Source of the DNA: Mactromeris polynyma
Taxonomy: Eukaryota > Mollusca > Bivalvia > Venerida > Mactridae
Direction: 5' to 3'
DNA: 64,000 nt
NCBI GenBank assembly: GCA_032209605.1
Contig: JASFXZ010000003.1
Coordinates: 7,194,807-7,258,806, forward strand
Every line of letters begins with the position of its first letter. The stretch's first letter is position 1. The position numbers and the translations under genes were made by a program. This document shows positions 1 to 64,000 of this stretch, in pieces. The notes under the pieces were generated by a model. That model was not told where the DNA came from, did no database searches, and worked only from the letters and a program-made list of their open reading frames with translations.

Positions 1-15
1 TCGTTGACATCCCTA
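1..15. mobile_element. End of a hAT-like MITE cut by the window edge
   Basis: The first 15 bases (TCGTTGACATCCCTA) equal the right terminus of the complete hAT-like MITE at 5157-5540, so a second copy probably ends here in the intron after exon 172-368. Confidence 0.7.
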
Positions 16-171
16 GTTCTAACACATTTATGTCAATTCTTTTAAAGCTCTGGCTGCTTTATTTGATGCTAATAATCTTAGTTTACAACAGTTACTGACA
101 GGACAAATAATACAAAAGCTAAATTCCATTGGGAAGTTTTTGTCTTTGTAGATGGGTAAAACAAAATTTAC

Positions 172-771
172 CCATTGGTGTGTCTGTTGTTGGTGGAGTA
201 TTTGAGCAGATGACACCAGCATCTTCAGAATGGTCACAATTGGTCACACCCCACCCACTTGTTCCACAGTGAGTCAATGATACTTCTGTCCCTCTGCATT
301 CCACATCATCTAGCCAAATTGCTCCAGTACCCGTTCCAAAAACTCCTCCGGAAACAGCTGTACCATAACTGTATAGTAATCCATATCAGTCAATGATAAC
401 GTGAAAAAAACATCTTTTAAAAGGAGTTTAAAACATATAATTTAAACTTACACCAATGTACCGGTTAGTTCGAGGAAAAAAAATATACATGTACTTTACA
501 TAAAGATTACGTGATTTTTTTCACCATATTCTGTTCAGAAAATGTATAATTTTCAGTACGTTTCCTTAAGTTCATTAACAATTTCATGAATTTCAGTAAT
601 AATTTCTAAAGAAAAAGTTTTCACCCTACCTATAACTCGCCATTCTACAGACTACAGTTGCATCCACGTCGTCCCAGGAATCATCACACACTGTGCCTCG
701 TAGTCCATTACGTACAATCTCAACTCGTCCAGAACTAACGTCGGGGCCACCCACAATTACCAAAGATGCAG
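172..771 (-). CDS. SRCR domain 3 (two exons), last module visible
   Basis: Exons 630-771 and 172-368. They show [29 protein letters not shown], then [20 protein letters not shown] and AGVICSN. The last exon continues into a Thr/Pro-rich linker (TPPTTDTPM) and ends in a GTAAAT donor in phase 1, so at least one more exon lies beyond the left edge. Confidence 0.94.
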
Positions 772-3700
772 CTACAAGTATATGTAGGAAATATATGTGT
801 CAGCAATGTTTTGAGTTCAAACACTGGGTAGCTTCATTATAATTTTTTAGGCACTTTAGCATCTCATTGCTATCATCGTCAACCGGATGTTCTACGCCAT
901 ATTCATCATCTCAAGAAAATAGTACATATAAATTCCTCTGATTTTATTATAGATTTGATGAGTATAATGACTGATTTGTCAGGAATATATCCATTGTGGA
1001 ATGACTGAAGTCTTGATATACGGCTTTTCTGGATTATTTGTGTCTTTTTTGGCGAATAAGTTTACCCGAATAATTGCGTATTCATTTCTAATACGATAAT
1101 ATGGAAAACATGCAGTCTCGTCTTGGAATTCCTCCCAGGACCTTCAGTCCTTTGATTATTCTTTGCACTTTTCTATTCGTTACATCATGTGAACAAAAGT
1201 GTATCAGTTACTCAGTATAAGCCTCGCCCAGAAGTGATCCGTTTGTATTCCAAGACTTTATATAAATCTAACATAACTTCGCACACATCTGTATACATGT
1301 ACTAGTATCATGACAATAGATAGTTCAACATCTACTATATTTACCTCCCTTGTTCTTAATCATCAGATATTTTGATAGGCAAAACTGATATGCACTTATA
1401 GGAGTAATTTCCAAATATGTGATAATTGAGAAAATACCAGGAGAATTTGCATGTGACAACTACCTTTTCTTCAACTTTCTAAGCCATATGCCCACATGAG
1501 GATAATGAACATGTTATTTTTATATATCTGATTTTAGATTAGCATTGTTTACATTATAATTTTTAAGGAAATTTGCCTATCAATATGGCCGACTATTCAG
1601 AATAAGGGAGGTAAATATCCTAAATGTGGGAACTATCTATATTGCTCCTTTCAGGATGAATCTACTGAAACTTGAAATTACTTAGACGTACCTTGACAGT
1701 CATGCTCGCCATCTCCTTTCTCATCCTCACAGTCTGGGCGACAATGACATATTCCATCACAAACAGAGCTGGCTTCAATACAATTACCATTACTACAAGA
1801 GTACTGGCTACTGGTACATGCTGAAATACAAGAACCACAAACGTAAACATTCAGATGGAAATGTCGTGTAGTTGTGACATAGAATTGCAAAAAGCAAAAT
1901 TTCCATAGACTTACATGGTGTAAAAATGCAAAGCATATGATAGCTCACAATGCATTCTATGAACTGTCCTTTCTCAAAATTGTTGGAAGCAACGATATAC
2001 ACATATCACAATATAAAACTATACACAGAATATTACTATGTATATCAAATTACATAATAAATTTTGTGAAAAAAATATATACATCGATATTATTGTTTGG
2101 CCCGTTTTTGTTGATTTCTAAAGCTAATGACAGATTATAGAAATTTAATCAGAATTAAGCAAGACCTAAAAGAATATATGTTTGTTTCAGGTTTCAGCTA
2201 AAAAAAAATAGAGTAGGTAGGTCGGATTTTTTTTCGAGATTTTTTTATTTTCAAAGGAGCAAATTAAACATAGATTTAAATGAATATAATTATGTTAAAA
2301 GACAAATCCCTTTTGCCTTTTAACATGGATAATGTTTAATCAAGGTGAATATAATGCTCTATAGCTGGAATACTCGTAAAGCGTCTAATAACTGGGCAGA
2401 AATATGAACCTAAAGAAAAATGCACACAAAGAAATTTTACCAAAATGAAGAAATTGTACCAAAAAGAAAAAAATGTTAACACGCGCAAAAATGTTCTAGG
2501 GTCTGGGCCAAAAAATAGGGTAGGTCGGGAAACCTGAAATAAACGACTAATAAGGAAATTGGAAGACACAAATGATTTCAGAACATGTGATTGAAACACT
2601 GGGGATGAAATGACCCCATTTTTTTCTAACAATGCATGACTATGTATGACATAATCACCTTTCTGATCCTTGCACGAAACTCCAGCAGCTTCGTGTGTGT
2701 GACAATCATGCTCTTTCCATCCCTTATGTTCACAATCAGTGATTGAATCTTCTATACCTACACAATTAACTTCATCCAGAAAGAAGTTACCATTTCCTGA
2801 ACCATACTTAGAGTGGCTTACAGCAGTAGCGGACACCCTGTGAGAGAGGATATATACATGTAGCGCATAACATACTTTACAGTACAGTTAAACAGTAAGA
2901 CCACCCATGGCACCCTTCAAACTGGTCTTCTTATTGAGGTGGTCTTAATATTGTGGTTAAATAAAAAACAAAACAGTGAAAATGGACTAGAAAATTGTGT
3001 TCTTAAATTGGAGGTGACCTTATTTTTGAGGTGGTCTTTATGTGAAGTTTCACTGTATATTTATATCACATGTGTTGACAATTACCCGCTATATCCCAGC
3101 ATATTACATATTACAGCAGCATCATTGTCGTCCCAATTGTCATCACATATAAGTCCCCACTGTCCGAGATATTTCACTTCCACACGGCCTGATTGTTCAT
3201 CTCCGTTCACCAATCTCACTTCCACTGATGTATTATTGACTCCTAGTGATAACACAAAATTGTAACTTCAAAATCTCTGATCAATGATATACAGGGTGTT
3301 AAAAAAGTTTGTTCACAAAGTTTGAATTTTGATATTTTTCAAAATGCTTTTTCCATCTATGTGGCTGTGTACCAATAGTTAACTCCTGCATGAGAGTTCT
3401 AAATAAAACGGAAATAATGATGCAAAATAAAATTAATGTACGCAGCATTAAGTTCATTTGATCTAAATTCAAACTTAGTGAACAAACTTTTTGAACACCC
3501 TGTATAATGATTCATTTCTTTGTCTTTTGAATTACAAAGGTACATTGTTACTACATGTAGAGCTATTCGGAAGCATTTATCATTCCGTCTGCTTAGCAAT
3601 GTTCACAAATACAATGTTTCGCTTTTTTCATCATTTTCTGGGCTTTGGAAATTACATCACCATAATTGAGATTTAATAAGAAAGCCAGTTTTTTTTGCAG

Positions 3701-6700
3701 CCATACAATCTAAGGAAAAGGTATCACCTGTGACAGCCGCTAACATATTGCACAAAATATTTTCTAAAATTACAGTAATTCATACAGTACATACCACACT
3801 GTCCTTCATCACTAGAGTCTCCACATTCATCAACTAGGTTGCAGACGGCAGACATTGACACACATTTTCCATTGTCACATGTAAACATTCCCTTACACGA
3901 ACCTGAACAAAATACAAGCAGTTCCAAATCAGCTGCTAAACATTTGAAAGCTTAGTTTTATTTGAATAACTTCCATTGATCATTGTTTGTTGTTTTTTTT
4001 TTTTGGTGCAGACATACTAACATGGCTTAGCTATTTGCATATCAGTGTTGTGTAAACCAATAAAATCTTACGTTAACCGATAAACCAACTTCTCTTCAAC
4101 CGAACAACGTTCGTAACCTTGATGCAGATTGGTTAACCTTTTGATAAGGGGTTCATTACCTTACCAAATCCACTGAATTCCTCTGAATTTACCCAAATCT
4201 ATTTTGGATCAGGAGTGCCCAGCAATTGTAACATCTCGCATTTTTTTATGTTGCACAACAAATCTTAACCTTATTATATTTATTGTTTAATAGACTGGCT
4301 GCCTATTCTGTTACAGTTAAATGGATTGTCGAATTTCTTAATACACTGCATCTCATGTCAGTGGTGGAAATTCACGATACTTACCAAGCGCGCGCTAATG
4401 TTTGTGGGTAAATTATTTCTGGTTATCGTTTCACCAATATCAGAGAGAGAATACGTAGCTACAGAGAACGCCACATACATAAGACAGTGCCTCCCCACGC
4501 AGACCTCCGGGAAAACAGTCTGTTTCCAATCCATGGTTTATATGTCTGTGATTGTATTAACATTAAAAGAAACTTATACAGCTATGTACTCATATTTGTT
4601 ACAGAAACTTTGTACGAATAACCAGTAAATCATACTCACTTGCTTGAGAAACCAACATATACACAAAGGAGTTAAACATCCACTTAAACGGCGATACAGC
4701 TGTTCGATTGTTTTCACGTGATAATTGACATTTACGCTCAGTGGGGTAAAATGAAAATGATCGACACACATATGTCTTTTTAGTCAGGCAGAACTGGGCA
4801 CACTGAAATAAGATCCTTAATAGTTATTTAATCATGTCACTCACTCAGATATTACTCACATACTCACATCCTATATACCTAGTTGCTATGGTTCATGAAA
4901 TTTGAACATATTTTACTTTATTATTATTTTAGACCTGTATGTATACCTGTAACCTTCAGTGTTTGTTGTGTTTTACGCCCGCCAACAATGTTGAATGCTC
5001 AGTGATATGGAGACAGTGCCTACTGGCAGCAGATACAGTGATACATGTACCAGGCTGTGGGCAAGTGACATCATAGTATGATGATACAATAACATGTTTG
5101 TAAATCGGTGATTACAGATGTTTGGCAGACAGAAATGTTTGTTAATCAGTGATTTTTAGGGATGTCAACGAATGGCAATTTTGGTATTCGAATATTCGGT
5201 CAACCTTCCGAACGAATATTCGAACATTCCACCTTCTTATTTAAAATTAATACATTTGAAATTCGAAGTTTAAGTTATACTTATCAATTTTGTGATTTAA
5301 ACAGATCACTTAATTTGTAAAAGTCCCCACGATTACTAATATGTTCAGGGCCTAAGTGTCATCACAAGAGTGTTATATATCTCTTGCCCCCTAATATACA
5401 ACATGAATTCATTCAATGTGATTTTTTAAATACACTTGCATTCAGCTTTTATATTGAAAATATCGAATATTCGAATGTTGAATCAGTATTCGAATATTCG
5501 GACGTACAAACGAGTATTCGAATATTCGTTGACATCCCTAGTGATTTTAGAAGTTTGGCAGACAGAAATGTTTGTTGATCGGTGATTTTAGATGTTTGGC
5601 AGACAGAAACATTTGTGAATCAGCGATTTCAGATGTCTTGCAGGTGAAAATGTTTGTGACTCAACAAAATGGGTTTCTGTGAACGAGGAAATGTTTCTAC
5701 ACCATGAACTTTGAACTTTACCAAATCTAACAACATTTGAATAGAAGTAATTAAGCATCAACTTACAGTTTCATTGGATGTTCCCATATATGTTTCCTCC
5801 ACGACACTGTCTGCTAATGTTCTGTGACGTTTCATTTCAAATTGATTGATTTGATAGTCTGGCAAAAAAATAAATAAAAAAATGAATCAAATGCTTGACA
5901 TGCTATCAAATAAATGTACAGTAAAATTTGTGTAATGGGGTCAGTGAATTACATGTGTGTACAAATGGTTGGTAAAATAAAGTGAAAACAAATTTATATT
6001 TTAACAAATTTACTATTACACCATCTCTCATCTGCCCGAATTTCCTAAATGCAGTACAACTTCGATAATAAGACCACCCTTGGGACCCTTGAAAAATAGT
6101 GTTATTGAGGTGGTTTTAATATTGAGGTTGAACAAAGAGCAAAACAGTGAAAATGGACTTGGAAATAGTGTTCTTATATAGAGGTGGTCTTATAATTGAG
6201 GTTGTCTTCAGGTGAGGATTTACTGTACTTAAAGAGGCATAATTCATTATATCCTCTTACAAGAACAAACCATTTATATAGGATAAGCTGGGCTAATATT
6301 CACATTCACAAATTTGGTCATTGTCCACTGTTATAAACAATGGCTTTTCATAAGTAAACTTACCACAGTCTTGTTCATCTTCCGAAAATGTACAGTCAGG
6401 TTCATAATCACAATGCCATTGTTGTCCAATACACCTACACATATAAATAGTAATACAATAATGGTTAACGTGTTTCTATTTCTTAATACATATACTTGAA
6501 TGATAAATCATTTACTCATATGAAGTCATTTCAAGGGACTTAGCATTTTGTTTTGTTTCATTTTTTTTACATATTTCCAAGTATTCCTAATCCCAATCTC
6601 ATTAAAATCAGCTCCAGTCGCATGCTCCTATACATTAGGCTAACAGGATCTGATGACTGCACAATACAGGTCACGTTCTTGTGACCTTTGAGTAGCCAAT

Positions 6701-9700
6701 CAAATCGTCGCCTGCAAAATGCTTTGGTATAGTTACGACTTACGAATTATCGTCGATCTCCGGCGAGCTCCGTAAATTATATTTGAGCATAGATCACCAA
6801 GACGTTCCGATTACGAATTTTCGTCAATTTCTATATGGCTGCGCCCTTGGACACAACCGCAACTCCTACATGGCAACATTCTTTGGTTGATAGGTGTTGT
6901 TTGTGTGGTGTTTCGATTTGGAAATATTTATAAACGAAAACGGCAGGAAGGACGTAAAAAACAGTTTAAACAGAATCTCCGAATTAAACGATAAAGCCAT
7001 TTTGAGAAAGACGACAAACACGGTTTTGTAAGGAGAAATTTCATTGGACCACAAACGAGCATCTGGTTACGCATATCTATTTTTAGAGAGGTTATATGAA
7101 CGTGACCTCTTACGGAGTGTAGTCAGATCTTAACAGCGGAAAGTAATGGAGCTGAAGTTGGGGGCTGATTTCAATGAGATTGTCTAATCCCTACAAATGA
7201 ATTTGTGATAAAAATAAATGTAAAATAAAAAGTTCAATTAAAAAATCTGCAATCTCAACAGTATGTGAAAAAGCTCGAAATATTTTCCTGGAACACACTA
7301 TGCAGGGAGATTCATATAAAACCATGTCACACTGATAATAATAGTATCATTTTCACAACTTTATAGTTTGTTTACTGAACTACTTATACACGGGTTGTTA
7401 AAAAAATGTGTTCACAAACATTGAATTCAGATAAAATGAGAAGAAACCTGTGTACACTTGCTGTACTTCCATAATGAAAGATGCTATTTAATTCATTAAT
7501 ATCCGTTTCATTTAGTACACTCACACAGAAATAAACTACATGTATTGGTCCATAGCGTAATATACTGACACTAAAAAGAAACTGTGCACTGACTTAGAAA
7601 TAAAGTTTGTAACCATTTAGATAAAACATATAGGCAAATTTGGTAGCAAAATGTGACAGCTTTTATTGGCTACATGATGCATTATTGTTAAATTAAATTT
7701 AGGTCATTCTCGGTATAATGATAACGCTTGAATGACATAGGGGTGAAAAGTAAAAGTTGCACCACGTCATCAACAATATCAATGATCTGACTGCTGCCTT
7801 AATTCACGAGTGGAATGCCATCCCCGCCGACGTGGTAAGACGTTACGTCAGGTCAATGCGGTCAAGAATACTTGCATTGATTCGTAGGAGAGGAGGACAT
7901 TACAGATACTGATATCAGAGGGCAAACACACATTTAGAATAAAAAGAAAAGTGTGCAACTTTTACTTTTCACCCCTACGTCATTCAAGCGTTATCATTAT
8001 ACTGAGAATGACCTAAATTTAATTTAAGAATAATGCATCATGTAGCTAATAAAAGCTGTCACATTTTGCTGCCTATGTTTTATCTAAATGGTTAGAAACT
8101 TTATTTCTAAGTCAGTGCACAGTTTCATTTTCGTGTCAGTATAGATGGAAAGAGCATTTAGAAAAAAAAATTAAAATTCAAACTTTGTGAATGAACTTTT
8201 TTAACACCCTGTATTTAATAAAACGTCTGACATTGGTTAGATGTCGAACGTTTCTAATCCACACTTGTGTTTGTGTCTTTACTGCGACATAAATGAACTG
8301 CATTGACAGGGGAACACAAATATAAACTCCCTTATTCCTCTTATCGTCTCGTCTCATTCACACAAAATTAAACCCAATCAGAAATCATGATCCCCTTTTC
8401 ATTCAACTGAGTCAATAAATTATTACAATAATATAATAATAAAATCGATGAAACATAAAACACAGTTCACGTAACAGTTCACGTAACAGTTCATGTAAGT
8501 TTTAACATAAAGAGCTTACGTTGAACTTCTTGAACAGAAAAACTTGCCATCTGGACAGTCTGGTGAACCTAAACAAATAATACGAACATAATATAAATAA
8601 AAACATTTATAAATAATAGAAATAATCTTACACAAAATGATATGAATAAAACATACAGAAATAATATAAATAAATCATACAGATCAAAATGCAACATAGA
8701 GTAAAACTATTTTCATATATATTTATAATAATTATGGCAGAGCACTAATATAGCTATGATCATTTGGCTTATCAAGATGGCTCATAACATGACCCGATAA
8801 ATGTTTGATTATTTGAAGAAACACAGCATATTTGTACATAAGTTTGTTCAGAACGGTGGACTTATTCATAGTTTCAATCATAGCTGATTGGATTACAGAA
8901 TCCAAGGCAATATCCTATAAATTTAAAGTACTAGTCTGTATGTATGGCAATTCAGTATGAAAACTCGCAATGAAAGGGACAAAATAAGTGAATTTAAGTA
9001 AATAACATACATGTTCTCAGTACAGAATATCTTACCCGTGGTGGATGTATACACAGGGGCTACAGTGGTTGGAATGCTTCCTTCAGAACATTGAGGTATA
9101 TGACAGAATCCAAACTTTCCTTCATTATTTACATAACACCATGGTCTCATATCATCATCAGGATTACGGCAGTAGTTGTGACCTTCAAGTCCCTTTAAAA
9201 TGATTCAGCATAAAATGGTACATAACTGTAACCAATAACCTCCCACAGTTGAGAATTACTATGTTTAATAATTGCACCTGCTTACAACACATAAATATCA
9301 TTATGAATCACAATTTAAACCAGAAATATCTTGAAAAAAGATGGTCAGCGCAATTTGAAAGTTAAGAATTGTTGTGCAACATAAAAAATTGCTGAGATGT
9401 TACGGTTATGCTGGTCACTCCATATCCCAAATGGATTTCGATAAATTCACTGAAATTCATTGGATTTCGGTAAGGCAACGTACCCCTTATCGAAAGGTTA
9501 ACCAATCTGCGTCAAGGTTGTATTTCGGTTGAACAGAAGTTGGTTTAGTGGTTAACGTAAGATTTGATTGGTTTATGCGACACTGATGTGAAAATAGCAA
9601 AGCCATGTTAGTACGACTGCACCGATAAACACTTTTATTTTCATACTGTTTAGATTTCGTTGTTTTGTAACTGACCAGTAGTGAACAATGCACAATTGCA

Positions 9701-12700
9701 ATACACCAAGAATAGTGTTAATATCATAATGAATAAATTAAATGCACAAAACAAAGACTTCAAAACAACACTTAGCTTGTTTTGAATGGGTCCACATTAC
9801 TAACTGGTTAGACTGACAAACAATTCAGTCATAAGTTCTTCATGCGACCTCATGAAGTCTTACAATTTCATTCAATTACAACATTCTTTCCATTACTATG
9901 TTAAGTAAGATTATTGGTCTCCATTATACCTTATCAGGATATTTTTCTGGCGTGTGTTTCTCCGATTCAGACCAATTAATACACGGAGTACCTCTCTCAG
10001 TGTTAGCATGGGAACCACGATAAGTAGAACCGTTATCTTTGTAGCATGCTAGAAATAACAGAAATAAATGACATTAAACCACATCACTCATCAAATCCCG
10101 AATAATAAATGCCAGCTACATATACATAATCAGACTATCAATTTTTGTTCAGACATACAAACATAATATACATGCAAGACACACTGCACACGTTGTACTG
10201 CAAGACACACTGCACACCTTGTACTGCAAGACACACTGCACACGTTGTACTGCAAGACACACTGCACACCTTGTACTGCAAGACACACTGCACACCTTGT
10301 ACTGCAAGACACACTGCACACGTTGTACTGCAAGACACACTGCACACCTTGTACTGCAAGACACACTGCACACCTTGTACTGCAAGACACACTGCACACG
10401 TTGTACTGCAAGACACACTGCACACCTTGTACTGCAAGACACACTGCACACCTTGTACTGCAAGACACACTGCACACGTTGTACTGCAAGACACACTGCA
10501 CACCTTGTACTGCAAGACACACTGCACACCTTGTACTGAGACGATGTACAGTAAAACCTCATCAATAATAAGAAGACCAGATTTCAAGGGTCCCAGGGGT
10601 GGTCCTATTTTCGAGGTTTTACTGTATATTAGAACCACAGACTCAGTTCAACTTGCATCATAATCCTATTCTAGTTTTCTATCTTTGATACATGTAAAAG
10701 CATCAGTCATTAAAATAAAGTGCATTTTTTATCCAAAAAATGACCTCACAAAAACAGGACTGTCAGTTATTAAACTAACCTTCTTCAAAGCTGGGTCTTG
10801 TTTCTCCAGCAGTTTCCGAGCTGGTTTCTTTCGGTCTCTCACACATGTAGCGGAAACCATTTATCATCTTTTTCCGTTTACGAGCACAAACATTATCATC
10901 CCAGTAGAGATAATTCATGGATACATCTCCCTGTGATTTGTCCGGATGTGGAAATGAACTTGTCAGATAAAGGCACTTGTCAGCCCTCTTATCATTGGGT
11001 TGGGAATTCTTGTTGCCTGGCAACCAGCCTTATGGAAAAACATGTTGGGTTTTAAACGTTCATCAATATTCTTAAGAAAGAAAATTGAATTAAACCAGGA
11101 TTTAGACCTTAAGAGTACAAATTTAAGTGGAAACTACATCATGGAATACAGTATTTTAACAGTGGAATATTTTCCCAGACGGTATTCCATCAACCTCCAT
11201 TTGAAGTAGCGGCACATTTTAATCGCAAATATATTATGTATGAAGTACTGTCATATTTTCTAAGCTTGTTTGACAATCGGCATCCAGCAATAGATGCAAT
11301 TTATAAAGACAAACAATCTAAACCTATGTTCTGAGTTGGACTACCTAGAAATTAGTACTAAATTTGATTACCTGGAAACCATTTGAAGAAATGTATTGAC
11401 ACTTGCGAATTGCTTTCATATGTTGAAGAACGACTGCTAGTTGATCTCTTAGAACCTCCACCTGGTCTACCACCTTTTGGCGCTCTGCGTCGTCTGCTAC
11501 TAGATGATGACCTCATGACCTTCTCCCACATCCAATGATGTCCTACCTTTGAAGCTCCAGTTAAAATTGGTTCTGAAAAAATACCAGTCTATCTAAATAA
11601 AATTTCAAGGGACTTTCGTAAGATCTTTACGTTGTGATTTTGCTGTAAAACTATCGTAACAGCTTTTGCAGCCAACCCGGATATATGCACACTGAACCAG
11701 ATACTTATTGTGGTAGTATTATCTGTATAGAATAGGAACCTAAGAATTAATAATGAAATCCATAGAATAAATCAAAGTTCTGAAAGCACTACAGTTGTTC
11801 GGTTTTGAACTCCGGTTGGAAAAAGAAGTTTTCGTAATGAGGCGAAGCAACTGTCGAAAATTGCAATAGAACTAGTTGTTCTAATGAACAACTAAAAACA
11901 AACAAGGCTCTACCCTTTTTAAAATACATGTACAATGTAAGGGGATGGACTGTATGAGCAATCTCTGAGTTCAAGTGGTTCCACATATTTGTAATCATTA
12001 CCAGTGCAATTAGTTAATGTTCAATTTTCTAAAGAATAAAAAGTCAAGCGCATTCGAAAATATTATAGATAATAACTGAACAGTTCAATTTTAATGGTAC
12101 CTCCTGGTATATTAGCAAACATTGCGGAAAGGAAGTGATTCTCAGTCTCTGTATCAATGTTGACAAGATAGCCGCCCATAGCCACACATTTATTGAGGGC
12201 AAATTTTTTCTGGCTTGTTGTAATGTTTGACAAATAATAACATCCTGCTGGGCCAGCTAGCCATCCATCGGGGCAACCTGTGTGAAAAAAGATAAAAAAA
12301 TACACACACATGTAAATGCAAAGAAAGACAACATATGAAAAAATTATGCATTGTAAGAGGAATATTTACGTTAACTTGAGAAATACGACTGCTGGTGAGT
12401 TTCAGGTGAACATTTGAAACATACAAAGTGAAAAAAACATTGGTATTAACTGAGAAATACGACTGCTGGTGACTTTCTGGTGAAAATTTGAAACATACAA
12501 AGTGAAACAAACATTGGTATTAACTGAGAAATACGACTGCTGGTGACTTTTTGGTGAACAGAGCACAAATTGTGAAAAAAAACAATGTGTTGTGTAAAAA
12601 AAATACTGTTCTAGATATATGACTGAACATCAATTCGGATAAAAAGTCAGTGTACATTGTACATCTACAAACCTGTATTGTATAGGCATGAAACACCAGC

Positions 12701-15700
12701 AAGTTCTGTTGAAGCACAGTTGCTTGTAGGTTCATAATCACAAGTTAGTACACTACGTTCATTTCCCCGACAGCTCACATCGTCCATTAAAATGTCTGAC
12801 CCTTGCCATTGTCCCCTTCCAAACATAGATTGTTCAGTAACATTGTCAGCGCCCCTAAAAATAACAAAAGGGGATTATCTTCCTGCGGCAGCTTTCAAGC
12901 AATTACAATATAGCACCTAACTTGTCTATCAATTTATCAGCAAGAAGAGAAAATGCTTGAAATATAACGTCCCTGCTCTTTGAAAACCTTGTACTTGTAT
13001 GTCAGTTTTTGCCATCTTTTATTTCTACATTTCAATGACGTTACCATTACTTCTGTACTTGGTCTGTGAAAATACCAGAGCTGAAATCCTTCTTGTTTCA
13101 ACTGGGCAACACTCATTTCAAGTAAATAATCCTACTAACATTATGAATGACGTTAGCCATTATGTATTTCAAAAAAGTACAGTATCCTGCATGGAACATT
13201 AGCTATATGTTTCAAGTACAACATCAACTTAATGAAAGAAAGGACACAACCAACAGAAGAGAAATTCTTCTAATTCTGAATGAAATGCTGCTGTTGGACT
13301 GAAATAAACGCCTTTAAACAGATTAAAGTTCAGTTATAAATAAATATCAAAGGACAATTGTTGTACCCTGAAAAGTGAATAACAAATCAAAATGATAATG
13401 AAACAATCAATCACTTTTTAATGCTGATCTTTCTACATACAGTAAAACCTCAATAATAAGACCACCCTTCTGACCCATGAAAACTGATCTTCTTATTGAG
13501 GTGGTCTTAATATTGAGGTTGAATATAGAGCAGAACAATACAAATGGACTTGATAATTGTTCTTAATTTTGAGGTGGGCTTATTTTTGAGTTGGTCAGTA
13601 AGTGTGGTTTTACTGTAATTGCACATGCATTGATATAAAGATTTAAAGGCCCACATTACTGGTATGTAGACAATTTTTGTGAAGAGACCTATTGACAAAG
13701 TTGTCTAATGGGTACTTGAAAGATATCCGTAGCAAACAGTTTTCTACATTCGCTACATATTTTGTGAAATTATGTCACTAATTTCATGGTATTGTCTTAA
13801 AGGCTTATTTCCAATGAATGAGAGAAGTATGACTGACCTCTCGAAGCCCAATTGTCTGCAAGCCACACTGGCATCCATTTTGTCCCATTCATCATCACAA
13901 ACTGGACCCCATCTATTTCTGACATAAACTTCAATATTTCCACTGGTAAATGTTCGACTTAAATCACCACCAAATCTGAAAAAAAATGTATTCAGATAAT
14001 AGTATAAAATGTACAACAACACATGTCAAGATTATAACATAAAAATCATCATCTGATATAAGTATTTTCAAAGATGATCAATAATATCTGATAGTGCCAG
14101 GGGTTCCATTTGACCCTAGAGTTGACCCTTTGACCCCTGGAATATCCAAGAAGTCACATTTTGACCCTCAAGATTCTGGTTGAAGTGTCAATTTTTCTCT
14201 GAACTATAGGTAATTTGGCTCTAAAATAGCAAAATCAGCTCAAAATAATCAAATTGACTCTTGAGATTCAGCACTTAGTGGACCCCCAAGTGTATACATG
14301 TAAAGACATTTGCATGACAGTATACTTCCACTCCAGAGCAACACCCTTTGTGAGATGCACAACTTTGCTGTTGTTGAGAAGATGCTGCTCTGCAGAGGTT
14401 CAATGGATAGTAAATTCTTTTCACAGGAAAAATGGATTCAGTTGCTGAAGAGTGGTGCTCAAGAGAAGGCCGCTCTGGAGAGGTCGGTGTCAACGAATCC
14501 AGGAGGATAGTTTAAATTCTTGATTGCAACTTTCAAATCAATACAATGATTGTTTATGCACTATTTCCAGGAATTTGCTTACAGTTGACAATAACCTATA
14601 GAGAAATGTTTATGTAATAGAGATACCAGGCCCGGAAACACTGAATGGCCAGTAATAAAACCGCCATATTTAACTCTAACTGCAAAACAAATAGAATGCA
14701 GACATTACTGAAGGAAGAACATGACCTCAACATTGCATACTACATGTAATTTTAATTAAATCATCCTTTATTCATGCAGTATATAATCACCTGATTCTCT
14801 GACCACTGACAGGGGGTATGTATTCAATGTCAGAATTTCTATGTGCATTGTTACGGCGACCACCACCTCCATTTCCCCTTTCTTCATCCGTCCGTCTGTT
14901 ACCATTGTTACCATGACCTCTTCTTCCACCCTGATTATGCCAAGAAAATCAATATTTATTGGTGTTGGAATAAGGGTTAACACCTATTTCCAACGATATT
15001 TCAGTTTTGTAAAGTAATCATTTGACCTAATTCCTTTTCCTGGGTTTAAATCATTCGGAGTTCTAGAAAAAAATTCTAGAGCCCTGTAACCACCATTTAC
15101 ACATTCCTAAGCAGACGACAACTTACCTGCATAAATAAGAGATGGAGAACAAGAAACTTCAGATACAATATTGTCACTCAATTCATCCGAGAGGAAATGT
15201 GCCTCCAAGGTTTCATATTCATAAGCCTGTAGAGCAGCGAGCAAGTGTCATTGTACGGTCACAAACAGTGCTTTGATTCCACTGCCGTTGTATGAAGGTT
15301 TCAGAATAAGCACCCGATTCTAAGGAGAGTAGTGTCTCTGCTTTATACTCGTGACCTCCAGCACCTGCTTGACAGACTGAGCAAACCAGGAATGCTCATA
15401 AACGCTTATAAACGGAAACCATTCCAATCAAATTTCTCGTGAATGTGGTGTATGATCAACTTGTGTATGACCCACGGGTGTGTGTGTCCAAGTGGTGTAT
15501 GTCAAGCATGTGTATGACCAACTGGTATATGTGTCCAAGTGGTGTATGTCCAGCATGTGTATAACCAACTGGTGTATGCCCAACTGGTATATGTGTCCAA
15601 GTGGTGTATGTCCAGCATGTGTATGACCAACTGGTGTATGACCCACGGGTGTGTGTGTCCAAGTGGTGTATGTCCAGCATGTGTATAACCAACTGGTGTA

Positions 15701-17835
15701 TGACCAACTGGTATATGTGTCCAAGTGGTGTATGTCCAGCATGTGTATGACCAACTGGTGCATGCCCAACTGGTATATGTGTCCAAGTGTTGTATGTCCA
15801 GCATGTGTATGACCAACTGGTGTATGTGTCCAAGTGGTGTATGTCCAGCATGTGTATGTCCAGCATGTGTATGCCCAACTGGTATATGTGTCCAAGTGGT
15901 GTATGTCCAGCATGTGTATGACCAACTGGTGTATGTCCAACTGGTATATGTGTCCAAGTGGTGTATGTCCAACAGGTGTATGTCCAACATGTGTATGACC
16001 AACTGGTGCATAATCAACAGGTGTATGACCAACAGGTGTAAGCCAAACTGGTGTGTGTGTCCAAGTGGTGTATGTCCAACAGGTGTATGTCCAACAGGTG
16101 TATGACCAACTGGTGTGTGTGTCCAAGTGGTGTATGTCCAACAGGTGTATGTCCAACAGGAAATAGTGACAAGTAGACATAGAGTGAATTTGTTTATGCT
16201 TGATACATAACTAAAGGAGAAATTGGACAAACAGTGGAGCAAAGCGTAAATTTGAAGTGGTTTTTGTTAGTGAGCTGGTATCACTTGACATGGCCATTAA
16301 CCACTTAATCCCGACAACACCAGGGTGCTTAAAGCAACATACTTGTATTATCTCATCCACACAGAGACTCATTGTGCAATGATATAAGTCTACCAATCAT
16401 TTGCTTCGTAATTCAGGTCACCTTCACTTTCAACTTACCTATTCAAGAAATAGTAGAGGCCATCTATGTTTGGCGGCTCTCTGCCCTCTCTAGTTACAAT
16501 CAGAAACCAAATGATCTCGAAACCAGTCTGATAAGGGCAAAAATCTACTGGTACATTGTAGACCACTTTTCATAAGACGCAAAAACTCATTACATCCACA
16601 ATAATTACTGTATTTGTCCTATTTAACACTACTGCTCTAATAGACGCCACCCCTACATATTTTGAGAACCGGTATGTACCTCATCCAAGACATAAAAAAT
16701 CAGATATTTTTCCTCTACAAGAAGCCATTTTCCCCACATTAAACAAATCACACTGGCTGAAATCACAATAACAATCATTGCAAAACTATTGTCCAAAACC
16801 CAGCAGGCTTTTGCTTACGCATAGGGTAATTTTAATAATTATATTTTCATACCTGTCATAATATTTCACAATTTCACCAGAACAAAATGATCATCAATAG
16901 TGTAAAACTGTTGACTGGATCAATCACATGTGAAATATGCAATGATGACAGTTTTGCACAAGTCGTATTCATTACATCCTTCGTATAAAACATTTCAAGC
17001 CAGTTGTGAGAAGAATGTTTTTGACATTAAACATTGTGTTGACTACGGTTGACCTTAAAAGCGTAGTCGAGGCACCTTTGCTAGAAGAAACTTTCGACTC
17101 GCTGCACATTAGAACACTTTGAGCCAAATCGTCTGCTTTTTTTGAAAGGTTATTCTAATATGACGATACACTTCTTACTTTTGAGAGAGAGGAATACACA
17201 ACTGACACCCTTACTGATGTAATCAACAAGTCAGCTCAAACAACACTTACTGTATTTATCGTAATATAGCATCAGGATATCACAAAACAGTTTGCATAGT
17301 AATTTTTTATTGTGTCTTCATCCAAACAAAAGTTTTGTTATGATTTTCACATTTTTGAATGAACAAAAACGATTTTGACACGGACGATACATCATGACCT
17401 TAACCTTTTAGACATGGGCACCATTATTGCACGCAATAAATCATTTTCTTATGGTGATAATCTCTGCCAAGTCATATCCAAATCCCACAGTATTCAACTA
17501 AGTTCTGGGTCATAAACGATTTGACAAAGACAAACAAAGAGGCAGACAGATGAACCAACAAACACATGGGGAAAGTAACACTACATGCCCTTCCGCCATT
17601 TCATGGTTGGGGCATAAAAAATAGCATCACTATATCTATTTCTTTCATCAAGCAACAAGTTGTGTAAAAATACAAATGTGGCTTTATCACAAAATTAATC
17701 ATCAAATTTAATTATTGCTTGAATTTTAATCATATTAGTGCGCAAAATTATTTGCTAGCTTACCTTTTTTGCATCAAGTGTTGTGTACACTCCAGCAAGA
17801 AGAAGTAAAACACAAATGAATCTTTTTAAAATCAT
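172..17835 (-). CDS. Secreted SRCR / C-type lectin / kringle / LDLa / PAN mosaic protein (5' part, 19 exons)
   Basis: Coding exons in transcript order: 17764-17835, 14791-14930, 13838-13975, 12673-12854, 12101-12277, 11372-11572, 10780-11028, 9930-10048, 9036-9192, 8520-8568, 6364-6434, 5767-5858, 4640-4802, 3795-3902, 3086-3242, 2659-2837, 1692-1820, 630-771, 172-368. All have AG/GT borders and join in frame into about 907 residues without a stop. Order: signal peptide, Arg/Gly/Asn-rich stretch, SRCR, C-type lectin, kringle, LDLa, PAN/apple, LDLa, SRCR, LDLa, SRCR. Every boundary between adjacent modules from the first SRCR onward is a phase-1 intron. The gene continues past the left edge. 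SRCR, LDLa, kringle and PAN modules commonly precede a trypsin-like protease (neurotrypsin- or enteropeptidase-like), but no protease domain lies in this window, so enzymatic function is only a possibility. It is extracellular by signal peptide and disulfide-rich modules. Confidence 0.9.
1692..1820 (-). CDS. LDL-receptor class A domain 3 (single exon)
   Basis: A 129-nt phase 1-1 exon encodes [29 protein letters not shown] and EHDC. It is LDLa-like with an extra cysteine pair and a longer acidic loop than usual, so its fold may differ slightly from the standard LDLa. Confidence 0.88.
2659..3242 (-). CDS. SRCR domain 2 (two exons)
   Basis: Exons 3086-3242 and 2659-2837. The first half contains [20 protein letters not shown] and ends CNMLGY. 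The second half begins after a phase-2 junction and has [17 protein letters not shown] and AGVSCKD. Six cysteines and the two-exon layout match group A SRCR. A pogo-like MITE (2885-3055) lies in the short intron between the halves. Confidence 0.94.
2885..3055. mobile_element. pogo/Tigger-like MITE copy 1
   Basis: Degenerate copy of a family of about 170 bp: TA-flanked CAGTNAAACNTC ends, AATAAGACCACC near the left end, a central AACAGTGAAAATGGACT and GAGGTGGTCTTA near the right. CAGT...AACCTC ends with TA target sites are characteristic of pogo/Tigger elements. It lies in the intron between the halves of SRCR 2. Confidence 0.75.
3292..3502. mobile_element. Tc1/mariner-type MITE, about 211 bp
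   Basis: Inverted ends start CAGGGTGTTAAAAAAGTTTG and continue with GTTCACAAAGTTTGAATTT, flanked by TA on both sides. The same end sequence occurs on the longer element at 7389-8211 that carries a transposase remnant. It lies in the intron before SRCR 2. Confidence 0.85.
3795..3902 (-). CDS. LDL-receptor class A domain 2 (single exon)
   Basis: One 108-nt exon, phase 1 on both sides, encodes a full LDLa: [22 protein letters not shown] and the acidic end GDSSDEGQC. The C-x6-C start and the DSSDE calcium cage are clear. Confidence 0.95.
4005..4270 (-). repeat. Dispersed repeat K, copy 1 (reverse)
   Basis: Reverse-oriented copy of the sequence at 9325-9640: shared blocks include ATAGCAAAGCCATG, GGTTAACGTAAGATT and the GGTAAGGNAAC...CCTTATC stretch. 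No coding content or clear terminal repeat. Confidence 0.75.
4640..5858 (-). CDS. PAN/apple domain (two exons)
   Basis: Exons 5767-5858 and 4640-4802. The second exon has the PAN-like spacing CAQFC, CRSFSF and KCQLS, with aromatic residues around the cysteines. The first exon gives the basic and acidic N-terminal strand ([18 protein letters not shown]). PAN/apple modules bind proteins or carbohydrates. The match is by cysteine spacing and is less certain than the kringle and SRCR calls. The internal intron is phase 0 and holds a hAT-like MITE. The outer borders are phase 1. Confidence 0.75.
5090..5640. repeat. About 41-bp tandem repeat interrupted by the hAT-like MITE
   Basis: Units contain GTTTGGCAGACAGAAATGTTTG followed by a variable ATCRGTGATTT segment; about four units lie on the two sides of the MITE. 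The MITE inserted into the array, since the GTGATTTT target is part of the repeat unit. Confidence 0.85.
5157..5540. mobile_element. hAT-like MITE, 384 bp, complete with 8-bp target duplication
   Basis: Terminal inverted repeats begin TAGGGATGTCAACGAA and end TTCGTTGACATCCCTA. The flanks carry a perfect 8-bp duplication, GTGATTTT, at 5149-5156 and 5541-5548. The interior is AT-rich with many ATTCGAATATTCG palindromes and no coding sequence. 8-bp duplications are the hAT hallmark. It lies in the intron inside the PAN module. Confidence 0.92.
6052..6225. mobile_element. pogo/Tigger-like MITE copy 2
   Basis: Same family: CAGTACAACTTCGATAATAAG at the left, GAGCAAAACAGTGAAAATGG in the centre, and a diverged TTTACTG right end followed by TA. 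Confidence 0.75.
6364..8568 (-). CDS. LDL-receptor class A domain 1 (two exons)
   Basis: Exons 8520-8568 and 6364-6434. Joined, they give the six-cysteine LDLa pattern starting CPDGKFFC, then CIGQQWHC and ending in the acidic Ca-binding stretch [11 protein letters not shown]. The domain is split by a phase-2 intron of about 2.1 kb that contains a Tc1/mariner remnant and a 589-bp inverted-repeat element. The outer borders are phase 1. Confidence 0.9.
6594..7182. mobile_element. 589-bp inverted-repeat element with near-perfect 8-bp flanking repeat
   Basis: Starts CAATCTCATTAAAATCAGC and ends GCTGATTTCAATGAGATTG. Flanks are CCTAATCC (6586-6593) and TCTAATCC (7183-7190), one mismatch. No transposase is visible. 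Superfamily not assigned; the 8-bp flank fits hAT or a similar group. Confidence 0.75.
7389..8211. mobile_element. Tc1/mariner element remnant with long inverted arms
   Basis: Ends match CAGGGTGTTAAAAAAG (left end mutated to CACGGGTTGTTAAAA), flanked by TA. Near-identical inner arms of about 205 bp (about 7562-7770 and 7938-8145) enclose a short central piece of transposase. The element is deleted and non-autonomous. It lies in the intron within LDLa 1. Confidence 0.88.
7772..7912 (+). pseudogene. C-terminal fragment of a Tc1/mariner transposase
   Basis: 46 codons and a stop, reading [19 protein letters not shown], then [10 protein letters not shown] and ending RRRGGHYRY. The W-N-x-I-P, R-Y-V-x-S-M-R-x-R and R-G-G-H-x-R-Y patterns are the usual end of Tc1-family transposases. 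The DDE catalytic part is missing, so it is inactive. Confidence 0.88.
9036..10048 (-). CDS. Kringle domain followed by a Thr/Pro linker (two exons)
   Basis: Exons 9930-10048 and 9036-9192. The expected six cysteines are present: ACYKD, then TPCINW, NYCRNP, PWCYV, GFCHIP and PQC. The diagnostic YRG and NPDDD...PWCY segments are also there. Kringles mediate protein binding in proteases such as plasminogen and neurotrypsin. After the last Cys comes a short linker rich in Thr and Val ([14 protein letters not shown]). The internal intron is phase 0 and both outer borders are phase 1. Confidence 0.94.
9325..9640 (+). repeat. Dispersed repeat K, copy 2
   Basis: Starts near AGAAATATCTTGAAAAAAGATG and ends near TAGTACGACTGCACC. 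It contains one copy of the 46-bp motif (GGATTTCGGTAAGGCAAC, CCCTTATCGAAAGGTTAACC) that is amplified in copy 3. Confidence 0.75.
10175..10538. repeat. 26-bp minisatellite, 14 copies, with a three-unit higher-order pattern
   Basis: Unit CAAGACACACTGCACACSTT + GTACTG. The single variable base runs G C G C C G C C G C C G C C, a 78-bp three-unit repeat. 78 is a multiple of three, so all six frames stay open; the resulting Cys- or His-rich ORFs are artefacts. It lies in the intron between lectin and kringle exons. Confidence 0.97.
10549..10624. mobile_element. pogo/Tigger-like MITE copy 3, internally deleted (76 bp)
   Basis: Both ends are present (CAGTAAAACCTCATCAATAA and CGAGGTTTTACTG), but the middle 100 bp of the family is missing. 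It begins 11 bp after the 26-bp minisatellite. Confidence 0.75.
10780..12277 (-). CDS. C-type lectin-like domain with an Arg/Ser-rich insert (three exons)
   Basis: Exons 12101-12277, 11372-11572 and 10780-11028. The first gives [15 protein letters not shown], a C-x-A-x-GG-L-like motif (CVAMGGYL) and the helix ending NHFLSAM. The second supplies the WMWE core followed by about 40 residues rich in Arg, Ser and Gly. The third has WLPGN, QPN, KCLYL, the WDD segment and the final FRYMCE. The usual Ca/sugar motifs are changed: QPN sits near the EPN/QPD site and WDD replaces WND, so sugar binding is uncertain. The third exon ends in a Thr/Ser/Glu-rich tail. The module starts and ends in phase 1. Confidence 0.88.
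12360..12560. repeat. 74-bp tandem repeat, about 2.7 copies
   Basis: Unit contains TAACTGAGAAATACGACTGC, TGGTGACTTTCTGGTG and AAACATACAAAGTGAAA. It lies in the intron between SRCR 1 and the lectin domain. Confidence 0.9.
12673..13975 (-). CDS. SRCR domain 1 (two exons)
   Basis: Exons 13838-13975 and 12673-12854. The first half carries [19 protein letters not shown] and ends at ACRQLGF. The second has DVSCRGNE, a run of spaced cysteines and ends AGVSCLY. Six cysteines and a split into two exons right after the conserved CRQLGF segment are typical of group A SRCR domains, which bind proteins or sugars outside the cell. The preceding boundary is phase 2 and the following one phase 1, unlike the later modules. 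Confidence 0.92.
13440..13615. mobile_element. pogo/Tigger-like MITE copy 4
   Basis: CAGTAAAACCTCAATAATAA at the left, GTGTGGTTTTACTG at the right, TA at both flanks, full family length. It lies in the intron between the halves of SRCR 1. Confidence 0.85.
14310..14500 (+). repeat. Dispersed repeat N, copy 1
   Basis: Resembles 21060-21220 (GTTGAGAAGATGCTGCTCTG versus GTGAAGAGGCTGTTGCTCTA, and GAGTGGTGCTCAAGAGAAGG versus GAGCAGTTGTCACTCAAGAA). No coding signal. Confidence 0.55.
14791..14930 (-). CDS. Arg/Gly/Asn-rich low-complexity exon of the mosaic protein
   Basis: In the phase that follows the signal-peptide exon, this exon encodes a basic, glycine- and asparagine-rich stretch ([13 protein letters not shown], then GGGGRRNN), ending in [10 protein letters not shown]. 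It resembles no folded domain and is probably a flexible linker at the mature N-terminus. It has an AG acceptor (14931-14932) and a GTGATT donor, and it hands two bases to the SRCR exon. A second open frame on the same strand (acidic, Val/Met-rich) is rejected because it does not fit the splice phase. Confidence 0.65.
15440..16160. repeat. 15-bp-based minisatellite in intron 1 of the mosaic gene
   Basis: Built from TGTATGACCAACTGG / TGTATGTCCAGCATG / TGTGTCCAAGTGGTG modules of 15 bp arranged in blocks of about 60-75 bp. Because 15 is a multiple of three, long open frames occur on both strands (up to 250 codons); none has other support for being a gene. Confidence 0.95.
17764..17835 (-). CDS. 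Signal-peptide exon (first coding exon of the mosaic protein)
   Basis: This 72-nt exon encodes 24 residues: Met, two basic residues (KR), then a hydrophobic core ([12 protein letters not shown]) and a short polar end (TTLDAKK), the n-h-c layout of a secretory signal. It ends in a GTAAGC donor in phase 0. The Met was chosen because it is the only one that gives an intact hydrophobic signal. The next exon (14791-14930) also starts in phase 0. A 2.8-kb intron containing a minisatellite separates them. The splice partner is inferred from phase and position and has not been seen in cDNA. Confidence 0.75.
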
Positions 17836-18215
17836 GACTTTTGTAAATTTCCATAAGTTCAAAAATGTTTTTTTTCAAACCATCAACAACAGATTATGAA
17901 GCCACAGTGGGAAAAAGTCCCATTAGCGAAGTCAACCAATGTTCTCATTTCTTTGAGAGCATCATAAGTAATTATAGTATAGCACTTGTACAAACACTTA
18001 AGATGGGGGTCAGAAAACTTGGGATTTAATAACCAACTACCAATAATAATCCGATTGTTTGTGTAATTTTATTTCATAACATCTATACAGTGATTCATTA
18101 TATGAAGCAGGTCATGAATGCAGTACATTGTGCTGATAGAACTTTCATATTGAAGTAGGGTTAAAAAATAAAAAGTCTAATTCACATTACACATTTATCT
18201 CAAAAGGCAATAACG

Positions 18216-18480
18216 TGTCCTGTATCTGGCCTCGATCTCCTGAAGCATCTCAATCTCAGCTGAATCTCTGCACAAATATTGTCTCAATGGTTGAGAGTTT
18301 CCTCATCTGAGACCGGACTCATTTAGGTATTACAAAATGAACATGTAATGAGTTTTTTCTCAGAAAAGATTCAAGAGATCCATAATGAGATGTGTCTCAA
18401 ACTCAGGCTCTGATTTGAGCAAAAGCTCAATATTGAGCTGAGATTTCTATCTGAGATGCTCTGGAAGATCAGGGCCTGGA
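18216..18480. repeat. Imperfect long palindrome (about 265 bp)
   Basis: CTGGCCTCGATCTCCTGAAG near the left and CTCTGGAAGATCAGGGCCTG near the right pair as reverse complements, and the CATCTCAATCTCAGCT / AGCTGAGATTTCTATCTGAGATG blocks also pair. Probably a decayed foldback element, upstream of the mosaic gene. Confidence 0.6.
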
Positions 18481-18808
18481 TGCGAGTTGCTTTAAACAAA
18501 AGTTTAATAGTAATCTGTAGTGATCCAAGCAAGCAAATACATTCCTCATAATGAACAAAAGAATCAAAACTATAATTAGCTAAGCATCTTGTTGATTGTC
18601 TTAAACTTTCAATCCAAACATTCTGTTAAAGTATATAAATGAACTTGTTGTCCAATTTTGTTCAAATTGTGTCTTTTCAAAGATAACTATAGATACTATT
18701 TAACAGCAACAATAAAACATGGGAATTTATTTTCTCAAATTTCTAAACACTGTTGCTCGACTTCACCAGAATATGTAACAACATTTGTATACATTCACTA
18801 TACATGTA

Positions 18809-18965
18809 CAGTAAAACATCACTTAAAGACCACCTCAAAATTAAGAACACAATTTGCAAGTCCATTTTCAGTTTTGCGCTCGATCCTCAAAATTAAGACA
18901 ACCATTAATATTACGACCATTTTTAAAACGTCCCATGGGTGGTCTTATTATTAAGGTTTATACTG
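18809..18965. mobile_element. pogo/Tigger-like MITE copy 5 (reverse orientation)
   Basis: CAGTAAAACATCACTTAAAG at the left, and GGTTTATACTG at the right, degraded. The central block is in the reverse orientation (CCATTTTCAGTTTTG). Confidence 0.75.
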
Positions 18966-19239
18966 TTCATTGAACAAGACATATGTCTCTCTGATACTGA
19001 ATAAGCAGACTTCTGGGTAAAGTGCTACAATACACAAAATACAGGGAGTAGTTACTCCAGTGAACTGTACTTCTTCTAATGTTATTTTAAATTCTCATTT
19101 GATTATCTACAAAAACTGAGCAAGAAGCTAGAGAAGAAAAATTACAGAATAACTAAAGAAAACGTATGCTGGAGTTATGGTTCTTGTGTACTGCATTCCT
19201 ACTGATACTTAAGGTTTCAAGTCAATCCCTTGCATACTT

Positions 19240-19515
19240 AGAGTTGGTCCAGTGGCTCACTGGTTAAGGTCGTGGTTCGATCCCTCATCCAGCCAGGTAA
19301 AAACAGAAATGCGTTTCAGTGTTTCCCACCTATCATAGGACTGGTACGTAAACAGGAAAGTACTGGGTAGACTCCAGGAAAGTACTGGTTAGATGCCAGG
19401 AACGATGGGTCACATTGGAACTGTGCAGGGACAGTCTTTGGGTTCAAAATTATCTGTTGGGCCTATACTGCTCTACTGGCAGGTCAATTCCCCCTTCGGC
19501 TTCAAAAAAACATTT
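19240..19515 (+). mobile_element. tRNA-derived SINE
   Basis: A tRNA-like head (AGTGGCTCACTGGTTAAGG as a box A region, GGTTCGATCCC at 19274-19284 as box B) is followed by an unrelated body and an A-rich end (CTTCAAAAAAACA). It is not a functional tRNA, since stem pairing fails after the T-loop. Confidence 0.7.
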
Positions 19516-20569
19516 TTGATGTGCGAGGACATACATACCGGTCGACCGAAATACCATTAGGAAAAATGTATGCAGTGAGTGTCAACCTCATAAACACAGT
19601 AATTTGCATTTTTGCCTTGCATACTTGTAACTGCATGGTCCATGCAAGCAACCATCAATAAGAAACGATGATACATGTATAGATATATGTTAATAAGCCA
19701 TACTTATAAATACTTGGTATAATCAATACAATGAATTCCATTCAAACTGTTATGTTTTGGTTCTTCAATAACTCCTTCACAGTACATGTATATTGTGAAA
19801 AATAGATGAGATATTGACACGAAGCAAATAAATAAAAACAAATACAAAAGTCAAAAAATATTACTACAAAATATAACAAGAGCCATGTGACACATGGCCA
19901 ATCCCCCTCCCCGCCACCGAAACACTCGTTCATGTCAAAGGTGGCCAAGAGGAGCTGGGATTCTGTAATAGGATGAATTATAATACTGCAAATAATAATC
20001 CAGTAATTTATTGGTTAAAAGCTCGCATATATTATTCCATATACACAGCACTGGGAGGGTATATAACTTCTGAACTGATTTTCCCATCAGAAGTGATAAC
20101 TAAATAGTTTTCTCGAGAACGCAATATAACACTAAAGTGTACATATTCAACATTATCACTTATAACCCCCGTCTTCGATTCCACTTACATTGGCACTCAT
20201 GCACAATGTTTTGATAACAAAAGGTTGAAACTGGTCACAACAGACTTGAACTGAAATTCTAAACAAGTCTGGAAATATCCTAGGCATATTCGTGTATATC
20301 TCTGTATCTGAAGCATCAGTCAATCAACTCATAATTTTCAAATTGGAACACGAAGACACCAAGAAACGCGACTAATTCTGTAAATAACATCTGACTGGAT
20401 TCTTGTTGATCAAGTTTTACCAGTTTTCCACAGCAGAGTGAAACACTTAACTTTCATTCCATTCCTGCACTAAGACCTAGGTTTATAGAGTATAAACTCA
20501 AATTTCACAGTAACATAACATGATCCATCAGAAGTCAAATTGAGAATGACAAATTGCCGCACACTTGAG

Positions 20570-20692
20570 TTCTGTCCCTTGTCACAGCACTGTGTAGTAC
20601 TTCAGATTGAGTTCTGTCCCTTGTCACAGCACTGTGTAGTACTTCAGATTGAGTTCAGGCCCTTGTCACAGCACTGTGTAGTACTTCAGACG
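20570..20692. repeat. 42-bp tandem repeat, three copies, downstream of COX18
   Basis: Unit CCTTGTCACAGCACTGTGTA + GTACTTCAGATTGAGTTCTGTC. It lies 111-233 nt past the COX18 stop codon, so it may be within its 3'-UTR. Confidence 0.92.
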
Positions 20693-20802
20693 AATATATC
20701 AAGCCTGAATTTCTCAGGGATTCTCAAGACAATTAGCAGCTAACACTGAGTAAAAACCAATAGCTTTAGAGTTGGACACGTGTAAAATTGTAAAATGTTT
20801 GA

Positions 20803-23800
20803 TCAATTCAGAAACCACAGCCTATACCTTTTCTTAATATTATTATATATTGTTTTATAAGGATAAGGATCTTGTATTACATGAACATTGTCTGGCACAT
20901 ACCGTTTCTCAACTGATGGATGCATTAACGAAAGTCTCATCAATAAAGAAAACAGTCCTGATACGAACCAGTAGAACACCATAGCCTGAAATAATTAAAA
21001 ATTATAGTATTACAAATTACATTATAGTAATACATGTACACTGTATAGTCTCAATAATTAAACACTTTGAGAAATGCAAATTTCGGCAGTTGTGAAGAGG
21101 CTGTTGCTCTAGAAAGCTTCTATTGGTAGTAAATGTTTGCTACAGGAAAACTGATTACGTAGTTGAAGAGCAGTTGTCACTCAAGAAAGGGCTGCACTGA
21201 AAAGATTGCACTATAAAAACAAATGAGCCTCGGTCATTAAAAAATCACCCTAATAATAATTGATGATGTAAGCAGCTAAGCTACAAGCTACTAGACTGTG
21301 TATATCAAACATGAACAGGAAAGTGGTTCATTGTGTCCTTTTGTGACTTATGTCTTCCACAGACAAGAACCTGGGTAGAACCACCAATATTCTACAAGCC
21401 AGCTGATTGACTTCCTCACATACAAAAACTATATCCCGGCCGAGGTTGGAACAAACAGTGGTGAGATGCAAGTATTCATACTCAGCCATCTTCAATACTG
21501 ACCAGTAGAAACTGCTACAATAAACTTTTTGCACACCAGGTATTTCAGTGCCTGATATACACACACAAGAGATTGTGAAATGACACAAGATCTTGGACTT
21601 TAAACTATTTAGATAAATGAAATGATAGGAACAGTGCAATCCTAGACATGACAGCAAAATACATTAAGTGTTATATCAAATGTCTTGTGGAATTTGTGCA
21701 AGATTGGGTCCTTATTTCTAAAGGAAATTGCGAAGCAAAATGTTCACTGACCAAACTGGACTCCTAACAAAGATTGCTCACAAAAGCTCACTTCAATTAT
21801 CGACTCAGGGGTGCTAGAAATTAATGTCTTGAAAAATATGATAACTTTTTTCAATTACACATTACATAATACTGTATAGTGGGTTATATAGGCACTATTG
21901 GTGGTCAAGGTCAAATCAGCCAAATTAAAACTCGGCCAAAAATATGTTTTGGATTAATGATGAGTAAAACACTAAATGATTCTGAATGTTCAAAAATCGT
22001 TAATGTATAAAAACATCGCCAATAAGGAGAACTTCAAAAATCTCCAAAATTTGGCACTGCAGAAATAAAGCGCTATACAATAAACTTACAGATGGTCTGC
22101 TCCAGAAGATGAAAATGCTGAATAGGCACCAGAAAGTTGTCAAACCTCTAGCAATTGTAAAAATCCTGTAATATTTCATTGCGTGAGAATTCAGCCTTTG
22201 AGGCTTACCATAGTTTGGATTTGATAATACAGACATCTGCAATAAAAGTTAAGTACATATATAAAGGGGTTAGAGCCAGAACCTACCATCTCCTTAATAA
22301 ATTTATACAGAGAGAGCTGGTTATGGCTCCAACACCTCGTTATTATGTGGCAGTCTCAGAGTTTATTGGCCGAAATGCACTGAGTTTCGTTTCTGAGAAA
22401 AACGCAATAAAGATGACGTCATGTTTTCACATTAATTGCAACAGCTCGTTTATACATTTCAGTAAAAGATTTATGATTCAGCCGCGAGCAGAAGAAAAAC
22501 AATTATCGTTGAACATTGAGACGGCCTCTTTTCTTAAGGAAAAGAATAATATACATTTATTTGTAAAATATCATTGTATCTGAAAACATGTTTGCTGTAT
22601 TAAATTTGTGAAATCTAGTAGATCTTTGTAGATCTAGTCTTGATGACCATATTAAAAGTGCTGTAACTTCCTAAAAATGTTGTTTTGCATTTTTTGTTTT
22701 GTAGTGATTACAAATATCCCTGCATTCAGAAATGCTTATAACTCAATTTCGCCCAGATATGTCATTTGGGCCCAAAATCTCAGAGAATGACACATTTTAC
22801 AAACATCAATTAAAATTGCAAATCTAGAAGAATCCACAATGCTGCTCTACCATTCTTTGATATATGGAATTATAGGTGATGCAGAAGAAAGTAGTCCTGC
22901 TAGTAACATGGTTAAGTGTCATGAGATTAAGTCACATTGACCAAGTGCCTAAGATAGGAACAAAATAAGGCACCCTGTTTTCGGATCGAAATTAATGCAA
23001 GTGACAGGATAACATGAGTTATATACCATACATACTTTTGATTATTTTGTATTTACGAAATAATATCACGGTTTTACGAAATAATATTAAGTTTTTACGA
23101 AATAATATTTCGTTTTTACGAAATAATAATTCATTTTACCAAATAAATTAAGTGTCGCTCGAAAAAAATAAATATGGAATATCACTTTAGGGGCTTCGTA
23201 CCTTATGGTTTAGGACAACAATTTTTTTGAAGTTTTCACTTTTCAAATATATTTTTAGTCAATGTGACCTACTTATGCAACATACTTTGACGAAGATATA
23301 CACCGTTTCAATTTTACCGTTAATAGAATTATCTGCCCTTCGATGACGTCATCAGAGGATAAACAATTACTATAACGGTAAAATTCAGAGCGCGAAATGG
23401 CGACGTAACCAGTTTTTCGGCGATGGAATGAAAGATAAGGTATGTTACAGATGTAATTTGTTTTAGGATGTATTTTGAGATATATAAAAAAACTTATACC
23501 GAATGGATTTTGCGAAACTGCTTTACTTGGATGCTTAATATTTGTTTGTCACATATTTTTGCGACTTACTGGGAATTTTTATTGCACAAGCTCAGTCGTT
23601 AATATGGACTTGGAAGACCATATTTTGATGTTAATGTGAAATCGTACGCATGTCTCAAGAAGAACCATAAATATTTTTCGTCATTTCAGTCATGGACCGT
23701 CATATGAAAGAACATGGATATAGCCAAAGACATAAATACCACAGATGCGCTACGCCAGATATGGCGCATAGATACGATGTTATCAGCAGACGCACTGTCT

Positions 23801-26800
23801 AAAACAATATCTTTATGTCAAAATAAAATATGAAACTCACTGTCTGTTTGGTTATTCATACTCACATTAAATATAGATTGTTTATAGTTACTTTTAAAAG
23901 AATCTCTTCTGAAAACGGGACATAGCGCTATAATCCGTAAATTATTTCTAGACGTCTTTCGTGGCTGGCTGGCCATTTAGTTTCAATGTTTAAACAATTC
24001 CTATGTTCTCGTTCTCGTATGAATTGATAATTGACAGTTATTAATTACTTTTATTGTATTTTAGTTAATTTGATTGGTGGATGCCTATTGTTTTGCAATT
24101 CATAAACCACGCCCTCAGCAGATTAGTTCTACTGGTTACTACTGTAATTGAAAATTGCCCTAGGTGTCAGCTGTAAAAACAGAGTCATAAAAGCCCAGGA
24201 GATCTTTATTATATGTGTTAATTCATATTGCTATTTCCTGTTTGATAAAATTAGTGCCTTTGATAATTGAAATGATTAGGTTATATCAGTCGGTGATCTC
24301 AATTTGTAATAAACACAATGAGATTGCAACTGTCAGTCACCCAAAAATACTTATACTTCTAAGATTTATCCAGCATCTTCCGACATTTTTGAATGTTAAT
24401 TCATGTTCAGAATTAAATTGATGCCAAAACCCTTGTCTCACAGACAATAAAGACCTTGATTTGACCTACTTAATTTACATTTTTCACATGTTTGTGCTGG
24501 GGAAAATAGACTACTTGTGTACACAAATAATGACAATGCTGGCGTGATCTACATCATTTGTTTAGTTGATCTTTACACATTTTTAAGATTATGTAAGCCT
24601 TGATTGTTTTTCACAGCAACCTTTTTAAAATATTAAATTACATATTACAATTAGACTTCGATGAAAATATCCAAAAATTGAAGTGGAAAATTACCGACTT
24701 ATTTTGAAAAAGGTATGAAGAATTAATGCTCTGAAAATGTCTTTAACTGGGATTGTTTGATCACCGTTTATGGAATAACTTTTAATATTAACCACTTACT
24801 TTTTGAGGATTTGTCATCTTAAAAGATTGCTTTTTACATTGGGGTACGTTAAATATATGGTACTTGTTGTGAAAATCCGAGAATTTATAGGAAACTAATC
24901 GCGAGTATGTGAAAAAATTACACTCCCCCGTGTGCAACGTTAATTCTTAATGTATGATTTTTTGAATGCTATTAATGCAAAAACTTTAATATATTATAAC
25001 CTAATATTTTCTATATAGCTCTACTTAAACTTAATAAAAAGATTGATCTTTTGATAATAATAAATAAAATGTCCGACTTTTACGAAAACATTAATAAATT
25101 TGCGCAACGCTTAAACTTTTGTTGATGTGTAGCGTAAGTAAGCAGCATTGGTCGTTTTGGAAATATTTTTATCCTCGCATTACGTCACGTCCGATAGGGG
25201 GCGCAACTCTTAGGGGACAATTAATCGATTAATTGAAACGGTGTATTAAACCACAATTCTTGTACAGTCTGGGCTAACACATAGCAAAGAGCTGATTACT
25301 ATCACATGTAGGACAGTACAAGAGATTATGTTTGTATTCAAACTCGTAAGTGACATTTGTTTTCAATACTTCCAGTGTTGGTAATATGATTTTATGCACT
25401 ACAAATCAATTTGGCCCACAACATTCACAGGTAAGTTACAAGAAGAAAATCAGACATTTTACATTCACAGATTATGAGAATATTTAAAAGAAAATCTTAC
25501 TTCATTTGAGAAAAAGTAAACAGCCCCTACAGCCACAGGAAGTATATGGTAGGGGTCTGCAACACAGAGGTCCTTAAACCATAATAATCCCTCATAATGC
25601 ATGCTGTCACTCATTGCTGTAAAAAGATTATTAATCAGTGATGATAGGTAAATTAATACAAACAAGAAAGTGATGATAGGTAAACTAATAGAAACAAGAA
25701 AGTGATGCTAGGTAAACTAATAGAAACAAGAAAGTGATGATAGGTAAATTAATAGAAACAAGAAAGAGATGATAGGTAAATTAATAGAAACAAGAAAGTG
25801 ATGATAGGTAAACTAATAGAAACAAGAAAGTGATGATAGGTAAACTAATAGAAACAAGAAAGTGATGATAGGTAAATTAATAGAAACAAGAAAGTGATGA
25901 TAGGTAAACTAATAGAAACAAGAAAGTGATGATAGGTAAACTAATAGAAACAAGAAAGTGATGATAGGTAAATTAATAGAAACAAGAAAGTGATGATAGG
26001 TAAACTAATAGAAACAAGAAAGTGATGATAGGTAAACTAATAGAAACAAGAAAGTGATGATAGGTAAATTAATAGAAACAAGAAAGTGATGATAGGTAAA
26101 TTAATAGAAACAAGAAAGTGATGATAGGTAAACTAATAGAAACAAGAAAGTGATGATAGGTCAATAATAGAAACAAGAAAGTGATGATAGGTAAACTAAT
26201 AGAAACAAGAAAGTGATGATAGGTAAATTAATAGAAACAAGAAAGTGATGATAGGTAAATTAATAGAAACAAGAAAGTGATGATAGGTAAACTAATAGAA
26301 ACAAGAAAGTGATGATAGGTCAATAATAGAAACAAGAAAGTGATGATAGGTAAATTAATAGAAACAAGAAAGTGATGATAGGTAAATTAATAGAAACAAG
26401 AAATATCTTGCAAAAAGATGATCGGCAAAATTTGTTACAAGCAAATTAGTTGCAATCTGATGGTTTAGATTAAGTGGACTTCAGTAATGGAAAATGGTTT
26501 TCGATAAATTTACTGAAATTCAGTGGATTTCGGTAAGGAAACATATCGCTTATCAAAGGGTTGATCAAGTTGATTTCAGTAAGGTAACATATCGCTTATC
26601 AAAGGGTTGATCAAGTTGATTTCAGTAAGGTAACATATCCCTTATCAAAGGGTTGATCAAGTGGATTTCGGTAAGGAAACATATCTCTTATCAAAGGGTT
26701 GATCAAGTGGATTTTGGTAAGGTAACATATCCCTTATCAAAGGGTTGATCAAGTGGATTTCGGTAAGGTAACATATCCCTTATCAAAGGGTTGATCAAGT

Positions 26801-29800
26801 GGATTTTGGTAAGGTAACATATCCCTTATCAAAGGGTTGATCAAGTGGATTTCAGTAAGGAAACATATCCGTTATTAAAGGGTTGATCAAGTGGATTTCG
26901 GTAAGGTAACATATCCCTTATCAAAGGGTTGATCAAGTGGATTTCGGTAAGGTAACATATCCCTTATCAAAGGGTTGATCAAGTGGATTTTGGTAAGGTA
27001 ACATATCCCTTATCAAAGGGTTGATCAAGTTGATTTCAGTAAGGTAACATATCCCTTATCAAAGGGTTGATCAAGTGGATTTCGGTAAGGTAACATATCC
27101 CTTATCAAAGGGTTGATCAATCTGAATCAAGGTAACGAAACGTTGTTCGGTGGAAATGTGCAAATAGCAAAGCCATACTAGTACAGCTGTGCCAAATATT
27201 GTGTTTAACACATCACAATTACTGATTAGTCCAATTTTACCAATTATAACAGTTGAAAATACACAAAATGACATAAACAATTTCTTTTCATCATTATTCA
27301 AATATTTAGTTATGATCAGTTAATGAACTTGCTGAAAGGCCAAAAATCATGCAAAAATTCATGAACAAAAAATGAACTACAAATCTGGCAAATTACTTAG
27401 TGCTTATTTTACATATATACAAAATGTAACATGTTTCTGTTATGTGAAGTATAACAACAAAACTCAGCCATTTTTTCAGTAGAAGGGGAAGTATGGCGGG
27501 TCCTATTGATAAGGGAAATTTCATCACAAATCAACAAATTTGGGTATTTATAAGGCTAAAACTTAAAATAATTTTAGTGAAGGGGAATCTTTTTAAGTAG
27601 GAGAAAATAATGTGCTTTTTTCTTTGGGAAATGGGGCCCCAATATCAGCCCCTAAATTGCTATAAAAAAGGGCTGAAACGAATTATCTCCTTTCAAAATC
27701 ATCTTACCTGCATACCCTTCCTCTAAAAGCCCATATGAATTATCACCACTAAGTCGTCTTAATGCGAAACTGTTAGCTAACCAGTATGGCAATGGTAAAA
27801 GAGCAAAGCATATGCCTCTGAGAGGAACAATTTCATGTTCTTTGTATAAAAGTGCTTGATGTTTTACTTCCTGAAATAAAGCATATACAGAGCATTATAT
27901 TATAGAGGCACAGTGGTCGAGGCATAGAGCGCCCGACTCCTGATCCAAAAATTGTGAGTTCGAGCCCTGCAATGAGCGGGGTTTGATCACGAAATTCATA
28001 ATAAATTTGGTGCGAGTACTGGTTGGTAGTCAGGAAGCAGTCATCAAGAGTGATTAGTATAAGTTGAAAGAACTTGTTTCATAATCCATGTAAAATAAAT
28101 AAGTTTAGACTAAAGAGCATTAAATTAAGGTTGAAAAGCAATTCATTAACAGAAAATAATAAATGGTTAGCTATACAGAGTTGCATTAAACTATTAACAT
28201 AGCTCTAAGCATCAACATATTCAACAGTAGTATTATATTGTATACACTGTAATTGAGTGTTTCAACAAGTAAGTTATCACATTTAATGTCATTTTGCGCA
28301 ATAAGTCACAACTCTAATTGTAAAAGTTGTTAACAAAATCAGGCCTTTTTCTGTCCATTTTGGGAAAAAGACCCTGGATAAATTGGGAAAATTTGCGTCG
28401 TAAAATTCGCCAATCTGGGAAGTAATTTAATAGCTTCAACTCTAATTTTGGGAATTTTCATAGTTAAAAGAATGGCTTTCTTATCTAAGTTTTACATAAT
28501 ACAAAAATTTTAATCTACATTTCTTATATCAACTGTAAAAAAGACACAAAATGTTCACAAACATTTATGACACAAGGGACAATAATGACTAGAATAATTC
28601 AAAGAGCTTCAAGATGAGCAGTGGGCAGTTAGGTGTACCATTTTACCATGAATACACTCATTCCTACAGCTATTCTAAAATATTAGACGTGTACATGCCC
28701 ATTTCATTATGTTGTTATTTTACTATCACTTTGCATGTAACTTATTAACTGGAAAATGTCAGAATGTGAAATAAGTTTTGTAGGGTCGTATTTATAGGTC
28801 TATCCAACAGCCATTTATCATTGACAGCAATCTATCAGAATAGTTTGTCTTTCCGGTTACTCTTAATACCGAATAATACCGAATAATTCGAAATAACTAC
28901 CGAATAATTCGCAATAACTACCGAATAATACATTTATTTTGCAAATAATACTCATTAACATATACTTTTAAGTGAAATATATATGAAAATTGTGTAAAAT
29001 GGTATTTTTTTTATTGTTTTGATTGCTGTAATCAAGCATTTATGATATACTAGATTTCTCTCCCTTCGTATTCGCATGGTGGTTGCTTCCCTTGATTTGC
29101 CATTTGGTCCTTAGACAGTCAATGTGTAAATGTGTAATAAAATTCTTGGAAAATGTGTCTGATCTGTAGTTTGATGAATTACTTTCACTGTTCGGTTTTG
29201 ATACCATTTCTATTATGTACAGCGATTTATATTATGAACAGTGAGTTATTAAATAGTGAGTATACTTAAAAGCCTTGTTATATGAAATACAAACTACAAA
29301 CAAACAGGTGATGTGTTATCATATAAATTTATTTTCATACCGTTTCGGTAATATACATCAAAGGGCAACAAATATTTCCTTTAAGTTCACATTAATCTTT
29401 AACTTAACTTACATACTAATCTACTAAGACAATATGAATATGAATTAAAAATTCTACACTTGGTCTGTACGGTATATATTTTGCGATATGGTTACAAGCT
29501 TATGTTCAAACGAACCCTTTTTCATATGACTAATCTTTTCTTCTTTCTTTCTATATGATTTTGATATGATTTATAATTCAACAGTGCACAGATCAAACGT
29601 GTATATACTTTGCATTTGAAGACTACTTGATGGACCAATATTCGCTAAATTAAACCAAGGGAAACAATCCATACATTCTCAAGGGAGGTCACTCAAAAAT
29701 ATATGAAACAGACATTTTTTGACCACCATATGCCAAAATCAGGTTTTTTATACCATATTCATATATATTTCACCTCAAAGTATACGACTATGAGTGTTAT

Positions 29801-32272
29801 TTGCAGAAAAAATGTATCATTCGGTAGCTATTTCGAATTATTCGGTATTATCCAGTATTATTCGGTATTAAGAGTAACCGGTTTATTTCGCGGCTCAGCA
29901 TAAATATGCCGGGTTGCTGGCGTAGACGATTTTTCGTGAAAGCTTCTGATTGGGAATTTTTTTCTGATTGGGAAAAAAACACGTTTATTTGGCTTTGGGA
30001 ATGGGTCCGATAGTCGGACCCGTGGGAACTATAGAAAAAGGCCTGAAAATTTACCTAATATGTTAAGATACATGCACAAGGTCAGGATGCAGAGAAGTTT
30101 AAATATGTTAACCATAGGATATTGTAAAAGAATAGTTTGTCACAATGTTGCATGCATAATAATTCAAATATATCAATTGTACTCATAAATATTTCTTTAA
30201 CTCCTATGAATTATAAAATTTCTTACCATTTCCTGAAGATATTGTTTCCTATCATTGACAGTAAAATGTCGATATTCTGGCTGTCTAAGTTTGATTATTT
30301 CTTTTCTCATACACTTTGGAAGTAAATTCTGATTAACATGCATAGCCTTGTACTTCTGATTGATACTGCTTATATTAATTAAATATGCTAATGCATATCT
30401 AAAAGGCAATGTGCATACCACTAAAATACAAGAAAATATATATATAACATCATCTATTTTCTGAACTCTAATCCAAGTTATGTTCAGACCTAAGATTAAT
30501 ATTTCTTCAATACATACTGTGCTACGTAGGCATACAAAATGAGTCAGAACTTCTGAGATGTCAAGAAAAATATCACCAGGCCAGGTAATCATTCTAAGTT
30601 AAAAAAAGAAAAACATAATCAAGATAAGAGTTCTATGTTTTTTGCGCTTTCTAAAAATTTCTACAATTGATCATCAGACATTTAAAGTCACTGTTCAAAT
30701 AACAGTTTAAACAAAAGCAAGAACAAAAAAATATTCAGGAAAATTATTCAAAAGAGTTATAGCTCCAAGTCTTATGCTACAGACATTTATGACTCTATCA
30801 AGTTTTATAACATTCCTGTCAGCTGTCAAACAAGAGGATCATGATGGCTCTATATCACTCACCTGATTACACTGCCATTTTGGCTGAATCAAAACTAACT
30901 AATGATCATTCCCATTTCCTGTCAAGTTCAGTCAAAATTTACTCAGCAGTTAAGGAGAAAATATTGTTTATATTTTACACGATATGCATAAAGGGACCCC
31001 CCTGACGACCATGTTTTTAGATGAAACATAACAATTTAAACAATGTTGTAAGGGGGACCACTACACAATGTTACACACCAAACATCAAAGCTCTACAACT
31101 TATCCTTTCGGACAAGAAGATTTTCTAAGTTCACCTGACCAAAACGATTTGAAACAGGCCCATCCAAGGATGATTCCTGTGACGTTTGGACAAAATTCAT
31201 TCAGCGGTTTAGGAGGAGATGTCATTTAAAGAAAATGTTGATGTACAGCCAATAATCCTAAGAGCTCACTATGAGCACTTCGTGACAATAAGGAAGACAA
31301 GAAGTGCGACTGACGGAAAGACAGAATTTCTATAAATAATGAGCTCACCAATGACAGCCCACCATGGCAACCCAGTATATTCATGAACTAGTAAAAACTG
31401 TCCTTCCATTATCTCCACGAGACCAGTAAATATATTGTAATGAAAATTACGACTATTGGTCATCAATAGTGGTGAATTTTGTAATTTCTTCATTTGTAAT
31501 GTCGGAGTACCACATTTCTGTAAAATAAAACAAGTAAAATGGTTAACCAAAGAAAACATAGCAGACTAAAGTTAACATAACCTCTTCAATATAGACGGGT
31601 AAGATTAGCCATACATGTTATTCGCACGTCGTGATAATTACTTGATGGTTGACAAACAATTCATGTGTATACGAACAAACGATCATTTATTTAAATCTGT
31701 TTTTGTTTCTCCTTCGTTCCTTTTTAATTATTATTATTTTGAATAATGACGCGACTATTGATCGACGTGCATTCAGCATGAAAACACAAAACAACACACA
31801 AATGATAATGCGTTCAGCATGCTTTAACAGTACACTGGCAACGGCAGTTCGTACATATACATGTATACCCTAGTTGCCTCGAACAGTAGATGGCTCAAAC
31901 TAATTGCTAGGCCCGACGGCAGTTAAAGTTTTACTACATACATTCCAAACTACACATATTTATGTACTTGCATGTACACAAAAACATAAGTTCAAATGGA
32001 ATTAATTACATTATACCAACAAGGTAACTGTCAACCAAAGTGTGCAGCAGAAGAGAAAATGTACAGTGTATCTCATTGACTATCTGAAAAAATAAAATTG
32101 AAAAAATACGCACTGTTACAGCAGAATAATGCCTTTTTGCAAGTCCATCGTCTACATAGAAATATCCACTAGGGGAAATCCTGGATAGAATTTTTGAATA
32201 CAGACATTTATATTCCCTGCTTAATAGTGGAATACCTCCCCTTATTTGATGCATCATTTTAACAGAATACAT
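20803..32272 (-). CDS. COX18: COX18, mitochondrial inner-membrane insertase (Oxa1/YidC family)
   Basis: Coding exons: 32120-32272, 31349-31517, 30227-30420, 27708-27870, 25501-25616, 22090-22236, 20803-20985. All join in frame to 374 residues (the human protein is 333). The first 51 residues are basic with few acids, fitting a mitochondrial presequence. Residues about 95-105 carry the family segment TGLPWWAVI, followed by CTLPFRYAL (first membrane segment). Later segments are LLPLPYWLANSFALRRLSG, LLWFKDLCVADPYHILPVAVG and the C-terminal AMVFYWFVSGLFSLL. In other animals COX18 inserts the C-terminal tail of COX2 across the inner membrane during cytochrome oxidase assembly. The Met was chosen as the first in the exon. 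The frame is open upstream to the AG at 32295-32296, so a slightly longer N-terminus from an earlier exon is possible. Confidence 0.95.
21060..21220 (+). repeat. Dispersed repeat N, copy 2
   Basis: Partner of the copy at 14310-14500; it lies in the last COX18 intron (20986-22089). Confidence 0.55.
22715..22800 (+). repeat. Dispersed repeat M, partial copy 3
   Basis: TTCAGAAATGCTTATAACTC, AATTTCGCCCAGATATGTCA and TTTGGGCCCAAAATCTCAG match the reverse complement of 60240-60310. Only this terminal part is present. It lies in COX18 intron 5's downstream neighbour (22237-25500). Confidence 0.7.
23301..25243. mobile_element. 1.94-kb non-coding element with short terminal inverted repeats (COX18 intron)
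   Basis: Ends CACCGTTTCAATT and AATTGAAACGGTG, each flanked by TA. The interior has no long open frame. Four tandem TTTTACGAAATAATA units (about 23045-23160) lie just outside its left end. The TA flank fits a Tc1/mariner-type target, but the family is not recognised. Confidence 0.6.
25628..26400. repeat. 32-bp minisatellite, about 24 copies (COX18 intron)
   Basis: Unit GTGATGATAGGTAAAYTAAT + AGAAACAAGAAA. Copies vary mainly at C/T in AAAYTAAT; two copies carry a shortened GGTCAATAATAG. It abuts repeat K copy 3 directly: the last GAAACAAGAAA runs into AGAAATATCTTG. Confidence 0.95.
26398..27200 (+). repeat. Dispersed repeat K, copy 3, with internal 46-bp tandem expansion
   Basis: Begins AGAAATATCTTGCAAAAAGATG and ends CAAAGCCATACTAGTACAGC, as in copy 2. 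About 13 tandem copies of a 46-bp unit (GTAAGGTAACATATCCCTTA, TCAAAGGGTTGATCAAG) fill 26515-27120. It lies in COX18 intron 4. Confidence 0.88.
27903..28075 (+). mobile_element. tRNA-derived SINE, second family (COX18 intron)
   Basis: CAGTGGTCGAGGCATAGAGC resembles a tRNA 5' half and AGTTCGAGCCC (27957-27967) a box B. The body continues GCGGGGTTTGATCACG and GTGCGAGTACTGGTTGGTAG. The body recurs in reverse at about 52690-52810. Confidence 0.7.
28340..30045. mobile_element. Outer element of a nested pair, CAGGCCTTTTTCT ends (COX18 intron)
   Basis: Left end CAGGCCTTTTTCT and right end AGAAAAAGGCCTG are inverted repeats flanked by AAAAT on both sides. hAT-like by end sequence. The middle is occupied by the 28853-29881 element. 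Confidence 0.65.
28853..29881. mobile_element. Inner 1,029-bp element with long CCGGTTACTCTTAATACC inverted ends
   Basis: Left arm CCGGTTACTCTTAATACCGA continues through repeated CCGAATAATTCG blocks; the right arm is its reverse complement for about 60 bp with one small insertion. TTT flanks both ends. No coding sequence. Confidence 0.8.
30780..31265. repeat. Probable dispersed repeat in COX18 intron 2
   Basis: Sequence such as GGTTTAGGAGGAGATGTCAT followed by AGCTCACTATGAGCACTTCG has the style of abundant bivalve interspersed repeats. No second full copy in the window, so the call rests on recollection of the style. Confidence 0.4.
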
Positions 32273-32544
32273 TATCCAATTAGGATCATCAAATCTGAAA
32301 TGTAGAAGAAAACAAACGCATGAGTAATTTACCATAAAAAGCGCCTAGTTTTCAATATAAATTATCTTAAGACTAACATAAACATATTCAGCGATCTACA
32401 AATAAAGTACTAATATAACTTCCAAAAAGTATGAAAAAATTAAGTGCTTTAGATCTTGTAAAAAAATATTTAATTAACACTAAATTCATTATCAGTTCTA
32501 GTAATAAGTAAATGAAGCAATATAAGATTATCTAATATTATCTA

Positions 32545-33125
32545 AGAACAAAAAGGGCCATAACTCGGTCTCCTCCAAAAATTGGCAGATTGTAACTGAA
32601 ATCAAACTGGACTTGTATTTTATTAACCAATGCTTATAAATGTCCCCAATATAGTTTGAATCCATCCATCCTTGTGAGTTATTGATAGGAAACCAATTTT
32701 AAAGTAAAAAGGGCCATAACTCCTCCAAAAATAGGCAGACTGTAAGTGTAACTGAAATCACACTTGACCGGTATTTTATTATCCTATGCTTATAATGTGC
32801 CCAATATGAATTAAATCCACCGGCAGATTGTAACAGAAATCAAATCTGATCTGTTATTATTATCCTATGCTCATCAGCCCAATATGTATTGAATCCATCC
32901 ATCCTTTCAATTTGATATCAGTTCTTAAAGTCAAAAAAGGGCCATAACCACTCAACAAATTGGTGAAATGTAACCGATATCCACTTCGACCTGCATTTTA
33001 TTATCCTATATGTATGCTCCCAATATGAATTGAATTCACTTATCTTTTCAAGATTTATATTGATTGGAAACCAATTTTTGCACGGACGAACGGATGGACA
33101 GACGGAAGGACAGGGGTAACCCTTC
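32545..33125. repeat. About 156-bp degenerate repeat, three or four copies, upstream of COX18
   Basis: AAAAAGGGCCATAACT recurs at 32549, 32705 and 32935, each followed by a GTAACTGAAATCAAACTGGA-like segment and ATCCATCCATCC. It ends with GCACGGACGAACGGATGGAC, a common end of mollusc interspersed repeats. Confidence 0.7.
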
Positions 33126-33154
33126 AACATTCTTCAAATGATTCATTTGCAGAA

Positions 33155-33270
33155 ACTGGTTAACCGAATGATTACGAAACGACCAAAAATGACAGGTTAC
33201 GAAAGACCGAATGATTACGAAACGACCAAAAATGGCAGGTTACGAAAGACCTATTCCCAAAATGCGAGGT
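33155..33270. repeat. About 52-bp tandem repeat, two to three copies
   Basis: ATGATTACGAAACGACCAAA and GGCAGGTTACGAAAGACC recur. Just upstream of the probable COX18 first exon or promoter. Confidence 0.75.
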
Positions 33271-33439
33271 TACGAACAGACAAGGACACGAAACGAATAC
33301 ATACCGACACAACGAAAGTAACAAGATTCATTTCGTTTGAGTCACTCAAAACCTTAAGCTATCTTAAAATTAATTGCAGTATATCATACCTTCAAGCGCA
33401 AATGAGAGACAATTCGTGAAAACAGTCACGAGATGTTTA

Positions 33440-33475
33440 ATTCCAAGGGCGCAGCCATTTTGACAACTCTTTACA
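33440..33475 (-). promoter_or_regulatory. YY1-like element, possible COX18 promoter
   Basis: On the minus strand the sequence AAAATGGCTGCGCCC matches the extended YY1 site (AAAATGGCNGC) common at the first exon of mitochondrial and housekeeping genes. It is 1.2 kb upstream of the COX18 start codon, separated by a required 5'-UTR intron (acceptor AG at 32295-32296). Tentative. Confidence 0.3.
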
Positions 33476-33919
33476 ATGCGATTTACAGAGATCCGATGCA
33501 GTGGTCTCCCTTTACAAAATACAGAAACATACACGTATGTGCCTAACTCCGCATAACGCTTATCTCCCCTAGTGCTACATTAAAACTCGTTTATCTGTTA
33601 CCTATGGTGGCATATTTCTGCCACGAGTTAACTACATAATTTATCACGTTAAAGAAATTAGAAAACTGCTTAATTAAGTAGAAAATTATGTGGTAACCTA
33701 GATAAGTATCGTGATTATTTCTCATACCAGATAAGTATCTTAACACGAAAAAATGTCTGCTGGTGCCCACAACTGCCACCACTTAACCCCCTATGTTTTC
33801 AGAACGGACAATCTATTTTAGATAAATGTTAAGTTGTTAACGCGATAAATATCTAGTTAACTACATAATTTGCTATTGAATTAAGTGGTTAACGTGTGAC
33901 GGCGTGGTAGATTCCGCTC

Positions 33920-34460
33920 AATAACTTAAGTTAGGAGTCACTGTTGGAAACCAAACATTGCAACATGAATTGCATTCCAGGTCAATCACTTCAAGGTCAA
34001 GGTCACTGTTACAAGAAAAAGAAAAATGGTGCCCTCTCAATATTTTAAGTTAGGACTGTGTAACATTAGTAATGAATCTTGCTTTATGGGTAGGTTGGAT
34101 GGAGGGAAAGGTTGGGATTGAAATTGGGACCGCTAGGGTCAAGGTCACTGTTACACAATTAAAAACAAATTCTGCTCAGTAACTTTAGTTAGGAATGAGG
34201 TACTTACATTTATTGACACGGCAGATCAATCACTTCAATGTCAAGGTCACTGTTGCTAAAATAAAAAAAAGATTTCTCTAACTTCAGTTAGGGATGAGGT
34301 GAACCTATTGATAAACTTGAATTCAGTGCCACTGGGGTCAAGGTCAATGTTACTAAAAATATATAAATACTTTATGCTTAATATAAACTTGTTAAACATT
34401 TTCATGAACATATACAGGTAGCTATTAAGTTAAAGGTTGCTTGGGTCAAGGTTGAAAAGT
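33920..34460. repeat. About 100-140-bp degenerate repeat carrying TCAAGGTCA sites
   Basis: Four or five diverged units each contain a GGTCAAGGTCACTGTTAC-like core followed by an A-rich run and AACTTNAGTTAGGAATGAGG. TCAAGGTCA occurs exactly at 33991, 33997, 34139, 34241 and 34338. Confidence 0.75.
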
Positions 34461-34510
34461 GGTTATTCATGGAAATTCATGTCTCTTCTTGGCCATTTTC
34501 TGATTATGCT

Positions 34511-34842
34511 GTACCCAGTATACCCATTGCTGTGCTCAGAACATTGGCTCACAGTACCTCTAGTATAATGGTATGTTGTACCCAGTATACCCATTGCTGT
34601 GCTCAGAACATTGGCTCACAGTACCTCTAGTATAATGGTATGTTGTACCCAGTATACCCATTGCTGTGCTCAGAACATTGGCGCACAGTACCTCTAATAT
34701 AATGGTATGTGGTATCCAGTATACCCATTGCTGTGCTCAGAACATTGGCTCACAGTACCTCTAGTATAATGGTATGTTGTACCCAGTATACCCATTGCTG
34801 TGCTCAGAACATTGGCTCACAGTACCTCTAGTATAATGGTAA
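34511..34842. repeat. 67-bp tandem repeat, about five copies
   Basis: Unit contains GTACCCAGTATACCCATTGC, TGTGCTCAGAACATTGGC and CCTCTAGTATAATGG. Intergenic between COX18 and CFAP96. Units are nearly identical. Confidence 0.95.
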
Positions 34843-37800
34843 TTGCTGTACTCTGTAGACTTCGTTCTCAGTATATGGGTGAACTACTCTAAGTATATTG
34901 ATCAACTGTACCCAAAATATGGGTTTCTATAATTAGGCAAGAGGTGTCCTAGTAAGTAGACTTCAATATAGCTTTAGTGATAAAGAAAAATTAATTTGTC
35001 AGTAATTAGAAGCTCTTACTGGATAAATCTTACTGGATAAACATGTAAAGTTTCTGTAATGCAAGATTTTTTTTCGAGACAGAACTGGTAAACATTTGCA
35101 CATAGGGGTTCTGTAGGTTGTATTGCCACTGGCCCTTCCAAGGCAGTACTCCTATATTCATCCAGCATTTATGTTTGTGTTTTGCGTCCATTTTGCCATT
35201 GCAATTGTTTACTGAATGATTCCTGCATCCAGAATATAGACTTTGACTTGGCTTTCCCGGAAGTGAGGAGTTAGCATCTCCCACTGTGGGAATTTAGACA
35301 AAATGCTTGCCTGTAGACTGGGGAATTAGACCCCGATTGTCTAAGTATCTAATTCCACTCCAGCAGAAGATTAATGTGAACAAAAACAAGACAAACCAAA
35401 AGGAATGTATTTCACCATTTAATGTCTCTTAAATAAAATATAAATCACAACATTTCAAACGTGACTGATGTATACAACCTGTCGAGTGTTACATAAAGTA
35501 AGGAACTCCACAAAAGTGGGTAAAACATATATATCATAGCAAAATACAATTCTCATTGGTCAATAGTCTTGCACAAATAATACTGGTTCTTTGTAACGTT
35601 TTCACTGCATAAATGTGGTTTGGAATTACAACTTTTTATACAATTTTGTTGCACACAATATGAGAGGATCAAGGTTTTGAAAAAAAAATGTCAAAAAAGC
35701 AATTTTGATGTCTTTGTTAAATTACCGACAAAATCAATGACACACTGTGTTGGTTGATTCACGAGATGAAGAACTTAATGCATGAATAATTATGCAAATT
35801 CCTGATACTGACAATATGTACGTCATATGCCCACTTACACTACATTTATTACATGACATTGCCGGCAAATAAATTCTTGAATATTTTCAAGGAATTTTAG
35901 CAAGTACTTTCATAGCAGTCATTCCTACTACTTTGTGCTATCTTGACCAAAAATCAAATGTCATTTACTGAAAATGAACAAGCAACAAATATACAAGGAC
36001 TGATCTGATTACTGCATACTGGTGCTTGTATTATACTTACAGCGTAACAGTTTTTTCCTATAATGTAATATTATCACTTAAATAGCATTTTGCATCAGTT
36101 TGGTACAAGAGGGGTCATGACCACCTTGACGTTTTCATGGAAGGGGTTTTGTTCGCCTAAGCAAACAGTGACTGGAAGGGTTTCGTATCGGAGGGGTTTT
36201 ATCCAGCTCCTTCCAAAATTTTTGCATGAAATGATAGCAACATTGTGTGAATATTATAAATTCAAGACATAGAAACTAGAGATATAGTGCAACATGCTAC
36301 TTTATTCTAAAGATTTGTATGAGAATGATAAAAAAATGAGGAAAATATTTAACATTATTGTATCGTATTCAAAGGAAATTTTAATCCAAGGAATGAGAAA
36401 TCTGAATGCTTTAAATATGATTTAACACTTTAACACAAAAGAATTGTTTTTAATATTAAGTAACAGAGACATAAAGTAACATTAATGGTAGCATACCTGT
36501 TAGAAATATAGAGGTATTTAATATAAATAATTTAAAATATGCATTAATTAACAATCAAACAATTAAAAATACAATTGATTTATCAATAACAATAGAAAAA
36601 CTCTCATGCACATTAACACACATACATGTACTAACCATTAGCTGTACACAGTAAAACTATGTAGGCTAGACATTAAAGTCACTAAATAGTATCACAGCTC
36701 TATAACAATTAATACACCTTCAAACATACCGTTCTTGTGCAATAAAAAACAAAATTATAAATGGAAAACATGGGGAAAAATGAATAAAAATAAATGTGGA
36801 TCACAGCCTTAGCTTCTGATGAGGTTTATCTAGATATCAAACAAATTGTCCAATGTTAAGTCTACTACCATACTGATACACATTAAATCTATTTTTGATA
36901 ATGCATTCAAACTTTTACAGAATAAGAAATAATCAAAATGTACATTACAGCAATAACCATAATATTAAAAGCTTGTTTCATACTCAAAAAGCTGCCAACC
37001 TGTTTTATCAAGCAATAATTCGTTTGAACCAAAATTGCTGCCTGTAATGAATGTATCAATCCATATTGACTTAACTCAGACAATTTGTTAATATCTTGAA
37101 ATAAAAATTCTCGAAAGTAGTAACACACCTAACTACAATAACTAATTTTTGAAAGTGCAATATCTAAAGAGTAAGGATGAGTGCCATAAATACCATACTA
37201 GCCTAGCAGTACAAGACAGCATCTACATGAGTCCGCTCGGGGACAAGCAGAGATTGGTTCCTTGTATTCAGCTATGCGAGTCAGCTCTGGGACAAGCACA
37301 AAGTTTGGTTGTATTCAGAATACAATTACTCGGGAACGTAAAAAAATCACACAAAACCAACTTACTTTCATTCCAGCAGTTTACAAGACATTTTAAATAT
37401 TGTCTTTTATTATATCAGCAGTGGAGTAACTTGAAAAATAATGTTTTCTCACAATCCGTATCATAATAAAAATGCTGATTGATTGTTAAAAATATTAACT
37501 TGATATACGGAGAAAAATACATCAGCAGACAGGTTGCTAGTAAGCATACAATATATCATTATAAAATATATGTAACAAATACAATGTTGTAATACTAAGC
37601 AGATATTCAGCAGTCTATGAAAAAACCTTAACATGATTGAATATGACGATGTGAAACATTGCTTGTGGATGGTGAAAATACTTTCTTTGTAAAAAAATGA
37701 ACATTTATTCCCGTCTATTTATCTGTTAATGTGAAATATAATGCCATATTACAGAATATAACTGCAGTGTTAAAAATAATTATGCATGCACATAAGACAT

Positions 37801-38312
37801 GTCCTCTCTAATCTACAATACCATTGAGCAAGAGTTTAGTGGCAACATAGACGTCATGCCATTAAAAAAGGTGCATGGTTACACACTGATAAGAGTTGAC
37901 TTCTTCAAATTCTTTATTTATCAAAGCCTCATTCAAGAAACAGTGAATCAGGATTCGTTAACTTCACTTGTTGACTTTGCCTGTTATGTTACCTATTTTG
38001 GTATAGCTCTTCAATTAAATCTTAATGGAGGGGACAAAATGTGTTGTTACTACAATGGCACAGGCGGTGAAATACTTCAACAACGTGAGGAACAAAAATT
38101 GCATATGTGGCAAACAAACAACATATGTGTTTTTGGACAAAATATATATAATTTTTATTCAATTATACAAATACAGAACAGAAATTGAAATGTTGCTTGA
38201 CACAATCTTTAAGTCTCATACTGAAAGTCACAGGGTACAAGTTCAAAGCAACAGTTGGACAGACTTATTTTTACATATAATGCACACATTAATTCCATGT
38301 CGTCTGCTATCA
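34843..38312. other. Intergenic region between COX18 and CFAP96, no gene recognised
   Basis: AT-rich, with short ORFs only (for example 35030-35284 minus, 84 codons, no recognisable domain, and 36090-36272 plus). The right end (about 37900-38312) should be CFAP96 3'-UTR on the minus strand. Confidence 0.6.
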
Positions 38313-41300
38313 TTAGAAGGTCATACAGGTCACAGATCTGTAGTTGGTGGGATTCAAAGTCCTGAAATATAAAGAAGACAGAATAATTTGTGGTGGAAAC
38401 ATTTCTATAGTGATAAATTGTATTATAATTCTTGAATTCTGAATTGACTAAAATAAACTCTTGTGAATTATAAGCTCTGAGTGAATGATTGCACCTTTAA
38501 ACTCATAAACCGCAAGAAAGGCGAGCAATTATTCAATGGTTTATCTATTTGTCATGAGCTATGCACAATTATACTGGTAGATATTTGCTGCTCATTTCAT
38601 ACACTGCATTACTTATTTTTTTATATTTTCACGCGCAGTTTGGCACTAAAACAGATCAGTTGATTTCATATCATGATAACATATACATTGTAATATACTC
38701 AGCTCATTAAATTCCTGTCATTTTGTCTGTAAGGTTTGATAAATTTCATGATCAAGTTAATGTCAAGGATCGTTTATTTACACAGTCTGTACAATAACAG
38801 TATAAAATGAGCTCTTTAAAGTTTTTAAACCTGACTATTAAAAACAAATATTGGTACCATCACCATACATTAAAGAAGCATTACATTTTTTCTCTTCTCA
38901 AATGACTTTGTGGTATTTTCAAACCAAACAAATTGCATTTCATTTTACAAAAAATGGTCACATTCAACAGTTTGACTATTTTTGTTGGTAAAAATTACAA
39001 CAATTTTTAATGTTTTAATTTGTAAATTTTAACAGTGAGAGCAGTTGGGAATATACATGTGGCAATTTGATACAGTATTAACTTCCATCCAAAAAAGACA
39101 TCTATTGTTGACAATCATCATCGTTCTAATGTACATCTGAGATATGATAAAGTATTGATCAGGGGGTTCTGAATGGTTAACATTGTCCACATGCTAACAT
39201 ACTGATGTTAACCATAATATGAAGCAAAACAACAACATGAAAAACACATTAATCAAACACCATGCAAGCATTCAAACATCTATACTTGTAGCTGTCAAAA
39301 CAAGACAAACTTTAAGCATTATTTAAAACCATGCAGTACAATGGTTTAACGATATGTAACACTACCAAAACACAAACAGCACATGCCCAGTAAAACCTCA
39401 CCTAATGACCACCTCAATAAGAAGACCACAATTTTCAAGTCCATTTTCATTGTTTTGCTCTCTATTCAACCTCAACATCAAGACCACCTCAATAAGAAGA
39501 CCAGTTTTCAAGGGTCACAAAGGTGGTCTTATTACAAAGTCATGTATTGAGGTCTTACTGTACAATGAAGCCATAAATTTATACAAAGTTGTTAATAAGA
39601 CACAAAGAGTATTACTCTGATGAATAAACAGTTATGTTTTAATGTTACACAAACAATTTCCAGTCTCATCATCTGTTCATTGGAAGTGTTAAAACTTTGT
39701 ATATATATGAAATGTTCTATATAGACGATGTAATTTGTATAAGTCTAAATAAAAAAAAATAAAAAAATAAAAAAATATATATATATGTTACATTTCCTGA
39801 TACCTTTACCTTTTAATTCAAACAAGTCTGTGTTGATTATTGAAATCTGAATTAATATGACTTATAGAAGGATTGATATTGCTGTTTATAATTCTCAAAA
39901 TATCTTCCAGAAAGATTCAGTGAATACCTATTAGTGGCCAGGTTCTGTCACCGATATGTACAGTAAAACCTCACTTATAGACCACCTCAATAATAAGACC
40001 ACCTCAAAATTAAGAACACAATGTTTAAGTCCATCTTCACGGTTTTACTCTTTATTATACCTCAATATTAAGACCACCTAAAATAGAAGACCAGCTTTAA
40101 AGGGTCCCAAGGATGGTCTTATCATTAAGTGAGGTTTTACTGTAATGCGCTCATTCAAATAATGTTAAATTAATTATTTACTGCTGTTAAAAAAAAATTT
40201 GATTATTTCACACAAAAACAGCATGAGCATTAAGAGCCGCAGTTATATGAAACTAACATGAATCAATGACTATGTGACATCACAATGCATGTAATGTATC
40301 AAAATGGGATGAATTTGTGAATTTAAAATATGTACATGTGCCCAGTTGAATAAGGAGACGAAGATCTATTTTCCTTAGAATAATATTGAAACATGATGGC
40401 CTTATACTGCTCACCTTTGAAATGTTGATATGATACTTTCATATGCTATACATGTAATAGGTAACCCAGGCAGACTCAATCCTTGGTAAACATTTTTCAT
40501 AAAGAGGTAGCCCATAGATAATATGTACTTAATTTTCATAACTTTGGACTCTTGGTCCAGACAGGATGTTTAATGGTTCCTACAAAGTTACATTTATAAC
40601 CAAATAGAGGCCCAGTCTTTGGTTATAAGGTTTAAATGCATGAAAATTATTTTATAAAACTTTTTACAAATTCTTTTTGTATTTTGACTGCTAGTTTCAA
40701 AATGTTTTGAAATTGTTATTAATCAAACTTGGGTAATTTTAATTCTTTCTGGTCAAGGACCATACCAGTGCTATTTCTGTGCGATAAGAGCAATACAGAC
40801 AACTCTATCCAAGAGAAGATTTACATTTAAGGCAAAATATTAACCACAGGGTGGCAGGATCACAGATGAAGATTGATCACAAAAGCTCAGCTAAGGTGAG
40901 CTAAAATGGTAGATAGTCGTACAAATTAGATCGCAGGTCATAAAATGTGTAATATTCCTACATATTTCTCTTTTCATGACACATCAAGTAAAACAGTTGT
41001 TAATTCAGCACTGTAACACGAACAGTGCACACAAGAACATAAACAATCACTTTAATCAAATCCCCGTAACTACTCTAAACAAATTTACTTCATACAAAAA
41101 CTTGCGAAACAAATACAAGTACCATCACTGGGTTGCTATCTTGTATAGTTGATAAATCTTATCTTTATTTAATCTGTAAGACAGGAACTCAATGAAATCA
41201 TACCAAAAAATATTTTAAATTTCCTTTTTCAGGGCTCTAGAAATCCACTATAAAACATTAGACATTGGTCGAAAATCATGCATTACCGATGGCTTGAAAT

Positions 41301-44300
41301 TGGTGACAATTCAAACAGCCTCGGACAACTAGCCTCCACTATTGAACAAGTCAGATTTCACTTGTCCGGGACACATGTATTTTAAACAAAATCTAGAGCC
41401 CTGCTTATTGACGACATTTGCCACATCTGTAACAAGTTTCACTGTTACTGAAATATGGGTGCTACATGACCGCTGAAGGGCCTTTGGATGAAAATGTCTT
41501 AAGGAATTTTGGATAGAATCTTATTTTTCTGCACTATAAGCAAAATAATTTAAAGTCCAATGACTTTAAACACATCTGAACTCAGCATAGCGTAATTAAT
41601 CAGTAATCTTTAGCATGGAGAAGTCTTATACTCGGAAAACTATCCTAGCTGGATCAACATGGAGTACATGTACTTGTCGAAACTATATTTCTAAAATTAT
41701 CATTACAACCCAAAGGAATGAAAGAGACTTTGACCTATGTTTATATAAACTATGTCTATTAATACACATGTAATTATATATACATGTATAAAGTAAAAAA
41801 GTGTACAGCATTTTGTGCTATTAACCTTACAGCGTGGATAATAGCTGTTTGACCTGGGCAGATTATGGCTTAATCGGTCCAGCAAAGGTTTGCTCGTAAA
41901 ACACATTACCGGTATATCTAAAGACGAATACTGTATCAAAATGATGGCCGAATGAACGTTAGCATCATATTCAAACCATTTTTTTTACATCAAGGGCCTT
42001 CTAAGATAAGAGTTTCAAAATATTGTTTTATTGAAAGTAATAATGATGAGGTGACAATCAAAAAGACTAAAACCTATCTTGTGTGATGGATATCAACAGA
42101 GATACTAAGGTTACACAAACTGATTAACTCGACCAGTTTCTTTCAATGTTCATTATTTTTTTTAAAAACTCCAAAACGAAGATGGAATTAGAACCTGGGA
42201 CCTTCAGAATTCTACATCTGTGTAAAAGACATTAATACCCTGTGTAGTCAGGCCCAGACATGAAAATCGGCCTCTGTATGCAAAATATCCATTAAGCTTT
42301 CAGCGGGTTGTCATTATCACGTTCCAGACTGACTAGACCAGCTTTTATCATCTAATAAGAATGAAAGAGACCTTGACCTGTGTTTATAAGCAAGATTTAG
42401 CTTTTTAGGACACTATTATACTGAATGAAATATAGCTAACAATTAACGGGAAACATGCAAACAAGGACTGGAGGTACAAGCTGTGAACATTAATTTTGTA
42501 GAATGAAATATTACCTTGATATTTTGTTTGCCAATTGTTAAAAGAAAATCAAATTTATGATTTCCTACACTTAAAAAACAATCAGGCCAACTGAGGTAAT
42601 ATTGTATAAATGATACCATCAGACTTTTACCTTGAAATTAACATATTTTAAGGATAAATAATATAAGTAAATTAATTATGAAGAAAACTAAAAGTAAATA
42701 ACATACTAAAATAACATAAGTAAATAATGGTAAATAAAACTCATGCAAAAAAATCTTCGTCTTATTTTCTGGAATACAGCTCCATTCAAGGAAATCAATA
42801 TATACAAGTCACATATATACAATGACACGTACTGTAAAACCATTCAATGGCACAATAGCTACATGATATCATGGGGACTGTACATTGACAAGACAAATGA
42901 TGTTTATATAATGTAATGTTAACATGATATATGAAAGGAAAATGATTGCTAAGCGATTACTAAGGCAACCATCCCTGTACATGCATAGTCTCACGACATG
43001 ATGCAGACTCACCATCCTCTCTCAAACTCGGCCAGCCGATGCCTTAGCTCGTACAGATTTAAAGATGTCAGCCTGATGTCTAAACACCATATAGAATTAG
43101 ATATCAGCATATGAACATAGGCGATGTGAATGATATAACTTGATATTTGAAATAAACAAATGTTCTTGCTTATTATCAGCAGAAAGGACTCCACATATAC
43201 AGACATCAATCAAAATGCAAGTTGCAACATGGTCACAGATAAACTCGTAAAATGGTTTTTGTGAAATGGAATTGAATTAATTACTTGAAGAAATTTTAAA
43301 CTTGAAGTGGTAAAATCTGGAATGGTAAATTTTGCTACTCCAGTACAATTATCATAAAACATATATTGCAAGACTCAATTAACTAAATTACTGATTATAA
43401 CCATGATATAAATGAAAAGCTGTCAGCAAAGCATCAATTTTGCATGTCAGCATGTCGACAATTAAGCGTCAATTTGCATGTCAGCATGTCGACAATTAAG
43501 CGTCAATTTCCATGTCAGCATGTCGACAATTAAGCGTCAATTTGCATGTCAGCATGTCGACAATTAAGCGTCAATTTGCATGTCAGCATGTCGACAATTA
43601 AGCGTCAATTTGCATTTCAATAATTTAGCATGGATTTGCATGTCAATAATACAAGCATCAATTTGCATCAACAATTAGCATCACTATGTATGTCAATAAT
43701 TCAGCATCACTTTGCATGTCAAAAATTCAAGCATCAATTTGCATCAACAATTAGCATCACTATGTATGTCAATAATTAAGTGTCAGTTTGCTTGTCAACT
43801 ACATAGGCATCATTTTGCATATCAATGATTCAGAATAAGGCTATATACAAGTATAAAAGCAAGAAGAAATGAGAACAGCTGTACGATTTCCAACCTCTTC
43901 TTTAGTGATTTCATTTCCAGAAATCGTCACATGTGACATGACTATGTACTGACAGTAAGCAATATTTGCCCCATATGGAAATACGAAAATGAAATGAATA
44001 TATGGAGTAATTATTGTTTCCTGCTTGCAAATAGTGTCATCACATGTTGTGTTTTCTTGAAATGATGTCACTTACAGGAGAGATTGTAAATCTCAAAGCA
44101 GTGCTCAAATGTTCTTTTTCTCTACTATAAATTATGAAGTAATTCAAGAAGTTTGAAAACAGTAAAATCAGTTATAAACATTTCAGACCAAATCATGTAA
44201 CTTTTATATTGAAACCTCATCAGTTCTTCAATCTATGATGTAATTGAATGATGAATTAAGTAATTCCAAGTACCAAACAAACAACCAAACAAAATAACTG

Positions 44301-47300
44301 TAAACAGATAACCAACAATAGTTTGTCAGGAACAATAACTCTGTAGATAATATACTGCAGAACTGAGAACATAATTTTATCTCATGTGTTATAATCACCT
44401 TCCTAATGAACAATGCTAGAAGCTTTTAAGATCTTCTAATGTCATACTAATTGAAAAATGTAAAAATATGTTATGGTATACAATGTCAACTAAACCAAAC
44501 ATATGGTAACCTGGTTGTTTTCCTGTACTGGTAATTTTAGACAAGAGCTCTTGCTGTTCCACCAAGCAGTACATCATTGTGCAATGCGAAGTTAATGTCC
44601 CCAAGAATTTCAAAAATATGAATGAACTTTCTCTTTCTGTTTTATCTACGCATGATTAATTTCCATTGACGGTGCCTGTAGAACTAAGTGGTATCAGGTT
44701 TACTAGTAAATTAACTTATACAAGCATTGATTTGTTTAATGTGAACAAACAATCTGAATGGAATAGTTAATAATCTGACATTGCTTAGATGAAGACTTAC
44801 AATAACAAAGGCATATCAAGCTTGAAATTTTGCTCACATGTGATAAGTTATCATAGCAGACAATGAGAGGTTTTGCTAAGCTGACAAAGAATAGAAATCT
44901 CTGAATGTTGCTTTATAACAACTAAGTGACAACACATCAGTGTGTTCGACAGCATCAAATAAGACAGAAATATAAAAACAAATATATAAAATTACATACT
45001 TCATAACATTCTGGTTGATAATTGACACCATTGGAGTACTCTTGGGTCCCTGGGAAGGCATAAATGTCTTTCCACTCTTGTTGACTACATTGATTGGTCG
45101 ATTTACTTTCACCTTGTATGGGTCAACAGAATGAGTGGGATATGTTTCAAATGTACCAATCTTTGCACCGCCAGGCTGTAATATGGATGTAAGGAAATTA
45201 GGTGAGTATAGCCAGTAGCAATGTGGGACAAACTACCACAAAAATAGCAGATAAATTATATGTGGCAATTATTTTTGTGACGGGTGCTAAAGAATTCAGA
45301 CATTATGACAATCTACAAAGTACAAATTTGCTGAACTATCATAAAACCTTGTTCAAAGTACAAAGAGTTTATAATCTGCTGTCAGAAGACTTTGTCAGTC
45401 AGTATATTCCTTATTCAAATTAATCAAAACAGAAAATGGCGGACTTACGGTAACTGTTAAAATTATTAATTAAAAAAAGTGAATTGTTTCCAAAAGGGAC
45501 TTTTATATTGTGGAAACTGATATTTGATCTATGTTCTTAAGATATGCAAAGCCTATTTTACATTTTTTAAATATAAGTGGATAGCTTTGGATAGGACCCA
45601 ACCATTACATTACATTCCATTGTTCAAATGATTCAACCACTTATTAATTCTAATTTTAACCAAGTTATGGTATAAATACTGACCTTTTTACCGGGTGAGC
45701 TTGGTTTGAATGGTTTGGAATCATCTTTTTTAGTTGGTAGTGAAGCAGAGCCACTTCTCTTTGGTAATTTATCGCTATTGTAAGGATTTCCATCAAAATA
45801 TGCTCTAGGATGCATATTTAACCTGAATGCTCCACCTTTTGTAGCATTTTTATGTGATGTTGCTTCTTTCTGTAATAAAAAAATGAAAATATATCCTTAT
45901 GAATCATAAATGTTTTAAATCATGCATTTTTTAATTAGATGTGTAATTATCATTTTAATTGTCATACTTGAATTGTTTAAATTGAAAACCATTTTATTAA
46001 ATTCTTAACATATTTCTTGAATTTTGAGCAGACATGTGCAATATAAGCTATTTCATAATCTTTTAACATTATAACTCAATTAATAATCATTAATAAGCCA
46101 TGTAAAAGGTAACATGTAAGTTACATGTATTAAGTTTATGGTATAAAAGTAAATGTTTTTCATGTTAAATAACAATATACATTGTTTTAATCAAATGTCA
46201 AGTGAAAGTGGTGCATCAATCAGAAACAATAATGGAAGCAAACTTTCCTGTCATCACTTCAAGATGGCAACTTCTGCAGGCAATATTAGATATAACAAAT
46301 CTAAAATTGGACTACGACAGAGCCCTTACAATGTTTAGTTATCATTTTCATCCAATAAAACAGCAGAAAAGTTTGCTTTTTAGCTCGTGATTAAAGTGTT
46401 ATTCATGTTAACCAAACCTTTGTTATTTCCCGTGCCCTGTCATAACGTTCACTCTGGTATGCAGGATAGGAACCAATAGTTACACCAACAAAGCTGTTAA
46501 TGAGATATGCCACAAATAGTCACACACAAGCTTCTTACATAACCAATGCTAACATTGAACAACAGGGTTTATTTTCAGCTGTTTTTATAACCGTTATTCA
46601 GCTATATTCCCAATGCCAAAAAGTATATATTTTTTCAAATTTGAATGTAAAAATTGCCAATAAATCTGAAGAAATGTTTTGGTTCAATTAAGCCGAAAAA
46701 TGACAAAGTCAGAGGCTATTCTCTCACTGGCAGTTTATACATATATAGCAATTGTTGATTCACTACATCCTTTTATTTTCTTCCTAAAATTTTGCTGTAA
46801 TTTCTGGACTTTTTCCCATTTTCTAAAATTAACGTGCACAAATTCTTGGTCATCCTCACAAAATAGCCAAAATAAACCCTGAAAAAGGCCCACATACATG
46901 ATCAATTTTAATATTTCTATTACTGCTTTGACAAACTTAAACAAGCAATTTCAAATGTTTGAGATGTATAGCAAATTAGAATGAGAAATTCCAAACCAAA
47001 TACAAGTTAGAGAGCTTTGATCTTTTTTGGAGACGAAATTCCTGAGTAAAAAGACTACAACAACAGATAATAGAAACATTATAAATTGATCAAATATTGA
47101 TAGAGGTGTCGATAAAGCTAAACAGATCAGACATACATTTCAAAACAAGCCTGTGTGTATTGATATAAATGGAAAATACAAGATTGTTTGAAAAATACTT
47201 AAAATGGAATAAAAAAACAAGTTATGCAATATGTTCATTTTGAAAAGATTGTGTAAGGAACTTCGAATATATGATAATGTTTCGCAACTCAACACAGGTC

Positions 47301-50300
47301 TAGTTTTCAAATGTAAGTCATGTATTAAACAAATAATGCATATTAGAACAGAACCATTGTGCAAACATCCAAGCATACAACTGACTTACAACATGTATAC
47401 ATTAGTACATATACACCAAACTGATTTCAAAATAGGGCTGCAGGTTAAACTCATATTGGAATGACATATAAACTTAGACTCTGGCAAGGGATATTAGTTT
47501 TAATGCAAAACAAATATAATTTAGTTGTACATCAATACATTTGTGATAACACTGTTTGATATTAACTTCATTGCATTCCTTGGGTCTGCTTTCATAATGC
47601 TATTAATGTTGTACCTTCATAAAGCTGTAAATTAAATGGGTGAACGAAAGCAATACATGCAGATATACTATTTTCGAAATACATAAAATAATTTTTTAGA
47701 TTTTGCTATGAAGCAATTAGATACCAATGTTGTAAAGCCCCAAATGCATCTGAACCAGTACCTTAACTGACTTTTACGTTGACCATTTCCTTCAGTAGGT
47801 GCTTTGTAATAATGACTCTTTGTAATGTATATGTACAAATCAGCACAGATAAACACCATGAATAAATGTTGCACAAAGACAGCAGTGTGACCAAGCGTAA
47901 GTTAGCCATGCAGAACTCTGCAGACAGGAGGCAGACATACAGAAAAGTTCACTAAAATGCTAAAATTAATGACAGTATAGTCCAATGAATTCTGATAAAG
48001 CAGTAAAAGTTCAATTTGATCTTCAGCCAAATGAATATTATTTGCATCAAGTAAAACCTAAAATTGGGTATAGAATTTTGCCATTTACCTGATGACTGTT
48101 GTAAACATATTGTGAGGTGGCCAACCAATGAAAACATGTTTTGGTAATAATGACCAATAGATAAATAGTACATAAATACAATAAAGGTATTCTCAACTTA
48201 TTTTGAATCTTTATATATAAACAAGTATAAATTTTTAGTCTGATCAGCATTATTTGTAAGGTTTGCACAGAACTTCAAGTGTTAATATCCCCGGATTAGT
48301 AATTTATAACAATAAATGCAGATACATGTACCGGCACGCTATTTTGAATCAGTAAATTGCACAACTAACTACACAAGGGTAAGTGACAAAGATTAAATGA
48401 CAATGCTGTAACAAAGAATTAGAAAACACAAGCTCAACATTAATGCATTGGAATGAAACACAAATGTAGGGAACTCTGAAATGATTAAACCAACCCTGTT
48501 GATTTCTCTGTGGACATCATAGGGGTCTCCTTGATAGTTAGGATACTTTCCTATAGTAACTGCGACATAACTGAAATCCCAAATTTTTTATCAAAATAGA
48601 TAATAAGAATTACTTGTATCACCAACTCTGAACGGTATGAAAACAACATACTTACCAGAATATTGCATACCTTTTCTAGCATTTTTAAAAATGCACCCAT
48701 TATTCGATCTGTATATTGTATTCTGAGTCATGCATTATTATCACAATAGAATTTCACAGTTTTTCATGCAAAGACTACTCCTAAGTAAATAACCCTATTT
48801 TTGTGCACAATTAATTATTTCACAATGTTAACTTGATAATTTTATTGAAGTGACCATGGTTCTAAAAACATCATAGCTACACATTTGACAACATTAATCC
48901 ATATGATACATTTAAGGTAATTGCATGCTTTGCATTGCTTTTTAGTGAGTCTACTAAATTACTTACATAGAATGATCGTTGATAAAGACAAATTGCTTCA
49001 GTGTATATGTTACAACATTCATTATGAATCATTAAAGGCTAATTATACTGTACATAATGAGTAATAAGATACCTGAGGTGACCAGTAAGATAAAACACAG
49101 GAACAACATGAGCAATGTTTTATAAAACTGATGTGCCTTTAGAACTGGCAGATATATAGATATTACCTACCCAAAACCTGTCCCATGTTTACCAGGACTT
49201 GTCAAGACATTTTTACCAGATGTTTTCCTTTCTTTACCAGGCTTTGAAACTGGACTGAATGCTGAAATAGGTCCACTGAGAGTACCATAGTGATTGCCTA
49301 AACCAGACCTAGAAGAAACAAAACAGAAAGTTCCATACAAAGTATCAAATACAAAATGTTTTGACAGAAAATATCTCGCAATAAAATATCAATACAAGGT
49401 AATTTTATGCAAAACAGCAATGTAGCAAGAACATAAAACAACTAATTCTACATAAAATTTATAATACCAATTCTAAATTTATTCTCAAATTATTATTATA
49501 CATTATTTAACTCCATTCAAATGTTCAACGTTCTGAATTGTAAATGAAGCATATTTGATCACAATGTTCTTCTACAGGGATATTATAAAAAGGTGCACAA
49601 TAAAAGCAAAACATTTTATTACAGTAAAACGTCAATAATAAGACAACCCTTGGGACCCTTGAAAACTGGTCTTAATATTGAGATGGTCTTAATACTGAGA
49701 TTGAATAAAGAGCAAAACAGAGAAAATAGACTTCAAAATTGTGTTCGTAATATTGAGGTGGTCTTGAAGTGAGGTTTTACTGTATATCACTACAAGGCAT
49801 CAATTTGCCATAATAAAAAATGAATAAATAAATAGAAAGGTACAAACATTTTCTTATCTCCGCTGCTAGGTAAAAATGCTTTTCCAATATTCTTCTGACC
49901 TTCTTTTAGTCTGGATTGTCTTCTTACTTTGATAGGATCGCTAAACGCTTCTCCTTCCATCACACGAGCAAACTTATCATTGAAATATCCAGCTTGAAGG
50001 GCAGATCTAGTTTTACTGCCCCCTGGCAGAATTTGTTTACCTTTTGTTGCAGCTTCATTGAACTGAACTGTAATAGAAAGTAATTTTCAAATAGAATACA
50101 ATTACAGACAAAAGTGAAGTACATATGTTATCGTTCTACCAGTAAAAGTAATAACCAGAGACATCTGTATGTAATGTCATTGTTTTGGATTACAAAGTTC
50201 AAGGATTTATATCATTTAGCCGTCATTTTTAGTAGAAAATTAGAAAAATAAGCGATTTAAAACCTGTTTAAACATATTTCTTCCGGAAAAACACACTCAT

Positions 50301-50656
50301 GAGCAAACAGTGTGTATGTAAAAACACTACGATTGTACAAAGAAAAAGAGTTAGGCAACCATAGTTAACTGATTCACCATACAATGCTCAAAAGCAGATC
50401 CACAGACTTTTATTCACAGGAATGAAGGAAATATATGTACAATAGAACATAATGTTTCGAGCAACACTCTCGATAATTTGCTACAGGTACACTATAGGCT
50501 AGAGCCTAGGTAGGCAATATGCTAGATACCAAAATAGACACATAACACATGCTTACCACTTCCAGGTTTCTTATATCTATCATTGATTGTAATATATCCC
50601 ATTTCCTGAAACAGCCCAACCCTGTCCATATCTCCCTTGCCTCCTCGTTCACCCAT
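38313..50656 (-). CDS. CFAP96: CFAP96 (C4orf47-type) ciliary protein with alternative fourth exon
   Basis: Coding exons: 50557-50656, 49848-50067, 49171-49308, then either 48495-48570 (4A) or 46418-46493 (4B), 45684-45869, 45000-45175 and 38313-38361. With one exon 4 the sum is 945 nt, 314 residues plus stop; human CFAP96 is about 309. Family landmarks: DRVGLFQEMGYITINDRY near the start, NEAATKGKQILPGGSK, NIGKAFLPSSGDKK, GLGNHYGTLSGP, LNMHPRAYFDGNPY, FKPSSPGKK, and near the C-terminus QGPKSTPMVSII followed by TLNPTNYRSV. The vertebrate family member is a cilia/centrosome-associated protein of the axoneme. The last intron is 6.6 kb. An AATAAA on this strand lies at 38154-38159, about 150 nt past the stop. 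An AG at 50675-50676 may mark a 5'-UTR intron. It is divergently paired with MRE11. Confidence 0.95.
39388..39560. mobile_element. pogo/Tigger-like MITE copy 6 (CFAP96 last intron)
   Basis: CAGTAAAACCTCACCTAATG at the left, GAGGTCTTACTG at the right, reverse orientation, full length. Confidence 0.8.
39961..40142. mobile_element. pogo/Tigger-like MITE copy 7 (best-preserved ends)
   Basis: Ends CAGTAAAACCTCACTTA and TAAGTGAGGTTTTACTG are perfect inverted repeats flanked by TA. It lies in the CFAP96 last intron, 400 bp from copy 6. Confidence 0.88.
40390..40905. repeat. Probable dispersed repeat with GCTCACCT / AGGTGAGC ends
   Basis: Begins ATGATGGCCTTATACTGCTC + ACCT and ends AAGCTCAGCTAAGGTGAGCT + AAAA. 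Such ends are common in bivalve interspersed repeats. Single copy here, so low confidence. Confidence 0.4.
41230..41403. mobile_element. 174-bp MITE with CAGGGCTCTAGA ends (CFAP96 last intron)
   Basis: Perfect 12-bp inverted ends CAGGGCTCTAGA / TCTAGAGCCCTG. No convincing target duplication. A fragment with a similar end is at 15060-15086. Confidence 0.75.
43425..43820. repeat. 34-bp minisatellite with degenerate tail (CFAP96 last intron)
   Basis: About five clean copies of GCGTCAATTTGCATGTCAGC + ATGTCGACAATTAA (43440-43610), followed by decayed GCATCAATTTGCATGTCAAT units to about 43820. Confidence 0.93.
46418..46493 (-). CDS. CFAP96: CFAP96 exon 4B (alternative, mutually exclusive)
   Basis: A 76-nt exon with the same entry phase (2) and exit phase (0) as 4A. 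The acceptor is TTAACAG and the donor GTTTGG. It reads GFVGVTIGSYPAYQ, then SERYDRAREITK. Either exon joins exon 3 to exon 5 in frame. Joining 4A to 4B shifts the frame and meets TGA inside 4B. Skipping both gives TAA in exon 5. Confidence 0.9.
48495..48570 (-). CDS. CFAP96: CFAP96 exon 4A (alternative, mutually exclusive)
   Basis: A 76-nt exon. The acceptor ends at the AG in 48571-48572 and the donor is GTTGGT (48494 downward). Taken in after exon 3 (carry GG) it reads GYVAVTIGKYPNYQ, then GDPYDVHREINR, and ends in phase 0. It is homologous to exon 4B, about 2 kb downstream in the transcript, at 14 of 26 residues with no gap. Its donor departs from GTRAGT, as expected for a regulated exon. 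Confidence 0.9.
49622..49782. mobile_element. pogo/Tigger-like MITE copy 8 (CFAP96 intron 2)
   Basis: CAGTAAAACGTCAATAATAA at the left, AAGTGAGGTTTTACTG at the right, TA on both sides. Confidence 0.85.
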
Positions 50657-50996
50657 CTTGTCTTTTTAACTTAGCTGTAAAATCAAAACAACCGAAAAAC
50701 TTTTAATATCTCGTTCGTTTCTTAGCTAAATTCCGTCGTCATTTGTCTATAAATGACAACAAGTGACAGAATTCCTCTACACTCGATCCAGATATAGGTT
50801 ACATTAAGGAATCAAGTCAATTAAGGGTAAATTCTACAGCTCTACACTACTCTAATCGTCTTGTTGAAACAATCGCTATGGTGATTCCCACAATCAACCG
50901 GAAGCGGAAGTTCGCTACACAACGAAAAAGTCCGAATGTAATCGGTCGCAATATTTCCCGCGTGCTAAGTTGCAAATTGTGCAGATTGCTCGAAAG
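50657..50996. promoter_or_regulatory. Divergent CFAP96/MRE11 promoter
   Basis: About 340 bp separate the CFAP96 start codon (minus) from the presumed MRE11 first donor (plus). Visible sites: an RFX X-box-like ATCGCTATGGTGAT (50872-50885), which fits RYYNYYATRRNRAC except for the last base; a double ETS-type CCGGAAGCGGAAGT (50898-50911); and an E2F-type TTTCCCGC (50954-50961). X-boxes are typical of ciliary genes; E2F and ETS sites are typical of replication and repair genes. Site calls are by consensus only. Confidence 0.55.
50900..50996 (+). other. MRE11: Putative 5'-UTR exon of MRE11
   Basis: A strong donor (AAAG|GTGAGA, GT at 50997-50998) follows a short GC-richer stretch just after the E2F- and ETS-like sites. 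The first MRE11 coding exon begins one base before its ATG at a good acceptor, so a non-coding first exon is required, and this is the nearest suitable donor. The 5' end is a guess. Confidence 0.5.
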
Positions 50997-52204
50997 GTGA
51001 GAGTATTTTTGAAATTGACTGACACAATTTAAACCGTTTTGACTTCAGATTAATCAAGGGTTACTGTTCATCACTTGATTTTGTTTATAATTACTGTGTG
51101 TTGTACATTTGTTTTCAATATTGTTGCCAGTTTGAGTATTCATTTAGTCAGTTATGTGAATATTGTGATGTAAAAACTTACTTTCAGTTTCAATCTTTAT
51201 GTCATAAGTTTTTCATCTAGTGTTTTTCACAGATACTGTATATTACTGTTGATAAGGCCCAACATGACACACTTCACATTTTGACATTTTTCGTATATGT
51301 AGGGTAGTTACATGCAAAGTGACAGTAAAGTAACAAAAAAATGAACTTTAAAGTTTAATGGTAAAAAAATAATTAATGTTAGATCTAATGGTTAAATGGG
51401 CATGTAAATGTCTAATATTTTGGATTATGCTATTTGCAAAGCAAGTCACACCCTCAACTTCCCAAAAAAGAATATCATTAAAAAAATTGGAATTTACCTT
51501 CAAAACTCAAGTCGGGCAGCTCTGTCTGGAGTGGACTCCAGTTTGGAGTCAAGGGTGTAGCTGGGCCATTTTCAATATATGCTTGATAGTCATGTATTTT
51601 CTAGGGATATCTAAGGGCATGCTCCCTGGACATTTTGAAGTTCTATATCGTTGCAGCTGCATTCTGAGGCATTTTAAGACATTTTGTCAAAACATAAAGT
51701 ATAAAGTTACGCTGTTTTGTCATCCTGAAACCCTTAAAGCTCATATCTTTCTATGCGATTTTATACCTTTTTTGGCCATAATCATTTTTCCAACAGATAT
51801 TATGCCCCTGGGATACCACATACTCGACTCAACCTTTCAAAGTTTAAACAACTATTGCATGCACAGTGTCTCTCTCACATGAGTATTATACACCTCAGGG
51901 TGGCATGTCACCAATATGTCCGTGGTTCTGGTGAATTTCCATTGTAAACAACAAGGGGCGCCTTCTATGAAAAATCCTGCATTGTTTTGCTGGATTTGTT
52001 GCCATTTGTTAATTGAAGTGTAATAAATTTGTGAAATAAAATATGTTTTACCTTAAACTGCTCTAGTTAAAAAAGAAAGTCCTTGTTTTTACACTTTACA
52101 ATTTGTACAGAGCAAATTGTTTTTGTAAATGGGTTGCTAATATCTGCTAAGTCATGTTTGGCTACTTATCATGTTCCGTGTTTCTACAAATAAACCATAG
52201 TTGT

Positions 52205-52515
52205 AGTAGTTGTTGTGCATGGTAGTATTTTAAATATGATTGGCTCAAATGATGTATTGCCCTACAGAGCTGAAAGTTCAAGGTCATGGCGGAGGGCTGT
52301 TTCAGCCATTCAGTCATTTTTTGGTCATATTATTCAACTGTATTTAGATCTTCATTTCCAAAGATCTATATTGAAAACAATCAGCCCAAACCGCTTTTTT
52401 ATGGCAACAGACAAAACTGTAAAAGAATATCAAATAATGTTACACTATGTGTTGGCCTTATCTGTTAAGTCAGTGTATATTTCATCAAACAACTGCTGTT
52501 TTTCCCAATTTTGAC
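52205..52515 (+). repeat. Dispersed repeat M, copy 1 (MRE11 intron 1)
   Basis: Shares long blocks with the reverse complement of 60290-60605, for example ATTTTAAATATGATTGGCTC, AGCTGAAAGTTCAAGGTCAT and TGTTACACTATGTGTTGGC. Spurious ORFs of about 100 codons occur in both copies but do not match a known protein. Confidence 0.85.
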
Positions 52516-52689
52516 CTTTTTTATGCAAGATTCTCTATTTTATGTGCATGATTAGCTGTCCTTTTAAGTAAATATCAGGTCCCTATCTGTCTTCTTAGGC
52601 ATATCAAATTGAAATGGGATATTCGAAATAAAATTTTGGGCCTGATGAATTCGAATGAACAAGGTCCGACTGTATTTGATAAAATATTT

Positions 52690-52810
52690 TTTGGTTCTCA
52701 CAACTTAAACATGTCAGAATTAATCACTCTCGATAATTCCTTCCTGGCTACCAACTAGTACTCGTGCCAAATTTAAGGATTGTGAAGTTAGTGATCAAAC
52801 CCCTACCTCT
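52690..52810 (-). mobile_element. SINE body fragment (MRE11 intron 1)
   Basis: The reverse complement reads GGGGTTTGATCACTAACTTC, then GCACGAGTACTAGTTGGTAG, matching the body of the SINE at 27903-28075. The tRNA-like head is missing. Confidence 0.65.
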
Positions 52811-52886
52811 GTACCTCCCTTAAGTCAGAATAAACTGTTTTGCTTGTATTTATGCTCCTAATGAATATTTCTGTGTCTTTTATAGC

Positions 52887-55800
52887 ATGGCCAGCGAGGG
52901 TGAAGAGGACAACAGTATATTAAAAATTCTGATCGCAACTGATATACATCTTGGTTATGCAGAGAAAGACCCTGTGAGAGGAAATGATTCCTTGATTGCA
53001 TTTGAAGAAATTCTAGAGAATGCCAGGAAGCATGATGTAGATTTTGTGTTGCTTGGTGGTGATTTATATCATGAAAACAAACCATCTCGCAAGATCATGC
53101 ATGGCTCTTTAGCTTTGCTCCGAAATTATTGCCTTGGTGACAGACCTGTGGAGTTTGAATATCTCAGTGATCAGTCCAAGAATTTCGACCATTGTCAGTT
53201 TCCATCCTTGAATTATGAGGATCCCAATTTAAATATAGCGATTCCTGTGTTTTCTATTCATGGTAACCATGACGATCCAACGGGTCAGGGGAATCTTTGC
53301 TCACTCGACATGCTACATAGTGCTGGTTTTGTTAACTACTTCGGCAAATCAACTTCCTTGGATAAAATACAGATAAGCCCCCTTTTGTTTCAGAAAGGCT
53401 CAACTAAATTAGCTTTGTATGGCATGGGGGCTATACGTGATGAAAGACTTCACCGTATGTTTTTGCACAAAAACGTTTCTATGTTAAGGCCAAAAGAAGA
53501 TCAGGATAAATGGTTTAATATGTTCGTTATTCATCAGAACAGATCTAAGCATGGTGCGACCAATCATATACCAGAACAGTTCTTAGATGAATTTATAGAC
53601 CTTGTGTTCTGGGGACATGAACACGAATGCCGAATAGAACCGGAATGGAATGGTATTCAAAAGTTTTACGTCACCCAACCAGGAAGTAGTATTGCGACTT
53701 CATTAAGTGAAGGTGAAACTGCGGCAAAATTTTGTGGGTTGTTGCAAATTAGGGGAAAAGACTTTAAAATCAAACCTATAAAATTAGAGACAGTACGTCA
53801 GTTTTATATGGAGGACGTTGTTCTTCAAGAAACCAGTTTAGATCCATTGGACGCTGACATTACAAAGAAAATGGAGGCTTACTGTCAGGAGAAAGTTGAA
53901 ATACTGTTGGAAAAAGCAGGTAAAATGTGTATTGTACATGTATTACCTTGTACATGTACAGAAAAGTTCCGCCTTACAACTGGTCTGCTAATACGACCAT
54001 CCGCATAATACGACCACTTTTTCTCGGACCCAAATTTTTGTTCTTTAATTCAATGGTCGCGGGGTCCGATATTACGACCAACTCGCTATTCCGTAATACG
54101 ACCAACATATCTGGTCCCAACGACCAGTTTATTGCGGTTAATTTAGGTCACGCAAATGAGACCTACTTGTAGCTTTGTCTGTCCATCTGTGCGTCAGTAT
54201 GTGCGTCTGTCCCGCATTTGTGTCTGCGTTATTTCTCAGCAATCACTGATGAGAATGAAATGCATGAGAAGCTTCATTACAAAGAGGAGTTTCGATGATT
54301 TTTCAAATGTTTCCTCATGTACAAACTTCGGGGAGCATTCCTCAGTTCTTCAAATAATTTCTTGTTATTTTCTGTTATACATTGACTGCTTATAATAATT
54401 ATTCTTTTAAATTTTATATAAATTCATTCCAACTGATTTCAGAACGTGAACATTCCGGGAACAAAAAACAACCAAAATTACCATTGATAAGACTACGAGT
54501 TGATTACAGTGGTGGGTTTGAATCATTTAGTCAGCACAGGTATGTCATTCTGTTTCCTCCACTTGTAAGGAATATGTCTAGTTCATATCTCTTCACAGGG
54601 GTGTCGGTAAGAGCGGGAGCCGGTAAAATTACCTAGTAACTTACGTCGTCACCCGGCTACTTGTCTTGTATGCATGATCATAATTATGGGGAGTACCCCC
54701 CGCCTATTTTTGGTGATTTCCCTGCTAATTCAGGAATTAGTGACACCCCTGTCTTTACCCCCAACTTTTTGGGAGATTTTTTGTGTGTAGCAATTGCTCA
54801 ATATTTTCACTACTAGTACTTTGACAAATTATTGCTGTTATAAGGTGAAATAATTTAGAGGCTCCCTTAGTTACATTGGTCCAAAAGGGTTCAATGAAGG
54901 TACATGTATGTATGAAAGAACAAGTTGTCATATATAGTTCCTGCAGATATCATTTCCTGCCTGGTTGTATTGTCTGTCAGATGGACAGTTCAGGGAGAAG
55001 TGCTTCTGTGCAAACAATTAGTTCTGAAGGCCAACCTTAAGAAATCGTTTAAGGCGACCTTCTCATGTAAAATGCCGCAGCTCAATTTATTTTTTCAGGT
55101 TCATTGATGCTAATATTTTTCTGGTCTTTTAGCCAATACAGTACTAAACTAAACAAAATATACCTACCTAACCACAGGTCGCGTAACTGCAAACAAACAA
55201 TTTTTTAAGGATGGCCTAATATTCATTGGTATTTTCACAACAATATTAGAAGTTTCAATAATCTTTTCTCAGGTTTGGTCAGAAATTTGTGGATAAGGTT
55301 GCTAACCCAAAGGACTTGATATACTTTATGAAGAAAAAAGCCATGGCAGCGAAGAAACTAGAAAATAAAGAAGGTTTGTTGCGCATATGATTGCTTTGTT
55401 TCATTATTGACTCACTGTAACTCTATGGTAACGGAATTTGTGAAAATCTTCATGCTCTATACTTTGCTATGCTGCTGAATATGTATGTCTCTCAACAGGT
55501 ACAAGAAAATATAATTCTAAATAACAAGTTGAATCCAACTTTATGCAGTAAAACCTAAATAAACAGACCACCTTTGGGACCCTTGAAAACTGAACTTATT
55601 GAGGTGGTCTAATATTGAGTTTGAATAAAGAGCCAAACAGTGAAAATGGACTTGAAAATTGTGTTCTTAATTTTGAGGTGGTCTTATTATTGAGTTGGTT
55701 TTTATTTGAGGTTTTATTGTATTTCTTAACATGTGAAATAAATGATATTTTCCATTCTGTTACCAAGATTCACAGTTATATTATATTTGACTTTCAGTTT

Positions 55801-58800
55801 GATGGTATAGATCCTTGAATGTTAGTTTCCTGTCAACTGTTTGATTTCATAAATGTACATATTTTTAATCCCTATAATATATATCATTCTTTTGATTTGC
55901 TTTTTATCTGAGGTCAGGTTTGTTGTTCTGTTGCACATTGGTCTATTTCACTGTGGCCACCGTCTATGTCGCGTATACGGCAACTATGCCTATAATACGA
56001 TATATTGTACGCCATTTCCGGCATTTCCTGTAGATTATGAAAACAAACGATGGAGTGATGTAAGGAAATCTGTTCATTTTTGTTGAAACTTTACCCATTC
56101 AAACTTAGCAATATAGACAGTATGAGCGACAGATGATTGAAGGTTTCCGCATTAATGTTATTTTGGCCAGTAATACTTAAGTTTCTTCTTTCGAGAAAAC
56201 CGACAGTGGCCATTGTGTAATTTTGAAGTATGCAACTACACTGTATTATCCTGTTGTATTTTAGAAATGGATGATTTAGATGGTATTAAGGTACCAGAGG
56301 TGGATACAGCTAGAGTGGAAGACATGGTGAAAGAATACTTCAATCAAGCTAATGATGTAAGAAATGTTGATACATTATATATATGTTGTTGTGAAATTGA
56401 TATCTTTTTTCAAATAGTTATGATTGTGGGATCTTAAAATGGATGAGAATGGGCATAATAATTAACCTATTTATTAGTTTATACTCTGAATATAATGCCC
56501 CAATTCAAGGAAAAACTTTTCTATTTTCCATAACAAGATTACTCTTGAACGACTGCTTAACTCCTTTGGATATTTGCTTGCAGTCAGAGATTATGGTCTT
56601 GAAACAAAAAATTTATAAGCAATATGGCACAAATTTGAAGTAGTTGACTAACCCTGTTACTTCTGACGTGATATCTTTGGGGACTTACAAAAGCATTGAC
56701 ATGAAGACATCTTCATTCTTGTTTTCAGAAAATGAAGTTACAAGTGTTGACAGAGAAAGGTGTGGGAAGTGCTGTCAAGGAATTTGTGGATAAAGAGGAA
56801 AAAGATGCCATAGGAGAACTAGTCGCTTACCAGCTAGAGAAAACCCAGGTATGAAACTTGTATGTATTATATATGCAGAGCTCTATGAATCATCTAGCCC
56901 GATGTCTCAGACAAGTCTATTTGCAATTTGGGCTACCAACAGTTGCGTTGGACTAAGTCCAGGACAAGTCTGTTATATCCATACCATATTTTAAGCTCAT
57001 ACAACTAACCTTCCATGTCGGAGAAAACAAAATGAACATGAACACTATTCCAGAACACAATTTATATAGTCACAGGTTTTTACCTTCACCCAGTGCCAGT
57101 AAGGTGATTTAATTCCTGGCTAGTTCCTCAAATGGGTCATGTATGCATATAATGAAGATCTTCAACTTGTAGGCACAAATACAAAGCTTTTATTGGAGCA
57201 TATCATCAAAACATTTGTGTTGTCCTTGTTTTTCAGCTGGAAATTCCTAGGTAAATCTTAAACATGAGACACGTTCATACTGAATGTTGTAATGAATAAT
57301 CTGAACAAAAATCCTGGTAGGAGTTACCTAAGGTTTACTAAAATGATGTTTTTCACTTTTTGCTTTATTTTAGGGATATTTGAAGAAACGAAGCACAGCA
57401 GAAGATCTGATTGATGAAGAAGTACAAAGGTTCAAGGAACAACGCCAGAAACAGAAAGATGACGATGATGATGAAATTCAGGAAGCCATTAAACGTGCTC
57501 ATGTCAAACGACCTAAAGATGAAGTTACTATGGACAGTGACGGTGATTCGGATGAAAGTGCGGCATCAGCTTCATCACGAGGCAGAGGTAGAGGATCTAG
57601 AGGTGGGCGTGGCTCCAGAGGAGGTAGAAGTGGAACTTCCAGTGCACGTGGATCAAGGGGAGGGAGAGGAAGTCGAAGTAAAGCACCAGTTATTGACGAT
57701 AGCCAGAGATCAATTGCGGATTCATTCACAGCTGCAAGTAAAGGAAAACGGGCCTCAACAAAGAAGAGTGTTGTCATGTATGTACTATTTGATTATATTG
57801 CTGAACAGTGATAGCCTGATTAACTTATTCAATTTTACCTACTATCTTCAAGCCAGCATTTGTTGTGTTTTACATCAATATTTTGCTTATAATTAGTTTA
57901 TTCCTTTATATATTCTTTGGAAATGTTTATAAATATGTGTTAAAAATGGAAGTTTATTTGCTGTTCTAGTTGAATTTGTGAGATATTTTGAACTCAAATG
58001 TTGTAATATCAATAATTGTGTTTATAATCAGGACTGAAATGTCAACAAGTTAAGGATGCCATGCTTAATTATCCCATTTTGAGAATTACCTACAGAAAAC
58101 AGGACTTCTACAGGACAATGACAGACAACATACTCTCTTAATGTACAGTCAGACCTCGCTTATTCGACAACCTCTATCGAATACTTTGTATCATCAGAAA
58201 TGAATTTCAGGTCCCGATGTGTATTCATAGGCATGTCGAATTGAAATCGGCTATTCGAATCATGTCTTATTCAACATAATAAAATATCAGACCCGATGAA
58301 CTCGAAAGAACGAGGTCCAACTGTATTTTGTTTATGCTCCCTTTTATCCTTCCATTCAATTGATGCATCCATTCGAGTCTCCGTTTTACTGACAGTTCCA
58401 AGGCTGTGATTCGCTGTATGGTTATTATTTCTTTCAGTGTTTTGAATGTATGTTATATTTCCCTTTCCCCTGTGCAATTCTTTCACTTTATATAGGTTAT
58501 TTCCTGCTCAGTTTTGGCCTATTTTTTGCCAGCTGTCTCGACTTGTCCTGTGATCTTTTCCATTCATTAATTCCCCGCTCCTTCACTGTCCACTTTGATT
58601 CTCCTAGTTGTTCCTTATGGTCTGACAGGCCATTCCTTGTGCCTCTGTTTCTTAATGAATGTACCCTTTAATCTCCTCAAGTGCCTTTATTTCATGGATT
58701 GTTGTTTTCCCGGAGGTCTGTGTGGGTAGACACTGTCTTTTGTATGTGGCGTTCCCTATAGCTACTTGTTCTCTCCGATTCTAATCCTCATTGGTATATT

Positions 58801-59008
58801 GTATTACAGTTCTGACTCAGATGATGATGTTACGATGATACAGAATGATTCAAGTGAAGACGATATGATTTCTTCTTCAAGATCGTCGCGTAAGCCACCG
58901 CCTTCCAAAGTCAGTGCTTCACGTCCTCAAGCAGGTAAACGTGGTGGAATTCTGTACGATTCAGACTCAGATGATGATTTAACTCCGATGAGAAAGCGTA
59001 AAAGATGA
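52887..59008 (+). CDS. MRE11: MRE11 double-strand-break repair nuclease
   Basis: Coding exons: 52887-53919, 54443-54539, 55273-55373, 56265-56356, 56729-56848, 57374-57777, 58810-59008. They give 681 residues (human 708). All phosphoesterase motifs are intact: D19 and H21 (ATDIHLG), D59 (GGDLYHE), N127-H128 (HGNHDD), H216 (IHQNRSKHG), H244 and H246 (WGHEHEC). Then come the capping domain, the conserved [10 protein letters not shown] and [11 protein letters not shown] segments, [12 protein letters not shown], an Arg/Gly-rich (GAR) region near residues 550-590 ([11 protein letters not shown]) and a Ser/Asp-rich tail ending RKRKR. It is the nuclease of the nuclear MRE11-RAD50-NBS1 complex, acting in end resection and ATM signalling. 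The Met lies one base after an AG acceptor (52884-52885), so the 5'-UTR is spliced from an exon ending at 50996. Most of the catalytic domain is in the first coding exon. Confidence 0.98.
55546..55719. mobile_element. pogo/Tigger-like MITE copy 9 (MRE11 intron)
   Basis: CAGTAAAACCTAAATAAACA at the left, GAGGTTTTATTG at the right, central AACAGTGAAAATGGACTTG block present. Confidence 0.8.
58146..58323. mobile_element. Second pogo-like MITE subfamily (MRE11 last intron)
   Basis: Ends CAGTCAGACCTCGCTTATTC and ACGAGGTCCAACTG, flanked by TA. The interior differs from the other copies (AATTGAAATCGGCTATTCG). A partial relative lies at about 52570-52676 in MRE11 intron 1. Confidence 0.75.
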
Positions 59009-59625
59009 GCTCCAGATTTCAAGAAATATTTGGAGAAATAATTGGGTTTCTAACTGTTCAAATGCAGTTATGCAGTTGTATTTTAACATGTATATGTACA
59101 TGTCTCTGTATTAAAATTCCTGAGTACTATGCATGGCACTGTATATGAACATGTCTCTGTATTAAAATTCCCGAGTACTATGCATGGCACTGTATATAAA
59201 CATGTCTCTGTATTAAAATTCCCGAGTACTATGCATGGCACTGTATATGAACATGTCTCTGTATTAAAATTCCCGAGTACTATGCATGGCACTGTATATG
59301 AACATGTCTCTGAGTACTAGGGTGGAACTTCTGATTGTTCACTTAGGTTGTGAAAATTTGATTGGAAATGTTAATTTGTTTCGGTCTTGGACAATCTTAT
59401 ATGCATATAAATGTATTAGGTTTCTTCTGTAATACTTTCATAATTGTTAATGATTATGCTTGTAATTCTATTGCTGAACCTGTTCAATTGAACAATATTT
59501 TATAGAATGTTATAGAATGTTTTGTTCTGACCAATTGTTGATGCTGTTAAGATGATATGTTGCATTTTGTATGAAAAAAAGTTATTGCTTATCTCAGAAT
59601 AAATATACTTTTAATGATAAAGTAG
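59009..59625 (+). other. MRE11: MRE11 3'-UTR with a 51-bp tandem repeat and poly(A) signal
   Basis: After the stop at 59008 comes about 90 nt, then four copies of a 51-bp repeat (59103-59313), then AT-rich sequence with AATAAA at 59598-59603. This is the first good AATAAA on the strand, so the repeat should be transcribed in the UTR. Confidence 0.55.
59103..59313. repeat. 51-bp minisatellite, four copies, in the MRE11 3'-UTR
   Basis: Unit contains CTCTGTATTAAAATTCC, GAGTACTATGCATGGCACTG and TATATGAACATG. Copies are almost identical. The unit is a multiple of three, so short open frames appear on both strands; these are not genes. Confidence 0.95.
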
Positions 59626-60244
59626 CATTGTTATGATTTATTGCTGGTGAACTGAATAATCCATAATCCAACTTTGATAAATAGTTGTCTCCCCTTAATA
59701 TGTACGATTTCTCGCCTTGTGGACCTACAAGGCTTATTTGCTAACAGTGATTCTTTTAAAGTTGTATTGCCACGATTGTTTTACATGATACGTCTTGTGC
59801 TGTGAGATGTTATAAGGCATCTGGCATGTGGGTGTAATGATCGTCTTTTTTCCTGTACTTCGCAATAACAACTGGTAACAGTTGTAATTCATTTGAATTG
59901 TATCATGTTGGCAGCCATTAAGGTTTTTGATGATAACACTATCTGCAAGCATTTTTCTTTGAACTTATAGTTTATTTCTTGAAGGAATTAATGCAAAACT
60001 TTTTATTAGAGGGGAAGTACATAATAAGTAAATTTACTTCATGTGACTGCTTGTCGGATGCAATAATACCATCTACATGTATTAATTATACCACAGTTGT
60101 TCCATTTGTTCAGGATGATTTGTCATTAGCAATATGGACTCATTGGCATCTGGACTGACACATTATCAATTGTGAGCTGCACGGAAAGCTGTAAATGCCA
60201 ATTGATCCTTGTGCCTAGCATAAATACTGCGTGACTTATACAAG
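59626..60244. other. Spacer downstream of MRE11, nothing recognised
   Basis: AT-rich single-copy-looking sequence with no exon, RNA or element that could be supported. Confidence 0.6.
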
Positions 60245-60605
60245 TCATTCTCCGAGATTTTTGGACCAAATGACATATCTGGACGAAATTGAGTTATTAA
60301 CATTTCTGAATTTGGAAAAACAGCAGTTGTTTGATGAAATATACAAAGACTTAACAGATAATGCCAACACATAGTGTAACATTATTTGGTATTCTTTACA
60401 GTTTTGTCTGTTGCCATACAAAGCGTTTTGGGCTTTTTTAGGAATGATTTTTTCAAAACAGATCTTTGGAAATGAAGATCTAAATACAGTTGAATAATAT
60501 GACCAAAAAAAGACTGAAACAGCCCTCCATAATGACCTTGAACTTTCAGCTCTGTAGAGCAATATATCATTTGAGCCAATCATATTTAAAATACTACCAT
60601 GCACT
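60245..60605 (-). repeat. Dispersed repeat M, copy 2 (inverted relative to copy 1)
   Basis: Inverted copy of 52205-52515. Its left 60 bp (AGATTTTTGGACCAAATGAC, ATATCTGGACGAAATTGAG) also match, reversed, a partial copy at about 22720-22800. Confidence 0.85.
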
Positions 60606-60609
60606 ACAA

Positions 60610-63600
60610 AAATCTCAAACCACAATGTAGATGCATGTAACTGGTGATACAGACACATAAAGGTTGGACGGAGTAAATATCGCTCAAACCACTTTGTACA
60701 GACACCCTGAGGTTGGACACATTGAATATTGCTCAAACCTATACATAGATGCCTGAAACTTGGGATACAGACCCCTTGAAGCTGGACACAGTTAATATCA
60801 CTCACACCTCTATGTATATGCCTGTAACTGATCATACAGACAGACCCCTTGAGGTTGGAAACAGTAAATACATCGCCCAAACCACTGTGTGTATGGCTGT
60901 TACAGGTGGTACAGACCCCTTGTGGTTGGACACAGTAAATATCGCTCACACCACTATGTGTATGGCTGTTACAGGTGGTACAGACCCCTTGTGGTTGGAC
61001 ACAGTAAATATCGCCCAAACCACTGTGTGTATGGCTGTTACAGGTGGTACAGACCCCTTGTGGTTGGACACAGTAAATATCGCCCAAACCACTGTGTGTA
61101 TGGCTGTTACAGGTGGTACAGACCCCTTGTGGTTGGACACAGTAAATATCGCCCAAACCACTGTGTGTATGGCTGTTACAGGTGGTACAGACCCCTTGTG
61201 GTTGGACACAGTAAATATCGCCCAAACCACTATGTATATGCCTGTTACAGGTGGTACAGACCCCTTGTGGTTGGACACGGTCAATATCGCTCACACCACT
61301 ATGTATATGCATGTAACTGATCATACAGACACCTTAGGTTTGGACACAGTCAATATCGCTCAAACCACTGTGTGTATGGCTGTTACAGGTGGTACAGACC
61401 CCTTGTGGTTGGACACAGTAAATATCGCTCACACCACTATGTGTATGGCTGTTACAGGTGGTACAGACCCCTTGTGGTTGGACACAGTAAATATCGCCCA
61501 AACCACTGTGTGTATGGCTGTTACAGGTGGTACAGACCCCTTGTGGTTGGACACAGTAAATATCGCCCAAACCACTGTGTGTATGGCTGTTACAGGTGGT
61601 ACAGACCCCTTGTGGTTGGACACAGTAAATATCGCTCACACCACTATGTATATGCATGTAACTGATCATACAGACACCTTAGGTTTGGACACAGTCAATA
61701 TCGCTCAAACCACTATGTATATGCATATAACCCGTGGTACAGACCCCTTGAGGTTGGACACAGTAAATATCGCTCAAACCACAATGTATATGCCTGTAAC
61801 TGATCATACAGACCACTTAGGGTTGGACACAGTCAATAGCGCTCAAACCACTATGTATATGCCTGTAACTGATCATACAGACCACTTAGGGTTGGACACA
61901 GTCAATAGCGCTCACACCACTATGTATATGCATGTAACTGATCGTACAGACACCTTAGGGTTGGACACAGTCAATATCGCTCAAACCACAATGTATATGC
62001 CTGTAACTGATCAAACAGACCGCTTGTGGTTGGACACAGTCAATATCGCTCTAACTACTATGAATATGCCTGTAACTGATCATACAGGCCGCTTGTGGTT
62101 GGACACAGTCAATATCGCTCTAACTACTATGTATATGCCTGTAACTGATCATACAGACCCCTTGGGGTTGCACACAGTAAATATCGCTCTAACTACTATG
62201 TACATGTCTGTAACTGATCAAACAGACCCCTTGCGGTTGGACACAGTCAATATCGCTCAAACCACTATGTATATGCATGTAACTGATCATACAGACCCCC
62301 TTGGGGTTGGACACAGTCAATATCGCTCTAACTACTCTGCATATGCATGTAACTGATCAAACAGACCCCTTGTGGTTGGACACAGTCAATATCGCTCAAA
62401 CTACTATGTATATGCCTGTAACTTCTCATACAAACCCCTTGGGCTTGCACACAGTAAATTTCGCTCTAACTACTATGTATATGTCTGTAACTGATCAAAC
62501 GGACCCCTTGGGGTTGGACACATTAAATTTCGCTCAGACAACTATGTATATGCCTGTAACTGGTGGTACAGACCCCTTGTGTTTGGACACAGTAAATATC
62601 GCTCAAACCACAATGTATATAACTGGTGGTACAGACCCCATGAGGTTGGACACAGTAAATATCGCTCAAACCACAATGTATATGCATGTAACTGGTAGTA
62701 CAGACACATTGAGGTTGAACACAGTAAATATCGCTCAAGCCGCTATGTATATGCATATAACCGTGGTACAGACCCCTTGAGGTTGGACACAGTAAATATC
62801 GCTCAAACCACAATGTATATGCCTCTAACTGGTAGTACAGACACCTTGAGGTTGGACACAATAAATATCGCTCAAACCACAATGTATATGCATGTAACTG
62901 ATCATACAGACCCCTTGATGTTGGACACGGTAAAAATCGCTCAAACCACTATGTACATGTATATGCATGTAACTGGTGGTACAGACCCCTTGAGGTTGGA
63001 CACAGTAAATATCGCTCTAACTACTCTGCATATGCATGTAACTGATCAAACAGACCCCTTGTGGTTGGACACAGTCAATATCGCTCAAACTACTATGTAT
63101 ATGCCTGTAACTTCTCATACAAACCCCTTGGGCTTGCACACAGTAAATTTCGCTCTAACTACTATGTATATGTCTGTAACTGATCAAACGGACCCCTTGG
63201 GGTTGGACACATTAAATTTCGCTCAGACAACTATGTATATGCCTGTAACTGGTGGTACAGACCCCTTGTGTTTGGACACAGTAAATATCGCTCAAACCAC
63301 AATGTATATAACTGGTGGTACAGACCCCATGAGGTTGGACACAGTAAATATCGCTCAAACCACAATGTATATGCATGTAACTGGTAGTACAGACACATTG
63401 AGGTTGAACACAGTAAATATCGCTCAAGCCGCTATGTATATGCATATAACCGTGGTACAGACCCCTTGAGGTTGGACACAGTAAATATCGCTCAAACCAC
63501 AATGTATATGCCTCTAACTGGTAGTACAGACACCTTGAGGTTGGACACAATAAATATCGCTCAAACCACAATGTATATGCATGTAACTGATCATACAGAC

Positions 63601-64000
63601 CCCTTGATGTTGGACACGGTAAAAATCGCTCAAACCACTATGTACATGTATATGCATGTAACTGGTGGTACAGACCCCTTGAGGTTGGACACAGTAAATA
63701 TCGCTCAAACCACTATGTATATACATGCCACTGGTGGTACAGACACCTTGAGGTTGGACATTGTAAATATCGCTCAAGCCACTATGTATATGCATGTAAC
63801 CGGTGGTACAGACACCTTGAGGTTGGACACAGTAAATATTGCCCAAGCCACTATGTATATGCATGTAACTGGTGGTAAAGACACCTTGAGGTTGGACACA
63901 GTAAATATCGCTAAACCATTTTGTATAGGCCTGTAACTGGTGGTACAGACCCCTTGAGGTTGGACACAGTAAATATTGCTCAAGCCACTATGTATATGTC
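60610..64000. repeat. 69-bp minisatellite, at least 48 units, continuing past the right edge
   Basis: Unit: GGTACAGACCCCTTGTGGTT, GGACACAGTAAATATCGCTC and AAACCACTATGTATATGCCTGTAACTG-like blocks. The period of 23 codons leaves four of six frames free of stops inside a unit, giving ORFs of 535 codons (+) and 359 codons (-). Single-base indels (about 62295 and elsewhere) break every long frame, so it is treated as non-coding. It begins about 1.6 kb past the MRE11 stop. Confidence 0.95.
62325..63702. repeat. 689-bp direct duplication inside the 69-bp array
   Basis: The block 62325-63013 recurs at 63014-63702; every position compared by eye and the translations of both strands agree. The offset of 689 is one base short of ten units. 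Confidence 0.92.

Follow-up and report, generated by a model that had tools for sequence, protein, structure and literature searches.

Mutually exclusive use of a duplicated exon 4 proposed for CFAP96 of the clam Mactromeris polynyma, and two exon 4 types in other molluscs

Exon 4 of CFAP96 is very probably tandemly duplicated in the heterodont clam Mactromeris polynyma, with the two copies (4A and 4B) used one at a time. In the mRNA, either 4A or 4B would link exon 3 to exon 5, transcripts with both exons or neither would be frame-broken and probably destroyed or useless, and the product would be one doublet-microtubule protein in two forms differing in one 25-residue segment. Mutually exclusive duplicated exons are already known as a kind; what appears to be new is that this pair is not confined to M. 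polynyma. No description of a mutually exclusive exon pair in CFAP96 was found in the literature searched, and some CFAP96 entries among the matches listed are already titled isoform X1, X2 or X3, so parts of the pair may already sit in automatic annotation.

Structure of the CFAP96 gene

CFAP96 lies on the minus strand of the window (the whole 64,000-nt stretch of DNA analysed) and extends from the start codon to the distal stop codon over positions 38313–50656, as defined by a Pfam PF15239 match and exon models. The two isoforms scored 345.6 and 344.2 bits against PF15239 over residues 9–297 (profile positions 2–295 of 296), both above the curated cut-off of 27 bits. The coding part of exon 1 runs from the ATG (50557–50656) and is followed by exon 2 (49848–50067; donor gtttgt), exon 3 (49171–49308), which ends in phase 2 and is common to both forms upstream of the pair, the alternative exons 4A (48495–48570) and 4B (46418–46493), exon 5 (45684–45869), which starts in phase 0 and is common to both forms downstream of the pair, and exon 6 (45000–45175).

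Beyond exon 6, the gene has two alternative last exons, each giving its own C-terminal end. The proximal exon 7a (43022–43079) gives a 317-residue product and the distal exon 7b (38313–38361) a 314-residue product. Mya (P0001) and Mercenaria (P0002) have ends like 7a, and most remaining rows of the alignment have 7b-like ends. A strong-looking donor, gtgagt, lies 9 nt past the stop of exon 7a (43013–43079, minus strand), so 7a may be a stop-carrying cassette exon.

Among the matches listed for isoform A, the closest named proteins came from clams, namely Mya (83% identity), Dreissena (82%) and Mercenaria (81%). In a tree built from the protein minus exon 4, CFAP96 of M. polynyma grouped with Mya and Mercenaria (SH-aLRT 98), a grouping to which the proximal C-terminal end common to these three rows may contribute. 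A search of the 792.8 Mb assembly with isoform B placed 6 of 6 matches in the CFAP96 locus, a search that short lone exons could escape.

Exons 4A and 4B

Both alternative exons are 76 nt long, are preceded by AG and followed by GT, and enter in phase 2 and leave in phase 0; here the exon models bear out the coordinates and phases given in an earlier reading made from the sequence alone. With either 4A or 4B as the only exon between 3 and 5, translation yielded a complete in-frame product (317 residues with 7a, 314 with 7b); the sequence-only reading had given 314 residues, which corresponds to the distal last exon at 38361–38313. When 4A and 4B were joined, a stop was met after 192 codons, inside 4B, and when both were skipped, a stop was met after 169 codons, in exon 5, each as had been predicted. 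Between the two exons, 15 of 26 residues were identical when the glycine whose codon is split with exon 3 is counted; leaving that glycine out gives 14 of 25, in keeping with the 14 identities in 26 reported before. At the nucleotide level, 42 of 76 positions agreed.

The resemblance of 4B to 4A stands out from its surroundings. On the minus strand, among 42 stop-free windows of 76 nt bounded by AG and GT and read in the frame of the pair, 4B scored 80 against 4A (BLOSUM62) and the runner-up scored 8; on the plus strand, the best of 46 such windows scored 0. Differences between the two exons amounted to 16 of 17.7 synonymous sites, near saturation, and to 18 of 60.3 nonsynonymous sites, indicating that the duplication is old and that both copies have been constrained. 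Compared with other clams, 4A was identical to Mya at 20 of 26 residues and 4B to Mercenaria at 21 of 26, with 83–84% identity in the remainder of the protein.

The pair thus consists of adjacent homologous exons with shared phases, either of which joins in frame, while double inclusion and double skipping are unproductive. The interpretation of 4A and 4B as mutually exclusive duplicated exons, proposed before, is supported by this frame logic together with the homology, the constraint on both copies, the single locus and the comparative data below, and on these grounds we infer their exclusivity in mRNA. The additional proposal that exclusion is enforced by the reading frame holds only in part, as the frame merely filters wrong mRNAs.

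Splice sites and exclusion

The acceptor tracts of 4A (7 pyrimidines in 17 positions) and 4B (9 of 17) were the poorest of the seven acceptors of the gene, the others having 10 to 15. Scored with an approximate human matrix, the donors of 4A (AGG/gttggt) and 4B (AAG/gtttgg) reached 3.6 and 4.3, the exon 2 donor was lower at 1.9, and the other four ranged from 5.6 to 8.4. The two donors had been read correctly before, but a T at position +3 is not special to the pair, since the exon 2 donor (gtttgt) has it as well.

The intron between 4A and 4B (46494–48494) measures 2001 nt, which is too long for steric exclusion. By inspection, all splice sites listed are GT-AG with ordinary exon ends, which speaks against a mismatch between U2 and U12 sites. 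Complementary intronic sequences flanking the exons had also been suggested; in 13 pairs of intron segments taken from outside the middle of the 2001-nt intron, each compared with 40 shuffles, pairing was not above that of shuffles. For the best of the 13 pairs, 1 of 40 shuffles was as low, a value that 13 tries would yield by chance.

The weak sites on both exons would leave the choice to trans-acting factors, and a trans factor that reads these sites, combined with removal of frame-broken mRNA, is the likeliest scheme for exclusion on the present sequence evidence. Another possibility, to which we give some weight without favouring it, is that the spliceosome takes 4A, 4B, both or neither and that only frame-intact mRNAs persist. 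The frame alone would be enough to clear the wrong forms, the intron segments compared had no pairing beyond shuffles, and the 2001-nt intron is too long for steric exclusion. Such waste would, however, be costly over the long times implied, and the weak acceptor tracts of 4A and 4B, a small sample from one gene, suggest regulated inclusion.

The same intron contains a MITE-like element of 319 nt (46563–46881), whose 13-nt terminal inverted repeats (CAGGGTTTATTTT) are perfect and which lies some 70 nt from 4B; related copies were present at 7 of 7 other genome loci fetched.

Exon 4 types in other molluscs

A protein search with isoform A returned 337 proteins, of which the best 120 were analysed; the database was clustered at 90%, with one representative displayed per cluster. 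Rows without a species name were classed as bivalve or gastropod by their position in the tree minus exon 4, and types A and B were assigned partly by eye, aided by profiles built from bivalve rows. Among the matches listed, exon 4 was of type A in, for example, Mya, Argopecten, Crassostrea virginica, Solemya, Patella and Littorina, and of type B in, for example, Mercenaria, Dreissena, Ostrea, Lottia and Haliotis rufescens. Both types are intact across bivalves and gastropods, which contradicts the outcome that had been named as fatal to the pair, namely that the close relatives have all lost the frame of one copy.

In leave-one-out profile scoring, all 10 bivalve A rows came out above zero and all 9 bivalve B rows below it, and Potamilus, scored separately against the bivalve profiles, was B (-12.6). 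The same profiles separated most of the 28 gastropod rows, with 9 scoring -8.4 or below (B), 16 scoring at least +6 (A) and 3 lying close to zero (P0054, P0064 and P0066). At position 9 of the segment, all but one of the 27 A rows have lysine and none of the 21 B rows does, an agreement to be read with the fact that the assignment leaned partly on this position. Positions 13, 20, 21 and 26 of the segment are variable as well. Beyond bivalves and gastropods, 41 of 72 rows scored below zero, which indicates rows without clear sorting into A and B.

No named species with both complete isoforms was seen among the matches listed from this 90%-clustered database of single representatives. In one gene model, that of Mytilus edulis (P0032), an A segment and a B segment follow each other with extra sequence between them, in the A-to-B order found in M. 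polynyma. Eight bivalve-like rows labelled lgn, presumably from a read-assembly collection, are full-length proteins on contigs of 1.1–2.7 kb, three of type A (P0004, P0006 and P0010) and five of type B (P0003, P0008, P0009, P0014 and P0018). Exons 1 to 7a of M. polynyma CFAP96 span 7.6 kb, so these shorter contigs were taken as spliced transcripts of both types. The matches listed included no protein above 84% identity and no such lgn-type record from M. polynyma.

The presence of both types in bivalves and gastropods suggests that the pair is probably older than their split. Annotation is affected as well, because records of the same name carry either type.

Trees and pairwise comparisons

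The tree minus exon 4 was built from 54 rows (47 mollusc and 7 other). It required 17 changes between A and B among the 47 mollusc rows, 9 in bivalves and 8 in gastropods. AU tests on this tree rejected bivalve A rows as a single clade (p = 1.8e-6) and all A rows as a single clade (p = 1.7e-32); these p values are descriptive, as the groups were named after an earlier tree had been seen. In a tree of exon 4 only (48 rows, 26 columns), type needed 2 changes and class 4, with P0016, P0064 and P0066 counted as B yet falling on the A side. Exon 4 thus tracks type and the gene tracks relationship, as expected where every lineage retained both exons.

These trees bear on the idea that the A and B types elsewhere are two paralogous genes and that the second exon in M. 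polynyma is a useless relic. Protein records by themselves do not reveal exon structure, and the named entries among the matches listed yield one isoform per species, as two genes would allow. Two separate genes would, however, make the rest of the protein sort by type, and it sorts by relationship; all matches in the M. polynyma genome fell at a single locus (with the reservation given above for short lone exons); and neither copy has decayed, their identities to Mya and Mercenaria being near those of the rest of the protein. We consider paralogous genes highly improbable.

Pairs of closely related proteins of opposite type illustrated the same separation. Identity outside and inside exon 4 was 97% and 35% for Haliotis rufescens and H. 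cracherodii, 98% and 58% for the Mytilus edulis (Mytilus-like) pair P0045 and P0018, 93% and 54% for C. virginica and P0014, and 89% and 42% for Nucella and P0027. Exon 4 was the least alike 26-residue window in 15 of 15 hand-picked opposite-type mollusc pairs; in four same-type mollusc pairs examined beside this set, it was so in one (Haliotis asinina and H. cracherodii), by one residue. When the comparison was extended to every pair with a likeness of 70% or more outside exon 4, exon 4 was the least alike window in 71 of 114 pairs of opposite type, in 8 of 111 of the same type and in 10 of 142 from outside the molluscs.

Four of these 10 non-mollusc pairs joined P0081 or P0082 with P0084 or P0086, all from one annelid-like group. 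This group has two exon 4 types of its own (P0081, P0082 and P0097 versus P0084 and P0086), and P0082 and P0084 were 74% alike outside exon 4 and 23% inside. We treat the pattern as a lead towards the exon pair, or a second one, beyond molluscs. Vertebrate and echinoderm CFAP96 rows among the matches listed had no strong two-type pattern.

A separate duplication of the exon in bivalves and in gastropods would also give two types in each class. The 26 residues resolve little, and on the exon 4 tree bivalves as one clade were not rejected (cost 9.6 lnL, p-AU 0.17); the annelid-like group has its own two types; and comparable convergent events are reported for vertebrates, arthropods and nematodes (PMC9741552). 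Against convergence, a single clade of all A rows cost 1.8 lnL (AU p 0.45, not rejected), less than the bivalve clade, profiles built from bivalves split the gastropod rows, and lysine at position 9 marks A rows with the caveat already stated. We regard separate duplications as unlikely, and a single pair that predates the bivalve–gastropod split as the probable reading of these sequences.

CFAP96 in axonemes

CFAP96 chains are present in solved doublet-microtubule structures (8snb, 8otz, 9cpb, 9fqr and 9cpc), and the match to the 8snb chain covered residues 5–300 (E = 9.2e-113). As described in passages of the source papers, 8OTZ and 9FQR derive from bovine sperm, 9CPB from bovine oviduct cilia and 9CPC from porcine brain ventricle cilia (PMC11779644), and 8SNB from sea urchin sperm (PMC12218126). 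Its occurrence in structures of both mammalian sperm and epithelial cilia suggests that mammals use a single CFAP96 in the two kinds of axoneme. The predicted structure of CFAP96 was poor overall, at a mean pLDDT of 57, and a better-predicted helix starts inside exon 4; in this model, the swapped 25-residue segment would end in the start of the predicted helix.

The mollusc exon choice may supply two versions of CFAP96 for axonemes, and its likeliest use, a conjecture, would be to tune the protein for different axonemes, such as epithelial cilia and sperm flagella. According to PMC11779644, sperm-specific paralogues take the place of only a few axonemal proteins, and why this is so is stated to be unclear. 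Like those paralogues, the exon pair would provide versions of a doublet protein per axoneme; mammals use separate genes for those few proteins, whereas mollusc CFAP96 is one gene with two exons. Vertebrate and echinoderm members of the same family, to which the chains in the five structures belong, differ in the lack of a strong two-type pattern noted above. We offer only as a tentative speculation the full proposal that a splice switch older than the bivalve–gastropod split, perhaps older than the mollusc–annelid split, swaps a segment of a doublet protein between epithelial cilia and sperm flagella within one gene, as mammals do by paralogue replacement. Molluscs would give a clean test of why doublet-protein versions differ between sperm and epithelial cilia, with a single gene, a 25-residue swap, clams and snails to compare, and a family already placed in solved doublets.

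Two known systems are close to the pair in other respects. In exon 10 of the alternative oxidase (AOX) gene of the oyster Crassostrea virginica, as described in PMC5589949, one exon of a mollusc gene is likewise tandemly duplicated and either copy is used to give products of equal size. The AOX copies are alternative last exons, one of them responsive to air exposure, whereas 4A and 4B are internal, frame-linked and common to bivalves and gastropods. Human tandem duplicated exon substitutions (PMC9741552) also produce isoforms that differ in one homologous segment only and are mostly ancient, with mostly conservative changes. They are described as overrepresented among ion channels and among functions of brain and muscle, whereas the CFAP96 pair belongs to a mollusc ciliary doublet protein.

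Other features of the window

Four short arrays of a 17-nt unit resembling TGGTCTTAATACTGAGA, on either strand, were found at 6168–6208, 39968–40019, 49667–49701 and 55661–55712, and are perhaps one dispersed element. At positions 60696–63998, a 69-nt unit is repeated about 48 times in a satellite-like array that runs to the end of the window.
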